Origin: Stentor roeselii
Lineage: Eukaryota; Ciliophora; Heterotrichea; Heterotrichida; Stentoridae
Assembly: GCA_006503475.1 (NCBI GenBank)
Contig: RSEH01000105.1
Span: 1-64,000 of the forward strand
Direction of reading: 5' to 3'
Length of the DNA: 64,000 nt
A model generated the notes under the pieces. That model was not told where the DNA came from. It saw nothing but the letters and a program-made list of their open reading frames with translations, and ran no database searches. The translations under genes and the position numbers were made by a program. Position 1 is the stretch's first letter. Each line of letters opens with the position of its first letter. Below are positions 1 to 64,000 of this stretch, one piece after another.

Positions 1-140
1 AAATCTGCAATTTTGGTTGTTTTCTTGTGAAAAGCTGGCTCTGTAACAGCTGCAAATTGATCAAGCCAAAGCATATTTTCAACTTGTTGCCAGTATGAGT
101 GCTGGTTATAGTTTTTAAGCGCAAGCCTTTGAAATGCCAT
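1..140 (-). CDS. SABATH-type methyltransferase, N-terminal part (runs off window)
   Basis: The first 46 codons of a reverse-strand gene lie here and the rest is beyond the left edge. The start is the ATG at 138-140. The peptide matches the N terminus of the intact paralogue at 824-1816 almost residue for residue (MAFQRLxLKNYNQHSYWQQ then ENMLWLD), ending at the beginning of SAM motif I (KIADF). By family it should be an S-adenosylmethionine-dependent carboxyl methyltransferase. Whether the rest of the gene is intact cannot be seen. Confidence 0.75.
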   Translation of the reverse strand, partial: MAFQRLALKNYNQHSYWQQVENMLWLDQFAAVTEPAFHKKTTKIAD

Positions 141-823
141 TTATATTTTAAGAATCATAATTCATTTTTATTACCTTTTGATCAGGATTTCGAAATAGAA
201 TATGCCGATTTATATTTAGAAACAATTGTTGATACTGTAGATAAGGTTTATTGATCAGTAATAAATCACAGAGATTTTGAATTTGACTTTTATTTATCAA
301 CTAATCATCAATTAAGCCTATTTGTATTCTTTTCTTATATATATTTAAGGTATTCTTATTTGGTTATATTAATCCGATCAAATCCCCAGTTCGTCACTCT
401 TCAGAAGTCGGGCATCGTAGAGATTTATGAAAATAGACTAAAATTACGAAAAATTTCCAGAAATTCATCTACACAGACCAAATCTGCAAGAATAGCAGAA
501 AATCCTTCAATAAGGAGAAAGACTTTATAAGAGATTGCTTGCTATACTAAACGAACTACAAGAAGACAAAAAATCTAAGACAAGAAATAAAAGACTTGAA
601 ATGCAAGAAAAAAGAAGATAAATTAGTAAACTGGAAGTATACAATACAAATAGGATTTTATAGAAATTAAAGTGGGACAAGGTTTTTCTTAGAAAATACA
701 AAAGGAAATGCACTCAGCTTAATATCAGCATGCATTTTACGATTTACTATTTAAGATTTACCATATTTTTATTTGGACTTACAAACTTTTCCACTTATTA
801 TTTCTAATAGTTAACTAAACCTA
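141..823. other. intergenic, AT-rich
   Basis: Spacer between two tandem SABATH copies. A 62-codon reverse frame at 525-713 is rich in Leu, Phe and Ser, has no recognisable domain and looks like chance. I see no tRNA, repeat array or other feature. Confidence 0.5.
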
Positions 824-1816
824 CTATTTTTTCTTCAAAAGAAGAACAGCATAATCACAAAATGACGCAATTTTCGATTCTTTAATCACTCTTTTGAACT
901 CACCATTAATTTCTTCACTCAGGTGAGACTTTCCAAATAGAGCCAGCTTTTCCTTAAGCATTCTATCAATAAGTACATTATTAAACTCATAAAGGCTTTC
1001 AATATATTTCTCATGATTTTTATCGTTCAAATATTCCAAATAATAAGGACTCATAGATTTACAAAACCGATACATAACAACTTCGGCTTTATCAGAAATT
1101 GAATCTAAAACAATATCGAACTCGTTTTGGTTTAAAGCGAATACGTTGCAACACATTGATAACATCTCTTCTTTATTTAGTAGCCCTTTCTCCATGCAGT
1201 TCAAAAATGCTTCATCGGTCAGACGTATAAATGAAGGAATATCAGTCACTTTTGCTATACACATCATAAATAAGTAACCTCCAGAAGTTAATTCTTTTAA
1301 TCGTAAATTTATCAGATGTTTCATATCTTGGATACCTTGCTTTGGAATATTTGAATGATAATAATTATACTCATTTGGAAGGCGCTCTGGAATTTTTGAT
1401 AAGTAATGGAAACTTTGTGCTGAGTAGCTAATGTCGAGTGAATTATCTTCAAATAGCTGGTTATAAAATGACTTGCCAATGATTCTTGGGTAGACAAATG
1501 GAAATTTTATATAGGAGTCGGGGGAAGAATTCAGAGTTTTGAAAAAGTTATTCCAATTATTCTCTGGTAAGTCACAATGATTCATAATGACCGAATAATC
1601 GTTCGGTCTTTGGGACAAGTACTTCGAAATCAAATTACCAAAGAATTTGATTGAATTTACACCTTCAGATGACCCAAAATCAGCGATTTTTGTAATTTTC
1701 TTATTATATGCAGGCTCTGTAACTGTTGCAAAATAATCAAGCCAAAGCATATTCTCAACTTGTTGCCAGTAAGAGTGCTGATTATAGTTTTTAAGCCCAA
1801 GCCTTTGAAATGCCAT
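824..1816 (-). CDS. SABATH-family SAM-dependent methyltransferase
   Basis: A 330-residue protein of the plant-like SABATH family (salicylate, benzoate, jasmonate and xanthosine methyltransferases), which methylate small carboxylic acids or N-heterocycles. Visible marks are the N-terminal YNQHSYWQQ stretch (residues 11-19), SAM motif I as DFGSSEGVNS (46-55), the NDLP-like block HCDLPENNWN (80-89), the SYSAQSFHYLSKIP block (130-143) and the GG-Y-FMM strand near 179-185. SABATH proteins are usually about 350-380 residues, so this one is slightly short but has no break. It is the only intact copy beside a partial copy and a pseudogene. The stop is TAG. The substrate is unknown. Confidence 0.85.
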   Translation of the reverse strand: MAFQRLGLKNYNQHSYWQQVENMLWLDYFATVTEPAYNKKITKIADFGSSEGVNSIKFFGNLISKYLSQRPNDYSVIMNHCDLPENNWNNFFKTLNSSPDSYIKFPFVYPRIIGKSFYNQLFEDNSLDISYSAQSFHYLSKIPERLPNEYNYYHSNIPKQGIQDMKHLINLRLKELTSGGYLFMMCIAKVTDIPSFIRLTDEAFLNCMEKGLLNKEEMLSMCCNVFALNQNEFDIVLDSISDKAEVVMYRFCKSMSPYYLEYLNDKNHEKYIESLYEFNNVLIDRMLKEKLALFGKSHLSEEINGEFKRVIKESKIASFCDYAVLLLKKK

Positions 1817-2539
1817 TTATAAATTATTTAAATTTAATTTTCATTTTCTTTCCTTTGGATTCGATTAAAGTTAATAAATCTACCCCTACTTTCAAATTTT
1901 TGATAACATCATGGTGAGTAACTGCCAAACGAGTAGCCAATTTATAAAAATATGACCAAGTCACACCGAATTCAATTCCAAGCCAAATTGAAAAAATCAT
2001 ACAGAAGATAAATGAGAAACCTCATTCTTCTGATGTTTTTCTTAATTTCTATAGAAAATGCCAATTTTCACGATTTTCTTGAATTTTTCGATTGTGAAAT
2101 TCAAGTGTCCTCTAATTAAGTCAAATATCAATCCTAAGTTCAGATTCGTAGAGATCTCAACGAATTGGTGAAGAATATAGTATCGGAATCATTCCAGAAC
2201 TCCGGCAATGATATTCAACCAAAAACAGAAATAATTCTTCTCCTGGTCACTAAAATTTCCAATAATGGCGAAAATGAGCAATAGAAGAGAGTGCAATCTT
2301 TCTATAATTAAAATTAATACTATTTTCAATAGAAAATAAAAATTATATATAAAAAATTTTGTGAGTGGCGTCTCTAAAGAATTGTGGAAGGACTGTAAAT
2401 GGAATAGAAAATTTTTTATGTTTAAAAATCTATCTGTAAAATTTTTATTTCACGTCATCTATATTTCGAGATTGTTTTGAAACTTTGGTCTGGGTCTAAA
2501 AGTGGTTTTTTTTAGTGGGTTTAGGGGTATCATATGGCT
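1817..2539. other. intergenic, AT-rich, possible coding debris
   Basis: No intact gene. Around 2140-2300 there are short coding-like stretches interrupted by stops that I cannot assign. The sequence beyond the truncated end of the SABATH pseudogene shows no further similarity to the intact copy. Confidence 0.4.
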
Positions 2540-3191
2540 CGTGACAGATAATAACTCATCTTTATTTAGTAGCCCTTTCTGCATGATGTTCAAAAATGCT
2601 TCACAAGTTAGACTTATAAATGTAGGGATACCTGTCAATTTTTCAGCACACAACATAAAAACTAAACTTCAGAAGTTAATTCTTTTAATCGTAAATTTAT
2701 CAGATGTTCATATCTAGGATACCTTTTTTTGTATACTTGATGGATAATAATTAAACTTATTTTGAAGGCGCTCTGGAATTTTTGATAAGTAATAGAAATT
2801 ATATGCTGAGTAGCTAATGTCGAGTGAATTATCTTCAAATAGCTGGTTATAAAATGACTTGCCAATGATTCTTGGATAAACAAATGGAAATTTTATATAG
2901 GAGTCGGGGGAAGAATTCAGAGTTTTGAAAAAGTTATTCCAATTATTCTCTGGTAAGTCATAATGACCGAATAATCGCTCGGTCTTTGGGACAAGTGCTT
3001 CGAAATCAAATTATCAAAGAATTTTATTTAGTTTACACCTTCAGATGACACAAATTCAGCGATTTTTGTAATTTTCTTCTCATAGACTGGCTCTGTAACT
3101 GTTGCAAAACAATCAAGCCAAAGCAATTTTTCAACTTGTTGCCAGTATGAGTATTGATTATAGTTTTTAAGCCCAAGCCTCTGAAATGCAA
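2540..3191 (-). pseudogene. SABATH methyltransferase pseudogene
   Basis: A decayed copy of the gene at 824-1816, readable at nucleotide level over most of its length. The start ATG has become ATT (3188-3190). An in-frame TAA replaces a Ser codon at 3028-3030. About 10 nt are missing near 2960 in the NHCDLP block, which shifts the frame. The C-terminal third is absent past about 2540. Remaining blocks such as HLINLRLKELTS and EAFLN-MQKGLLNKDE are close to the intact gene, so the copy is fairly young. None of the breaks fits a 15-nt intron. Confidence 0.88.
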
Positions 3192-3194
3192 TTG

Positions 3195-3498
3195 ATTAAT
3201 TCAAATATTTATCCTTTAGATCTATCTTTAAAAGAAAGCATGTTCTAATAGTATATAAATATATTTAGCAAAGTTTTGAATCTATAGCTGATTAACTTTT
3301 ATTGCTCCATAAAAAATATAATCACCTATAATCTAACAATAAATAAATAACCAAAAATAAAAAATTCAAGAATTATTCCTCTTCATCACTAAAGTTCTAA
3401 TAAACAATCAAATCATTCAAACACTAAAAAACCAAATCTTTCTTCATACAATTCAAATATCAAAAACCATTAAAGAATTCTAACACTACTAAGTCTTA
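3195..3498. other. intergenic, AT-rich
   Basis: Spacer between the SABATH pseudogene and the 3' end of the eL30 gene. The part next to eL30 is rich in A and C on the + strand, as 3' flanks of reverse-strand genes are in this window. No gene or RNA seen. Confidence 0.5.
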
Positions 3499-3822
3499 TT
3501 AAGCAGTTGCTGCAAGAATATCTGAGTCTCCCACATCTAAAATTGATAAAGTAGAAACAGCGTGCATTTTGCCACAAGCTCTTCCAAGTTCATTGTTATC
3601 CCCAGTATAGTGATGCACTTCGACTTTACCAAGCATACAGTAATACTCAATCTCACTTTTCTTCAAGGGAAGGGTGTTGCCGGCGATGAAAACCAACTTG
3701 GACTTGCCTTGTCTGAGACTTTTCAAGGTGGATTTATATCCAAGGACCGCTTTTCCACTTTTCATAACAAGTGCGAGTTTAGAATTCATTCCTTCAGCTG
3801 TCTTCTTCCCCTTTTTGACCAT
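3499..3822 (-). CDS. RPL30: 60S ribosomal protein eL30
   Basis: A 107-residue protein matching eukaryotic ribosomal protein L30, a small L7Ae-like RNA-binding protein of the large subunit. Family blocks seen are the N-terminal [13 protein letters not shown]-like stretch (here [19 protein letters not shown]), then [41 protein letters not shown] and the C-terminal [12 protein letters not shown]. Length is typical. The start ATG is followed by the usual basic leader. The stop is TAA. Codons are richer in C and G at third positions than in neighbours, as expected for high expression. No intron is needed. Confidence 0.97.
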
Positions 3823-3917
3823 TTATACCCAAGAAAATGGTTATAGTCCTTATTCGATGTAAATTCTTAACTTTCCTCTCCTTCAATAGTCCTTAAATCC
3901 TCATAAAGAATAAAATA

Positions 3918-4418
3918 ATGAACAGAAGCTCGAGAAGGACTCCGATAAGACTCATCACATTAAAAGAAGCCAGAGAAATAGTCAGGTCGAAAAGTTCAAC
4001 GAATTATAAAAATACTTCAAAGGACTCAGGGTGCGACTTGAAGACAAACCTTAGAACTCGTGAGTCTTTTCAAATGATTCAAACTAAAAGTATTGAAAAC
4101 AACTTGAACCTTATTCAAAAAGCCTTTGCTGTCAAAGAAGCTTTCACGTCACCTGTCAAAAAAAGCATCTCCCCTGATAAAAAAAGTGCTGTGGATAGAA
4201 GAAACTTTTGGAATAACGAAAGATCGACGTTAGTTGAATTGAAACAGGATTGTAGTACTAGCAACTTTTTAATGAGACCTTTGAGAAATAGAGAACCTGA
4301 GAAAAATGAAAATCGGTTTGGGACTTCTGAAGAAAGGTGCAAAACTGAAGTCATTTGTTTTATAAAAGGGTTGGAAAAACTGAGGTATAAGTTGTTAAAG
4401 TCTAATAATCTGCAATAA
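3918..4418 (+). CDS. hypothetical basic protein, 166 aa
   Basis: An open frame from ATG to TAA with no domain I recognise. The protein is basic and rich in Ser, Lys, Arg and Asn, with an N terminus containing paired arginines and several Ser-Thr-Pro sites (TPIRL, SPVKKSISPDKK). It looks largely disordered. It starts 95 nt after the divergent eL30 start and ends 121 nt before the USP47-like gene on the same strand. Codon use fits the genes around it, and the antisense frame at 4115-4354 looks like its shadow. Confidence 0.65.
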   Translation: MNRSSRRTPIRLITLKEAREIVRSKSSTNYKNTSKDSGCDLKTNLRTRESFQMIQTKSIENNLNLIQKAFAVKEAFTSPVKKSISPDKKSAVDRRNFWNNERSTLVELKQDCSTSNFLMRPLRNREPEKNENRFGTSEERCKTEVICFIKGLEKLRYKLLKSNNLQ

Positions 4419-4539
4419 TCTGGGTTGCTATTTCAATCTGATACAAATCACAACTCCATGCCAAACATCTCCAATAAAAAATCCCTTCCTCAACTCCAAT
4501 CCTTCACCCATCCAAAGCCCGTCGAAACATCCTCTATAA

Positions 4540-7500
4540 ATGGAAATAGTCTTGTACAAAGGTGAAGGCCAGCAAGACATCTCAAAGCCAGAGCAGAAAT
4601 TTACAGGTCTTTCAAACCAAGGTGCGACATGTTACATGAACTCTTTGTTGCAGTCATTATTCATGACACCCGAGCTTCGTAAAAAGATTTATTCCTGGCA
4701 ATACGACCAAAGAAAGCACGGTGACAAGAAACTCTGCATTCCTTATCAACTTCAAGTTCTCTTCGCCAAGCTTCAGATCTCAAAGCGCGCATCAGTCGAC
4801 ACGAAGCATCTGACTCAAAGTTTCGGGTGGGACGTGAAGGAGAGTTTTCAACAACATGACGTGCAAGAGTTCTGCAGGGTGTTATTCGATGCGATTGAAG
4901 AAAGCGTCAGAGGAACTGACATTGAAAACCTCATCAGCTCGTTGTATGAAGGGAAAATGACTGATTATGTAAAATGTCTCAAGTGCAACAGGGAGTCCAT
5001 CAAGTCTGACAAGTACCTGGATTTAAGCTTGACTGTTAGAAATGACTTTGAAAACATTAAAAATGATTCTATTGAAAAAGCTCTTAATAATTATGTGAAA
5101 CCTGAACTTTTAAACGGAGGAAATCAGTATAAATGTGAAACTTGTGATGATAAAGTTGATGCTTTAAAAGGTTTAAAAATTGAGAAATTTCCGTATTTTC
5201 TTGTCCTTCAAATTAAAAGATTCGACTTGAATTACACGACGCTTCAAAGAATAAAGCTTAATGATCGAGTGACTTTTCCGCAGATCTTAAATGCGAATGA
5301 TTTCTTAAACGGCTTTAAAGAGACAATCAAAGTTGCCACAGAAGCTTTGGAAGAAGAAGTGACGATAAAGCTTCCAGAGTTAAAACTTGAAGTTCCAGAA
5401 GATTTGGTCCTTACAGAAGTAAAAACAACGACTTATGAATCTATCATGGACGACCGTGATAAACGCCCAGTGCCTCAGGACAATGTGATAAAACAACGGA
5501 TCCTTGCAGAACAAACTGAAAAAAGAAAGCGACAAGTGCAGGAGACTATCGAGCTTTACAAAAAAGAAGGAGATAACGTTTATGAACTTTTTTCTATCAT
5601 GATTCACTCCGGTTCTGCCATGGGGGGTCATTATTACGCTTATATAAAATGCTTTGAGGACTCAAAGTGGTACAACTTTAATGACTCTAATGTCAGGGAA
5701 ATCGAGGAAAAGGAAATCACTAAAGTCTTCGGAGGTGAGACTTCAACTTCTTCATGGGGAATCACTTACTCCGCTAATGCCTATCTCCTCATGTACCGAA
5801 GGATCTCCCCTGATAACCTCGTCGGTGTCAGTCATCTCGATATCCCTTCTTACGTCTTGGCTGAAATCGAAGGCCAACTTGAAAATGATAAAAAAGAAGC
5901 AAAGGACCGAGAAGAGAAAAGTCAAACTATTCACTTCAAAGTGTATTTTAATAAAAAAGAAGAAATTTTTACTACTAAAAAGAATAAAATGCTTAAAGAG
6001 TTTAAACTTGAAGTCATGCAACAACTTGGGATTCAGGACTTGCCTGAAAATGTTAGACTTAGGTCTTGGGCGAGTCATTATGAAGTCATGCAGGATGTTT
6101 ATGATGAAGAAAAAATCATTGGCGCCATTCAGGCTTGGGATTATAAAATGATCGCTGTTGAGGTCAAGAAACCGGAAGAAGAGTGGAAACCTTATGATCC
6201 GAATTGTATGTTGTTGAAAGTGTTTTTATGGGATGATATTAAGGAACCTAACACCCTGCCGGAGGCCAGGAAGTTTTTTATTAATAAGAATGTTAATGTT
6301 ACTGCACTGATAAAAGCCCTAAGTTCAGAATATTCCATGGAAAACTCAGATTTATTAATATTCAAAAAAACCTATCTCGGAATGACCTTCACATCCGAGT
6401 TAATAAACGAATCAAAAAATCTAGACTCAAACCTAACAATGATGCGTCTTTACGAAGGTTCTCAGATATTCATCGAGCGCAAAACAGAAACCCTTAAATG
6501 GAAAGACTTCATCGACCAAGAGTCCAGAAGGTTCACAATAAAATTCAACCATCCAAACGAAGCTTTAAACAACTACAACCTTCCAGACTACAAACATTCC
6601 GTAATAATCGACCAACAAAGCACTCTTTCCGAGTTAAAAAAGTTGATAAGTTCTAAAATCAACCTTCCTGAAAATGAGTTTATAATGAAAAGAGGAGGAT
6701 CTCAAAGTCAAGAACTAAAAGACATGAGCAGCAAGCTAACTTCAATGAACCTAATGAACAACTGCATTATTTTCATTGAAAAAGGCGAGCCAACTCTTTT
6801 AGGTCAATACAAAATTCTCTATAGTTTAGCAGAAAAGCCAAAAAGTTCTACTCCAAAGTCTCATTGTTACTCGTTTTTAGACCTGTTCGAAATGATCACC
6901 AGTGCAGATTCCACAATACTTGAAATAAAACAAAAAATCTGCTTAAAAGCTGCAGAAATGTACCCAACAATAAACTTAAAACCTGAAAGACTTCGTCTTC
7001 GTGATAGAAACCAAGAACGTCTATTGAAAGTGATGAAAAATTCAGATTTGTTAAGATTTTACTCAGTTTACGATAAAAAAACAATAAGTGTTCAAGTGAT
7101 TTCAACAGAAGAAAGTGAATTTCCAGCTAATTCAATAATTTTAAATGCCAGGAGGTGGAACCCTTCAACTTGGGAAATTTCTGAACCTGAAGAGTTTTTA
7201 GTTGATAAAAGCCTGACAATGTCTGAACTCGGTTCAAAGTTTTCTGAGTTTTATTCAATTGAGGTAAAAAGTAGTTAGAATGAGAAAGTCATGGCGACGA
7301 AGTTGGCTTTTGGATACGCTTTCACACCGACCGACCTGCTTAAAGAGAACTTTTTGAAGCTCTCAGTCCAGACGAATTCAATTTCCCAGTCCCCCTGGTA
7401 TATCTCTGTCGATGGGGTCTTGTTTTTGTAAGGGATAAATAGTGTCAAAAGCTCAGATGAAGCCACTCGTGAACTCACTGAAGAGGAAAAGAAGAAATTC

Positions 7501-7794
7501 GAGAAACCGAATAAAATCAATTATTATGACTCTGGAGTCTCTTCTGGGTGGAAATACGTTCCTCCCAAGGAAAAAGGAATAAAAATTAAAGTCTCGAAGG
7601 TGCAAGAAGAGATTTACAATGAAAAAGAAGAGGATTTCAATGAAAAAGAAAAAGACTCTATCATAAAGAACGAGGAAAAGGCTTTCGTTAATGACCCAGA
7701 CTGCCAAGAAATCGCAACTGGCACTGAAGACCTGGACTTCAATGAAAATACCGACGTCGGCACTGATGTGTCTGGGGAAAAATCTTCCAAGTAG
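4540..7794 (+). CDS. USP47: ubiquitin carboxyl-terminal hydrolase, USP47-like (2 introns)
   Basis: A cysteine protease that removes ubiquitin from proteins. The USP domain comes first: the Cys box GLSNQGATCYMNSLLQSLF puts the catalytic Cys at 31, the QQHDVQEFCR block follows, then two CxxC zinc pairs (CLKCN and CETCD), and the His box SGSAMGGHYYAYIK puts the catalytic His at 364. The order and the FGWD block resemble USP47. A long tail with ubiquitin-like segments follows. The frame as read from DNA stops at 7278, but removing 15-nt introns at 7264-7278 and 7428-7442 extends it to TAG at 7792-7794, giving 1074 residues with an acidic, Lys/Glu-rich end. The stop lies 13 nt from the convergent stop of the next gene. 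Confidence 0.92.
7264..7278 (+). other. 15-nt intron 1 of USP47-like gene
   Basis: GTAAAAAGTAGTTAG, phase 0. Its last three bases form the in-frame TAG that ends the unspliced frame. Removal keeps the frame and opens 50 more codons. A is at position 10. Confidence 0.85.
7428..7442 (+). other. 15-nt intron 2 of USP47-like gene
   Basis: GTAAGGGATAAATAG, phase 2 (splits a Phe codon). Unspliced, the frame hits TAA inside the intron. Spliced, it reads on for 117 codons. A is at position 10. Confidence 0.85.
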
Positions 7795-7807
7795 TAAAAT
7801 TATTCGA

Positions 7808-8230
7808 TTAGATCGGGTCTTGTCTTTTCGTCGAAATCATTGAAAGTCGGTCTTTAAGAAGGACTTCCAAGTCGTTGGTGTTGTTGTAAGGCCCAACGGC
7901 TTTAAGGATTTGATTCAACTCTCGAGTGTTTTGGTCTTTTCCTACCTCTTCCCATAGTTTGAATGAAAGTTTTTCGATATCGGATAATTCGAAGTTACTT
8001 GCTTTTGAACTGTTGTCTGAGATGTACTTTTCTAGAACTGAACGTTTTATTATCCCGCCTGTGATGTAATGTAAAATTGACTTGGTTTGTTGGTAGGTTA
8101 TTTGGTTTTGCTTTTCGGTGTCGTAAAAGTCGAATAGGTCTTTTATGTCTTCTAAGATTGAATTTGGAAGCTTGTCTTCACTTGCTATTGTTATTTTTTT
8201 TTTTAGTTGTTGGTTTGATCGACTTACCAT
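7808..8230 (-). CDS. EF-hand-like protein, 140 aa
   Basis: A small protein of calmodulin/centrin length. One loop resembles an EF-hand (FDFYDTEKQNQITYQQ, about residues 33-48) and another may lie at 90-105, but neither keeps a full set of acidic Ca-binding positions, so calcium binding is doubtful. The N terminus is basic (MVSRSNQQLKKK). It is convergent with the USP47-like gene, with 13 nt between the stops. The 5' flank, read in its own sense, is rich in C and A. Function is not assigned beyond an EF-hand fold guess. Confidence 0.7.
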   Translation of the reverse strand: MVSRSNQQLKKKITIASEDKLPNSILEDIKDLFDFYDTEKQNQITYQQTKSILHYITGGIIKRSVLEKYISDNSSKASNFELSDIEKLSFKLWEEVGKDQNTRELNQILKAVGPYNNTNDLEVLLKDRLSMISTKRQDPI

Positions 8231-8607
8231 TGGGATTATTGGTTTATTGGATTTTTTTGAATATTTTAAGTTTTGGGATTTTTTTTCATTTGTGGGTTGA
8301 GAGAAGATTTTTAGATTTATTTGGGTTTAGGTTAAGTTTTTTATTAGTAAACTTTAAAATTTGTGGAAATTTATTTCCTTAGTTTTCTGGTTTCTGAGTT
8401 AGTAATTTATGAAAAGGATCATTCATAAGCTACATTTTATATAAATCTTTTATAGTTATCTGAATCAAAATAAAGAAATTTGAATAAATCAATTAATTAT
8501 CCAGTTACTCGATCCTAATACTTCAAGAAGACAACACCCTGCACGACCAAACAATAACTGATCCTATTCAAAATTCCAAGTAAAATTTCATTACTTTTCC
8601 ATAAATA
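8231..8607. promoter_or_regulatory. divergent intergenic region / bidirectional 5' flank
   Basis: Separates two divergently transcribed genes. The left half is T/G-rich and the right half A/C-rich on the + strand, so each gene has a C/A-rich 5' flank in its own sense. No conserved box is recognised. Confidence 0.45.
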
Positions 8608-9945
8608 ATGGCTTATCAGTACCTCAAAGACTTCTTCAACACCCTGCTAATTCCAAATCCTCTAAAAAAACTGATAAAACACCAGGTGAAAATCGTAAAC
8701 CTCAACATAAAAAAACAGATAAAACTTCAAAGTCTTGTAATTCCAAAACCTAAACATTTCAAATCCAAGCCTTTTTTATCTGAACCTTCAACTTCAAAGC
8801 CTTTAAAATTTAATCAAAAAGATTATCTTGTACATTTCGATGAACATCAAAAAAAATCTGAAGAATTTACTCAAAAATTGTGGAAAGAAAAACGTGAAAG
8901 AAAAAAACAGAAAGTGAAAAGAGATCAAAGAGAAAGAATTTTAAGGATTTATGAAGCGGAACAGGAAGGGAGAGTCAAAGAACAGGAAAAAATTTATAGG
9001 CAGCTTAAGAAGGAAGAAAAACATAGAAAAGAGCAGATGAAGATAAGAGAGAGGCAAAATAGTCTTTCGTTGATTAGGGAAATTCACAGTAAGGAGTACA
9101 GGAAGGTCAAGTCTGTGACACCTTTGTTTAAACAGATAGAAAAGAACTATACTTTGAACTATGAAATACCTGAACTTGAGAAAAGGAAAGAAGTACTTAG
9201 GAAGAAACATGAAATGTTCAAACCGATGGATCACCAACAAATAAAAAACCATTCATCTAAAACAAGCCAAAAATCATCACCATCCAGTAAAAACCCAAGG
9301 TCACCGTATTCCGACCATCCAATTCACTTCACAAAATCCCGAATAATCGACCGTCTACTTGCCGAAGACAATGCAAAAATCCAGGCAAAACTCGAAAAAA
9401 TCAGATACAAACAAGACTTAATGTCAAAACAAAAAAAGTACTCAGAAATAGTTTCAGAAATTTTCACCCCTTCAGCCGACGTACTAAAACAAAAAGAACT
9501 AGAACTAATCAAAGCGAAACTAGAAAATCCTGTATCAAAAAGGTCTTTTTTAAGAGCTTTTAATGAAAGTCCCTCTAAAAACAAGCCTCAAAGTGCATCT
9601 GCCAGAAGAAGACCAAAAAAGAACTTGATTGAAAAATTTGTTCAAGAGAAAAAAAAGATTTTTGTTAAAGATTACATTCAAGAGATGAGAGAAGCTCGAA
9701 AAAGAAGTTTTAGTTCGAAAAATATTTTAAATGACCCTGAATCGATTTTATTTGACTTGAATAAGAACACGAGATATTTGAAGAGGAAAATTGAGGATTT
9801 GGATAAAGAAGCTAGAAAAGAAGAGATAAAAATCGCGTATCTTAGTCCTTTTGACTCGAAATCGTTGGAAGTCACTGAACATGTGAATGGTTTGATTGTG
9901 AACTCGATAAGGGCAAAAATCGCGATTCTTGATAAAATAAGTTAA
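8608..9945 (+). CDS. coiled-coil protein, 445 aa, unknown function
   Basis: A Lys/Glu/Arg-rich protein. Long charged helices (about residues 80-205) look like coiled coil. A Ser/Lys/Pro-rich linker follows near 208-235, then more helical charged sequence to the end. Similar proteins in ciliates are often cytoskeletal or axonemal, but I see no specific domain. Codon composition switches near 9240 from T/G-ending to C/A-ending codons and back after about 9540. The stop TAA is 19 nt before the next ATG. A 17-nt GT..AG stretch at 9941-9957 does not join the two genes in frame. Confidence 0.75.
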   Translation: MAYQYLKDFFNTLLIPNPLKKLIKHQVKIVNLNIKKQIKLQSLVIPKPKHFKSKPFLSEPSTSKPLKFNQKDYLVHFDEHQKKSEEFTQKLWKEKRERKKQKVKRDQRERILRIYEAEQEGRVKEQEKIYRQLKKEEKHRKEQMKIRERQNSLSLIREIHSKEYRKVKSVTPLFKQIEKNYTLNYEIPELEKRKEVLRKKHEMFKPMDHQQIKNHSSKTSQKSSPSSKNPRSPYSDHPIHFTKSRIIDRLLAEDNAKIQAKLEKIRYKQDLMSKQKKYSEIVSEIFTPSADVLKQKELELIKAKLENPVSKRSFLRAFNESPSKNKPQSASARRRPKKNLIEKFVQEKKKIFVKDYIQEMREARKRSFSSKNILNDPESILFDLNKNTRYLKRKIEDLDKEARKEEIKIAYLSPFDSKSLEVTEHVNGLIVNSIRAKIAILDKIS

Positions 9946-9964
9946 TAAATTATTTAGATTGATT

Positions 9965-10947
9965 ATGGATATCCGATATGATGAACAGCTAATACTTGAT
10001 GCCGGCCTCAATGTAAGAATTTCTAAAGGTCTTTACTTTTGTGATATCTTGAGAACGGAATTTCTGGAAGAAGTTTCTCAGGAACTTGGGATTATTTATT
10101 TACAACACATTTCAAATAACTCGAAATATCAGGTTTTCTTAGGGATGACCAGTCCCTTGCCAGAGTTTTGTATATGTCTACTCAAAGACTGGTCAATCCT
10201 AATAAAATCCAAAACATCATACCGATCCCTGCTGATTTCACCGGTATCTTCATTTGCAAATCCGATGCCAAACACTATCACCCTTCTCTTAAACTCATCA
10301 AAGCAAACATCCTACAAGCTTCTCGGTCTAGTATCCCTCTACCTCTCATTAAAAAACCCAGTAGTCTTCATCGAGCTTTTCAAAAAGACTAACTTTTCAG
10401 AGCTTTCCCTAAAAACTCTAAACTCAATTCAAAACTTTCTATTCATAACAAGTAAACTTCCTTACAAAACCTTACAACTAAACATTCTAGAAGCAAAAGA
10501 CCTTCTAAGAACAACAAAACTTTTAAAATTTCATCATTCAGCCTATATCAAGCCAGTCCTTCCCACAGAGTGCATCCAATCAAGACAATTAAAAAAGCTT
10601 CAAACTGACCTTTACGAAATCAGAGAAAACAGTGAATCAATGGAATACTCCCCTACCCAAGAACTAAGTTCAAAAATAAACAGTAAAAATAAATAGGCGT
10701 CAAAAGAAGTCCGATAAAATCCATCCCAAGTCCCATCCCCGAAGAGCCGACTCACAAAAAGTCAATAAGTGAATTCGCAGATTCATTAAACGGACTAAAA
10801 ATCCACTTAACACCTTTGAACTCTCCTCGACAACTGAGTTACTCAATAAGTGAAATCAAGGAAATCATGCAAATTTCACAGTTTTCTCGAAATTCTTTGA
10901 AAGACTCGAAAAATAACTGTTCTTGTTCCTATTGCTTAATTTATTAA
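9965..10947 (+). CDS. unknown protein, 322 aa, with apparent 14-nt intron
   Basis: Starts at ATG 9965 (MDIRYDEQ); an in-frame TTG two codons upstream is not needed. The first frame runs to TAG at 10694-10696. Another frame then reads 82 codons without a stop to TAA at 10945-10947. Joining them requires removal of 14 nt (10683-10696). The N-terminal half is hydrophobic and helix-like (LLGLVSLYLSLKNPVVFIEL), the C-terminal part is Ser/Pro-rich with SPIKSIPSPIPEEP and ends in CSCSYCLIY. No domain recognised. The stop touches the stop codon of TRMT2A on the opposite strand. Confidence 0.72.
10683..10696 (+). other. candidate 14-nt intron
   Basis: GTAAAAATAAATAG, phase 1. Upstream and downstream frames differ by one base, so a 15-nt excision would not join them, while 14 nt does. 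The A at -6 fits the 15-nt introns. A missing base in the A run of the assembly is the alternative. Confidence 0.6.
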
Positions 10948-12474
10948 CTAGTCTATTATTGTTGAACGTTTCAAGTAAACTACTGTCTCGATGTGAGGTG
11001 TTTGAGGAAACATGTCAACTGGTTGGATTGAAATCGGCACAAAAGCCGGGCCACGGATTTTTGAAGTCTCTGGGCAGCAGAGGTCTGAAAGGTTGACAAA
11101 GAGACTCACTGGGTTGCAACTAACGTAAACAAGATGGTCAAGACCTTTAGTCGTTCTCAGACATTGCAAGATACTTTTATGAAGACCACTTCGAGGAGGG
11201 TCAACAACAGCGAAAATATTTTCTCCTGTTAAATTTTTAGTGACTTCTTTGATAAAATCTTCAGCTTTTCCTGTTTTATATTCTGCGAAGACCCCGTTGA
11301 TTTCAGCATTTTTTATTGCATCATTAACGGCTTCAGGGATGATTTCAAGGCCTATTACCTTTTTGACCTTATCAGCGCAAGAGATCCCGATGCTTCCAGT
11401 TCCGCAGCAGACGTCTAAAAGTAAATCTCCATTCACCAAATCGACGACTTCCTGGTAAAGAACTTCACATCCCAGGGTGTTAACCTGGAAAAAGCTAAGA
11501 GGAGAGATTTGGTATTTTTTTCCTAAAATTGTCTCGTTTATGAAACCAGGACCGCTTAAGACTTTCACCTCAGAAGGTAAGACTAAAGCGACTGTCGTGT
11601 AAAAAGGGAAGATTTCTTGTAATAGGGATTCAATCTTTGATGATTCTTCTGTTTCGCTTATGAAGATACTGGCCATTGTCTCGTTACTTCGACTTGAGTG
11701 ACGAATCGTGGCTTGTTTCCAGATACCGGAGTTTAGACGGGTGTCGAATACTGGAATTCCACTTTTTTTTACGATTTCTTCGATACGCTCTGCGAAGGTT
11801 TTTGCCATTTCGTTGATGTGGCTGCAGGGACGAGCGGATTCGATTTTTAGGTTGCCGGCTGACATTTTACCGTTGGTGAAACCTACTCGAATGGTAGACT
11901 CATCAAAGAACCCAATAGTAAATTCAGTCTTGTTGCGATACTCTTCAATTTGAGGACTAGGTTTAACTTCTTTAACATAAAGACTCGATTCAGCACTACC
12001 ACTCGGAATCCACTTAGGAAGTCCCGAGCCTGTCTTTCGCGCTCTAATCGTAACATCTTTAATAAATTTCAAAAACTCCGATTCAACCGCCAATCTTTTT
12101 TTCGCAAGTTGTTCATTATACGGTAAATTCCACCAGGGTGTTATTTTATCTCTAATGGGTCCAAGTTCTTCACATTTCCCTCTAATTTCAAAAGGTCTAG
12201 GAAGAAGTAGTTCTTCAACAGTCTTTCCTTTAATAGTCTGCTGATCATTTGCCTGCTTAAGTTTATATTTCTTTCCAAACTCTTCCAAACCTTTCGAAAG
12301 TTCCAAAAACCTATTCAACATCTCAACATTCGGAAATTCCAAAAAAGCAAAACTTTTCTTCTTGGGCCTGGCAAGAACAATTCCATGTGAATCAGGCAAG
12401 ATACTCTTAACAATCTTCGCAAGTTTCTTTTCCGAGATCCACTTATCCAGTCCCTGCCAGCAGATCTTATTCAT
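10948..12474 (-). CDS. TRMT2A: tRNA (uracil-5-)-methyltransferase, TRMT2A/Trm2 family
   Basis: Makes 5-methyluridine at position 54 of the tRNA T loop, using SAM. The protein has an N-terminal RRM-like segment, a central TrmA/RumA-type domain (FFQVNTLGCEVLYQEV), SAM motif LLDVCCGTGSIG, the VVDPPRSGL motif and the catalytic loop YVSCNPVS with Cys at about 453. Length from ATG 12474 is 508. The frame is open to an upstream ATG at 12546, but that would overlap the divergent PP2C start; MNKICWQGLDKW is the better start. Stop TAG directly abuts the convergent gene's TAA. Confidence 0.93.
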   Translation of the reverse strand: MNKICWQGLDKWISEKKLAKIVKSILPDSHGIVLARPKKKSFAFLEFPNVEMLNRFLELSKGLEEFGKKYKLKQANDQQTIKGKTVEELLLPRPFEIRGKCEELGPIRDKITPWWNLPYNEQLAKKRLAVESEFLKFIKDVTIRARKTGSGLPKWIPSGSAESSLYVKEVKPSPQIEEYRNKTEFTIGFFDESTIRVGFTNGKMSAGNLKIESARPCSHINEMAKTFAERIEEIVKKSGIPVFDTRLNSGIWKQATIRHSSRSNETMASIFISETEESSKIESLLQEIFPFYTTVALVLPSEVKVLSGPGFINETILGKKYQISPLSFFQVNTLGCEVLYQEVVDLVNGDLLLDVCCGTGSIGISCADKVKKVIGLEIIPEAVNDAIKNAEINGVFAEYKTGKAEDFIKEVTKNLTGENIFAVVDPPRSGLHKSILQCLRTTKGLDHLVYVSCNPVSLFVNLSDLCCPETSKIRGPAFVPISIQPVDMFPQTPHIETVVYLKRSTIID

Positions 12475-12493
12475 TATAACAGTCCTAATAAAA
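12475..12493. promoter_or_regulatory. 19-nt divergent promoter/5' UTR space
   Basis: Only 19 nt separate the proposed ATG of TRMT2A (reverse, 12474) and that of PP2C (forward, 12494). Both 5' UTRs and any core promoter must fit here or lie inside the neighbouring coding sequence. The stretch is AT-rich (TATAAC and CTAATAAAA). If either gene uses a different ATG the distance changes. Confidence 0.5.
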
Positions 12494-13546
12494 ATGCAGC
12501 TTTCAACGCGTTCAGGAATGCGAATCCGCCGTTCAGTGCATGACAAGATTTCAGTTCCAAGCCAAAGTCAGAACCGTACCTATCTAAGCAGTCCATGTTC
12601 AATGCAAGGAAAGTTGCCACTTCTGATTAAGGGCAAAGTGGCTTTAGAAGTATCGAAAAAGTTTTACTTAAGACCTTCTCAAATAGTAGACCTTGTCGTT
12701 GCCAGTGCAGGGGAGACTGACCAAGGCCTTGTCCGTGATTACAATGAAGATAAATTCGTGATAATCCAACAGGGAAATCTTTTCTTTTTCGGCGTTTATG
12801 ATGGTCATGGCGGGGGCCGGTGCAGTGAGTTTTTAAAGCAAAGTCTTCATGAGTTGGTTTTAAATGACCCAGACCTTCAAAATGACGCAAAAAATGTGAT
12901 TCTTCGAAGTTTCGTCCATGCTGAAAACCTCTTCATTGAAGATGCGAAAAGAAATAATTTTGACAGGTCAGGCAGCTGTGCTTTGATTTGTTTGATTATT
13001 AAAGATAAGTGCTTTGTTGCTAATCTTGGAGACTCCCGAGCGGTCCTCAGTTCTAATAAAGGAATGAAAGTGTTTCCACTGTCAAAGGACCATAAACCTG
13101 CAGATGAGTCAGAAATGGCGAGGATTGTTCAGGCAGGGGGATATGTTTATCAAAATAGCAACTTTAATGCAGTTCCTGCCATTGTAGGCCCACATCGAGT
13201 GTTTCCTGGAAGACTTAGTGTTTCAAGGACTATTGGCGATATTCAGGCGAAGTTGGTGCAGTATGGAGGCAACTCTAATGTTATTATTCCTACTCCTGAT
13301 GTTAAGAACTTCAGGATCACTGCTGAACATGATTTTATTGTTTTAGCGTCTGATGGAATATTTGATAGGATTGATAACCAGAAGGTTGTTGATTGTGTTT
13401 GGGAAGCTTTTAGGGAAAACTTTAGGATGAGTGTTCAAAGCCGATGCCAAATTGCTGCTAAGAAGGTTATTCAACTGGCTTTTGAGAGGAAAAGTACTGA
13501 TAATGTAACTGTTATTATTGTTGCTTTTGCCAATGTAATTGAGTAA
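12494..13546 (+). CDS. PP2C-type protein phosphatase
   Basis: A metal-dependent Ser/Thr phosphatase of 350 residues. Motifs in order: DQGLVRDYNEDKF, FFGVYDGHGGGRCSEF with the metal-binding DG, LGDSRAVLSS, the KDHKPADESE block, VSRTIGD, IVLASDGIFDRI and the C-terminal STDNVTVIIV with the last metal Asp. The first 70 residues are basic and Ser-rich and outside the domain. An in-frame ATG at 12362 lies inside TRMT2A coding sequence, so ATG 12494 is preferred. It could also start further in. Stop is TAA. Confidence 0.93.
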   Translation: MQLSTRSGMRIRRSVHDKISVPSQSQNRTYLSSPCSMQGKLPLLIKGKVALEVSKKFYLRPSQIVDLVVASAGETDQGLVRDYNEDKFVIIQQGNLFFFGVYDGHGGGRCSEFLKQSLHELVLNDPDLQNDAKNVILRSFVHAENLFIEDAKRNNFDRSGSCALICLIIKDKCFVANLGDSRAVLSSNKGMKVFPLSKDHKPADESEMARIVQAGGYVYQNSNFNAVPAIVGPHRVFPGRLSVSRTIGDIQAKLVQYGGNSNVIIPTPDVKNFRITAEHDFIVLASDGIFDRIDNQKVVDCVWEAFRENFRMSVQSRCQIAAKKVIQLAFERKSTDNVTVIIVAFANVIE

Positions 13547-13655
13547 TTTTAAGTGATTGTATTATAGTTCAGTAAAGTGAGAGGATTTTTGTGCATTAAT
13601 TGGGTTTAGTCGATTTTGGAGGGGAAGGGATGTTCTTATGAAGGGTTTGTGATAA

Positions 13656-14129
13656 ATGGAAAGAAATACTTTGTTTTTCTATGATCAGCCTTCACAGAGG
13701 GTTAGACCTGAAAATGTTTTTTTAAATAACTTTTTTGAATCGCCTTTTGTCTTACATGGAAAAGAATTTAAAACCGTTGAGCATTTCTACCAATCCAGTA
13801 AGTTTTCAGGCGAGTACTACGAAAACATCCGCAAAACAAGTACACCAGACGAGGCCAAAAAGCTAGCTCGGAAGCTTCCATTCAACTTACAAGAATGGGA
13901 AGAAAGAAAAGACCAGGTGATGAAAGAAGGACTTTTTGCAAAATTCGAGCAGAACCCAGAATTAAAACAACGTTTAATTGAAACAGGAAATTCACGACTA
14001 GTAGAAGACAGTCCCAGAGATGCTTATTGGGGAGGAGTGGTTGAAGGGTCATGCAATCGACTAGGTCAGATGTTGGAAGAACTGCGAGAAAAATACAAAA
14101 GTGAGGAAAAATTAAGTTACTTTAATTAG
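13656..14129 (+). CDS. NADAR-domain protein (YbiA/RibX-like N-glycosidase)
   Basis: A 157-residue single-domain protein. Blocks typical of NADAR are seen: FLNNFFESPFVLHGKEFKTVEHFYQSSKF, then ARKLPFNLQEWEERKDQVMKEGLFAKFEQNPELKQRLIETG, and the C-terminal DAYWGGVVEGSCNRLGQMLEELR. Bacterial and plant relatives hydrolyse the N-glycosidic bond of early riboflavin intermediates, and others act on ADP-ribose-like molecules. The Glu in VEHFYQ and the D-x-YWG motif are present. Substrate here is unknown. It precedes NSUN6 by 17 nt on the same strand. Codons switch from T-ending to C/A-ending near 13790. Confidence 0.88.
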   Translation: MERNTLFFYDQPSQRVRPENVFLNNFFESPFVLHGKEFKTVEHFYQSSKFSGEYYENIRKTSTPDEAKKLARKLPFNLQEWEERKDQVMKEGLFAKFEQNPELKQRLIETGNSRLVEDSPRDAYWGGVVEGSCNRLGQMLEELREKYKSEEKLSYFN

Positions 14130-14146
14130 AGGAATTAATTTTATAT

Positions 14147-15360
14147 ATGGAAGAGTTTTTTATCAATAAGTACGGACCTCAGGCTTTGGAAGTACTTTCA
14201 ACTCCTCCTATGTTTTCAAGCATCAGGGTCAATGTTTTGAAGATTGATGTTCTGAGTGCTGTTGAAGATATTAGAAAGATCTATCCTGAAATGGAAGTCA
14301 CTGTGCATCATTTGATTCCTGATTTAATCTTGATTAGGTCTCAAGGACCTTTTGAACATCAACCTGTTGGAATAGAGGTTTATGTGGATTATAAATGTGG
14401 AGAGGCAGTTCTGCGAGGTTCCCACATCTACAGTCCAGGAATCCTAGGCAGTTCAAGTTCATGTAATAAAAACTCAGTTGACCGAGGCACTTCAATCTCA
14501 GTCTTCGCAATCGAAAAATCTCTTCCACGAGGATTCAAATCTCAAATCTCATCATCAAAATACTTCTTAGGTAACGGTATTTCCCACCAATCACGAAAAG
14601 AAATAACAACCAACAACAAAGGTCTAGCACTGACTCTAACATCTCCAAAATGGAAGATGCCGAGTTTCTCAAGTCTTTCACCATCCTTATACTACCCTCA
14701 AAACATCGGCAGTGCAAGTGTAGGCCACATCTTAAGAGTAAAGCCCAATCAGCCAAGTTCCTCAGACCAGATCCTTGACATGTGCGCAGCTCCAGGTGGA
14801 AAAACATCTCATTTATCAACATTAATGAACAACCAAGGCTCAATAACCGCCTGTGACAAGTCATCATCACGACTAGATTCACTTAAAAGTAAAAAAAATT
14901 AGAACACCTTCAAGACTGGGACGTGAAAAACGTGGAAGTCAAAAAAATGAACTCAACAAAAGCTGAAGAAATTTTCGGCTTCGAGGTCTTCGACAAGGTG
15001 TTGCTGGACGCGCCTTGCACAGGACTTGGCCAACGTCCTCGTTTGAGTTACGCCCGGGTTAACATCAAGCAAACCGCCGGGTACTCAAGGGCTTTGTTGG
15101 TCTCTGCCTGCAGGGTGTTAAAAGTATCAGGACTTCTACTATACTCAACCTGCAGTATAAGTGACGAAGGTAATTTTTCCTTAGAAAATGATGAAAACAT
15201 CGCCTGGGCCTTACAACATCTTCCTCTAACCCTCTTAGAACAGCCTTTCTACCTCGGCGAAAAAGGTCTCGCAGGCCTCACACAGACCATTCCAGCAATG
15301 ACTGACTCCGGTTTTTTCATCGCCTTGCTACGCAAGACAAGTACCATCGAGCATTTATAA
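14147..15360 (+). CDS. NSUN6: tRNA cytosine-5 methyltransferase NSUN6-like, with apparent 14-nt intron
   Basis: RNA m5C methyltransferase with an inserted PUA domain, as in NSUN6, which methylates C72 of certain tRNAs. The first frame holds the N terminus, the PUA-like part (about 75-190, GEAVLRGSHIYSPGI) and SAM motif ILDMCAAPGGKTSHL, then stops at 14902. The second frame holds LLDAPCTGLGQRP (Cys 286) and YSTCSIS (Cys 331), the two active-site cysteines. Both parts belong to one protein of 399 residues only if 14 nt (14889-14902) are removed. The family alignment needs both halves, so the join is well founded. Codons switch to C/A-ending near 14420. Stop TAA lies 29 nt before Rab2. Confidence 0.9.
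14889..14902 (+). other. candidate 14-nt intron in NSUN6
   Basis: GTAAAAAAAATTAG, phase 1, A at -6. The SAM-motif half and the catalytic-Cys half are in frames that only a 14-nt (or 17, 20, 26..) removal reconciles. A lost A in the A8 run of the assembly would also explain it. Confidence 0.65.
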
Positions 15361-15389
15361 AAATAATAACCCGTCGATTGCATCCATAA

Positions 15390-16010
<621 letters not shown>

Positions 16011-16577
16011 TTACTTTAGTGAATGAGTAGGAATAGATTTTTTTGGGATTGAGTTTTAGGTTGTTTTTGGTTTTATGAGTTGAATTTGGAGATTGGATGG
16101 AATTCTAAGATTTTATGATTTTTTTTGGGAGTTTGGGCTATGCATGGAAAGGATAGGTTTAGGTTTATTAATTAGGGTTTTTGTTGAGGAGATGATGTTG
16201 TTTTTATGGTAGTTTTTTTATTCTTTGGAAGGTTTGAGGAAGTGGGTCATCCAAGTCAAAAATTTGGAATTAAGATATTGTTGTTTTTTTTTTTGATAAT
16301 TAAATTGAGTGAGTTGAGAAAAAATGTGCTTGTACTGATAAGCCTTGGTATTTGATAGAAAATACTGTTTTATTTATGTAGATATTTGTGATACAGGTAA
16401 AATAGTGTCTAGAGAGTTTTAGAAATTGCAGCAAGGTGTTGTTTACTATAAGGTAAAGGTTGGAACTATAGATACTAATAAGAGCTCTTTGCTTGATAGA
16501 GGTAATGGTTTATTTAAATCATAAGACTGGCTTAGTAGGATAGCTTTATTTCAAAGTTATAAATGTTTTATTGTTTA
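16011..16577. other. intergenic, T/G-rich on + strand
   Basis: 3' flank of Rab2. The first 300 nt are strongly T/G-rich in the Rab2 sense, with runs such as TTTTTTTGGGA. No open gene or RNA seen. Confidence 0.5.
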
Positions 16578-16795
16578 ATGGTCAAATCCATTCTTGTTGA
16601 AGATACTCGAGTTGGAAAATCTTGCATATTGATGAAATTTATCGAAAATAGATTTAATGAAAAATATGACATGACTATTATGTCAAAATGGAAATTCTGA
16701 TTCTCGAAGTTGATGATGATATGTTTGTTGACTTGCAGATCTGGGACACTACTGGGTAAGCAAGCTTCAGGTCTATCACCTATTCAAACAATAAT
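16578..16795 (+). pseudogene. Rab2-like pseudogene fragment
   Basis: A broken copy of a Rab gene. From an ATG at 16578 it reads VEDTRVGKSCILMKFIENRF, equivalent to the P-loop region, then TGA. In a shifted frame it continues VDLQIWDTTG, a TAA replacing the Gln codon of WDTAGQ, then ASFRSITYSNN. It ends before the NKxD part. Similarity at DNA level to Rab2 switch II (TTCAGGTCTATCAC) is clear. No tiny intron repairs it. Confidence 0.85.
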
Positions 16796-16886
16796 GAAAA
16801 TTATTTAAAAGAAACTTGAATAAATAAACCCTAAACCAAAACCTTTTATTTCCATAAATTCCAAGAATATGACATAAAAATATCCT

Positions 16887-17651
16887 CTATTTACCCTTAT
16901 CCATTTTCGCAGGTTCAGCCACCACAGAAATCAATTTAATAATAATCGACTTGATAAAAGGAATAACCTTTGCCCTTCCAGCCATCAAATCCCTATACTC
17001 TTCCTGAGCCTTCTGAAACAAAGCAGGGTATCTAAAGAACAAAGTTTTAAGAGCTCCAGTTTCCTTATTCTCCTTATTCAAAACAGCGAGCAAGTCACCA
17101 GCAGAGATTTTTTCCTCTCTTCTAAACAAGTTATTAGTAACCAGTTCAATTTCCTTCGCAGCCAACCTAAAATTAGGGTTTTTAGGATAAAAGGTATCCG
17201 AATTCCTCAACAAGCACTTGCAAAGTCCCCTTACATAAACATCTAAAAAACAAGCAAACCCATCTTTTGTGATTTTTCCTTCATCTGAGACACTAAAAAC
17301 ATTAAAAATCGTTTCAAGTTTCTTTAAAAGGTTTCCAGAACAGGTAAAAGCGACAACAACTACAAGTTCCAGTGTTTCTATTCTACTTAGTCCTCGAGTA
17401 TCAAAAAGTTTAAAAACTTCATTTAAAGTACCGATTTTATTGGAAAAACAAATCATTTCTTCAGGTTTCTGGTAAAAAAGTGGAACAGTTGTTGTGTTTT
17501 TCATGGTTATTCTACTGAGAACCTGCTGAAAAGAGTCAATTGTCCACCCTGCACACATGTCTTCTAGACAGATAGGGAGACATGAAGGTGTTTTTAATGT
17601 TTCAAATTCGAGGTTGAACTGGTTGAGTGTGTGAATCGTTGCAAAGTCCAT
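16887..17651 (-). CDS. EF-hand-fold protein, 254 aa
   Basis: A reverse-strand frame from ATG 17651 to TAA. The middle (about residues 75-145) has a paired-helix pattern resembling neuronal-calcium-sensor-like EF-hands (LNEVFKLFDTRGLSRIETLELV, then LETIFNVFSVSDEGKITKDGF). The loops lack several of the acidic ligands, so calcium binding is uncertain. The N-terminal 60 residues and C-terminal 100 residues show no domain. Its 5' flank is the 43-bp repeat array at 17655-17866. Ciliates have many divergent EF-hand proteins of this kind; the partner is unknown. Confidence 0.75.
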   Translation of the reverse strand: MDFATIHTLNQFNLEFETLKTPSCLPICLEDMCAGWTIDSFQQVLSRITMKNTTTVPLFYQKPEEMICFSNKIGTLNEVFKLFDTRGLSRIETLELVVVVAFTCSGNLLKKLETIFNVFSVSDEGKITKDGFACFLDVYVRGLCKCLLRNSDTFYPKNPNFRLAAKEIELVTNNLFRREEKISAGDLLAVLNKENKETGALKTLFFRYPALFQKAQEEYRDLMAGRAKVIPFIKSIIIKLISVVAEPAKMDKGK

Positions 17652-17654
17652 AAA

Positions 17655-17866
17655 ATTTAGATATTATTAAAAATGATATCTAAAGTTTAATGAAGACATT
17701 AGAGTTGTCATTTAAGAGAACAGCACTGAAGTCTTTATTAAACTTAAGATATCATTAAAAAGAGCAACTCTAAAGTCTCATTAAACTTTAGATATAATTA
17801 AAGAGAACAACTCTGAAGTCTCATTAAACTTTAGATATAATTAAAGATGACAGCGCTGAAGTCTTC
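17655..17866. repeat. 43-bp tandem repeat array with one inverted unit
   Basis: The GAAGTCT(C/T) word recurs at 17731, 17775, 17818 and 17861, spaced 44, 43 and 43 nt. Each unit continues into ATTAAACTTTAGATATAATTAAAGA. An inverted copy (TATCTAAAGTTTAATGAAGAC) lies near 17676-17697, facing AAATTTAGATA at 17654-17664, so a hairpin can form. The right-hand unit encodes the last residues and stop of the LRR gene, so the array looks like amplification of that gene's 3' end. Confidence 0.85.
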
Positions 17867-20022
17867 GAAACAAGACGAGCAGGACTTTTCGACTTAGTTA
17901 TTCGACGCAGTTTTTCACTTGACAGGTACTTCGAAGGTGTGCGTGTCGGTGTCTTAACCGCATTTCGCATTTTTCCAGCGACTAAGACCCTCTTATCCTG
18001 CAGTTGCTTCCGAAGAAACTCCAAATGACTCTTCAAATAACTCCGAGCCTGGCCTTCATGTGTCAATTGACTAGTCAATTCCTCTTGAATCTGTAAAAAC
18101 TTATTTTTTTTCTCATTAACTCGAATCATTAAAAGTCTTCCTGAGTATCATTCACGGGTTTCAGTTAAACTTTTCACATCTTTTTCAATTTCAGCGATTT
18201 TCGCTTCAAAATCATCGACTCGGCGGTCTTCACTGAAGCTGCTCTGCTGAATGACTCTTACACGAAATTCCAGGTTTAAGTCATTTAAAGTTTTACTGAG
18301 TGCTTGGTTGGTGGACTTGAGACTTTTTACTTGTTCTTGCATTTCCTCTAACTTTTCATCATGTTCTTTCTTGATACCTGAGAGTCTTCTCATATAAGAA
18401 CCGATTTTTTTTTCAAGGGTTTCTTTTTCAGCGAGTCTTTCACTCATTCTAAATCTTAAATCATCAGGTGAAATGAGACTTTCAACTTTTTTCATTCTGC
18501 TTTCAATGATCCTCTGTAAAGCTTTTTTTTCTTGTTGTACCCGGTTTCGGTCTAGGTACTTCTTTATGTCGAGAGGGTACTTCGCACTCATCGGGTTCAA
18601 ATGAAGTGAAAGTGAAACCAAGGAATAATTCACTCCAAAGATATAAAAAAAAGCTTCACCAACTTCATCTTTCAATTCATTGTCACTTAACTGTAAAGAC
18701 CTAAGCGAGTTGTTCGTCTTAAGTGAATTGGCCAAAGCAACACCTCCAGTTGAATGAATTTTATTACTAGCCAAGTCAATTCTTTCAAGAGTTGAATTAA
18801 CCAGCAAAGCTTTCGCAATTGCCAAGGCTCCAGAGTCCCTACAGGAGTTATTATTCAAAAAAATCATCTGTAAAGACGCATTCTTCCCAAGTCCATTACA
18901 AAGTTGTAAAAATGTCTCAGTTTTCAAGAAACAACTGGAAAGGTTTAAACTTTTCAGTCTTCTATTCAACTGTAAAAACCTTTCTAGAACTTCCAGGTAC
19001 CCTGCCAAGTTGTTGCCTTCAAGGCTAAGGTGTTCCAGGTAGTTTTCCTTGATCATCGCTTCGAAAATCTTATAAGCTGACGCTTGCGTCAGCTGATTAT
19101 GCGCCAGGTTAAGTTTCGTTAACTCGCTATATCCGTAGACCCCGAGAAGTAGAAAGGAAAGTTCTTCGCCGGCGACTTCTTCAATTTGATTGCTGGAAAG
19201 GTCAAGTTCTGCGATTTTTGTAGTGACTAAAGCCTGGCAGAACTCTTTCATCACGGCGCCTTTGAGATTGTTGTTGCTCAGGCTTAAGTAGTGCAAGATT
19301 CGGTTGTTTTCAAGACCTAGGATTAAACATTTAAGACCTTCGTTGCCCAGTGAGGTGCCTGATAAGTTTAAAAAGGTTAAAGTCTCGCTTTTTAAGAGTT
19401 TTAATAAAGAATCTGATGAACCGATTTTGTTTCGGAAAAGAAACTGATGAGAACTTAAGTTCAATGAGTGAAGACTTCGGTGCTTTGATAAAAGCTCCAG
19501 TAGTTCATTTGAACCTGATGGGGACAGGTCTGTACTGCTCAGGTCTAATGATACTAAAGAGAGGTTTGGGAGAAGGGACTTCGCAAGAAGTATCAAATTC
19601 TTGTCAGAAAGTCGATTTTTTGAAAGATTCACATGAGCCAGGTTCGACCGTTGAAGAAACTTTTGAAGGACTGAAACTGTTGCAAGGCCAATTTTGTTGT
19701 CTTGAAGATTTAGTTTGCGCTCTGAGAAATTATTTATAAATATCGAAGTGAACCGCTTTTCATGGTCTGGTTGAGGAAAAATTTGAAGGTCTTTGCATTT
19801 TGCCTCGAAGAGATCGGATGAGAGTTTTTGAAGGGACTCTGATGGGGGTGAAAACTTTGAACTTTTTAGGTAGGAATTTGAGGAGGATAGGTTGTTTGTG
19901 GTTTTTGAGGAAGAGATTGCGTCTTTTGATGGCTTTACTGGACTTTTGGATACTGCTTTACGGACTCTTATGGAGGGTTCTGTTCTGTCGTGGTAGAGGG
20001 TCCGAGATGTTATTGATGTCAT
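17824..20022 (-). CDS. leucine-rich repeat + coiled-coil protein (1 intron)
   Basis: A 727-residue protein. A Ser-rich N terminus (1-65) precedes many ribonuclease-inhibitor-type LRRs (about 95-480), with repeated L-x-L-x-x-N and NLSxN elements such as LDLSSNQIEE and LASNKIHSTGG. A charged coiled coil follows (about 490-660), then a basic Ser/Thr-Pro tail (TPTRTPSKYLS). The unspliced frame ends at TGA 18148, which lies inside a 15-nt intron (18141-18155). Splicing joins the coil in frame to a further 100 residues. The C terminus (SALSSLIISKV) is encoded by the last unit of the repeat array. Such proteins are often centrosomal or axonemal, which is only a guess here. Confidence 0.85.
18141..18155 (-). 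other. 15-nt intron in LRR/coiled-coil gene
   Basis: GTGAATGATACTCAG, phase 1, with the in-frame TGA inside it and A at position 10. It is the only one of the ten with GTG rather than GTA. Flanking frames are the same, so removal costs five codons and the stop. Confidence 0.75.
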
Positions 20023-21212
20023 TTTTTAGATTTTTTAAGGATTTTTTTTTGAAGTATTTTTATGGTTTTTTTGGGTTTTTTGGAAGTTTTAGCGAATTGA
20101 TGGATTTTTAGTATTTTTGAAGGTTTTTGGATTATTGAGTGATTTTAATGATATTTATTTTAGAGTTTTAGTTTTGATATGATATCAGGTAGGAATAATG
20201 AGAAAGTTGATTAGTTGGTTTAGGATCATGGCAAATATTATCTGAAGATTTAGAATTTTATTTGAGATTTCACTGTTTTAATGTAATAGCAGGCGTTATC
20301 TTCAAAGAAATCCAGAAAATTTCTCGATAATTTAATAATTTTCAGATTTTATCTCTTTAATTCGCATTCAAAAATCAATCTCTAGGATATCTGTATTGGA
20401 AATCTTACCTTTCAAGTTGAGTTAATATATTAAAATATTAAAATTACTAAGATGTTAAGTCAAACATTTAAACATTCAAACAACTTCAACCTATCTTCAT
20501 CATAATAATAGTACTTCTAAATAAATTTCTTGATTTCCTGCTGCTCAAGTAGGTATCTTCCAATCTCTACAACTTTTTAGGTTTAATATCGGAATTTAAA
20601 ATATGATAAAATAATTAATTGTAAAGTTTTAATGCAGTAGTGATGTTATTAGGGTTAATTGAAGAAGATTTTTTAAAAGGTTTATAAAAATTCTGAAATA
20701 AATATCAGATGAAAATATCATAATTTACAAAAATTGATGTTCATAAATGGAATTCTGATATGATTAAAATTATTTAACTAATTTATAACAGAATTTCTCA
20801 TTAATTTCTTAGAATTGTCTTTAAGATTATGAGAAATTGTGAATCTTTAAACTATACTTTATTTTATCTGATCTTATTCAGAAAACTTGTCTTAAAAGAT
20901 TTTTTATTATCACCTTGAAATATTTTTACGAAATTATTGAATTCCATTACTTTCAAATCATTAGGTGGCTTAAAAGTCGTGATATTTTGAATGAGAAATA
21001 TAATTTATGTTAAATTATGATAGTTTATTATAACAAGACCATTACGTGCTATCTTAAATTGATCGTAAATGTATTGATTTGTGATTAACTAAGTTGAAAA
21101 ATTTCTTCACTAAAATCTGATTTAATGAAAGCAATCAAGAGTTAATCCATAGTATAATAATTAATTCTGAAAGCAATATTACACTAAAATTACAAAAAAT
21201 TCTATAAAATAA
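20023..21212. other. intergenic, 1.2 kb, AT-rich
   Basis: The first 100 nt are T/G-rich, which is the C/A-rich 5' flank of the reverse-strand LRR gene. The rest is AT-rich with no frame of note, no repeats and no tRNA-like box that I could find. Confidence 0.5.
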
Positions 21213-21875
21213 ATGCTTCCACTTCACGCAATAGACCAAACAGAAGACTTCCTAAAAGACGGTGAGTCCTATATGCTACAATCAAAAGATCCTTCCAGAT
21301 ACAACTACGCAATCGCCTTATTAAAAAAGCAGCAATTACTAGAAAGGTCCGATTCTAAGCTAAAGTTCATCCCTCACCATCTCCTTCTTCTAAACTACTT
21401 CAGATACTACGCCCGTTTCCTTCTAATAGCGCTATTACTAATAACAAGCGTGATTCCTTTCTTAAACATCTTGAGTTGCCTAGCCCTTCTTTTTCTTTGC
21501 ATAATTTACATTTGGACAATGAAAACCATTCGAGACAATCAAGAGTTTGAGCTTGGTTCTTTTAACAACATGATTCAATATAATGACCTTTGCTTCGATT
21601 CTCAAGGAAGACTTCTTCCGAGTCAATATTTTATGATTGACTTGCAATCTTTTGTCAGGGAATCTCGAGATATCATTAATCTCATTAAAGAAATGGTAGG
21701 AGTCTGGCCTGGAGATGAGCAGGTTTTTTTAATTGCTTATCGACTTTGTGTTAGGAACTGGTTTGAAAATCAGCAGGTTTTAGATTGGTGTTTATTGATT
21801 TGCCTATTTTTAGCTTTTTTTGTTGCTGTTTTTGTTACTGCTGCGATTAATATGGTGATTGTCGGAGATAGTTAG
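21213..21875 (+). CDS. predicted three-pass membrane protein, 220 aa
   Basis: No family recognised. Residues 1-62 are hydrophilic, followed by two closely spaced hydrophobic helices (about 68-84 and 86-102) and a hydrophilic loop of about 90 residues with DLQSFVRESRDIINLIKEM. A final hydrophobic helix lies at about 193-217, just before the C terminus. There is no signal peptide. The stop is TAG. A 15-nt GTC..TAG stretch overlaps the stop, but splicing it would add only six codons, so I do not use it. Confidence 0.72.
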   Translation: MLPLHAIDQTEDFLKDGESYMLQSKDPSRYNYAIALLKKQQLLERSDSKLKFIPHHLLLLNYFRYYARFLLIALLLITSVIPFLNILSCLALLFLCIIYIWTMKTIRDNQEFELGSFNNMIQYNDLCFDSQGRLLPSQYFMIDLQSFVRESRDIINLIKEMVGVWPGDEQVFLIAYRLCVRNWFENQQVLDWCLLICLFLAFFVAVFVTAAINMVIVGDS

Positions 21876-22035
21876 AATGGGGTATATTTAAGTTAAAGCT
21901 GGTATGGAGTTCGTTTGTTTGAAAATTAGAATATTTTGAAGTATTCATTAGGTTTGGGTTTAAGTATTTCAGAGTTGATGATGATTCAGGTTAATTTATA
22001 TTACTTTTTATTTATATATTTATATGATAAGACAC

Positions 22036-22051
22036 CTAATCCAAATTAAAA
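22036..22051 (+). promoter_or_regulatory. 16-nt motif shared by the 5' flanks of both aldo-keto reductases
   Basis: CTAATCCAAATTAAAA occurs here, 85 nt before the first reductase ATG, and identically at 24351-24366, 108 nt before the second. The surrounding flanks have diverged, so it may be a retained promoter element. Confidence 0.4.
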
Positions 22052-22120
22052 GTCCTCAATCCTTCATCACCCCATCTTCCACAAAACCTCTCATCTTCGT
22101 AAAGTATGGTTGTTGAATAA

Positions 22121-23173
22121 ATGGTTGAGAAGGACACGATGGTTTACAAGAACCTGGGCAACTCAGGTCTAAAGGTCTCAGCTCTTTCAATAGGAAACTG
22201 GCTGAACGGTCACAATTTAGACGTCGAAGAAACCCAAATGAAGGTCTTTTCCAAGTTCATCGACGCAGGGGTCAACTTTTTGGACACTGCGGAAATTTAT
22301 GGGTTCGGCAACGCGGAGACCATCCTTGGAAAGACTTTGAAGGCCGGAGGATGGAATCGAGACGAGTTGGTCATTTCAACCAAGTTTATCAGAGCCGATA
22401 TGGGCAATGGAGTCGGACTCTCGAGAAAAAGACTGGTTCAGGCCATGAGGAATTCTTTGAAAAGACTTCAGCTTGACTATGTTGATATCATGTTTCTGCA
22501 TAGGTTTGATCATGAAGTTCCTCTGGAAGAAACTGTTAGAGCTGTCAATCACTTGATTGAACAGGGAAAAGCAAGTTATTGGGGAACATCTGAATTCACA
22601 GCCTTGCAATTGATGGAAGTCTATAAAATCTGTGATAGATACGGCTACGATTACCCAATAGCAGAGCAATGCCAGTACAGCATGTACTTCAGAGAAAGCG
22701 TTGAGGTGAACTACACAGAATTATTCGATAGATACGGACTAGGAACAACCATTTGGAGTCCACTGTCCGGAGGTATCTTATCCGGAAAGTACAACGACGG
22801 CAACTTCCCAGAAGCATCAAGACTCGCTGACCCAGGACTTCATCCTCAGGTGAAAGCAAGATACCTTGCCAAGTTCAATGAAGAAAACAAGCCAAAGACT
22901 GTTGCGCAGCTTCAAGGACTTAAATCAATTGCTGACGAATTAGGAATTTCTCAGTCACAACTCTGCCTTGCCTGGTGCATGAAGAATCCAGATGTTAGTA
23001 CAGCGATCACTGGAGCGACATCTCTGGCTCAAGCTGAGGACAGTGTTAAAGCAGTAGAGGCTATTGGAAAGCTTGACTCTTCTGTTCTATTGAGAATAGA
23101 AGAGCTTTTAGGAAATCGCCCGACCCCTCACACTGACTATAGGACTTACAAGCCACTTCCTCCGAGAAGGTAA
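22121..23173 (+). CDS. aldo-keto reductase, Kv-beta-like (copy 1)
   Basis: An NADPH-dependent aldo-keto reductase of the potassium-channel beta-subunit type, 350 residues, a (beta/alpha)8 barrel. The catalytic set is present: Asp55 and Tyr60 in FLDTAEIYGFG, Lys88 in STKF and His127 in FLHRFDHE. Also typical are YWGTSEF, AEQCQYSMYFR, the TTIWSPLSGGILSGKYN block and PDVSTAITGA for cofactor binding. It can reduce carbonyls, and in animals relatives bind channel subunits; which applies here is unknown. A near-identical copy follows 1.3 kb downstream. A four-codon upstream ORF ends exactly at the start codon. Confidence 0.95.
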   Translation: MVEKDTMVYKNLGNSGLKVSALSIGNWLNGHNLDVEETQMKVFSKFIDAGVNFLDTAEIYGFGNAETILGKTLKAGGWNRDELVISTKFIRADMGNGVGLSRKRLVQAMRNSLKRLQLDYVDIMFLHRFDHEVPLEETVRAVNHLIEQGKASYWGTSEFTALQLMEVYKICDRYGYDYPIAEQCQYSMYFRESVEVNYTELFDRYGLGTTIWSPLSGGILSGKYNDGNFPEASRLADPGLHPQVKARYLAKFNEENKPKTVAQLQGLKSIADELGISQSQLCLAWCMKNPDVSTAITGATSLAQAEDSVKAVEAIGKLDSSVLLRIEELLGNRPTPHTDYRTYKPLPPRR

Positions 23174-23847
23174 TTAGTTAGAGTAGTTAGAATATCTTCA
23201 AATTGTTTTGGAAAGATTTTTAATTAGATCAGGGAATATTCATGGGTTTCTGGTAATCAGATAGTTATGTCTTGAGTTTAGATTTTTTTGGATGGTTTGA
23301 TTTTTACTCATCTGGCTTTAAGAAGGGTTCTCAAAAAACCTTTGGAAAATTAGGGAAAAGGGTTTGAAATTTCAATATTTTTAATATCGATATCTAGCAA
23401 GAGCTCATGATCTAGAAATAAGTTGAATTATTTCAGTAAACAACAATACAATCTTACTCATTGATTTTATGATAACAAGAATTTGCATTCTTTGAAAATA
23501 TTTTATAATTTATAAACGTTTGAGTAATAGAAGGAGCTGATTTTCTGTGTTTATTAAATTAGCATATATTTCACATTAAAATAGATTTTTATTCAGTTGG
23601 ATTTTCGAAGGGAAATAAAAATTTCTTACCAAGGTTTTAAATAATGTTTATTCCATTTAATATTCTGCACAGGATTAATCATTGAGTTTCTTTAGTTGAC
23701 TCTATTAGAGCTGCTATTAACTATGATTCAGCGATAACATAGATATAACCTTACTAAATCATTATATAAATAAAACCATATGCAGTAGAACTTGTATCGT
23801 ATCGTATCGGAAATACAAAATGATGAAATCTTCACAGAAACATCAAG

Positions 23848-24024
23848 ATGAACCAGTTCTTGATCCTTAAGCACTTTCAAGAAAGCTCAAAGCACTCTAT
23901 CAAGAAAATAAACCAAGACTATTCGACATATCTCAGTGCTTTTAGAACTTTCAGATTAGAAGAAAAGACATCTCTGGTAATACAAAAGATAAAACTTGCA
24001 GCAATAAAGGCTCTCGAAAATTGA
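23848..24024 (+). CDS. short ORF, 58 aa, possible gene relic
   Basis: ATG to TGA. The sequence has a helical, charged pattern (KKINQDYSTYL, FRLEEKTSLVIQKIKLAAIKALEN) and higher GC than its surroundings. No homologue recognised. Its stop would be TGA, which sound genes in this window do not use, so decay from a longer gene is more likely than a functional small gene. Confidence 0.25.
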   Translation: MNQFLILKHFQESSKHSIKKINQDYSTYLSAFRTFRLEEKTSLVIQKIKLAAIKALEN

Positions 24025-24350
24025 AATCATTAGTTTTATTTGATGATACAAGAGCTATAGAAAATCCCCAATTCCTTTTATTTACTAAAAAATTCATCAC
24101 CTACTCACAGAGTAAATTATTTAGGCTATCTTCTATAATTTAAATGCATTTTTGATATAATTTATATGAAGATTCCTGATAATATTTATATGAAAACCAA
24201 TATTAAGACAGATAAACTATTGAAAATTACTTTATTAATAAACACAGCTTAATAATCTCAAGTTGACTTAAGATATTTGAATCTACTTAAAAATTTTCTG
24301 AAGATTCACCCTTCATCAAATAAATACTTAAAACTGATCATAAAACAATC

Positions 24351-24366
24351 TAATCCAAATTAAAAT
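24351..24366 (+). promoter_or_regulatory. second copy of CTAATCCAAATTAAAA
   Basis: Identical to 22036-22051 and 108 nt before the start of the second reductase. See that entry. Confidence 0.4.
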
Positions 24367-24458
24367 TGCTTAAAAACCCTGATATTCTAAATAATATTAA
24401 AATATTTTCCAATATTTCAAATTCTTCCATTTACATGCTATGGTTGGTTGTTGAATAA

Positions 24459-25508
24459 ATGGTTGAGAAGGACACTATGATTTACAAAAACCTGGGTAAC
24501 TCTGGGCTGAAAGTCTCAGCACTTTCAGTTGGAAACTGGCTGAATGCGGACAGTTTAGAAGTAGAGCAAACCCAATTCAAGGTTTTTTCTAAGTTCATAG
24601 ACGCTGGTGTCAACTTTTTAGACACTGCTGAAGTGTACGGATATGGCAGTGCTGAGACAGTTCTTGGAAAAACTTTGAAGACTGGCGGCTGGGACAGGGA
24701 TGAACTTGTCATTTCAACCAAGTTTATTAGGGCTGATGATAATTCTGTAGGACTCTCGAGGAAAAGACTCATTCAGGCCATGGGGAATTCTTTGAAAAGA
24801 CTTCAGCTTGACTATGTTGATATCATGTTTTTGCATAGGTTTGATCATGAGGTTCCTTTAGAAGAATCGGTAAGAGCGGTCAATCACTTGATTGAACAGG
24901 GAAAAGCCAGCTACTGGGGAACTTCTGAATACACTCCTTTGCAATTGATAGAAATATACAAGATCTGTGACAAATATGGTTATAATTACCCAATTGCTGA
25001 GCAGTGCCAGTACAGCATGTACTGGAGAGAGAACGTTGAAGTAAACCTCACTGAATTATACGATAGATATGGACTAGGAACGACCATTTGGAGTCCACTG
25101 TCCGGAGGTATCTTATCGGGAAAATACAATGACGGCAACTTCCCATTAGCATCAAGACTCGCTGACCCAGAACTTGCTCCTGTGTTTAGAAGAGCTTATC
25201 TCGCCAAGTTCAGTGAAGAAAACAAGCCAAAGACTATTGCACAACTCCAAGGACTTAAGTCAATTGCTGACGAGTTAGGAATTTCTCAGTCACAACTCTG
25301 TCTTGCCTGGTGCATGAAGAATCCAGATGTTAGTACAGCGATCACTGGAGCGTCATCTGTGGTCCAAGCAGAGGATAGTGTCAAAGCAGTAGAGGCTATT
25401 GATAAGCTAGACTCTTCAGTTCTATTGAGAATAGAAGAGTTACTAGGAAATCGTCCAACACCTCACACTGACTATAGGAATTATCGACCCCTTCCTCCGA
25501 GAAGGTAA
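24459..25508 (+). CDS. aldo-keto reductase, Kv-beta-like (copy 2)
   Basis: A 349-residue paralogue of the gene at 22121, same strand, clearly a tandem duplicate. The catalytic residues are all kept (LDTAEVYGYG, STKF, FLHRFDHE). Differences are scattered, with one residue deleted after IRAD and a changed stretch in ADPELAPVFRRAY. Both copies are intact, so both are probably functional. The first bases of the 3' flank also match copy 1 (TTAGTTAGA). A third, decayed copy is at about 41483-41620. Confidence 0.95.
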   Translation: MVEKDTMIYKNLGNSGLKVSALSVGNWLNADSLEVEQTQFKVFSKFIDAGVNFLDTAEVYGYGSAETVLGKTLKTGGWDRDELVISTKFIRADDNSVGLSRKRLIQAMGNSLKRLQLDYVDIMFLHRFDHEVPLEESVRAVNHLIEQGKASYWGTSEYTPLQLIEIYKICDKYGYNYPIAEQCQYSMYWRENVEVNLTELYDRYGLGTTIWSPLSGGILSGKYNDGNFPLASRLADPELAPVFRRAYLAKFSEENKPKTIAQLQGLKSIADELGISQSQLCLAWCMKNPDVSTAITGASSVVQAEDSVKAVEAIDKLDSSVLLRIEELLGNRPTPHTDYRNYRPLPPRR

Positions 25509-26554
25509 TTAGTTAGACTACTTAGACATCTTCAAATGAGTTCTTTGGTTTAATATCTTCATGTTAATCGTTATTTTATCAAGAATTATTGAAATTTAGA
25601 ATTGTTTGAAGTTTACTTTAAATATTTTATTTTCTAGGATTGTTTTAATTTTACGGTATTTTAGTTAGGTGCATGATTCAATCTATTCTCTATGAATACA
25701 GAAAATTTAAGTAGATAAAATCTTGCGTCATCTCTATATTGCTGAATTTGTTTAATAGTGATTCATATCATAAATCTATCTTGTAATCAATGGATATAGG
25801 TATAATTGTAAAATTATTTCAATGAGTATGATGTAGATTATTTAAAGAATGCAAATCAAATTCTTAGAAATACCTTTGAAACTTAAGTGGTCACACCAAG
25901 AGGATACAAAGACTCTCAAATAAAAGAGTTTCAATATCTAAAGAAATAGATATTAAAGCAGCTCTGAAAGATAACGACGAATTAGCCAAATCATATTTGA
26001 CTGAGATAAAAGCCTTAATCACGTTCAAATTTTAAAAATTGATAAATTTAAGAGACAATTAAGAATGAATTGCATGAAGTAAGAAAATGAAACCTTAAAG
26101 TCAATAAGATATTAATCGAATAGGCTAGGAATATTTATAAGGAGAGTTTAATATTTTGTTAAATTTAAACTAGTAAGCTCTAGAATTTGAATTTAGGTTA
26201 CTGAATAGATTTAAAGGATTTATGAGGTCTTAAAAATGGTATTTTTTGGATACTTGATACTATCAAGAATAGCAGAATTATTTATCTGCATCACACTAAA
26301 AAGAACATTTAAAAAATCATCTCACTCTTCCTATCTCCAAAACTTTCCAAATCTAACTAACTCCATAAAAACTCAATTTCAACCCCTCTAAACTATCAAA
26401 ATCTCCAACATTCAACCTAAACCCAAACTCCAATAAAACCTTAAAAAACCCAAAAAAATCCCTACTTAAACCCTTAATCCATCCTAAAAAATTCCAAATC
26501 ATATTCCCTCATCCACCCAAAACTAAAAACCATGCAAACCTCTTTCAATACAAA
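25509..26554. other. intergenic, 1 kb, AT-rich then C/A-rich
   Basis: A coding-like stretch without a start lies near 25890-26035 (KRIQRLSNKRVSISKE.. to TAA), perhaps a relic. From about 26330 to the next ATG the + strand becomes strongly A/C-rich (runs like AACCTAAACCC), the 5' flank pattern seen before other forward genes. Confidence 0.5.
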
Positions 26555-27949
26555 ATGGGTTCATGTGCATCAAAGCAAGATTTAAAAGTAAAGCCAAAGC
26601 CATTAGAAATGGACCAAATAAGTCGTTACCCCCGACACGGCAAGCTAGTAATCCGTTCAAAAAACGCCCAAGGCAAGATCACAAGCCACCTAAACATGCA
26701 ATTTTCCCTGACAGAGGCAATCAAACTTTCCTCAAAAACAATCGAAATCTCAGGAAGCAAGAACCCGATTTCCTCATGTGTCCTTCCAGGTCTCGACCCA
26801 CGCGGGGACTGCAACAAAGCCTGCCAAGACAACTGCATCTTTATAGAAAACCAAAATTCAGCTTTACTCGCTCTTTTCGACGGTCACGGGTCAGACGGTG
26901 AGAAAGTAGCTCAATTTTGTTGTAAGTTTATCGAGAAGTACTACTTAAAGCGATTTCAAGAGTCAAAAGTAAAGATTATATAGGACGATATCCTTTCTTT
27001 CCTCGTGAAACTCGCTGAAAACTGTGATTTAGAAGTGAAACAAACGAATTTAGACCTGCTTTATTCCGGGTGCACCGGTGTTTTCGTTATTATCTATGAA
27101 GGAATCGCTTATTGTGCAAGTCTTGGCGACTCCCGGGCAGTGCTGGGGACTTACTTGCCTCCAAGTGTCCTTCCTGCGCCCGTAGTTCAGAAGCAGCAGA
27201 GGAAGGTGCTTGACGAGGTGAGAAGAAGAAGAGAAAGCAAAGTAGACGACAAGATCCACCCAGTCCAGCTGACACAAGACCAGAAGCCAGACGACCCTGA
27301 AGAGCATTCGCGAATCGTTGCCTCTGGAGGGCGGGTCCAGCGGCTGCTCGACGCCAACGGCCAACGCATCGGTCCTTACCGGGTCTGGGAAAGCACCAGC
27401 AACTCTCCGGGACTTGCCATGAGTCGTTCGATTGGAGATATGATTGGAAAGCAGATTGGAGTGATTTCGACACCTGTTTGCACCAAGTACATGATTAATG
27501 CAGAGGATGATAGCTTCTTGGTACTCGCATCTGATGGGGTCTGGGATGTGATGGATAATGAAGATGTGGTTAATTTTGTTGAGTGCTTTAGAGAAAAATG
27601 TAAAAAAGGATCACTTAAACCGATTCCTAAAGGAATCGATGTGGTTCCTAGTCTCACATGCATCGCACATCTTTTGTGTGAAGAAGCAAGGGTCAGGTGG
27701 TATGCTGTGGTTGAAGATGAAGATGTCATGATCGATGATATTAGTTGCATCATACTGGAGTTTAAAAAAAGTGAGAATAAAACTGGATATGTTCCGAATA
27801 AAGGCACTGCTGTTGAAGAGTTTAAAGATAGGGAAGGAGAGGACTCGGAAGATCCTAGGTTGTTGAGAAAAGCACCGACTGTTAAGGAAATCACCACTCG
27901 AGACCCTAGGAGAGGTAGCATTGTAAGTGATAAGAATCTTAATTACTAA
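26555..27949 (+). CDS. PP2C-type protein phosphatase, N-myristoylation motif (1 intron)
   Basis: A 459-residue PP2C. It begins MGSCASKQ, an N-myristoylation and palmitoylation signal, suggesting membrane anchoring. Domain motifs: DNCIFIENQNSALLALFDGHGSDGEKV, then GVFVIIYEG, SLGDSRAVLGTY, QDQKPDDPEEHSRI, LAMSRSIGD, VLASDGVWDVMDN and ISCIILEF. The NED metal position of motif I is altered (DNCIFIEN). A phase-0 15-nt intron (26969-26983) interrupts the frame between the DGHG and LGDSR parts. The C-terminal 50 residues are charged. The stop is 8 nt from a convergent stop. Confidence 0.92.
26969..26983 (+). other. 15-nt intron in PP2C gene
   Basis: GTAAAGATTATATAG, phase 0. Its final TAG ends the unspliced frame. 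After removal KSQES.. reads on as DDILSFLVKLAEN within one PP2C domain. A is at position 10. Confidence 0.9.
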
Positions 27950-27957
27950 GGAAAATT

Positions 27958-28596
27958 TTATAGTTTTTTTAAGGAATTTAATGGAGATATTTTTTTGGGA
28001 ATTGAGATTATTGGTGGAGAAATCAATTTTTTTTCTGGGTTTTCGAGGGTTTTTGAGTTTAATTTTGAATTTGGTAAAGAGAACTTTTGGGTTTCGATCG
28101 GATTTTTTGTTGATGGGGAATTGTTTTTGATTGTGGTTAGCAAAACTGGAATGAATTTTAACTTGTTTTCTATGATTTCGATTTGATTTCGATGGCTTTC
28201 AGCCACTTTTTTGATTTTTTGGAGTTTTTTTTTATTTTTGTTGAGTTTGGTTTCAAGTTTCTCAACTTTTTCTTTTTTTTTAATGAAAAGTTGGTTTTTT
28301 TGGCTGAGGTGTTCGAAGATATCGATCATTTCTTTTTTGAGAATGAAGATTTCATGAACCAGTTCTTTGTGAGGACTTGTGGAAGGTTGTTGTGAAAAAA
28401 TTGAGGAGATTTTGGATAATTCTGGTACTGAAATAGTGAGATAGTCTTTCTTAATGCTAGGGATGAGCTGGTTCGTATCATTCGATTCGAATGAACTCAG
28501 ATTGTCTGACCCTAAATTTTTGTCAATTTTGATCAAATCGAGATCGAAAGGGTTTTCCATATGAACCGCGAGCTTTAATACACCAGATGACACCAT
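27958..28596 (-). CDS. coiled-coil protein, 212 aa, unknown
   Basis: Reverse-strand ATG to TAA frame. The middle (about 75-150) is a Lys/Glu-rich coiled coil (KEKVEKLETKLNKNKKKLQKIKK), flanked by Ser/Pro/Asn-rich tails. A second Met at 12 (MENPFDLD) could be the start. Convergent with the PP2C gene, 8 nt between stops. The T/G-rich look of the + strand here reflects its A/C-rich codons. No domain recognised. Confidence 0.65.
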   Translation of the reverse strand: MVSSGVLKLAVHMENPFDLDLIKIDKNLGSDNLSSFESNDTNQLIPSIKKDYLTISVPELSKISSIFSQQPSTSPHKELVHEIFILKKEMIDIFEHLSQKNQLFIKKKEKVEKLETKLNKNKKKLQKIKKVAESHRNQIEIIENKLKFIPVLLTTIKNNSPSTKNPIETQKFSLPNSKLNSKTLENPEKKLISPPIISIPKKISPLNSLKKL

Positions 28597-28761
28597 TTTA
28601 TCAGATATTTAATAATAAGAGCTAATTTCCTTTCCTCTGAGTCCAAACATATCTCTCTGATCCTCTCTCCTTTAAAACTCCAGCCAACCCTTAAAAACCC
28701 AAAAAAACCATCTCCTAAATTCACCGAAAAAATTTCTACAATCCCAAAATCAATAACCCTA

Positions 28762-29880
28762 TTAAATTCTCTTAATTTCATATAAAAGTATGTGTGAGCC
28801 GTCTTTAATCTTCTTAAACGGGTCCTTCAAATCCAAAGAAATCCCAAACTCCTTCTTAAAAACATTCGTGATAATCAATCCATTCCTAACACAAAGTTCA
28901 TCAACCCTATTTTCCTTCTGAAGTCCAAGCCTAGCAGGAAGATCACTATGAATAAGCAGCAATCTTCCTCCCGAGTTCAATTTTTTCGTTTGTTCAAAGC
29001 AAGCCTTTAAAACTTTCTCATCCTCATCAAAATTTCCTTTATCCAGTTCCGAACTAGGACTTCCAGGTATCCAAGGCGGGTTACAAACCAGAACATCACA
29101 AGAAGGAAGACTTATTTTTTCAACCGAGTCATGAACAGCAGTGAAGTCAAGGCCAAGTTTCTGCGCATTAAGATTCGCGCATTTTGCTGCTTGAAAGTTG
29201 CTGTCAACTCCGAAGACTGTCATTCCTCTTTGGGCCAACATCATTCCGAGGACTCCTGTGCCGCAGCCTAAGTCAATAGCGGTTCCTTTGAAAGTACGAC
29301 TTTTGAGGTAGTCTTGAAAGAGGTTGAGGTAGGATTGACTGGTAGGAGCCCAAACTCCGTATAAAGGGAAAATAGTTCCGAGATTTGGAATTTCTATTCC
29401 TTTTTGGAACCACTCATTTGCGGAGACTATTCCTTCCCAGATGTTTAGAGGCATGAATACAGGCTCTGGAGTGCTGATGAAGGTTCTGATAGCAGAAGGG
29501 AGAATTTCTATATCGGGAACTGCTTTTAACATTATTTTGTAGTCAGCTGTGATGAAAAAACCGACTCGAGCTAGAAAGTGAGCGTTGTTGATCTTGAAAC
29601 GACGGAATAAGTGATACATCTGAGAGGTTGTTGAACATTTTGAGAAATCGGGAAGACGTGAATGAAGAGAACGGTTTAAACTACGACCGAGACCTAGGAC
29701 TTTGTAGTAGTTCGAGTCGTGACTGATTATTTCGATTGACTTTTCTTCTTTCATTCGGGTTGATAGGCTTTTGTGACTTATGGAATCGGTTACTTTGTGG
29801 TAAAGGGCGTCGTCTATACCGGATTTGCGGTAGATTGGGAAGATCATCCTGGAAAGACCTATTGGCCCTAGGATGTGCAT
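28762..29880 (-). CDS. class I SAM methyltransferase with NPPW motif
   Basis: A 372-residue protein. The C-terminal half is a methyltransferase domain: motif I AIDLGCGTGVLG (201-212), acidic motif II VDSNF, and NPPWIPG (267-273), the motif of enzymes that methylate amide or exocyclic amine nitrogen (Gln in release factors, adenine, or ribosomal targets). The VWAPTSQSYL block before motif I resembles HemK/PrmA-type small MTases. The N-terminal 170 residues are not recognised but look folded. Target unknown. Two 18-bp direct repeats lie 37 nt upstream of the ATG. Confidence 0.82.
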   Translation of the reverse strand: MHILGPIGLSRMIFPIYRKSGIDDALYHKVTDSISHKSLSTRMKEEKSIEIISHDSNYYKVLGLGRSLNRSLHSRLPDFSKCSTTSQMYHLFRRFKINNAHFLARVGFFITADYKIMLKAVPDIEILPSAIRTFISTPEPVFMPLNIWEGIVSANEWFQKGIEIPNLGTIFPLYGVWAPTSQSYLNLFQDYLKSRTFKGTAIDLGCGTGVLGMMLAQRGMTVFGVDSNFQAAKCANLNAQKLGLDFTAVHDSVEKISLPSCDVLVCNPPWIPGSPSSELDKGNFDEDEKVLKACFEQTKKLNSGGRLLLIHSDLPARLGLQKENRVDELCVRNGLIITNVFKKEFGISLDLKDPFKKIKDGSHILLYEIKRI

Positions 29881-29916
29881 TATTTGGATTTTGGGTTTGG
29901 ATATTAGGGATTTTGT

Positions 29917-29958
29917 GAAATTATGTTGGAAGGTGAAATTGTGTTGGAAGGTGAAATA
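29917..29958. repeat. 18-bp direct repeat, about 2.3 units
   Basis: GAAATTATGTTGGAAGGT, then GAAATTGTGTTGGAAGGT, then GAAATA. The units differ at one base. They sit 37-78 nt upstream of the ATG of the reverse-strand methyltransferase, in its 5' flank. Confidence 0.8.
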
Positions 29959-30356
29959 TATCTATATGGTATTAGATTATTAATTAGAATTGGGTATGCG
30001 GTTAATAGTTAAGAAAGAATTGACTTCTGACTATTTCGATTAAAGTATTGATTGAGGTTATATTGAATTTATTATTTGAATTACTGATTGTGAGTTTGGA
30101 ATTGAAGAATGGATTGCAAGGCTTGAGTAAATTTTAATAGTGATAGATTTGGCTTAAATATTTTTCATGATATTTTCGATGGTATTTTGGGTTTTTTAAT
30201 TTCTGATAAACTATTACTCAAAACTCCAAAAACCAAATCCTGATATACCCAAATAAACATGAAACACCCTAAAATTCACCATCCATATCACCCACATCAC
30301 AAAAAAAAAACCCCAAAACTCCTAAAACCCTCCAACCCCTAACCTCCTAACCCTAC
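29959..30356. other. intergenic; C/A-rich block next to ACAD8 3' end
   Basis: The left part is mixed AT-rich. From about 30215 to 30356 the + strand is strongly C/A-rich, with runs such as ACCCCTAACCTCCTAACCC near 30336-30354. In the ACAD8 sense this is the T/G-rich 3' flank seen elsewhere. A resemblance to heterotrich telomere repeats is noted but the repeats are not regular. Confidence 0.5.
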
Positions 30357-31523
30357 TTAATGAAAAAGATTCTTTGCAAGAGTATGTTTCATGATTTCAT
30401 TAGTTCCTTCAATAATTTTCAAAACCCTAAGTTCCCTAAGAATTCTTTCAACTCCATAATCCACAAGTAGTCCATATCCCCCAAACATCTGTAGACATTC
30501 ATCAGCGATTTCATAAGCAGTATCAGTAGCCCTCATCTTAGCAACGGCAGTGAACATATTTTTTTCCCCAACGTCCTGATCTACAAGTCCCGCGACACTT
30601 CTGACCATCATCCTTGCTTCCGTGAGCCTTGCAAGACAGTCAGCCATGCGAAACCTAAGATGTTGAAAATCATGAAGTTTTTTGCCAAATTGCGACCTTT
30701 CCGCCATGTAATGCGTGGCTTTGTCCATCGCGAGCCAAGCGCCTCCCAAGGCACATGCGGCGACTGTCAGTCTTCCTCCTTCCAGGCCTTTCATTGCGAT
30801 TTTCATGCCACTTCCTAAACTGCCCAGAAGGTTGGATTTGGGGACTTTTACGTTGTCGAATAAAACCATTTGTGTTGGTTGAGTTCGCCAGCCTAGCTTT
30901 TCTTCGTGTTTTCCGAAGGAAAGACCTGTAGTGTTTTTTTCGATTATTATGCAGGATATTTGCTTGGTGTCGGTTTTTAACATCACGAAGAATAAGTCAC
31001 TTGAAGATCCTCCACTTATGAATGCTTTTGAACCGTTTATTATAAAGTAATCACCCTCGGATTTCGCATTTGTTACCATTGCTCCTGCGTCTGAACCACT
31101 TCCTGGCTCGGTTAAACAGTAACTGGAGAGTAAATCGAATTTGCAGAGACTTTCTTGCCATTTGGCCTTTTGTTCAGCATTTCCAAAGGTACTTAACAGT
31201 CCATTGCACATATTGTGAATACTGATATACGAAGCTGTACTCATACACCCTCTCGACAAAGCTTCTAAAATAACAGTCGCTTCCAACTTTCCAAGTCCAG
31301 TTCCTCCAAACTCTTCATCAACATAAATTCCTCCAAATCCAACATTTCCAGCTTTTCTCAAAGTCTCAACCGGAAAAAAGCATTTCTTATCCCATTCTTC
31401 AGCAAAAGGAGCCATTTCCGTGGCAGCAAAGTTGAGTGCAAGTGACTGAATAGCAAGTTGGTCCTCATTCAACCCATAAGTGCCATTTAAAAGACTGAGA
31501 CTTCTGGTAAGTTTGCGAAGCAT
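30357..31523 (-). CDS. ACAD8: isobutyryl-CoA dehydrogenase (ACAD8-like), mitochondrial
   Basis: An FAD-dependent acyl-CoA dehydrogenase of 388 residues, in valine breakdown. Alignment from memory to ACAD8 is good over the whole length: ALSRGCMSTASYISIHNMC, SYCLTEPGSGSDAGAMVT (FAD/substrate), NGSKAFISGG, GLSFGKHEEKLGW, GLEGGRLTVAACALGGAW, QMFGGYGLLVDY and VLKIIEGTNEIM with the Glu and Asn near the active site. The start MLRKLTRSLSLLNGTYG is a plausible mitochondrial presequence. The ATG (31521-31523) is only 1 nt after the TAA of the upstream gene on the same strand. Confidence 0.94.
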   Translation of the reverse strand: MLRKLTRSLSLLNGTYGLNEDQLAIQSLALNFAATEMAPFAEEWDKKCFFPVETLRKAGNVGFGGIYVDEEFGGTGLGKLEATVILEALSRGCMSTASYISIHNMCNGLLSTFGNAEQKAKWQESLCKFDLLSSYCLTEPGSGSDAGAMVTNAKSEGDYFIINGSKAFISGGSSSDLFFVMLKTDTKQISCIIIEKNTTGLSFGKHEEKLGWRTQPTQMVLFDNVKVPKSNLLGSLGSGMKIAMKGLEGGRLTVAACALGGAWLAMDKATHYMAERSQFGKKLHDFQHLRFRMADCLARLTEARMMVRSVAGLVDQDVGEKNMFTAVAKMRATDTAYEIADECLQMFGGYGLLVDYGVERILRELRVLKIIEGTNEIMKHTLAKNLFH

Positions 31524-31524
31524 G

Positions 31525-34500
31525 TTAATTATTATTAATAATTCCAAGATGCTTGTGGTTTCTAACTATCACGCCTTCAATCTTTGTGAGTCCTGAAAAA
31601 GACTTTGAATGAGGTTTATGGACGAAGTTTTTCGGCTTGTTTTTTAAGTATTTTAAATGTCGGAGGTATTTTCGAACTTTTTCTATTTCGAATTTCTTGT
31701 TGTCTAGGTCTGACATCTCTGATAAGTCGGTTATTATTAGTTTGTAGTCTGCTTCTTCTTCGTTTGAGTCTAGACCTTGCATGTCGTAAAAACGCTTTTT
31801 AAGCATTCGGTACTCAAGATTCAAAAGATCTAGCCCTTCTTCATAATCATTAATTCCATGTTCATGTAATAATTCAGGTTTCAGCTCTCTAATAAGATCC
31901 TGTTGCACCTGAGAAGAAAACAAAAACCTTTTAATATATTTCGGGCTACACCAAGTCATAGATTCCAATTCTTCATCAATTTCTCTTTGATTCTCCGAAT
32001 AAATATACGGATAAACAGAAAAATCCACATCTTCCAATTCATTTTCCACAACTCTTAAAGGTTTCCCCGACTTCTGAGAAGCAAAACTTCCTCTAGAACT
32101 AGAAATTTTTTCATTATTTCCATTCAAAGCATTATTATCAGAAAGAAACTTGATCAAATTCGCTTTTTTATAGTCAGGTCTAATCGAAAAAGAAATCTGT
32201 CCTTGATTATCCTCACTTTCAGATTCAACTGCCTCATAATTCGACGAGTCTTCCTCAGACTTGCTAGAATCCTCTCTAATAGACCTAGAGTCTTCAATTT
32301 CTGAGACAGGCCTGCTTCTAATGCGATTATTGATAATTGTATTCATTTTCTTCGTCAAAGCTTTTTTATGAATGAGTTCTTTGCTCTTGATGATATCGAT
32401 TAAGTCTTTTTTAACACCTTCACTAAAAATGCTGGTTTTTAAGTTTTCTATGATTTTTCCTGGATCTACTTTTTTGTTTTTTTTTGAAGGCTTCATCACG
32501 ACACTAAGCTCGATTTTCATTCTTCTTCTTATGAACTTTGATTTGCGATGTGATAGTTTTTTTAAGAAAGATAATCTTTTTGGGTTGCCACGTTCGGAAC
32601 CGGCTTTGTCTAGTTCTTGTGCGATTGAGTCGATGTTTTCTTTTAAACTCACGTAGGCTATTGTTAGTAAACTGATTATTGATTGTGAATAGTTGTGGAT
32701 GAAACGGTCGATGCTGTTTAAGTATTGAAAAGGCTCTTCTAAATTGGACTTTTTGTCTTCTCCTGAAGTTTTTCGTCGCTTTTCTCTGCGTTTTGGAACT
32801 TGTAGAAGATTCTCTTGTGATTGGATCATTGAACTTGTTCTTCGGTACTTTGTGGTTTTCTTTTTTTCTTTTGTGGATCGGGTTTTAACCTGTGGCTTTT
32901 TGGTGAGTTCGATTTCACTTATTCTGGAGCTTTCCCTTGGAATTATTGCTTTACTCTCCCTGATTTTTTTTTCATTTTTATCATTTTTTTCATTTTTATC
33001 ATTTTTTTCATTCTTTTCATTTTTCTCATTTTTTTCATTCTTATCATTTCTTTCATTCTTATCATTTCTTTCATTTTTCTCAATTTTTTCATGTTTATCT
33101 TTTTTTTCATTCTTATCATTCTTATCATTTCTTTCAATATTCTCATTTTTCTCAACTTTTATAATTTTTTCAGTGTTTTCATTCTTCAAATTATTCTGTT
33201 TTTCTTTATCAAACGGTAAAACCCCATGATTTTTTTCAGAAGCCTTTTCAAATTCTTTAAAATCAACTTGTTTTCCTATTTCAGAGCTATATCTTGCTTG
33301 AAAGTCTTGAAAAACGTCATCTTTTTCTTCCTGCCAGGTTGCATTTCTATTTTTTTTCATATTTCTGACACTACTTTTATAGTTTTTGATATTTGACTGC
33401 CTCTTCAGAGTTTTTTCTTCGAATTGATTTTGAGGCAGAGGTTCATGGCTTCTATCTGTGGAAAGCACTTCATGTCTATAAGAAGCTTCTTTTATTGGAG
33501 CAAGGTTCAAGATTTGACTATATTCAAAAGTCCTTTGCTGCAAAATCGACTCAACTCGATCCAAAGGAAGACTGGTTTGAATGAAGTTCGACCCTGACGA
33601 GCTTTCAGAGATGCTTTGGTAAAGAGGACTCACTAACTGAATTTTTGAATTTTCAAGATGTTCTTGGCTTACTTTTATTGCTGGATTTTTTACTAGTTTA
33701 CTTGAAAATGATGCAAATTTTCTGGATTTTGATATCTTAGGAAGAGATTCTGTTGAACGGGTTTGACTTGGTAAAGACCTGTCTTTGAAGTGAAAGTTGG
33801 AGTTTATTGGTAAGATCTGTGATGGGTATAAAGGACTTTTTGGATCTAGTGAGGATTCTGTATTAGAAGAAATCGCTGTCAAGGCATCGTTCTTGTCGGT
33901 TTGGATTACTTTACCTCCTTGAAACCCCTTCAAATAGTCTTTAATATTATCTTCATCGTCCAAGTCTCCTATCTTATCAACAAAAGACTGACTACTTCCT
34001 TCATTTTTCCTAAAACCTTCACTTTTCTTAATTTTTCCATCAGATCCTTTTCTTAAATGTTCAGGTTTTTTAGGCACTTCTAAAAAATTCCTGTTTTTTC
34101 TTCCATCTTCAATACACCCCTTCTCAATTTCCTTCTTTTTCCTTTCTCTACTCGAAACCTTCATCTCACCCTCTTCAAGTTGTTTCCCTTTCTCATCAAA
34201 TCCACCATTCTCAGTCTTCACTTCAGGAATTTCAAGTCTTACATGTTCATTCAAATCATTAGAAGCAAAGTCAAAACTTCCTTTATAACTGTGGAAGTTT
34301 CCTCCACTTTCATTACTTCGAGTGCTTAAACTGAAGACATTTGCACGGTGGACCATTTTTGACTTCTCAGTTTCGTAAACATGTCCTGCTTCGATGTGCC
34401 CGGCGTTTGGAGTTTGACCTGAATAGATGTGAGGCGTTAAAAGAGAGAAACCTGGACGGGGCGTTAATAAAGGCAGCCAAGGCGACTCTGGGCAATATTC

Positions 34501-34671
34501 TGGGTATTTCGGAGATGTGTGGAATTCTGAAAGAGATTTCACTCGATATGGTTTCATTACTTTTAGAGGACAAGGAAGAGGTTTTAAGGGTTTTGATAGT
34601 TTTTCGGGTTGTCGCCAGCCTTGAAGTTCTTGGAATGATTTGGCTTCGTAGTTTTTTCGATGTGGAATCAT
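31525..34671 (-). CDS. large low-complexity charged protein, 1048 aa
   Basis: A single uninterrupted frame. The N-terminal 110 residues contain Pro-rich motifs (CPESPWLPLLTPRPGF). The middle is Ser/Lys/Glu-rich and probably disordered. Residues about 497-570 are an imperfect K-N-E/D repeat (units such as KNEKNDKNEK). From about 655 on there are helical segments (SIDRFIHNYSQSIISLLTIAYVSLKENI) and a folded-looking C-terminal part (850-1030). No known domain. All Trp codons are TGG, which argues against TGA recoding. Its stop is one base before the ACAD8 ATG. Confidence 0.82.
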   Translation of the reverse strand: MIPHRKNYEAKSFQELQGWRQPEKLSKPLKPLPCPLKVMKPYRVKSLSEFHTSPKYPEYCPESPWLPLLTPRPGFSLLTPHIYSGQTPNAGHIEAGHVYETEKSKMVHRANVFSLSTRSNESGGNFHSYKGSFDFASNDLNEHVRLEIPEVKTENGGFDEKGKQLEEGEMKVSSRERKKKEIEKGCIEDGRKNRNFLEVPKKPEHLRKGSDGKIKKSEGFRKNEGSSQSFVDKIGDLDDEDNIKDYLKGFQGGKVIQTDKNDALTAISSNTESSLDPKSPLYPSQILPINSNFHFKDRSLPSQTRSTESLPKISKSRKFASFSSKLVKNPAIKVSQEHLENSKIQLVSPLYQSISESSSGSNFIQTSLPLDRVESILQQRTFEYSQILNLAPIKEASYRHEVLSTDRSHEPLPQNQFEEKTLKRQSNIKNYKSSVRNMKKNRNATWQEEKDDVFQDFQARYSSEIGKQVDFKEFEKASEKNHGVLPFDKEKQNNLKNENTEKIIKVEKNENIERNDKNDKNEKKDKHEKIEKNERNDKNERNDKNEKNEKNEKNEKNDKNEKNDKNEKKIRESKAIIPRESSRISEIELTKKPQVKTRSTKEKKKTTKYRRTSSMIQSQENLLQVPKRREKRRKTSGEDKKSNLEEPFQYLNSIDRFIHNYSQSIISLLTIAYVSLKENIDSIAQELDKAGSERGNPKRLSFLKKLSHRKSKFIRRRMKIELSVVMKPSKKNKKVDPGKIIENLKTSIFSEGVKKDLIDIIKSKELIHKKALTKKMNTIINNRIRSRPVSEIEDSRSIREDSSKSEEDSSNYEAVESESEDNQGQISFSIRPDYKKANLIKFLSDNNALNGNNEKISSSRGSFASQKSGKPLRVVENELEDVDFSVYPYIYSENQREIDEELESMTWCSPKYIKRFLFSSQVQQDLIRELKPELLHEHGINDYEEGLDLLNLEYRMLKKRFYDMQGLDSNEEEADYKLIITDLSEMSDLDNKKFEIEKVRKYLRHLKYLKNKPKNFVHKPHSKSFSGLTKIEGVIVRNHKHLGIINNN
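32955..33180 (-). repeat. coding K-N-E/D microsatellite-like tract
   Basis: A purine-rich (reverse strand) stretch of ATGA/AAATGA-type units encodes imperfect KNEKNDKNEK repeats inside the 1048-residue gene. It is the reason why long spurious frames appear on the + strand (TTTTTCATT repeats). Confidence 0.85.
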
Positions 34672-34856
34672 TTTTATAGGAAGTTGGTTAAAGTTTGAGG
34701 GTTTTTTGGAGGTTTTAAGGGATAATTTTGAATTATTTTAAGAGTTTTTTTATTGAAATAACTGGAATTGTTTTAAGGTTTTGATAAAAGATTTGGAATT
34801 TAACTTTTTAGATGAAATTGTTTGGTTTACGTTAATAATTGAAGAAAATCATTAAT

Positions 34857-37826
34857 TTAAATATATTTAAGTAACTTTTCAATCTTATACTTTTGGGAAC
34901 TTTGAAGTAATTCATAAACCAGCTCTAGTGGCTTTTCCTCAAGAACTAATTCTAAAATCTTTCTTATCTTTGGAAGAGTTGTTGAAGAGCAAAGATCGGA
35001 AAATGAAATATGAACAAAAAAGACGATGATTTTATCACTTTTCACTAAAATTTGAAGATGGTTTACTACCATGTCAGCGAATAAATCATGAACTTCTTGA
35101 GCGTATCGTTGATGAGTAGTGACTGGTAAGAAGCTAGCCCACCAAGGTACAATAATATTTCCATTCAAACATTCAAATTTAAACTTGATAATAAACCCAA
35201 TAGTCACAACAGTCAAATCTCTAATTTTCTTATCCTTCAAGTTTTTCGAGTCCTTAACCGAATTAAGCAAATTTTCCAAAGACCCAAGCAAGACAGCAGC
35301 AATTTTAACAAACACAGCCGGATGAATAAATTCAGAAATAGCCCAAAATCCCTGCAAGCTATTTTTTTTTACACAATGATCAGCATGATTCAAGTAAAAC
35401 ACGAATATTTTAGTAATTTCTTCAACTCTTTCATTTAAAAGCATTCTTCCAACACATTTTAAGATAGTTTTAATCAAGATCAATGCAAAAACAACATCAT
35501 CCAAATCAGCATTAGGGCCAAGTGGGGCTAAAATATTTGCATAAATGATTTCAATGATGCAAGAACCAGCCTGGCCATTTGACAAAGCTTCAAAAATAAG
35601 CTGCGCGGCTTGTTCAAGGTCTTCAGTCTTCCTGCCCTTTAGCTTCGCAAGACTTTTCCAAGTGACTTGCCCCATGAACTTCATTTCTTCATTAGTTAGG
35701 AACTCGTAACCTGGCGCTGCGATTATGTGACTCGCGCTCTTCAACATTTCTGATAAACATTCTACTTCTTCTTCTTTTTCGCAGAGGCTCCAGATTTCTT
35801 TCAAAAAACCTCGAGCGAATATTACTAGGATTGAGAAGAAGTCCTGGTTACCACTTTCTTTTATTACGTCAACTAGAGCACTTGCTATGTGGACTACCAG
35901 GATTTTTAAGGTTTCGGTTAAATCGGCTTTCATTAAATAGAGAACGAGCTCTGAAGTTTTTTCTATATATTGTAAAAACCCTCCTCTAGTTGAATCAATA
36001 AGTGAAAGAATGACTTCCAAATACTCTTCAAGTTGGTTGATCATCATTTTCGAAACACTTTGGATAAGTTCTGGCATAACGAAAGGTAAAAACATGGTGA
36101 AGCTTGATTTTAGATACTTACTGAGACTAATCAAACTCTTGAAGCAGCACGATTGGATAGTTTTATCATTCGAGCTCTGAAAAAATTGAATAATTTGAAT
36201 GTATTCAGGAGCAACATTAAGGAAATCAGCCCTAGGAATGATTTTCCTTAACATCAAAAGTGTCTCGAAAGCCTTGACCTTCACATTATTCACGGATTCT
36301 TTAATCAAACTATTCAAAACTGTGAAAATTTCTGGAAAAAAGTTAGAAATATTTTCCTTATTAATCAAAAATGCCAAGTTCAATACTTCTAAAGCTTCAA
36401 AAGTGCAGAACTTGTGAGTCAAGCAAGGAATAATCAGCGGAAGTAGGTCAGGTGAGTACTTAATAGAAACCTCAGAATCATTAATCTTCAAAAAATTCTG
36501 ACAAGTTTTCAATGCAATTAACCTGACCAAATCATTAGAATCACTGAGACATCTGAACAAAATAGGAAGTGCAGAATGATGTAAACGATTCTGAAACTCT
36601 TTATCATTAACCTTCACCAATTTTTTCACAATTTTGCAAGAAGCCCACCTAAGTGTGAAACATTCATGCAATACAAAAGTATGAACAGCATTAATAACAT
36701 CCACAATTTTTTCAGTTCCATAAACAAATCCAGCAGTTTGAGCAAGAATAACCAAAGCAGCGAAATAAGCATTTTCATTTCTTTGTTCATACAAAACATT
36801 CTCAGCGAGTTTCAAAAAATAGTCAACAACGCTTTCTCCAATGATTTCAATCATTTTCTTAATGAAAGTGATGAGATGTTTCTGAAGACTCGTCGCAGTT
36901 TCTTCATGCAATTCGATATTCCCCTGGGTAAGTACTTCAAAAATCCTTTCACAAGTCCCAGCAAGGATATTTTTTTTGTTAAAAACGAGGCTCATGTGTT
37001 TTTCAATGAGAATTATGATGAACTCGAGCAAGTTCACCTTCAGGTTCTGACTCGTCACTTTTCCAGTCAAAGACTCGACAAAAGAATAACAAAGGTTCAA
37101 ATCAGTCCGAAAGTAAAAAGGCTCCGTTTCAGCAAGTTCAATCAAACTTTTAACGCAAGGCTCTCCATGCTCTAAACAGTTTATACACAAAAACTGGACT
37201 GAATTCAGCAAAGGTTTTAAAATTTCGCTGTAGTTTAACGTCTCTGAAGTGTTTATCACTGAGATAAACACAGTGAAAGACTGAATCGTAGCTCTTCGAA
37301 GATCTGAATAAGGACTTTCAATCGTTTTCATAAAGATTTTAATCAATTTTTCTTTTAGTTTCGAAAAAGTCTCTGCGAAATAAGGAACGATTTCTGAAAG
37401 GATCAGAAAACCACTAAATTTCTGGAACAGGTTTCGAGATTTCAGTGATTTCAGAAGAAAAGTTAAGAAATTTGACCACTTTTCTCCGGTTTCTGATTGG
37501 ATGATGAAGATCGCCAGGTCTGATATCACGTAACTTGCGTTTCTTGCGATGATGAAGGATGAGATCGAAGAAAAGATATTCAAAAGTAGAGACTTTAGGG
37601 TGGTCTTTGATTGGATGTCCAGGTGTGGCCAGGACTGAGATAAAGACTGACGGAGGATTACACAGCTGAGAAGCTTAAGGTTGTCTTGCTGGGCTGATTG
37701 AAATGTGAAGATTAAAGACTGGTAAAAATCGAAAGGGTTTTTGCTTTTTAATTGGTCGAGTTGGCATTCTGATGACTCTCTGGAAGATTTATCCTGGCTT
37801 AGTAAGTTATTTAGTAAACCCTCCAT
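34857..37826 (-). CDS. importin-beta family nuclear transport receptor (IPO5-like)
   Basis: A 989-residue all-helical HEAT-repeat protein. The N terminus (MEGLLNNLLSQDKSSRESSECQLDQLKSK then FQSAQQDNLKLLSCVILRQSL) matches the importin-N pattern of karyopherins that bind Ran-GTP. Repeats follow throughout, for example YSDLRRATIQSFTVF, RLIALKTCQNFLKI and CVKKNSLQGFWAISEF. Size and the latter blocks resemble importin-5/Kap121 or importin-4. It should carry ribosomal proteins, histones or other cargo into the nucleus. Single frame, stop TAA, no intron needed. The exact orthologue is uncertain. Confidence 0.85.
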   Translation of the reverse strand: MEGLLNNLLSQDKSSRESSECQLDQLKSKNPFDFYQSLIFTFQSAQQDNLKLLSCVILRQSLSQSWPHLDIQSKTTLKSLLLNIFSSISSFIIARNASYVISDLAIFIIQSETGEKWSNFLTFLLKSLKSRNLFQKFSGFLILSEIVPYFAETFSKLKEKLIKIFMKTIESPYSDLRRATIQSFTVFISVINTSETLNYSEILKPLLNSVQFLCINCLEHGEPCVKSLIELAETEPFYFRTDLNLCYSFVESLTGKVTSQNLKVNLLEFIIILIEKHMSLVFNKKNILAGTCERIFEVLTQGNIELHEETATSLQKHLITFIKKMIEIIGESVVDYFLKLAENVLYEQRNENAYFAALVILAQTAGFVYGTEKIVDVINAVHTFVLHECFTLRWASCKIVKKLVKVNDKEFQNRLHHSALPILFRCLSDSNDLVRLIALKTCQNFLKINDSEVSIKYSPDLLPLIIPCLTHKFCTFEALEVLNLAFLINKENISNFFPEIFTVLNSLIKESVNNVKVKAFETLLMLRKIIPRADFLNVAPEYIQIIQFFQSSNDKTIQSCCFKSLISLSKYLKSSFTMFLPFVMPELIQSVSKMMINQLEEYLEVILSLIDSTRGGFLQYIEKTSELVLYLMKADLTETLKILVVHIASALVDVIKESGNQDFFSILVIFARGFLKEIWSLCEKEEEVECLSEMLKSASHIIAAPGYEFLTNEEMKFMGQVTWKSLAKLKGRKTEDLEQAAQLIFEALSNGQAGSCIIEIIYANILAPLGPNADLDDVVFALILIKTILKCVGRMLLNERVEEITKIFVFYLNHADHCVKKNSLQGFWAISEFIHPAVFVKIAAVLLGSLENLLNSVKDSKNLKDKKIRDLTVVTIGFIIKFKFECLNGNIIVPWWASFLPVTTHQRYAQEVHDLFADMVVNHLQILVKSDKIIVFFVHISFSDLCSSTTLPKIRKILELVLEEKPLELVYELLQSSQKYKIEKLLKYI

Positions 37827-38017
37827 TTGATATAACTATTAATATTTCTAATGATGCTTTACACATTTTTAGTTAATTATCGGTGGGGTATTTGAAAGAT
37901 TTAATTCATTATTATTAAGACGCAGACAATATTGATGATAGTTAGTTTGTCGATTTTTTCATATTTCAATAGTTAAATATCACTTCAATCCATGCCTTTG
38001 GTGAAATGGTGATTATA

Positions 38018-38560
38018 ATGAAAATAATTCTCCTCCTCGGCCTGGTAGTTTTATCTCAAAGTCGTCTAATGTTCGGCGGACACTGGAAAAGTTTCTCAAA
38101 CAAATTAGCACCTTCAAAGCTCGATGTGTTTTCCGGTTTATTAGCCGGAATGGCTGTAGACTCTCCAGCCTTGACCTTAAGTCCATGTTTGCAAGACTTG
38201 GAAAAGATTTCATCAGAGTTGACGGCAATAGTGGCGTCAATTGAAAGCCCGAGTTTCACAAGTGTCTTCAAAATACTGAGACAATTAGAGCTGGTTCTGA
38301 GAGACTTGCCAAGGACTATTCAAGATTGTATGAAAGAACTAAACCCGAGCACTGTTCGACTTGCCTCAGCCCTTGAAGCCATCAGATACCCGAAGTCAGC
38401 TGTTTATCTGGAACACTCGTCGTTGAAGATTAATGGAGTTGAAGTTTTTGAAGATATCTTTATGATCCAAAATCACTTGAATCAACAGAAATGGTTTGAT
38501 GCAGGGTTCGTTATTGGAAATGTTCTTGCCAAGTTAGCTGCTGCTTCAGAAAATAAATAG
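38018..38560 (+). CDS. predicted secreted protein, 180 aa
   Basis: The start at ATG 38018 gives a classical signal peptide (MKIILLLGLVVLSQS, cleavage probably after SQS or SRL); an in-frame ATG at 38006 would add MVII. The mature part is helical with two cysteines (SPCLQDLEKI and IQDCMKELNP) that could pair, and repeated L-x-x-I patterns. No domain recognised. Low-charge, Ala/Leu-rich C terminus without a membrane anchor. It is divergent from the importin gene, 191 nt apart. Stop TAG. Confidence 0.78.
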   Translation: MKIILLLGLVVLSQSRLMFGGHWKSFSNKLAPSKLDVFSGLLAGMAVDSPALTLSPCLQDLEKISSELTAIVASIESPSFTSVFKILRQLELVLRDLPRTIQDCMKELNPSTVRLASALEAIRYPKSAVYLEHSSLKINGVEVFEDIFMIQNHLNQQKWFDAGFVIGNVLAKLAAASENK

Positions 38561-39898
38561 ATTAGATTTGGGTAGTTTAGGAATTTGGGAATTGAAATTT
38601 TTGGATTGATTTATATTTTTATATTTATTGCCTGAGTTATTGTTTATTTCATTTATTTTAGACTTTAAGGAAATAGATTGCATGTCAAGGTAAAAGATTT
38701 TTAAAGATTTGATAGTTTTATATAGAGTATTCTTGTTAGAGACTTTGTACACCAGATTTTCTGTAATCAGGTAATATAGTTCTTAATAAGAATATATGAT
38801 GAATTTTATTAAGATCTTTTAGTGGAATTAATAGTAAAGATGCACTAATAGGTAAGGTTGCAAAGTAATTTCATTTGAATACGTAAGCGAAACTAAAGAA
38901 ACTATTACTCAGTAAGCACTTGATGATTTTTTATGATAACTATTAATTAGTAGTTTGATATCAATATTTGTCTGAGTCTAAGAGAGTTTTTTAAGTTCAA
39001 TCGATCATAAATATTCCTCTGAACTGCTTATAGAGAAAAATATGTAAAATTACCTTGAAATTCATAAATATCAATATTTTAATTATATAATCAGATGAAA
39101 AGTGTATAGATTACTTTACAGTAAAAATAGTAATAAAATAAGCTATTATGCAAAAGTAATTAGTTAGTACCTAGGTATACTTAAATTTTACTTCTAGATT
39201 AGAAAATGTAAAGGAAACTGCAAATTCTCTTCTTAGTTTTATGAATCTTTACTCAAAGGAAGATTTTAATACACTATCAGAAATAATTTTCTTATCAGAA
39301 TTAAAGATACAAGAAAAAGAAATGAATGTAGAACAGCATTAATTAAATTTATGGATTAGAAAAATAAATGAAAAGCTTCACTTGACAGTCAAAGAGCCTA
39401 ACCCACTATTGCAAATCTTTAATTAGTGAATAAATATTTCTCATTCTTAATAAATCAGAAAAATAAGAAGAAGCAATAAATAGATAGCAATGGCATTTTA
39501 TATAGAAAAATAAGAAAAGTAATCATCTAAAAATTTAAAGCTCTAAACCCTATTCTCATAACGATCAAACCTAAAAGATGGCCCTTCTTCCATACCAACT
39601 AAACCTTTCAATAATTAATTCTCAAGCGATTATTAGAATCTAGAACTCAATTAATATTAAATCATAAACTGATAACAGCACTAAACCCATAACTAAAAAA
39701 ATTCCCTAAAAATCCTCATCTAACCTCATTTCAAAGTATTCATCCGCTAAACCAAATCACAAAACTCAAAAAAAATCTATTCTCATCTAACCTCCGACAC
39801 CATTTCACCAAAAATCAAAAAAATCCCACTTCATCCTAAATCAACTCTAAACTAAAAGACCCTCCAAAAATCCAATATTAAATCATTCTAATAAATCC
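38561..39898. other. intergenic, 1.3 kb, with a coding relic
   Basis: AT-rich. An interrupted coding-like frame lies at 39175-39426 (separate entry). From about 39690 to the next ATG the + strand is A/C-rich, the usual forward-gene 5' flank. Confidence 0.5.
39175..39426 (+). pseudogene. unassigned coding relic with one internal TAA
   Basis: A frame of 83 codons without a start, with one TAA at 39340-39342. The text on both sides has protein-like composition (SLLSFMNLYSKEDFNTLSEI before, LWIRKINEKLHLTVKEPNP after). No tiny GT..AG intron removes the stop. Probably debris of a lost gene; no family recognised. Confidence 0.4.
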
Positions 39899-41134
39899 AT
39901 GGAAAATCCAGGTAGCCGCCTCAGCGACTATATGATTCAAGAAGAACTCGGCCAAGGAAGTTACGGTCAAGTCTTCAAAGTCCAAAGTCTAAAAACAAAA
40001 GGAACTTACGTGATAAAAAAGATAAACATCGAGTACCTCCCAACTAAAAGTCAAAAAGAAGTAATAAACGAGGCTCAAATCCTGAAAAAGCTTGACCATC
40101 CTCACATCGTAAAATACTTCTGCTCCTTCCTAGAGGGTAAATACCTCTGCATCGTAATGGAGTACATAAACGGCGGAGACCTTCACCGTCTGATAAAATT
40201 CCACCATGAAAAAAAGACCTTTCTCGGGGAAAGCGACATTTGGAGGATCACCTTCGAGTTATCCTCTGCGATTTCTTACCTTCACAGTAAAAACATCATC
40301 CACCGCGACATCAAAACTTTAAACGTGTTGGTAACAAAAGAACTGACAGTCAAACTTGCTGACCTCGGCGCTTCTAAGATAGTTTCAGCCCCTATGCAAG
40401 CAACTCGGGTAGGCACTCCGCTTTATCTCGCCCCGGAACTTGTCAAGCACAAGCCTTATGACTACAAAGTCGATGTTTGGGCCTTGGGATGCGTTGTTTA
40501 CACCCTCGCTCGACTCCAGCCGCCTTTTCAGGGAGAAAATTTGATTAGTCTTGGAATTTCTATTGTTAGTAAAGAGCCTGAACCTATTCCTGCTAATTAT
40601 TCTTCTCAACTCAGTGAATTTGTTGCTAAACTTTTAATGAAAATGCCTAATGATAGGCCCAGTAGCTCTGCGGTTGTTAAGATGATACCGAAGGGAAAGG
40701 ATGTGGCTTTTATGGAAAATTTAACGACGGAATTTACGGTGACTAGAAATTCACCGGTTTTTGAAGATGAAAATTTTGGAGGAAGGTTTTTGAAAGGGGA
40801 ACCTGCTCCTGTTGTTTTACAGGAGTTGGAACCTAGGCCTTGTTTGTTTTTTTATGTGGAAAAGGAGGTGGGGAAGGATTTAAGGATACCTGCTGGGGAT
40901 TACTTTACACCTAAATCTAGTGAAAGACCTAGCACTGCTAATAGACATCGAGTTATTATTAGGACGCAGATTAGGACGCGACCTACTTCTGCAACTAACT
41001 ATGGAAAACCTAACCCCTTGTTCATTCCGAGAGAGCCTAAAATTTTAAAGATGACTCCTCCCTGCATCAGTTTAGATTTTTCTACTCAGAGACCTATTAA
41101 AAGGTATCTGACAATAAACGATTTGTATTCATAA
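39899..41134 (+). CDS. NEK-like Ser/Thr protein kinase
   Basis: A 411-residue kinase. Gly-rich loop LGQGSYGQVF (18-27), catalytic Lys40 in YVIKKINI, HRD as HRDIKTLNVL (135-144), DLG instead of DFG (155-157), common in NEKs, and GTPLYLAPELVKHKPYDYKVDVWALGC. The NEK-style insertion after the hinge (MEYINGGDLHRLIKFHHEKKTFL) is present. NEKs act at cilia, basal bodies and in division. The 150-residue tail after the kinase is Pro/Arg-rich with no domain. Codons change from C/A-ending at the 5' end to T/G-ending at the 3' end. Confidence 0.93.
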   Translation: MENPGSRLSDYMIQEELGQGSYGQVFKVQSLKTKGTYVIKKINIEYLPTKSQKEVINEAQILKKLDHPHIVKYFCSFLEGKYLCIVMEYINGGDLHRLIKFHHEKKTFLGESDIWRITFELSSAISYLHSKNIIHRDIKTLNVLVTKELTVKLADLGASKIVSAPMQATRVGTPLYLAPELVKHKPYDYKVDVWALGCVVYTLARLQPPFQGENLISLGISIVSKEPEPIPANYSSQLSEFVAKLLMKMPNDRPSSSAVVKMIPKGKDVAFMENLTTEFTVTRNSPVFEDENFGGRFLKGEPAPVVLQELEPRPCLFFYVEKEVGKDLRIPAGDYFTPKSSERPSTANRHRVIIRTQIRTRPTSATNYGKPNPLFIPREPKILKMTPPCISLDFSTQRPIKRYLTINDLYS

Positions 41135-41482
41135 TTTGTATTAAAAATTTAAAATCACTTAATTTTTCATAACGATTGAGAGGTGCCAAGTCTAAAAAAT
41201 TTGGGAATTCGAGTCTTATATTTTCATTTCTGCTTGAAGTGGGTGTTAATTAACTAAGGTATGTCTTTTTGAAGTTTATTAATATTAATTATTTGATACA
41301 GTGAAAATTTTCGCTATGTATCAGTGAATATCTTATTGGTAAAACTTTATATCCTGAATATTGGAAAATTTAAAAAAGATAAAAATAGAGAATATATAAT
41401 TTATAGTTTTTTAAAATGTATCTACGAGATAACTCTGTATATTTGGCCTTTTAGTGAAATAATATTAAAAATATAAGTATTT

Positions 41483-41620
41483 ATTGAGAAAGATTCAAAT
41501 TAATTATGCTGATATAGTATTTATTCATCGGTTTGATCACAACACCCCTTAGGATAGATATTTATTGCTGAAAATCTTTTAATTAAATGAGAAAACGCTA
41601 CTGTTTTGAAAAATTTAATA
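41483..41620 (+). pseudogene. aldo-keto reductase fragment
   Basis: Similar in DNA and translation to the reductases at 22121 and 24459 around the catalytic His: INYADIVFIHRFDHNTP corresponds to LDYVDIMFLHRFDHEVP, followed by a stop. Weaker similarity continues through the ..VNHLIEQGKASYWG.. region. About 16 kb from the intact copies, same strand. Confidence 0.75.
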
Positions 41621-41711
41621 GTTTATTCTAGTAAGTCATCGAATAGTCATGGTTTCGAGTTAAATTTGTTGATTCAGCTTGGTTTTCACTGAAATACTAG
41701 ATTAAGTCCTG

Positions 41712-42205
41712 AAACCCCACTTTAGCTTTACCTTTGCCATTAAAACAGCGAAACATCTGAAAAATCTCGATGATCACATCACTAATTTTTTCCTCAACAT
41801 CCGCAACAGGTGGCAGTACCTGAAGGATTCCATGCTGAACTCAGTCAAAATAGACAATCACTTAAGTTGCTTGAAATCACTGAAAATCTATTTCTATAAT
41901 CTCAATAGTTCTAGGCATTGAAATTGTTTTACTCACTCGAAGGATTCGAAGTTGTTGTGAAAATATTTATTTTTACTCAATCTATCAAGAAACTCTAGGG
42001 GTAGTTAAATTAGGTTCTTGCTTCAACGTGGAGGTTATTTAGTGGATTGGATGAGAATTCTTTCTGGAATCAGCATCAACTTGCTATAGTGAAGCTCGAG
42101 GCTTTAATGATTCGTCAAGTTAGATATACTTAATTAAGATATCATAAGTTGTTTTTCTAAATGTCTAGATGGATTGTGAGGGATGAGTACTGCGCTCTTA
42201 AATTA
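41712..42205 (-). pseudogene. LRR-ankyrin gene fragment
   Basis: A decayed copy of part of the gene at 44680-46560 (its segment about 45895-46480). Shared stretches include CAGTACCTGAA..ATTCCA then GCTGAACTCAG, TTGAAATCACTGAAAA versus CGGAATCACTGAAAA, and GATGAGTACTG at the left end. Many substitutions and indels, no open frame. Same strand as the intact gene, about 3 kb away. Confidence 0.8.
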
Positions 42206-42354
42206 ATAAATGAGTCTAGATGTTTTACTTTTGGACTAATTTAAATTTATCTGATAAATTGAAAAAATATAAATATAGGTTATAAAGTTCTATATCTTCG
42301 ATATAACGAATCATATCTCATCAATTTGTTGCTTTATCAAATCTCTATTATAAA

Positions 42355-42470
42355 TTTTTCGGTCATCAGGAGGCCCGCTACTCATTCAGAAAGGTTTATG
42401 ATCTTATAGAGTGAGTTTTTTCAAGGGTCAATCCCGAGAGTGATCCGCACCCTTACTGCAATTTTTATTA
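42355..42470. other. unexplained GC-richer patch with pairing potential
   Basis: Stands out of AT-rich surroundings. ACTCATTC (near 42380) can pair with GAGTGAGT (near 42408) over eight bases, and AAGGGT can pair with ACCCTT (about 42425 and 42450). Read as protein it also gives GHQEARYSFRKVYDLIE before a TGA. It may be a structured RNA or a coding relic. Confidence 0.35.
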
Positions 42471-43042
42471 GATTTCTCTGATTAAAAATATGGAATTAGT
42501 TTAAATTCTTCAAGAAAAACTAGATCATGATAAATTTACTAAAAGATTATTCGCAGAAAGCGTAATAGAAATTTCAATTGGCTATATTATTAAATTTTCA
42601 AACAAATCCCATATAAAACAGTTTAAAAATATTTTAAGAAGAACCAGAAAATCTTTTGATTATATTTTATTCTTTTGAAGTTTCTTAAAAACTACTTCAA
42701 TCATGGTTTAATATTTAAAATTAAAAAACTCAAATATTTTTGCAGATAAATTATAAACAGCAGAAAAAATAATTCATTAGAAAGTAGAACATAAATTAGT
42801 TATCCTGCAAATCAAGAAGTAGAAATTCGCACTTAGCCAAACATTCTAAAAATATAACTGTTTCAATCATCTTCAAAAAAATAAAACCCTAATAATTTAA
42901 AATAACCAAAATTTTCTACAAATAAATCCCTCATCCAAATAATTTCTTCCAAAATCCCTTCTCAATCTAAAACATTTCTTAAAAACCTCAACCCATTCAA
43001 CAAACATCATCCTCCCATCATTCTTTCTACCCTAAATTAAAA

Positions 43043-43516
43043 ATGAATCGCCCAGAGATCGACTTCCTAATCTCCTTAAACGAAGACTTCGACAAACTCC
43101 ACTCGCCAACTTCCAAAAAGTCCGAAGACATCTGCGGGTGGGTAGACTCAAAAGACTCTCCAACAAGTCCAACAACGCGAAAAGTAAAAAACATGACACA
43201 AGGTCTTCACCTTCGTAAACTAAAAGAAGTCCATCAACAAAAGCACAAAAACCAAAGTTTAGTCCTTTCAAGTAAAAAAGACAATTCTCCAGTCTCCTTA
43301 TCTCCACAGACAATGAAAAGTCGAGGTCGAGCGCTTCGCGATAAATTTTTCCCAGATCTTCGTCCATGTCTTTACAAGACTCCAAACGAAAAATACCAGA
43401 ACTATTCAAGTTTCGACCAAAGTCTAGAGCGTTGCAGAGTAGTTCAAGACCGCAGTTTTCGTCTCACATCAGCCACTCCAGTAATGCTAGTCCGAAGGAA
43501 GAACCTTTACTCCTAA
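43043..43516 (+). CDS. hypothetical protein, 157 aa
   Basis: ATG to TAA frame, hydrophilic, rich in Ser, Lys, Arg and Asp, with SPTSPTTRKVK and SLSPQTMKSRGRALR, likely disordered. It is preceded by the A/C-rich flank typical of forward genes, and its third positions are C/A-rich, which supports this strand over the antisense frame at 43032-43409. It is convergent with RPN9, 24 nt between stops. No family recognised. Confidence 0.62.
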   Translation: MNRPEIDFLISLNEDFDKLHSPTSKKSEDICGWVDSKDSPTSPTTRKVKNMTQGLHLRKLKEVHQQKHKNQSLVLSSKKDNSPVSLSPQTMKSRGRALRDKFFPDLRPCLYKTPNEKYQNYSSFDQSLERCRVVQDRSFRLTSATPVMLVRRKNLYS

Positions 43517-43540
43517 TGAGCAGTATTCAAATTAACTAAC

Positions 43541-44563
43541 TTACTCTAAAAGTTCCTTCGACTGGTCCTCCAGATGTCTCAAAACACTGCAAATAGTCCC
43601 TTTCCACTCACTCATTCTTTTATTCAACAAAGAAATCCGCTCCGCATCTAGCACTCGAGGCTGAAGCCACCCGACAGACACGACCTGTTCAACTTCATCG
43701 ATTTCTCCTTTAATAAGCCCAAGAGCCATCGCTTTCATAACAAGATGTTCCACATCTTTTCCAGTGACATTCATCACAACAGCAAGTTCTTGAAAACTGA
43801 GATTTCTTTTATTTCCAACAAAGATGTATTCAAGCATTGCTAAAATTCTAGTTTTTCTTACAAATGCTTCAACTCTAAGTTCTTCTGGCAAATTTGCAAA
43901 TTTTTCTTCGATTTCTTTGACCTTTCCCGCATTGCAAAGATGAATCAAGGTGTAAAGCCAGGCATTTTTAGAGGTTTCGAGACTTTTCAGCACTGGCTGG
44001 TTGATAAGCTCGCCGAGGTTGTAAATGCTTTCAGCGAGTAAGACTGAAACAGCCAGTCGATAAGCGAGGCCTTCAGCGTCTTTCACTTCAGACTGCGGGG
44101 TGTATGCCAGGTACTGAAGAGAATATTTGTAAAAAAGCTCGTAGTTCGATTTGAGTTGGTAAAGTTGCGCTAAAGTCCCGTAGAGGTGAGAGTAAATCAC
44201 ACTTTCTAAGTCATTTTGACGCTCTACCTGCTTTTGAACGTCTTCTAGAAGTGACTGCGCCTCTGATATGCTCTGGACTCGCAAGTACTGAGCACTTTTC
44301 GCTATTGACAGGAGGATTGAAGCTTGCTCGTCGATTATTGACAAGTTGTCCAGGAATACAAAAGCTGTTGTTGGGTCTTGCACCTCGATCGCCTTCATTG
44401 CTAGAAGAACTAGCTTCGTCTTGTTAAGACGTTCGTGGAATTGGGTGATCGCTGACCAGATAGAGCTTATTGTTGTGCTGTCTAGTTTTAATAAGGCTTC
44501 TGTTAGCTCGTGCCAAAGACGTTTTTCGTGAAGTACTCGGATCTCTTGAGGAAGGGATTCCAT
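43541..44563 (-). CDS. PSMD13: 26S proteasome regulatory subunit RPN9 (PSMD13)
   Basis: A 340-residue lid subunit of the 19S regulatory particle. The N-terminal half is helical-repeat sequence (EKRLWHELTEALLKLDS, AFVFLDNLS, LYGTLAQLYQLKSNYELFYKYSLQYL), followed by the SVLLAESIYNLGELINQPVLKSLE block and a C-terminal PCI domain (about 235-320) with NLSFQELAVVMNVTGKDVEHLVMKAMALGLIKGEIDEV. It ends with a coiled helix. It is slightly shorter than the human protein. Start ATG at 44561-44563, stop TAA. Single exon. Confidence 0.93.
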   Translation of the reverse strand: MESLPQEIRVLHEKRLWHELTEALLKLDSTTISSIWSAITQFHERLNKTKLVLLAMKAIEVQDPTTAFVFLDNLSIIDEQASILLSIAKSAQYLRVQSISEAQSLLEDVQKQVERQNDLESVIYSHLYGTLAQLYQLKSNYELFYKYSLQYLAYTPQSEVKDAEGLAYRLAVSVLLAESIYNLGELINQPVLKSLETSKNAWLYTLIHLCNAGKVKEIEEKFANLPEELRVEAFVRKTRILAMLEYIFVGNKRNLSFQELAVVMNVTGKDVEHLVMKAMALGLIKGEIDEVEQVVSVGWLQPRVLDAERISLLNKRMSEWKGTICSVLRHLEDQSKELLE

Positions 44564-44679
44564 TTTGACTTTATTGCAGACCGGGAAGGATGAAAGGGTT
44601 TAAATAAGATTGAGGAAATATTTATGAATATTAAGAATCTTGTTTAGACTGTTAAAATCGCATCTTATATATAAAGTTC

Positions 44680-46560
44680 CTAATTGGAATAGAGAAGTAA
44701 AGTGTCAACTCGAGTTTCTTCTTCGATGTACTCAGGTAAGTTTCTTGCAGAGCTTACTGAGTTTAAAGTTCTCACAGATTTCAAGTAAGTTAAACTCTTA
44801 CTTCCGCTGTCTAAGTCCTTTAAAAAGTTCATTGCGTGTCGAACCTCATCTTTAACAACGACTTCTTTATTCTTCTTTGCCTTGTAAATTTCTTTCAAGC
44901 TGCTCTTATGTCTGAACCTGGATAATAAATAAACTGCATCTGCCTTGACAACGATGTTTCCTGACTCGCCGATTAGGTCTTCGATTTCTTCGAGGTCTTT
45001 AAAGTGGAAAGCAGCGAATAGGTTCCGGTATTCTTCACAGATAAGACTTTCAGAAGCGGTCTTTTGAATAACATTTGCTTGGTACTCGCATTGAAGGTCT
45101 TTTCTGAGCTTGTAACATTCTTTTTCTAGTCTTGATAGATACTTGAATAGTGCAAGGTTTCCTCTTGAAGTGTCTTTTGGCGTCTTGCCGTCGTAGTTCT
45201 TTTGGCTCGGGTCACATCCGACGGTCACTAAAGTTTCAACGACTGAGTAGTCTCCGGAATGAGAAGCGATGTGGAGAGGACTCCAACCATGAGCGCCTCC
45301 AGGTTTATTGAAATTAAAACCTTGGATTTTCTTTGAAGAGAATTCGAAGTTTTTCTTGAACATCCACTTCAAAGCGTGCACCTGTTTTTCCTTCGTCGCA
45401 ATATGAACAGGTGTCCACTTATCACTATTTTCAATATTCACATCAGCCGCATGGCTGATGAGCAAATCCGCAATCAGGGCATTTTTATGTTTATGCTTAT
45501 CGAAAACCTCCATAACTCCATGCAAGGCCGTATTTCCACATATATCCTGAATATTCGGAGAAAGTCCTGCTTCCAGTAGTTTCTGAACAAGTCGAGCATC
45601 CGACTTGATGACTGCTAAATTAAGTGGAGACCCGAAACATCCCGCTCCAATTTTAATATCAGCGCCTGCGACCATCAACAAATGTGCAGCATGCGCGTTA
45701 TTTTCCTTCAACGCAAGTACAAAAGGTGAAAAGCCATCAGAGTCCAAGGCATTAATAAAGCAACCTGCATGCAGCAACCCCTGAATGACTCCAGTATCCC
45801 CACTAATCACAGCAATATGCAAAAAAGTTCTATTTTTCGAGTCAACTTTATTGATATCCAGTTCATTATCACTAAAGTGCTCGATAAAGTCCACTAAACC
45901 CACTTCTCCTCTGCCTTTCGCATTGAAACCAGCACAAAGCGACTGAAGACTTTCAATGATCACCTCTCCAATCTTGTTCTTTAACACCCGGGGAAGAGGA
46001 GGTGAACAGTACCTGAACCATTCCAGGCTGAACTCAGATAAACTAGACAACTGGCACAAGTTACTCGGAATCACTGAAAAGTCATTTCCGTGAATGTAAA
46101 GATTTTTCAGTCCTTTCAAATTGCTTAACTCGTTTGGAAGACTTCGAAGTTGGTTGCTTGAAACGATGAGAGTTGAAAGATTTTTCAGGTTTTTTAAAAG
46201 ACTTGGAAGGGACTGTAAAAAGTTTCTGTTAAGAGTTAGGGTTGACAGAGACACTAGCGAAAAAAGCTCTGGGGGCAGAGATGTCAGGTGGTTGTTGTCT
46301 AGACGAAGGATTTTTAAGTGGATTAAACGGGAAATTCCTTCTGGAATGAACTCTAAAGTGTTGTAGCGAAGGTCGAGGCTTCGGAGGTGTGTCAAGGTTG
46401 ATATGCTGGAGTTTAGATGGGATAAGTTGTTGTTACGAAGGTCTAGTTGGATGATGGACGATGAGTACTGAACTAGTGACTTTGGGAGGGAGACCAGGTT
46501 CTTTTCTTTTAGGACTAAGTCACCTGTTGGCGTCAGGTAGTCGGCTAAGGAATTGATCAT
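44680..46560 (-). CDS. leucine-rich repeat + ankyrin repeat protein
   Basis: A 626-residue protein. Residues about 15-195 are LRRs of the SDS22/PIRL type (LDLRNNNLSHL, LRLDNNHLTSLPPELFSL, LIVSSNQLRSLPNELSNL). A link containing VDFIEHFSDNELD follows. Residues 245-470 are ankyrin repeats (TFLHIAVISGDTGVIQGLLHAGC, TALHGVMEVFDKHK, TPVHIATKEKQVHALKWMF, SPLHIASHSGDYSVVETLV). The C-terminal 150 residues are helical and charged. Likely a protein-interaction scaffold; partners unknown. A broken partial copy lies at 41712-42205. Stop TAG. Confidence 0.9.
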   Translation of the reverse strand: MINSLADYLTPTGDLVLKEKNLVSLPKSLVQYSSSIIQLDLRNNNLSHLNSSISTLTHLRSLDLRYNTLEFIPEGISRLIHLKILRLDNNHLTSLPPELFSLVSLSTLTLNRNFLQSLPSLLKNLKNLSTLIVSSNQLRSLPNELSNLKGLKNLYIHGNDFSVIPSNLCQLSSLSEFSLEWFRYCSPPLPRVLKNKIGEVIIESLQSLCAGFNAKGRGEVGLVDFIEHFSDNELDINKVDSKNRTFLHIAVISGDTGVIQGLLHAGCFINALDSDGFSPFVLALKENNAHAAHLLMVAGADIKIGAGCFGSPLNLAVIKSDARLVQKLLEAGLSPNIQDICGNTALHGVMEVFDKHKHKNALIADLLISHAADVNIENSDKWTPVHIATKEKQVHALKWMFKKNFEFSSKKIQGFNFNKPGGAHGWSPLHIASHSGDYSVVETLVTVGCDPSQKNYDGKTPKDTSRGNLALFKYLSRLEKECYKLRKDLQCEYQANVIQKTASESLICEEYRNLFAAFHFKDLEEIEDLIGESGNIVVKADAVYLLSRFRHKSSLKEIYKAKKNKEVVVKDEVRHAMNFLKDLDSGSKSLTYLKSVRTLNSVSSARNLPEYIEEETRVDTLLLYSN

Positions 46561-46745
46561 TATTTATTAACTATTATCGATTAAACAGTTAGTGAACTTG
46601 AAAATTTAGTAAAAAAATCAGGTAAGGATAGTAATTAGAGGGCATCGTGGGACTATCACAACCGATACTTTAAATCCTGGAACTATTAAAAAAATCACCT
46701 AATTACAGCCAAATTATTTAAAACTAAATTTAGTGCAATATTTAA

Positions 46746-47639
46746 ATGAACTACGTCGACCTATACAAAGAAAACCGGAGTTCAAGTTACAAAAAGTCTA
46801 TCGAAGCAGCCCGAAAAGCACTCAGCTCTCTTTCATTTAATCGTCTTCCAGTGCGTCAGTCACCTCAGCCGATAGACAAGCACCCCAAACACGTTTTTGA
46901 GTATTCAAAAGAAATAATGCAAAATCTTAAACAAGAAGAAAGTCAGTTCGACCTCTCTAAAGACTTCTTAAAACATCAAGCAGAAACAACCCACCACGGC
47001 CGGGCAATCCTAATAAACTGGTTAGTTTCAATTCACAGATATTTAAAACTAGTCCCAGAAACCCTGCACTTAGCAGTCTCTTTAATTGACCGGTTTTTGC
47101 ATAAAAAGTCAGTCAGCAAGTACCAACTGCAGCTTTTAGGCCTGACTTCTCTATTTTTAGCCGCCAAATATGAAGAAATTTACCCGCCCGAATTTTCCAA
47201 GTTCTTGAAAATTTGTGAAAACGCGTATTCGAAGAGCCAAGTTGTTTTAATGGAGAAAGAAATTCTAAAAGTTGTTGATTTTAAAGTAAATGTTCCGACA
47301 GTTTGGATATTTTTCAACAAATATGCTGAATGTGCTGGTTTGCAGAAGGTTGAAGCTTGCCTGGCGCAGTATTTGACTGAACTTTGCCTTTTAGAACATG
47401 GAATGACGAGGTTTAGGAACTCGATGAAAGCGGCTTCTGTTGTGTTTTTAGCACAGAAACAGATTAGAAAGGAAAATGTTTGGAGATTTCAAGGTGTTAC
47501 TGGATACCAGGAAAGCGATTTGAAGGAATGTGTCGTGGAAATGACTCAGGTTATGAACTTGGCAAGGTTTAATCCTTTGAAAGCTGTGAGGGAAAAGTTT
47601 TCTACACATGAATTTGAAAATGTGTCTGGGATTAATTAA
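46746..47639 (+). CDS. B-type cyclin-like protein
   Basis: A 297-residue cyclin that should bind and activate a cyclin-dependent kinase. The N-terminal cyclin box starts with HHGRAILINWLVSIHRYLKLVPETLHLAVSLIDRFL (83-118), close to the MRAILIDWLV hallmark of A/B cyclins, and continues LLGLTSLFLAAKYEEIYPPEF. The C-terminal cyclin fold follows (IFFNKYAECAGLQ.. LCLLEHGMTRFRNSMKAASVVFLAQ). The short N terminus lacks an obvious destruction box RxxLxx(I/V)xN. Divergent from the LRR-ankyrin gene, 185 nt apart. Stop TAA. Confidence 0.92.
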   Translation: MNYVDLYKENRSSSYKKSIEAARKALSSLSFNRLPVRQSPQPIDKHPKHVFEYSKEIMQNLKQEESQFDLSKDFLKHQAETTHHGRAILINWLVSIHRYLKLVPETLHLAVSLIDRFLHKKSVSKYQLQLLGLTSLFLAAKYEEIYPPEFSKFLKICENAYSKSQVVLMEKEILKVVDFKVNVPTVWIFFNKYAECAGLQKVEACLAQYLTELCLLEHGMTRFRNSMKAASVVFLAQKQIRKENVWRFQGVTGYQESDLKECVVEMTQVMNLARFNPLKAVREKFSTHEFENVSGIN

Positions 47640-47811
47640 GGATATAATAGAATTATGAAGTACTTTGATTCAGGTGTATTGAGACTGGGTGTTATAATCA
47701 TTTAAATTTTTAGGATAAAGAATAAATTTTAGAGTTTAATAATGGATTAGACCTTTCTGTCCTTTTAAGCTAAACCTTCCATTCCTTAAATAAATTATCT
47801 TCATATCAACA

Positions 47812-49704
47812 TTAAATGGTACCCTTTCCTTCTTTCGGCAAGTAAGGCCCGTCCTTATAATAATCATCTCCACTTTTCCGTGCAGGTAGTCCATTAGCAC
47901 ATCGATGAACATCTTCCAACAACCCAAGAGTAACCCCAGCACATCCTTTAAAAATTTCCTTCGCAGAATAAAGATACTTCTGAGACATAGAAGGCATTTT
48001 TCTAAGAACATCAAGTGCTTTTCTAATATTATTCATGATAGAAAGTTCAGTTTTCGGCGCTTTCACAATAGTCGGTATCTTAACCGCGAAGACTTTAGCA
48101 ACAATGACACAAAGTAAAACTCCAGACTTAATTTCTGGCACAAGTTCATGAAAATCATGGGGATCAGGATGAATGATATTCAAAGACACAACCCATCGCG
48201 TGATACTCTTCTCAAGTCTTCGAATTCCCAGAGCTCCATAAGGCAAGGGGTGGTCTTGGTACTCAAGTGACACTGCTTTCGGGTAAAATTTCATCAAAGA
48301 GTGAATAAAAGCGAAAACGACTTCACAATTTTCAGTCAAAAATTTAGGACTTGTCGCGAAAGACTGTCCCAAGGCAGTCTTGCTTGTAAAAATCGAAACA
48401 GTCTTCTCGAAGTTATCTTTAATCATCTTCGTGCTTCTTGGAGCAGGGTTGACTTTCACTGAATCCCCTTCTAACACCCTGACCAGTTCCGCAAGAAGCA
48501 GTCCATTCTTAAGAGTATCTGTGTAAGGGTTCGCTGTTGGAAGATAAACAATTCCTAAAGCTTCCACCCATTCTAAAGTCATTTTTTTCACTTCAGAAGA
48601 CACTGAAAAACTACTTGGGTCAGGTTTTCTTCCAGTCGTGCTTGAATTCGGACGTGATACTCGAGAAGATGAAGCTGAAGGCGTGTGGGTCGGAGTTCTT
48701 TTCATTGAAGCTGAGTAACTTCGAAGGGCTCTGCTTTTTTCTTGTAAGAAACTTTCGGGAAGTCCTGGAGATTCCTCGTTTTTGGAGAGAAATGAACTGC
48801 TTGGCGACTCGTTTTGGGATTTGTTGGACTTTGTTATCAACTTTGGTCGGGTGTAAAGAGAGCGGATGTCGCTGAGTAAGCCGCAGATGGACTCTTCGAT
48901 ACCGTCTACGATTTCTTTTCCGGACCATAAGTACCTGGACTTCATTTTTTCTTGGCTTCTTAGGTACTCTAAGGTTTTATTCAAGTTGCTTAAGGCTTGG
49001 GTTCGGTTTTTTGGGTTTCTTTCGATTCCTTTTACTACTTCTGACTTTCCTTCTAAACGATTCACTAGGTCTGCGTAAAGGACACCCGTCCTGCAGATGT
49101 TTAAGAGTAAGTCACTGTCAACTGTGCCAGGGCGTATAACGTCCAATTCTTCCAAGTAGCTAATAATAGAAGACTTTAAGTCCTTCAGCTTATCTTCAAC
49201 TTCCTCCGCTTTCCCAGGATTCGGAGTCTTAGCAGGTGAGTCCGGGATAAACTTCTGCTTGATCAAAGGAGACATCAAAGGTCGTTTAGGTGGAAGTCCA
49301 CAGTTCGTGGATGTCTCAGTTGGCTTTGTTTGCATGGGAGACCCTTGTTTTCCCTCTCGTTTTAATGTACTTAAAAGGTTAAGCACATCGATTAAAGACT
49401 GGTTTTTCTAAATAAAGACTACGTCGAGGATTGACTCAGAGGATGGCAACGAGTTCGAAGAAAGAGAATCAGGAAGTTCTGAAAGGAACTGAGTCCAGTT
49501 TGAAAGTGCCTGGCTTCTTGATTTAACCAGTTTGAACGGAATAACGATTGGACATGACTGAAGATAGGAAAGGATTTCTAATGGAATCACTCCTGGCTTC
49601 AGGTCTTCTAAAGTATTCACCAAGGCACATGACTGAAGGTCGATGCTGTTCACCCAGTCTATTAGAAGCAAGCTTTGAGTGTGAAGGTCTAACTTTTTAA
49701 GCAT
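47812..49704 (-). CDS. multi calponin-homology domain protein (1 intron)
   Basis: A 625-residue protein with several CH-like modules: around 10-85 (LLLIDWVNSIDLQSCALVNTLEDL), 145-260 (VDSDLLLNICRTGVLYADLVNRLEG), 335-450 (TLEWVEALGIVYLP.. LKNGLLLAELVRVLEGD) and 470-600 (ITRWVVSLNIIHPDP.. IKSGVLLCVIVAKVF). Ser-rich linkers separate them. CH domains bind actin or microtubules. The gene is split in the DNA frame at 49408-49422 by a 15-nt intron; the upstream 95 codons and the downstream frame are in register after removal. Proteins of this type in ciliates are likely cortical or axonemal (inference). Confidence 0.85.
49408..49422 (-). other. 15-nt intron in CH-domain gene
   Basis: GTAGTCTTTATTTAG, phase 0, final TAG in frame. 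A at position 10. After removal SESILD joins KNQSLIDVLNLL. Confidence 0.88.
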
Positions 49705-50249
49705 TTATTAAGTTTAGATAGAGTTTTGTGGCAATCGATTGGGAATTTTTGGATTTGGGCTGGGTTAGGGAGTTTAGTTGGTGGGGTTAATGGGTTTGCA
49801 AGGTTGAAGGGTTTACAGGGTTTGAAGAGGTATTGATTTTTTTGTATTTTTGATTTAGTTTTAGATTTAAAGGAATGGTTTGGAGTTTCGGGATTTTGAA
49901 TTTGGATTTTTTGTTTGAAATCTCAAGAGGTTTATACTGATTAGGGTTAACAGAAGGTGGCATGGAAGAATCACATCAGATTGAATAAATAAAATCATTT
50001 ATTTTTAAACCGCTAACAAAAACCCTATTTATCGTTACTGGACTCTTCTCAATTCTCTCTTCAGTTTTAAATATTTTTTAACTTGAATAATGTATCACTA
50101 CTCCTGAAACAGTAAGATCAAAATCACTCAAAGTTAATGAACTTAATTTAACTGAAATATCTAAAATAATCATGTCTTAAAACCAGTATCAAAATTCATT
50201 CTAATTAATGAATAATTTGAAACAATTTAAAGTCTAAGATTAACAAATT
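49705..50249. other. intergenic
   Basis: The first 240 nt are T/G-rich on the + strand (GGGTTTGCAAGG), the C/A-rich 5' flank of the reverse CH-domain gene. The remainder is AT-rich. No gene seen. Confidence 0.5.
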
Positions 50250-50573
50250 TCAATATTTCTGCTGTTTTTTATGCTTCTCGAGTTTTTTTTCCTTAATTTT
50301 CTTTTTGCTCTCAACAGTTTTTTTTCCATTCAGAGGCAAAGAAAATCCATGAAAAGCATTTTTTTGATGCTTCGATTTACTTAAAATAGAAAAAATTCCT
50401 GTTTCGTATTCCTTAGACTTAGTTTTTTGTTTCTCCAGCTCCTGCATCAAAAACCGATTTTTTTCTTTTTCCAGTTGAAGATCTTTGATGAGTTGAAACG
50501 GAAATGACGGTGAATAATTCGGAAAAGACCCAGTACTTAAAGTTGACTCATTAGGGAATTGAAAAGGATTCAT
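50250..50573 (-). CDS. small basic protein, 107 aa (tentative)
   Basis: Reverse frame with ATG at 50571-50573. A Pro/Phe-rich start (MNPFQFPNESTL) is followed by a Lys/Glu-rich helix and a very basic end (KKKIKEKKLEKHKKQQKY). The stop would be TGA, the only one among the genes called here; the frame continues 14 codons to a TAA. This makes the gene doubtful or its end unusual. No family recognised. Confidence 0.4.
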   Translation of the reverse strand: MNPFQFPNESTLSTGSFPNYSPSFPFQLIKDLQLEKEKNRFLMQELEKQKTKSKEYETGIFSILSKSKHQKNAFHGFSLPLNGKKTVESKKKIKEKKLEKHKKQQKY

Positions 50574-50972
50574 AGTAAATTATAATGTTCTGCCACATCT
50601 TTTGTGACGTATGCAAAAATGGTAGAAAGACCAAATTGTATGCTCAGTGATAAATTCCTGAATTTTGGGTAGGTCGAGTTTAAGAGATCCAAAGCGATTA
50701 AAAAGTGTTTTGAATCAGTTTTCAATAAAAAAAATCCTTTAAATTATTACAATTATTAAAGTGTTTTAGGTGTTAATTTCCCGATCTAATCAACCCTGCA
50801 AAAAACCCAAATTTAATCAAATTTTCAATTCCCATATTAAATCCACTACACCCCACTCATTCCCCATCAAGCAGAAAGCCCGTACATCATATTCCTAAAT
50901 TTTCAAAATCCATAAAAAAAATTCCCAAACTTTCCAAACCCAAGCTCCAAGCAATCTTAATAATTACTTAAT
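50574..50972. other. intergenic
   Basis: AT-rich, becoming A/C-rich on + from about 50790, which is the T/G-rich 3' flank of the reverse CRAL-TRIO gene in its own sense. No gene or RNA seen. Confidence 0.5.
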
Positions 50973-52130
50973 TTACTGCACACTGCACGATCGATCAACA
51001 CAGCAAGAGCTATCTAAAAGTTCTTGTTCAATTTCAATTTTTTTCTGATTTACATGACTAGAGCTTCCAGTGACATCTTCAGACCTGCCATTTCTAGGTC
51101 TCATGTGAAAGTCTTGTTCGATTTCAGCAGTGCGGGTGCAAAGGTCAGTATGCAAGAAAGAAAAAGATCCAGAAACCACATCAAGTTTCTGCCAGATCTC
51201 ATCTTTAAACTCTGAATTTGAAATAAAACTCTCCTTGTCCTCCAGTTGACTTATCTTCAAACTGCTCAGGTCGTTTCGGTTGTTAAGTGAAAAGTACTCG
51301 TCGTATGAAGAGTAGCCGGTTAAGTAACCCTCGGGAGGGTCGCTTTCTGCTCTGAAGATGTTTGAGGGAAAGGTCGGGGGCCAGAAGATTGAAAGGTTTT
51401 CACTGCGGCCTCCGTATTTTTCTTCTACTTGACTTCGGCTGCAGGTCTCGAATAAGACTTCTGAAGAGTCTGATATTGATATTTTGTTTAATGTGTTTAA
51501 TGATAGAAGCTTCAGGAAAGGGTGGAATTTTTGGTGGGTTAGTAGAAAGATATGAGCTACTCGGCATGGGTAGTGGAATTGAAGATCGTTTATTAGTCTT
51601 GATGAACTTTCTTTTAACTCGAAGGATTTTAAGTCGATTATTAAAATCCAGTTCTCGATTTGGCCGGGGATAAGCATGTTTTCCTTGATATACTCTAACA
51701 AAAAATAACTAGTTGCCAATAACAAATGATGAGTAAACTCATTCAACTTTGCAAGATTAATAAAAATCAAAGGTCGATACCGATGATCCCTTCCATGAAC
51801 ATAAACTCCTCCAGAGCCAAGAACATGAGAAACCAACGGATAAACAAGTTTAATAGAAGGCCATTCATTTTTCCACCTAGCATGTTCCTGAATAGCCTTT
51901 GCAGTAGCATTTAAATTCCATCCATTTCCATACAAAAACCTAAGTTTCTCTTCTTTATCAACAACAATCTTCTGATCCAAGATCTTATCCAAGTCACTAA
52001 GTGCAGAGCATTCCCATTCTTTAAACTGCTGTCTAGAAAAAACGAGTCTTTCCACATAGTCCTTATGTTCAACCAGAGCATTATGCCCTAAAGGCCAGTA
52101 CGAATATGCTTCTTTCGGAATAGGGTACAT
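50973..52130 (-). CDS. CRAL-TRIO (SEC14-like) lipid-binding protein
   Basis: A 385-residue protein. The N-terminal CRAL-TRIO-N helices (LRFLYGNGWNLNATAKAIQEHARWKNEW, about 65-92) precede the lipid-binding CRAL-TRIO fold: VYVHGRDHRYRPLIFINLAKL, IENWILIIDLKSF, LQFHYPCRVAHIFLL and the closing EKYGGRSENL. Such proteins carry phosphoinositides, tocopherol-like lipids or similar ligands between membranes. The last 125 residues are acidic and Ser-rich, ending with a Cys-rich SSCCVDRSCS that might be lipidated. Ligand unknown. Stop TAA, single exon. Confidence 0.88.
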   Translation of the reverse strand: MYPIPKEAYSYWPLGHNALVEHKDYVERLVFSRQQFKEWECSALSDLDKILDQKIVVDKEEKLRFLYGNGWNLNATAKAIQEHARWKNEWPSIKLVYPLVSHVLGSGGVYVHGRDHRYRPLIFINLAKLNEFTHHLLLATSYFLLEYIKENMLIPGQIENWILIIDLKSFELKESSSRLINDLQFHYPCRVAHIFLLTHQKFHPFLKLLSLNTLNKISISDSSEVLFETCSRSQVEEKYGGRSENLSIFWPPTFPSNIFRAESDPPEGYLTGYSSYDEYFSLNNRNDLSSLKISQLEDKESFISNSEFKDEIWQKLDVVSGSFSFLHTDLCTRTAEIEQDFHMRPRNGRSEDVTGSSSHVNQKKIEIEQELLDSSCCVDRSCSVQ

Positions 52131-52177
52131 GTTTTGTATAATCGTTATGGTTTTTTCCCTATTTACTATTCAAACTC

Positions 52178-52960
52178 TTAACTACTATAAAGGTTATGAG
52201 AAAGGCCGACTTCAACTCGAGTACAAGTTTCTTCAAGTAACCTAATAAGAGTATCTTCAGTCACTTCTCGTTCTTTTTTTTCTCTTAAAATTTCAGCTCT
52301 GATCTTCTGGTCCATTTCATCAACACCTGAAGTGATTTGTTTGTGACTTTCTTCTCGAATCCTTCCTTGGACCTCGACACTTTCGAACATTCTTCCAAGT
52401 TCTTCTTTGATTTTCTTTAAAAGTCGGTCATACCCGACTTCTCGACTTTGAGTTTCATTTTCAACTGCTTCTTGAAGTAAAGTGATTTCTTTTGTGAACT
52501 CTTGAATTTGCTTGTCCTCAGTTTCTTCTCTGAGGTTTTTTTCTTTTCCCAGTTCAATTTTCACTTCGAACAACTTTTCATCAACAGCTTTATTAAGCCG
52601 GGCAAAGTTATCTTTTCCATTTTGTTTTTCAATGTTGAGGTCAATCGTTAAGTTATTTTCAAGAAGTTTGACTTCTTTCGACTTCCTTTCTTCAAAGATT
52701 TCTCGAGATTCCTTTTCCTTTGTGACCTGTTCTTGAAGTTTAACAAGCTGTTCTTTGAACTGCTATTTTTTTGTTACATTGAATTTTAGTTCTTCAGAGG
52801 CTTTTATTTTGTTGACTTTTTCGTCAATGGTAGAGATTTTGAACATGTTCATATCTTTTCTTGAGTCCTTTTCATGTTCCATGCCGATCTGTAAGTTGAC
52901 TAGTTTTTCAGTGAGTTTCCTGATTTTCATGAGACCTGGGGTGTTGAAGTCTTTTTCCAT
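52178..52960 (-). CDS. SF-assemblin/beta-giardin family protein (1 intron)
   Basis: A 255-residue almost fully helical protein of the striated-fibre assemblin family, which builds 2-nm filaments of basal-body rootlets. The N terminus is short and non-helical, then a continuous coiled coil runs to the end, with the family-type close EVTEDTLIRLLEETCTRVE. The DNA frame is broken at 52763 by a 15-nt intron; splicing joins EELKFN to QFKEQLVKLQEQV. It starts 6 nt after the stop of the neighbouring coiled-coil gene on the same strand. In a ciliate this fits a role in the kinetodesmal or rootlet fibres (inference). Confidence 0.9.
52763..52777 (-). other. 15-nt intron in SF-assemblin gene
   Basis: GTAACAAAAAAATAG, phase 0, final TAG in frame, A at position 10. 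Removal links two frames that together make one uninterrupted coiled coil. Confidence 0.9.
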
Positions 52961-52966
52961 TTATTA

Positions 52967-54889
52967 TTATTCGATGGACTCTGGCAGTGATTGAAGGACT
53001 TTTTCGTAGACGTGGTATAAGGCAGGGAAGTTCTCAGGGGTGATGTCGGCCAAGTCGGAGAATTCCGCTTTCATCTCAAAAAGCCTCGACCCTAACTTCG
53101 ACTCGATCTCCTGGTCCAGGTCTTCAAGAGACTGTTCAACTACTGAAGGCACCTCGACAGGCGTCATCAGCGCTTTTTCAAGTTCTTCTATTTTTTTCAC
53201 CTCATTTGAAAAATGTTTCATTTTTTCATCTACTTTTTCCAAGTCAATTAAAGCGGCTTCACAATTTTTTTTATCTTTTTCGCATTGCTGAAGCCAGGAA
53301 GACTGAAGCAAGAGGAACTCTGGACTCTTGGCAAGGTCTTCAGCTTGTTGTTTTAGAGACTCTTCGAAGATTTGAACGGCTTTGTCTGACTCTTGAAGAG
53401 TTTGAACGATTGAATCTAAGTCGAGATCTTCGATTTTTTGAATGTTGTTGAGAACGTCTTTGCCTTCTGAGATGAGCTGGTCCATGACATCAGGGCGAGA
53501 AGACTGCGGGCGAGAAGAGAAGTCGTATCCATGTTCAATCAAGAGACTCTAAATATGTCTTACTTTCAAGTCGTCTTCATGAATGGGCCGATCTGGTAAA
53601 TTCTGAAGTTCCGTGATTCTTGAGTTCAGGTCATTCAACTCGTTGAAAACTTCTCGACGTTCTTGAGCTTCTCTTAGAACTGGATCTCCTGGCCTTGTTT
53701 TTTCCTTTTTGGAATTTTTAGAGCTTTTTGAGTACTGCCCTGTGGAAATGGATTTTTTTTCCCATTCGATTTGAGGAATGAAGGTTCTTAAAGATTTGTC
53801 GATTTCTTCTAATCTTGTGATTTCTTCTTTCATTAATAGGTCGTCGAATTCTTCTTTTTTGTCGAGATTTTTTTCTATTTCAGCTAGTCTCAGTTGTTCT
53901 GCATAGCTAAGCCTTGTGATCATTGATCCTTGTTTGACTTCTTCGATGAATTCAGTGTTTTTCTTAACGAAATCCTGTTCTGAGTAAACCTTTTGTTTTT
54001 TAGCAGGTTTTGTTTTAACCTTTGTTAAAAAGAAGTCATTTTTTGAAGGAGATTCTGAGTCTTTTGAAGTTGATTTATTTGACCTTGCACTGAGTCTGGA
54101 GACTTTAAGAGCTTGAAGCATTTTTTCTTTTTCTTTAAGGACAAGGTCAAGTTGTTTGATTTTTTGTCTTCTTCTGTGGTACTCAAGGTCGATTTTTTCA
54201 TGTTCTTGTCTGGCTTGATAGACTTGAATCCAGCTGACGTCAGGGTCATCAGAGTGGATTTTTTTATACTCCACAGCCATTTCAAGTATTTCTTCATAAT
54301 CCTCAGGCATTTCAATCATCAACTTTCCGTCTTCATCCCTTTTATTCTTAAGTCCCTCAGCAAAATCATTCAACTTCTTCATCCTCTCCAGCCTTTCATT
54401 CAATTCGCTTTGGTCAAGCGAGTCCATCATTTCTTCATAAGCCTCTTCAAATTCTCTTTCTTCATTTCGAGCAAGCATTGACTCTAAAGTCGCTTGAATG
54501 AACTTAAGACCTTCACTTCGAGAATCATTTGTTGATGGAAGAGAGTCTTTCTGGTCTCTTGAGTTTTCTGATTCTTTTGGATCTGGAAAATCTTTCAAAT
54601 CTTTTGAATTTGTGGAATTCATTGAAAAACTTAAAGGGTCTGATGTCAAAAGCTCAAGTTTTTGTTTTTCACTTGCGGAAATCGGACGATTGAATGAAAA
54701 ATCTGTGAAGGTTGATGATGGGGAGTTCGAATTTGAAGCTTTTCGAAGTGGTTTTGAAGTTGTTGGTTTAGCGGATCCTGATTTGGTTAGAGTTGAACGG
54801 GTGGAAGACTGGAGTTTCGATTTGCCCGGGTTGATTATTTCCATCTTCTTTTTGGTATCTGTTGAGTTAGGTCGCTTTTGAGAATCCAT
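52967..54889 (-). CDS. coiled-coil protein, 635 aa (1 intron)
   Basis: A Ser/Thr/Lys-rich N terminus (1-100) is followed by long Glu/Lys-rich coiled-coil segments over most of the protein (for example REFEEAYEEMMDSLDQSE, EYHRRRQKIKQLDLVLKEKEK and later SWLQQCEKDKKNCEAAL). The frame ends at TAG 53549 unless a 15-nt intron (53549-53563) is removed; after that it continues 195 codons in frame. The gene ends with three consecutive TAA codons, six bases before the SF-assemblin ATG. Probably cytoskeletal or ciliary; no domain recognised. Confidence 0.82.
53549..53563 (-). other. 15-nt intron in coiled-coil gene
   Basis: GTAAGACATATTTAG, phase 0, final TAG in frame, A at position 10. Joins DDLK to SLLIEHGYDF. 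Confidence 0.85.
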
Positions 54890-54961
54890 TCAAGAATTTT
54901 ATTGCGAAAGAAGATTTAAATTACTCAAAGTCCTGTAGATTATATTAAAAGTAAAAAACTT

Positions 54962-55477
54962 TTAAAACAGCCCTAAAGGAAAACTCGTGATTCTTCCATG
55001 TTTTATTTTTGAAGTGGAAAAACCGAGTGAAGAATTCGAAGCACTTTTTGATATGACTCGTTTTATTCGACCACTTTCGATTTTCATTTCTTTTATTTTT
55101 TCTAAGTTCAGGTCTGGCGGTTTTGGCATTACTTTGAAAGTAGGAGTGTTGCAGGATGAAGTTGAATGCACCCCGAAAGGACTTTTAGGGAAAGTCGGGA
55201 TCCTTAAAAGGTTTAACTCGTCGTTTTTTACAAGGGTTGAAATCTTTGAGGACATTGAGTTTAGGTTGATTGCAAGGAAGCTTTTTCTTGAAATTGTTTC
55301 TTTGGGTAAGATTGGGGACAAGATTTCAGGGAATCTTGGCTGGGATGGAATGGAAACTTTTCGGGGTTTTAGGTTTGTTAGTCGTTTCGCGAGAATTGGT
55401 TTTGGCTTTGGAGACTTTTTAGTAGATTTCCAGGTTTGACTTTCGAGAATTGACTCTATGTCACTTTTCTGATGCAT
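54962..55477 (-). CDS. hypothetical basic protein, 171 aa
   Basis: Reverse frame from ATG 55477 to TAA. Rich in Lys, Ser, Pro and Ile, with KKSPKPKPILAKR and several SP/TP sites; likely disordered. The overlapping + frame (54987-55439) is judged a shadow because its Phe/Gly-rich composition mirrors the Lys/Pro/Ser codons of this one. Lies 72 nt upstream of the coiled-coil gene on the same strand. No family recognised. Confidence 0.6.
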   Translation of the reverse strand: MHQKSDIESILESQTWKSTKKSPKPKPILAKRLTNLKPRKVSIPSQPRFPEILSPILPKETISRKSFLAINLNSMSSKISTLVKNDELNLLRIPTFPKSPFGVHSTSSCNTPTFKVMPKPPDLNLEKIKEMKIESGRIKRVISKSASNSSLGFSTSKIKHGRITSFPLGLF

Positions 55478-56871
55478 TTTTAATTAGGATGGTCGGGTCT
55501 ATTGGTAAGAGTAATTAATTAAGGATTTTTTTGTTTGTTATGATTTGATGGGAATAAAGAATTGATATTTAAGATGAGGTTTATTTAGTCGAAGGTTTTT
55601 AGATTTATGTTGGGATTAGCCTTGAGTTTAGATAGATCGCTTTATAAGATGAAGGATAAGGTAGTTGTAAGGTTTTAAGGATTTGAAGGAAGAGTAAAAG
55701 AAACTTCAGAAAAATTCGATTATTTTATTTTTTATTTAAGAGAATTAATTTTCTGTTACCTAAATCTAAATTATTTCTGATAGCTGATGGAATGATGATT
55801 TTAACTACTATTAGAACTTTATGCTGATCAATACTTGAAGACTTAAGATACTTGTCAAATAAAATATTATTTTATACTGATATTAGAACCTGTGGAAATA
55901 ATCGGAGTAAACAATAATTCTATTTAGGGGAGCTATTCTGAAAGATCAATTTTTTGATTGTATCTAAAATTCCTACTTCAAATTAAGGCTAGAAATGGTC
56001 TAGACCTCTATGATTTATATTAGAAAATCACTGTTTCGATATATCAAAAATTCTTGTAATGTGTTTCTGAATATTGACTTATGTTAAAAAATGTATTCAC
56101 TGCTCAAATATGAAATAAATTGCTTTGAAAATAAATCTCAATGCTGGAGATTTAGATTAGAAATTACATTTTTATTTACAAGTGAAGATGAATTGTTTAG
56201 AATTTCATTGGAAAATCACATTGGCCTACTAAAGAATGTCTGTGGATTTTATATAAATAATAAATTCATAATTTACTCTTAAACTGTGATTTTACAGAGT
56301 TTTGATACTTAATATAGAATTAGAATCCTAAATAGTTTATTATTCTTTTTGAAGCCTTAATGGTGTGCGAAAAAAAGCAAACTTATTGAGAATATTTGAA
56401 TCATTAACAATCGTAATCACTAAGATAGATATTTTATAGATATCTCTTCGATATTTTTCATTATGATTCTACTTTAAAGGAATGGGAAGTATTCAGATCT
56501 GATTAAATTAATAATTTTTGAGTGCATCTGTGTTAATAGTATATGCACTATTATTTAAAGGCTCTCTATCTTATTGAATTTAACATTTAATTTTATATTA
56601 CCTTATATAAGAGCTCTGAATTAACAACTAGTTTGTATATAAGAAATTTTCCGTTTTTCTTAGAATTTTTACTATATTTGAATAAGAATTAATAATAAGA
56701 GTTTCTTATTTTCTAATAATAAAATCAACTCTTAAAAAATAAACCTTTTGTCATTTCCTTAAATTAGAGACAAAACCAACTAAAGACTAATTTTCCTTAA
56801 CTTGCTTTTTATATGTTATTTTTTTATCTATTTACAAAACCGTCAAAATAATTTCTTAGAATTCAAATCAA
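55478..56871. other. intergenic, 1.4 kb, AT-rich
   Basis: No sound gene. A 63-codon forward frame at 56091-56282 (MYSLLKYEINCFENK.., with FLFTSEDELFRISLENH) has protein-like composition and may be a relic of a larger gene. No repeats or RNA motifs seen. Confidence 0.45.
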
Positions 56872-58335
56872 ATGGGATGTACCATAAGCACTAAATATCG
56901 TAAAAAGCCAAATGACAACTATATCTCAGATATCAACCAGGTCAAACTCGAGCCAAGCCTTTTCATACTGGAGAACAAAAAGCGTTTTCAAGAAGTTTAT
57001 AGAATTGCACAAAATCTCGGTAATGGAACTTATGGAGACATTAAAACCTGCTTTCATAAAGAAACAGGTCAAAAACGCGCAGTTAAACTTTTTCGCAAGG
57101 ACTTGTTGCAGGGTGATGATACCAAAGAAAACCTAACAAACGAGTTCAAGATTTTGAAGGGTCTTGACCATCCAAACATAATCAGAACCTACGAACTCTT
57201 CGAAGACACAAAAAGATTCTACCTAGTAATCGAATACTGTTCAGGAGGTGACTTATTCACCGAGATCTTAAAGCGTCACAGTTTTTCAGAGCAAGACGCC
57301 GCAAAGATCTTTTTCCAGATAGTTTCAGCAGTTCACTACCTTCACAACCAAGGAATTCTTCACGGTGACCTGACTCCCGAAAACATTCTTCTGGAAGATC
57401 GACGAGATTCTCTTTCCGTGAAACTTGCAGATTTCGGCTCGGCATTAAAAATCTCAGAAAAGCTTGAAAAGTCTTCAGTGATGGGAAAAGCTTACTACTT
57501 TGCACCCGAGGCTTACGACGGGATCAGTGCAGAGACTTCTACGATTTGGAGCTGCGGAGTCATTTTATACATCCTCCTCTGTGGCCACCCTCCTTTTGAT
57601 GGAGAAAACGACGAAGAAATCATCACTCACGTTCGAAGAGGCAGGTTTTCAATGGAAGGACGGGTTTGGGAGAAGGTCTCAGCTGAGGCGAAAGAACTGA
57701 TCCACAAGATGCTCTGTCCTCGCAATGAAAGAATCTCAGCAGCAGTTGTCCTGCAACACCCTTGGCTTAAAAATCATCTGGAAATCAATGTTTCTCGCTC
57801 TGAAGTCAAGCTAGTCCTCGACAACCTGAAAAATTTTCACGCAAGCAATAAACTTAAAGATGCGATCATCACTTTTATCACTGTTCAATGCGCATCGTTT
57901 AAAGAAACAAAAGAACTTAAAGAAGTCTTCTTGAAAATTGATAAAGATGGAGATGGAAAACTTAGTAGAAGAGAACTTTTTGAAAGTCTTCGTGTTAGTC
58001 TCTCTGATGATGAAGCTGAGATGGAAGTTGAGAGAATTATGAATCAAGTTGATTCGGATAACAGTGGATTTATTGATTATACTGAATTTCTTAGGGCGAA
58101 TCTTGATATGAAACAATTTTTAAGTGAAGAAAATCTTAAAAGTGCTTTTCAAATTTTTGATCGTGATGGAAGTGGGAAAATTTCGGCGGATGAAATTAAG
58201 AAAATGTTTCAGGGGAATAAGGAAAGTGATGAAAACGTCTGGCTTAGTATAATTAAAGGGATTGACGCCAATGGGGATGGAGAAATTGACCTGCAGGAAT
58301 TTAAAAGCTTGGTTTCTTTGAAGTTTGTAGCCTAA
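56872..58335 (+). CDS. calcium-dependent protein kinase (CDPK) with atypical catalytic loop
   Basis: A 487-residue CDPK. The N terminus MGCTISTKYRKK fits myristoylation and palmitoylation. Kinase domain about 43-301: LGNGTYGDI Gly loop, Lys in KRAVKLFRKDLL, DFG at 187-189, APEAY. The catalytic loop reads HGDLTPENILL (164-174) where CDPKs have HRDLKPEN: Arg to Gly and Lys to Thr. Four EF-hands follow near 356, 394, 430 and 464 (DKDGDGKLSRRE, DSDNSGFIDYTE, DRDGSGKISADE, DANGDGEIDLQE), all with good ligand sets. So calcium sensing is intact while catalysis may be altered. Single exon, stop TAA. Confidence 0.95.
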   Translation: MGCTISTKYRKKPNDNYISDINQVKLEPSLFILENKKRFQEVYRIAQNLGNGTYGDIKTCFHKETGQKRAVKLFRKDLLQGDDTKENLTNEFKILKGLDHPNIIRTYELFEDTKRFYLVIEYCSGGDLFTEILKRHSFSEQDAAKIFFQIVSAVHYLHNQGILHGDLTPENILLEDRRDSLSVKLADFGSALKISEKLEKSSVMGKAYYFAPEAYDGISAETSTIWSCGVILYILLCGHPPFDGENDEEIITHVRRGRFSMEGRVWEKVSAEAKELIHKMLCPRNERISAAVVLQHPWLKNHLEINVSRSEVKLVLDNLKNFHASNKLKDAIITFITVQCASFKETKELKEVFLKIDKDGDGKLSRRELFESLRVSLSDDEAEMEVERIMNQVDSDNSGFIDYTEFLRANLDMKQFLSEENLKSAFQIFDRDGSGKISADEIKKMFQGNKESDENVWLSIIKGIDANGDGEIDLQEFKSLVSLKFVA

Positions 58336-58355
58336 TAAATTTTGGGAATGATATA

Positions 58356-58760
58356 ATGAAGAATAATAGGATTGTGAGGAGAAGTGGATCTGCTAATATT
58401 AGGGAAGTGTCGCCGGTGATCAGTATATCAATTACCGTAAAAGCAAGAGGAAACTCTCCAAGAACCGTTAAGAATCATCCTTATTTTGCACCACAACAAC
58501 TACTAGTATCAACAATAACCAATCTAAAAGGCTCATGTATCCCAAGTCGTCCTTCTTTTTTAAAATCGATTCACTCCAGATCAAACTCATCAAATACCCA
58601 AGGCCAAACCCTAATAAACCCACTAAAAAAGAACAGTTTTGCAACAATAAAAAAAACATTCACACCTCAAAAGCGTTCAAACCATCAAAAATTTTTCCAA
58701 AAACCTGGAATTTTCGATTCAAACTTTGAAATAAAAGGAGTAAACTGTTTAAAACTTTAA
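58356..58760 (+). CDS. hypothetical basic protein, 134 aa
   Basis: Forward frame starting 20 nt after the CDPK stop. Very basic, rich in Ser, Asn and Lys (RRSGSANIRE, PTRP-like SRPSFLKSIHSRSNSSN, FTPQKRSNHQKFFQK). The composition is like other small disordered proteins in the window. Third positions are C/A-rich from about 58440. No family recognised. The short spacing suggests either a very short 5' UTR or transcription with the CDPK. Confidence 0.55.
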   Translation: MKNNRIVRRSGSANIREVSPVISISITVKARGNSPRTVKNHPYFAPQQLLVSTITNLKGSCIPSRPSFLKSIHSRSNSSNTQGQTLINPLKKNSFATIKKTFTPQKRSNHQKFFQKPGIFDSNFEIKGVNCLKL

Positions 58761-59087
58761 TCTAATCCAAATTCACAACAGAAATCAAGTACCCAAGTTA
58801 AAATCAAATCTAACATGTTACGAGTTCTAATAAATAATCCAAATCCTTGCTTTTAATAAAATCAAGTATAAACCTAAATCTAAAACCCAATTCTAATTCA
58901 AATCTTTAAATTTCCGTCATTCTTCCATTAAAATCCTTTTTCATAAACCTCTCAATCCAACCTGCTAATCTTCAATCTTCTCTAAAAAAATTCCTTTTCC
59001 CTTCTCTCAAAAAACTCTTTTCCCTTCTCTTCTCCCATCGATCCACTTACAAAACCAGAAGACACCATTCATCCCTTTACCATATAA
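58761..59087. promoter_or_regulatory. A/C-rich 5' flank of eS10
   Basis: About 325 nt, strongly A/C/T-rich and G-poor on the + strand, with many TCTTCTC and CAATC stretches just before the ribosomal protein start. No discrete box recognised. CTAATCCAAATT at 58762-58773 matches 12 bases of the motif upstream of the aldo-keto reductases. Confidence 0.4.
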
Positions 59088-59453
59088 ATGGTGCTAATCA
59101 CTAAGGAGGAAAGACAGCAGATCTTTAGCTACTTATTGAAAGAAGGCACTCTAGTCGTAAAGAAAGATGTGAGTCTTCCGAAACACCAAGAAATTCCAGT
59201 CTCCAACTTGAAAGTCATGATGCTCTGCAAGACACTCAAGTCAAAAGGCCTGCTGGTCGAGCGATTCAATTGGCAGTACTATTATTTCAACTTGAACGAA
59301 GAAGGAATAAGAGCCATGTGTGAGAACCTCGGACTACCGACCAACATTCGTCCAGACTATTACAAAGCACCTGCTGTCAAGAGACCTGCCACTGAAGACG
59401 AAAGAGGAAGAAGAGGATTCGGACGTGGAAGAGGAAGACCTAAGGAAGAATAA
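59088..59453 (+). CDS. RPS10: 40S ribosomal protein eS10
   Basis: A 121-residue protein of the small ribosomal subunit. The plectin/S10 domain is clear: RQQIFSYLLKEGTLVVKKDVSLPKH, then VMMLCKTLKSKGLLVERFNWQYYYFNLNEEGIRAMCENLGLP and PDYYK. The tail is Arg/Gly-rich (GRRGFGRGRGRPKEE), as usual. Length is shorter than the human 165 but typical of protists. Codons favour C at third positions, in line with high expression. Stop TAA, 32 nt before the lectin gene. Confidence 0.97.
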   Translation: MVLITKEERQQIFSYLLKEGTLVVKKDVSLPKHQEIPVSNLKVMMLCKTLKSKGLLVERFNWQYYYFNLNEEGIRAMCENLGLPTNIRPDYYKAPAVKRPATEDERGRRGFGRGRGRPKEE

Positions 59454-59485
59454 TAGAATAGATAAGTTTTACTTCGGGAAATAAT

Positions 59486-60724
59486 ATGTTGTTCTTGATT
59501 TTTCAACTTGTTTTCGCTGAAATCAATCAGTTCTCGTTTAGAAGCCCGTTTTTACCGGAACATAGTGAAAAGTTTAGAACTGTTGGAGATGCTATTCCTT
59601 TGAGGAAGTTTGTTAGGCTTGGACCTCCCAGGCAGAATTCTACTGGAGGGTTGATTAGTAGTGAAGCTATTAATTTGACTTCTTTTGAGATACAGACGGT
59701 CATTAATTCTGCTGGGGACTCCCCTAATGAAAATATTGGACTTTCGCTTTGGCTGTCAAGTAAACCCGAGCCTCTAGGTCGTTTATATGGTTTATCTTCA
59801 AGTTTCAGAGGCCTTGCTCTATTCATCGACGTAGCAAAGCACCGTCTTTACTCCAACGAAATCCTCGAAGACCTAACAATCGAAAAAGTGCTATCAAGCG
59901 AGAACTGTCCAATCGAGGTAAAAAATCGTCAAACATCAATTCACGTCCACTTCACAGGAAAAACTTTCGAAGTATGGATAAAAGACCGAAGAATGAGAAA
60001 GTGCACAAGCGTAACACCCACTCAGGTCCCAACTTCACACCACGGAGATCTTTTCTTCGGCATCAGTTCATTTAGCGGAAACAACACAAGCACAGTCTTC
60101 GACGTCTTAGAAATAATCACAGCGGACATGGAAGACGAGGACAACGAGAACGAAGCCATCAAGCAACTTGAGGAAAGCTTGACGAACGAGTTGAAAATAA
60201 TTGAAGATCATTTGGGCGTCATGGAACATCGCATCAAGTAAAAGTCATTCAGAGGAATAAGTCACAGTCGTGAATATATCAATATTTTCAGTACTATTCA
60301 GGTACTCACTAGTAGACTCCAGGTTATGTATTTGAAGATCTCGAATATCAGGAGTGTTATGCAAACTATGCAGGTTGATAATAGTTTCACTCAACTTTCT
60401 AACAAAGAAATCGTGTTTATCAAGGAAAAGTTCAGTAATCTTAATATTAAGATCGAGGACCTGATGACTTATCTCAACAGTAAAAAGATTTATGAAGACT
60501 TCTCAAAAGCACTTTCAAGTCATTTCACACAAACAGATTCCCAGGGACAGTTGTTGAGATCTGAACTGGTTTCCTCAGAAAGGCGTTTAAGTAAATACCA
60601 GTCTTTAATAACAGGAGACAATCGCATATGGTACTTGAACCTTGCCTTCTTTTTGCTATTTCTGTCGATATCAGTTCTTTTTATCCGTATTTTAGGGATA
60701 GAAAAAGTGAAGACTCTCATATAA
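59486..60724 (+). CDS. L-type lectin-like cargo receptor, type I membrane protein (1 intron)
   Basis: A 407-residue protein of the ERGIC-53/VIP36 kind, which binds glycoproteins for ER-Golgi transport. Signal peptide MLFLIFQLVFA, then the lectin fold (about 15-215): IGLSLWLSSKPEPLGRLYGLSSSFRGLALFID and HHGDLFFGISSFSGNN. A coiled stalk follows (220-370), one membrane helix near the end (IWYLNLAFFLLFLSISVLFIRIL) and a short cytosolic tail. A 15-nt intron at 60238-60252 joins the lectin half and the stalk half in frame. The tail IEKVKTLI lacks a clear KKxx. Sugar ligands not assessed. Confidence 0.88.
60238..60252 (+). other. 15-nt intron in L-type lectin gene
   Basis: GTAAAAGTCATTCAG, phase 2, with TAA in frame at its 5' end. 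Ends CAG rather than TAG. A at position 10. Removal links the lectin domain with its stalk and membrane anchor. Confidence 0.88.
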
Positions 60725-60735
60725 TAGCTTAACTA

Positions 60736-60918
60736 TTACCTAAGTTTCGGCTTTGACTTGTAGATGTAAACCACTCGTGCTTTGCGACTAAGAACCGCTA
60801 CACAATGCTCATTGTTGTTCACTCCGCCCTTCGGCGACTCGTCGCCTTTTCTCAGTAGTTCCAAGTCTTGCTCTGTCAGTTTTAGGTTGCTATCAATGTC
60901 CATATTATAAATATCCAT
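60736..60918 (-). CDS. small protein, 55-60 aa (tentative)
   Basis: Reverse frame, stop TAA 11 nt from the convergent lectin stop. Two ATGs are possible: 60918 (60 residues), only 3 nt from the divergent ZSWIM2-like ATG, or 60903 (55 residues), leaving 18 nt. The sequence DLELLRKGDESPKGG followed by VAVLSRKARVVYIYKSKPKLR has a folded look and better codon use than random frames. It fills the whole space between two sound genes. No family recognised. Confidence 0.45.
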   Translation of the reverse strand: MDIYNMDIDSNLKLTEQDLELLRKGDESPKGGVNNNEHCVAVLSRKARVVYIYKSKPKLR

Positions 60919-60921
60919 TAG

Positions 60922-62193
60922 ATGGCATCAAGAGAAAAACCGTATCGCTCCAAGCCGCCTGTCGCTTTTTCTTTAATCGCACAACAGGCACTTGCTAGCA
61001 CTTTTTTTTTAGTTCATGAAAGTGGAGTCACGTCTTTCGTGCTCAAGGATGAGACCGGGAAAAGTTTTAAAGTTTCTTTAGGAAGCTGCCATTCGTGCAG
61101 TTGTGGAGGAGGTAGGACTGAACACTGTGTTCATACTGTTTACGTTATGCATAAAATATTCAAGGTAACTGTTGATAATCCTGTCATTTGGCAACTCTCT
61201 TTTATTGACTCTGAGATTAATATGTTGATACGGTCAAGGCATAACTTAATTGAGCAAAAACCAAAGATTATCAGAAGAGAAAATAATGAAAATGTGAACA
61301 GGATTGATTTAAGTGAAGAGTTCGGATGCCCGATTTGTCAGGAGGAACTTAAAGATTTGAATACTTTGACCTATTGTAAAGTTGGATGTGGACATAATTT
61401 TCACGTCAAGTGCATGAAGGTCTGGGCTGAGCATAAAGAATCTCAAAGAGATAACATCACTTGTCCTCTTTGTAGATGTGACTGGGGACCAGGAGTTTTA
61501 AACGACCTAAACAAAATGATGAGAAAACTGCGAAAAAAGCCAGCAATCCACAGCAACTCAACATGTCTGGGCTGTGGATCATCTCCAATCCAAGGCCACA
61601 AGTACCACTGCCTCATCTGCCCAGACTTCGATTTCTGTTCAAAATGTTACAAATCTTACCACAAAGAACATCCATTCCTAGAAAAATCAAACCCATCAGC
61701 ACCATGGCAAGCAGCAGTGAGAATAAACCCAGAATCATACGCGAATCGAGAGTTTTCGCCAGAAGACTACGAAATGTTGCAAAAACTTGATGAAAAGCCA
61801 TGTTTAAGTGAGTTTATTTTTTCATTTTTGCAGGAATCACGACCTGGAACTTGCGCTTTATGCGCAAGTGAACAGAAGACTCGTTGGAAAATACTTTCTT
61901 GTGGACATGAAGTGCATGATGTCTGTGTTTTACAAGCTTTGAGAGATGAGAAGTACTTTTGTGGTATCGATAAAAAACCGTTTTTTAATGGATTGGCTAG
62001 TAGGCCTGAGACGAGGGTTGAAAAAAATGAAGGACTTGCTGTTACTGGGGTGCAAGTCGCGAATAACCCTCCAGCTTTTAGGATGAGGAAAAGACCTCCT
62101 GTTAGAAAAGTTTCGAGTCAGATGACTTATCAGAGCAGGCCGAATATTATTGAGTTGCCTGGACTGATTGTGACTCGATTGAGTAAGAATTAG
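60922..62193 (+). CDS. ZSWIM2: ZSWIM2-like E3 ubiquitin ligase
   Basis: A 423-residue protein with the domain order of ZSWIM2/MEX: a SWIM zinc finger (about 53-72, [13 protein letters not shown]), a RING finger (137-190, CPICQEEL .. [13 protein letters not shown] .. CPLC), a ZZ finger (213-255, [29 protein letters not shown]) and a second RING-like finger (312-352, CALCASEQ .. [10 protein letters not shown]). It should act as a ubiquitin ligase. The tail is Arg-rich. Codons are C/A-ending from about 61505 to 61800 and T/G-ending on both sides. Stop TAG. Confidence 0.92.
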
Positions 62194-62367
62194 TGTGTTT
62201 ATAGATTTATTATGGATGGATTGGATTAGAGAGGGATTGTATTGTCATTCATGTAAATCTTATCTTTCAGAGTCATTTACTTTAAGTCGTTAGAGATTTA
62301 ATTTCATTATTGAGAGGTTAAAACCTTTCTTTTATCGACATATCTTAATTCAAACCTATATTTAAAT

Positions 62368-62922
62368 ATGCACGTTCAACGGTCTTTTTCAACTGCTTAT
62401 CGGAAGATGCTGGTGACTGGAATCGGCAAGGATAGGACAGGAATTGCAAGAGATATAACAGGCCTGATCTTTGATGAGGAAGGAAACATCACTGACTCAA
62501 GAATTACGAAGTTCCAACAAAATTTCACATTGATGTTCTTGGTCGAGATTCTTGAGAAAAACATTGAGTCCTTCAAAGATTCTATTAAAAGAGCTCAGGA
62601 AATGCTTTCTATTCACTTGGATGCAAGTGAAGTCACTGAAATGCCTTCCGTTAAGACTGCTACTTTGACTTCTGCTTGTCTTTCTGTTATGCATGAAGAC
62701 TCTGAAGTCCAGAAATCTATTCAAAAGTTTCTAAATAAACAAGGAATTACTATGGAGAAAGTTGAACTTTCACAGGTTTCAGCACCCATGGGCGGGACTG
62801 ACTTGTTTCAGTTAAAGGCAAAGGTTAGTTGTGAGTCTTTTTCATTTGAAGAAATGAGAAAAAAACTTGAAAAATTTGATGACCCTCTGCTGATTTCACT
62901 TGAACTAAAAACTGGAAACTAG
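62368..62922 (+). CDS. double ACT-domain protein (GcvR-like)
   Basis: A 184-residue protein. Residues 12-90 form one ACT domain (MLVTGIGKDRTGIARDITGLIFDEEGNITDSRITKFQQNFTLMFLVE) and 100-180 a second (TSACLSVMHEDSEVQ.. QGITMEKVELSQV). This order is that of the bacterial GcvR family, which senses amino acids. The first residues MHVQRSFSTAYRK could be a mitochondrial presequence. Ligand unknown. Stop TAG, 27 nt before the next ATG. Confidence 0.82.
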   Translation: MHVQRSFSTAYRKMLVTGIGKDRTGIARDITGLIFDEEGNITDSRITKFQQNFTLMFLVEILEKNIESFKDSIKRAQEMLSIHLDASEVTEMPSVKTATLTSACLSVMHEDSEVQKSIQKFLNKQGITMEKVELSQVSAPMGGTDLFQLKAKVSCESFSFEEMRKKLEKFDDPLLISLELKTGN

Positions 62923-62949
62923 AACTTAGTAAAATAATAGGAGATAAAT

Positions 62950-63195
62950 ATGAAAAGAAAGTTCCGAAAGCTCAGTGCTTTTCAGCATCGCATTGAAGAC
63001 GACCTAAGCAAACTCGACTACTTGTTAGGAACCAAAACAAATTTCCATGTGAGATCATCCTGCAGTAGCGGAAACCGCACAAAACTCCGAGCAGGTTCTG
63101 AATACTACCACTTAAAAAAAGCAGTGAAAATCACAGAAGCAAACGACGCAAACGTTAAAATGCTGTTTAGACTATATAGGAAAAGATTGGAATAA
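62950..63195 (+). CDS. small basic protein, 81 aa
   Basis: ATG to TAA. Basic and helical (MKRKFRKLSAFQHRIEDDLSKLDYLL, then KITEANDANVKMLFRLYRKRLE), with two Cys-Ser-Ser repeats in the middle. No family recognised. Its TAA overlaps an in-frame ATG of the next gene by one base (TAATG at 63193-63197), although the next gene probably starts at 63216. Confidence 0.6.
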   Translation: MKRKFRKLSAFQHRIEDDLSKLDYLLGTKTNFHVRSSCSSGNRTKLRAGSEYYHLKKAVKITEANDANVKMLFRLYRKRLE

Positions 63196-63215
63196 TGAGA
63201 TATAATTATTTTCTA

Positions 63216-63617
63216 ATGATTAAACAAATAAGCAAGAAATCTCTTGAAAAAGGGACACAAAAAACAAAAAAAAAACTCGTCAGTGCCGAGAAAAACGAGA
63301 AAAGCAGGAAAAGTCTCAAGAAAAAAACTAAAAAATCAATCGTTCCTCGAACTTGTAGAGATAGTCCTGTGAACTTACCTCTTAAAAAGCCCTTGACCAG
63401 AATGGCTTCGTTAGACCTCGGAAAACCTGGAAAAGTGGAAAAAAAGTCAATCAAAAAAAAACTTTCTATTCAAACTCTGAAAAAAACTTCAAAACCTTTT
63501 GGAAAAGATGACCAGGTCGAAAATTTGATGTCACCGATTAAAAAGGTAAAACAAAACTTTATCAATCCAGATGAAACTTCTTTGTTATCAGTTTTAGATA
63601 TATTGGCGTCTAACTAA
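63216..63617 (+). CDS. Lys-rich protein, 133 aa
   Basis: Chosen start is ATG 63216, giving MIKQISKKSLEKG; an upstream in-frame ATG at 63195 overlaps the previous stop. The protein is extremely Lys/Ser-rich (KKTKKSIVPR, KKSIKKKLSIQTLKKTSK) and likely nuclear or nucleic-acid binding by composition only. The end NPDETSLLSVLDILASN is acidic/hydrophobic and may be a short interaction helix. No family recognised. Stop TAA. Confidence 0.58.
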   Translation: MIKQISKKSLEKGTQKTKKKLVSAEKNEKSRKSLKKKTKKSIVPRTCRDSPVNLPLKKPLTRMASLDLGKPGKVEKKSIKKKLSIQTLKKTSKPFGKDDQVENLMSPIKKVKQNFINPDETSLLSVLDILASN

Positions 63618-63671
63618 AATCTTTAAATTGATTTAACTGAATAACTCACATAAAATGATTTGGTTATAATA

Positions 63672-63914
63672 ATGGAAGTATTTAACTCGAATATTGAAGA
63701 AGATAAGTCTCAGTTTCCTATGGCTGTTTGTCCTGAATGTAAATCTGTCCAGGACTTTCCGATTTTAGACTCCCGGGTTAGGACTATGAATCTTATTTGT
63801 CCAAAATGCAACTGCAAGTTTTGCTCTTACTGTGGAGGAGATCGACACTTCTTGATGTCCTGTCGTAAACCACTTCCAGTAAAACCCGTGTTTTCAAGTA
63901 ACCAACGAGTATAA
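63672..63914 (+). CDS. small zinc-finger-like protein, 80 aa
   Basis: Start ATG 63672, preceded by the AT-rich TTATAATA common before starts here. Three Cys pairs, CPECKSV, CPKCNCKFCSYC and a later HFLMSC, resemble half of an IBR/RING-between-RING finger (the CPKCxxxFCxxC pattern of parkin-type proteins). At 80 residues it is a stand-alone finger, not a full RBR ligase. No frame upstream or downstream extends it. Function unknown. Confidence 0.65.
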   Translation: MEVFNSNIEEDKSQFPMAVCPECKSVQDFPILDSRVRTMNLICPKCNCKFCSYCGGDRHFLMSCRKPLPVKPVFSSNQRV

Positions 63915-63930
63915 AGATAATCTAATAATA

Positions 63931-64000
63931 ATGGTTCTGCTTCTTCTATCAAGCCTAATCCTAGTCTCCTCCTACATCACAATTCCGGTAAAGCACAACC
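63931..64000 (+). CDS. N terminus of a secreted/lysosomal protein (runs off window)
   Basis: ATG followed by 23 visible codons: a hydrophobic signal peptide (MVLLLLSSLILVSSY) and then ITIPVKHN. The ending resembles the start of cathepsin D-like aspartyl proteases, but that is only a guess from eight residues. It starts 16 nt after the previous stop. Confidence 0.55.
   Translation, partial: MVLLLLSSLILVSSYITIPVKHN

Follow-up and report, generated by a model that had tools for sequence, protein, structure and literature searches.

Can a spliceosome that otherwise uses introns of 15 nt almost exclusively also remove one of 14 nt? The question is raised by a segment of 14 nt as assembled, GTAAAAAAAATTAG (14889..14902, plus strand), in an RNA cytosine-C5 methyltransferase gene of the NSUN6 type in the ciliate Stentor roeselii. 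It lies in the window analysed here, a stretch of 64,000 nt. The segment could be a true intron of 14 nt, an ordinary intron of 15 nt from which the assembly has lost a base, or no working intron at all.

The introns of this genome resemble those of Stentor coeruleus, which the available excerpts of PMC9505925 describe as GU..AG, AU-rich and beginning with GUA; their branch A is usually the tenth or eleventh base, and the tenth in the majority of those of 15 nt. In that species 8,173 of 8,806 annotated introns have 15 nt and the remaining 633 have 16 nt (PMC9505925, in excerpt). The differences are the assembled length of GTAAAAAAAATTAG and the single 16-nt intron called in 309 kb of the present genome. 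For heterotrichs overall, about 95% of introns are given as 15 bp and the others as 16 (PMC11441545, in excerpt), and Blepharisma stoltei similarly has introns of predominantly 15 and 16 bp (PMC9942806, in excerpt). Mikrocytos shares very short introns and a narrow length range, although its introns are longer (16-17 nt) and its lineage is unrelated (PMC10245619, in excerpt). An intron of 14 nt, which we regard as possible but unlikely, would be one base under the shortest heterotrich class in the excerpts of PMC9505925 and PMC11441545. A literature search for phrases on 14-nt introns returned nothing relevant, a result that holds for those phrases and that library.

Reading frames around position 14889

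The methyltransferase gene occupies 14147..15360 on the plus strand and has five exons, encoding 384 aa with all four of its tiny introns out. It is flanked by a gene for a small protein at 13656-14129, whose product we take to be NADAR-like, and by a gene at 15390-16010, presumably for a Rab-type GTPase. From the ATG at 14147 the upstream frame runs to a TAG at 14900-14902, which is also the 3' end of GTAAAAAAAATTAG. The downstream frame, which contains both cysteine motifs, is one base off and is open only past a TAA at 14890-14892. Frame reading thus bears out the original prediction that the two halves of the methyltransferase lie in frames one base apart. A crossing from one to the other is possible only at 14893-14899, and the two flanking stops confine any correction to that stretch.

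The predicted 14-mer is indeed present at 14889-14902 and contains a run of exactly eight A's at 14891..14898 (plus strand). All GT..AG pairs of 8-120 nt with a GT from 14700 on were tested for restoring one open frame. GTAAAAAAAATTAG, whose removal yields such a frame, is the shortest of these pairs and the sole one under 26 nt, as had been proposed; the next is a 26-nt pair at 14889-14914. It begins with GTAA and ends with a YAG (TAG), and position 10 is an A both in the segment and in its 15-nt version. The heterotrich length of 15 or 16 nt is reached only with one more A. A single DNA search of the assembly turned up the site only once, and the exact exon pattern had 0 viral and 0 prokaryote matches in collections that may omit this genome or near ones.

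The genetic code looks standard, with TGA as a rare stop. Modelled genes ended in TAA or TAG in 111 of 116 cases and in TGA in 5 of 116, and three modelled genes have an in-frame TGA near the gene end. With TGA treated as open, long frames contain 63 TGA among 49,934 codons, compared to 440 TGG. A code of this kind would differ from that of Blepharisma, in which UGA encodes tryptophan (PMC9942806, in excerpt).

Homology across the candidate splice junction

The spliced protein contains an RsmB/F-type methyltransferase domain (PF01189, 147.6 bits; cut-off 27). Its best solved relatives, which align over nearly the whole length, are NSUN6 5wwq (226.9 bits) and 5zvd (187.6 bits); we take the former to be human NSUN6 and the latter to be an archaeal protein. 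That NSUN6 is the best match of the spliced protein supports the NSUN6-type identity that had been assigned together with an intron at 14889. Both cysteine motifs, LLDAPCTG and YSTCS, align to NSUN6, and their cysteines are presumably the catalytic ones. At the N-terminus there is a weak match to the PUA family (PF01472, 19.6 bits, under the cut-off of 24.8), in a region that is covered by the NSUN6 alignment.

Splicing at 14889-14902 would join ..CTTAAAA to AACACCTT and produce ..SRLDSLKKHLQDWDVKNVEV.., and the alignment to 5zvd is gapless over this junction. The distance from the intron site to the catalytic motif is greater in 5wwq than in the Stentor gene. With the segment removed, the product scores higher against 19 of 24 PDB sequences. 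The mRNA might instead retain the segment, which would yield LKSKKKLEHLQDWD; the reading frame would then be maintained either through -1 slippage along the A's or because the DNA has a ninth A. The frame is open in that version, and the other five of the 24 PDB sequences (NSUN6 twice, NSUN2 three times) prefer it by 1.5-4.7 bits, as against a PF01189 score that falls from 147.6 to 140.0 bits on retention by either route. Homology therefore favours removal of GTAAAAAAAATTAG, though not unanimously: NSUN6, nominally the nearest relative, is one of those that prefer retention. Retention would moreover make a full intron motif at the sole possible crossing point a coincidence, and we consider it very unlikely.

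It is likewise highly doubtful that the eight A's reflect a real deletion after which the 14-mer is not properly spliced, leaving either a damaged copy or allele, or a gene that uses the 26-nt splice to 14914. The 26-nt version is open, and other modelled exons retain 14-mers of the same motif, as described below. Against this, the assembly yielded one copy of the gene, whose frame is otherwise open, and the 26-nt version has the lowest PF01189 score of the three (137.2 bits).

Intron lengths, exonic copies and the run of A's

Intron lengths were surveyed in 309 kb, comprising the window and 245 kb of the same genome, using a gene model that permits introns of 12-30 nt. Of the 54 introns called, 28 have 15 nt (some of them from low-scoring genes), one has 16, three have 14 and 22 have other lengths; the last are assumed to be joins between genes. 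Among the three 14-nt calls only GTAAAAAAAATTAG lies within a single gene, as one of the others fuses a neighbouring gene to the NSUN6-type gene and one sits at a contig end. Furthermore, it is the only one of the 25 calls of neither 15 nor 16 nt to have an A/T run of at least 8 in or near the intron. The eight clear 15-nt introns originally counted in the window are compatible with the six found by the gene model and the three found by homology in the NSUN6-type gene. In a previous model, which had no term for the branch point, every one of the 17 introns of 15 nt had GTAA and an A at position 10. Counts of GTAA..A..YAG in the 309 kb peak at 15 nt only (19, 23, 16, 17, 47, 18, 15, 15, 18 and 18 for lengths of 11-20 nt), and the reversed control gives 28, 33, 25, 23, 23, 37, 22, 39, 22 and 33 over the same lengths.

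Across the genome (44.4 Mb, 522 contigs) there are 6,239 occurrences of the intron motif with a length of 15 nt, 1,826 with 14 nt and 1,813 with 17 nt, with reversed-pattern controls of 3,924, 4,069 and 4,212 in the same order. The excess at 14 nt over 17 nt is 13 +/- 60, corresponding to at most about 131 introns, or 3% of the approximately 4,400 implied at 15 nt; scaled to the controls it is 75 +/- 71, or at most about 213 (4.8% of the 15-nt class). When at least eight A's follow the GT, the motif is found 40 times at 14 nt (control 32), 90 times at 15 nt (control 33) and 36 times at 16 nt (control 57). Eight of the 40 A8-type 14-mers (GT-A8-N-YAG) were read in context, one of those at the edge of its stretch. 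The exact string GT-A8-TTAG has six sites, compared to four in the control, and by eye only the copy in the window acts as an intron.

A ninth A in the run at 14891-14898 would make the segment identical to the string GT-A9-TTAG, which has seven exact sites in the genome and none in the reversed control. All seven fit as introns in open frames; five would gain a stop if the string were kept, and the other two are open either way. One of the sites has an in-frame stop upstream, formed by the last bases of a further 15-nt motif, GTAAAAGGCACATAG. That the identical 15-mer is intron-like at every site, even with two of the seven open either way, speaks against retention at 14889.

Exons provide a further view of 14-mers. 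In 93 modelled coding sequences, three 14-mers with the full consensus are kept in coding exons, and their removal would lead to a stop within 5 to 13 codons. The first, GTAAGAAAAACTAG (43848..43861, minus strand), lies in a gene for the proteasome subunit RPN9/PSMD13 (43541-44563), assigned through its Pfam PCI domain and its solved relatives; there is a one-residue gap to solved RPN9 at this 14-mer, and a stop would follow its removal after 5 codons. The second, GTAAAAAAAAATAG (35359..35372, minus strand), lies in a 989-codon open gene known from the gene model only, with a stop after 8 codons. The third is GTAAATTCAATCAG, in a gene that presumably encodes WD40-like repeats. Three such 14-mers compare with 2.7 expected from synonymous shuffling. 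They hint, without being decisive, that a 14-mer of full consensus is not spliced automatically, as even at 15 nt the motif may be insufficient for splicing. A fructose-bisphosphatase gene, for example, scores about the same with its 15-mer of the motif kept (164.9) or removed (165.1), and so does a kinase gene with or without a 15-mer (75.8 in both cases).

Modelled coding exons totalling 155 kb, drawn from the window and from L008-L027 and L035-L040, contain 43 GTA..AG pairs of 14 nt in sense, against about 75 by length matching, as would be seen if segments of 14 nt could be spliced. The sense ratio is the lowest among 2,391 comparable tests, and the antisense numbers are 79 and 88. The depletion is, however, independent of an A at -6, and the 14-mers of full consensus show no shortage. 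A general avoidance of 14-nt GTA..AG by exons was tried as a genome-wide prediction fixed beforehand, at about 520 versus 690, and fell short, with a result of 742 versus 799 (z -1.45).

The assembly looks sound at homopolymers, which speaks against a lost base. Modelled coding sequence contains 82 A/T runs of at least 8, 25 of which are of at least 9. None of 23 frameshift calls made under a permissive penalty fell at the 82 runs when checked by eye within 15 bases, so that the rate per run is at most about 3.6%. No odd-length intron was called near these runs except GTAAAAAAAATTAG, and an A8-bearing intron at C10:64096 was called at 15 nt.

If the eight A's are real, the spliceosome would remove a 14-nt intron, with either a 9-nt loop and a 5-nt tail or a 10-nt loop and a 4-nt tail; such an intron would have originated from one of 15 nt by loss of an A. 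The otherwise open gene with both cysteine motifs, the complete motif and the 0 frameshifts called at long coding runs are in keeping with this, and the genome-wide counts are compatible with a genuine class of up to about 131 introns, or 213 when control-scaled. The local dip of 14-nt GTA..AG in exons also fits. Against it stand an unclear genome-wide excess, the full-consensus 14-mers kept in modelled exons (one of them in RPN9), the weak outcome of the genome-wide exon test and heterotrich papers that give lengths of 15 and 16 nt (PMC9505925 and PMC11441545, both in excerpt). A true 14-nt intron, as originally predicted, is then not the likelier reading, as there is no clear genome-wide excess at this length, and the alternative that the prediction itself had named, a base lost from the A8 run, fits the genome-wide data better.

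The segment at 14889-14902 is most likely a 15-nt intron from which one A was dropped in the assembly, to which we assign a probability of about 0.58. This reading is preferred because there is no clear class of 14-nt introns, seven A9 twins exist, the shortfall falls in a homopolymer and exonic 14-mers are left unspliced. We judge the prior rates to be similarly small for a real but rare intron of 14 nt and for an assembly error that hit a single intron among some dozens rich in A. Under the preferred reading, cellular DNA would have nine A's, of which the assembly dropped one, and the NSUN6-type gene would contain an ordinary 15-nt spliceosomal intron of the tiny heterotrich type, GT-A9-TTAG, branching at the A in position 10 and leaving a tail of 5 nt. 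Whatever its length, GTAAAAAAAATTAG is very probably an intron that works or once worked, a status assigned from frame, motif and homology, and it is probably removed from the transcript.

Either outcome would be informative. A real intron of 14 nt would lower the known size limit and, by showing that the loop or the tail can shrink by one, would be a direct test of spliceosome geometry. If the length is not real, the case is a caution that record-short introns in A runs need reads.

Hidden in-frame introns of 15 nt

As 15 is a multiple of three, introns of this length can preserve the frame and go unseen unless homology or RNA reveals them. The NSUN6-type gene appears to contain three of them on the plus strand, GTAATAAAAACTCAG (14463..14477), GTAAAGCCCAATCAG (14738..14752) and GTAATTTTTCCTTAG (15170..15184), each in frame and without a stop. 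Each is a 15-nt GTAA..YAG stretch that coincides with a five-residue insertion in the NSUN6 alignments, and on its removal the gap closes. With all four segments out, the score rises from 202.2 to 226.9 bits against 5wwq and from 166.4 to 187.6 against 5zvd; jointly, GTAATAAAAACTCAG, GTAAAGCCCAATCAG and GTAATTTTTCCTTAG are worth 24.7 bits against 5wwq. The weak PUA match (19.5-19.6 bits, below the cut-off) is found in all five versions of the protein without GTAATAAAAACTCAG and in none of the three with it. Keeping GTAAAGCCCAATCAG lowers the PF01189 score from 147.6 to 144.6 bits (-3.0), and keeping GTAATTTTTCCTTAG lowers it to 136.8 bits (-10.8). GTAATTTTTCCTTAG has a C at position 10 and no A from position 5 to 13, yet homology backs its removal; its branch site may be unusual, or one base may be a variant.

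Stop-free in-frame introns of 15 nt escape frame-based annotation, and the NSUN6-type gene alone hid three. In the 155 kb of exons, 15-nt GTA..AG pairs with an A at -6 are in excess (40 versus 26), pointing to further hidden introns. In a gene of the CTP-transferase family on the minus strand (C417:145989), the in-frame 15-mer GTAATCTTCATGCAG is probably another hidden intron, as the Pfam score of 209.7 bits increases to 214.4 bits when it is taken out.
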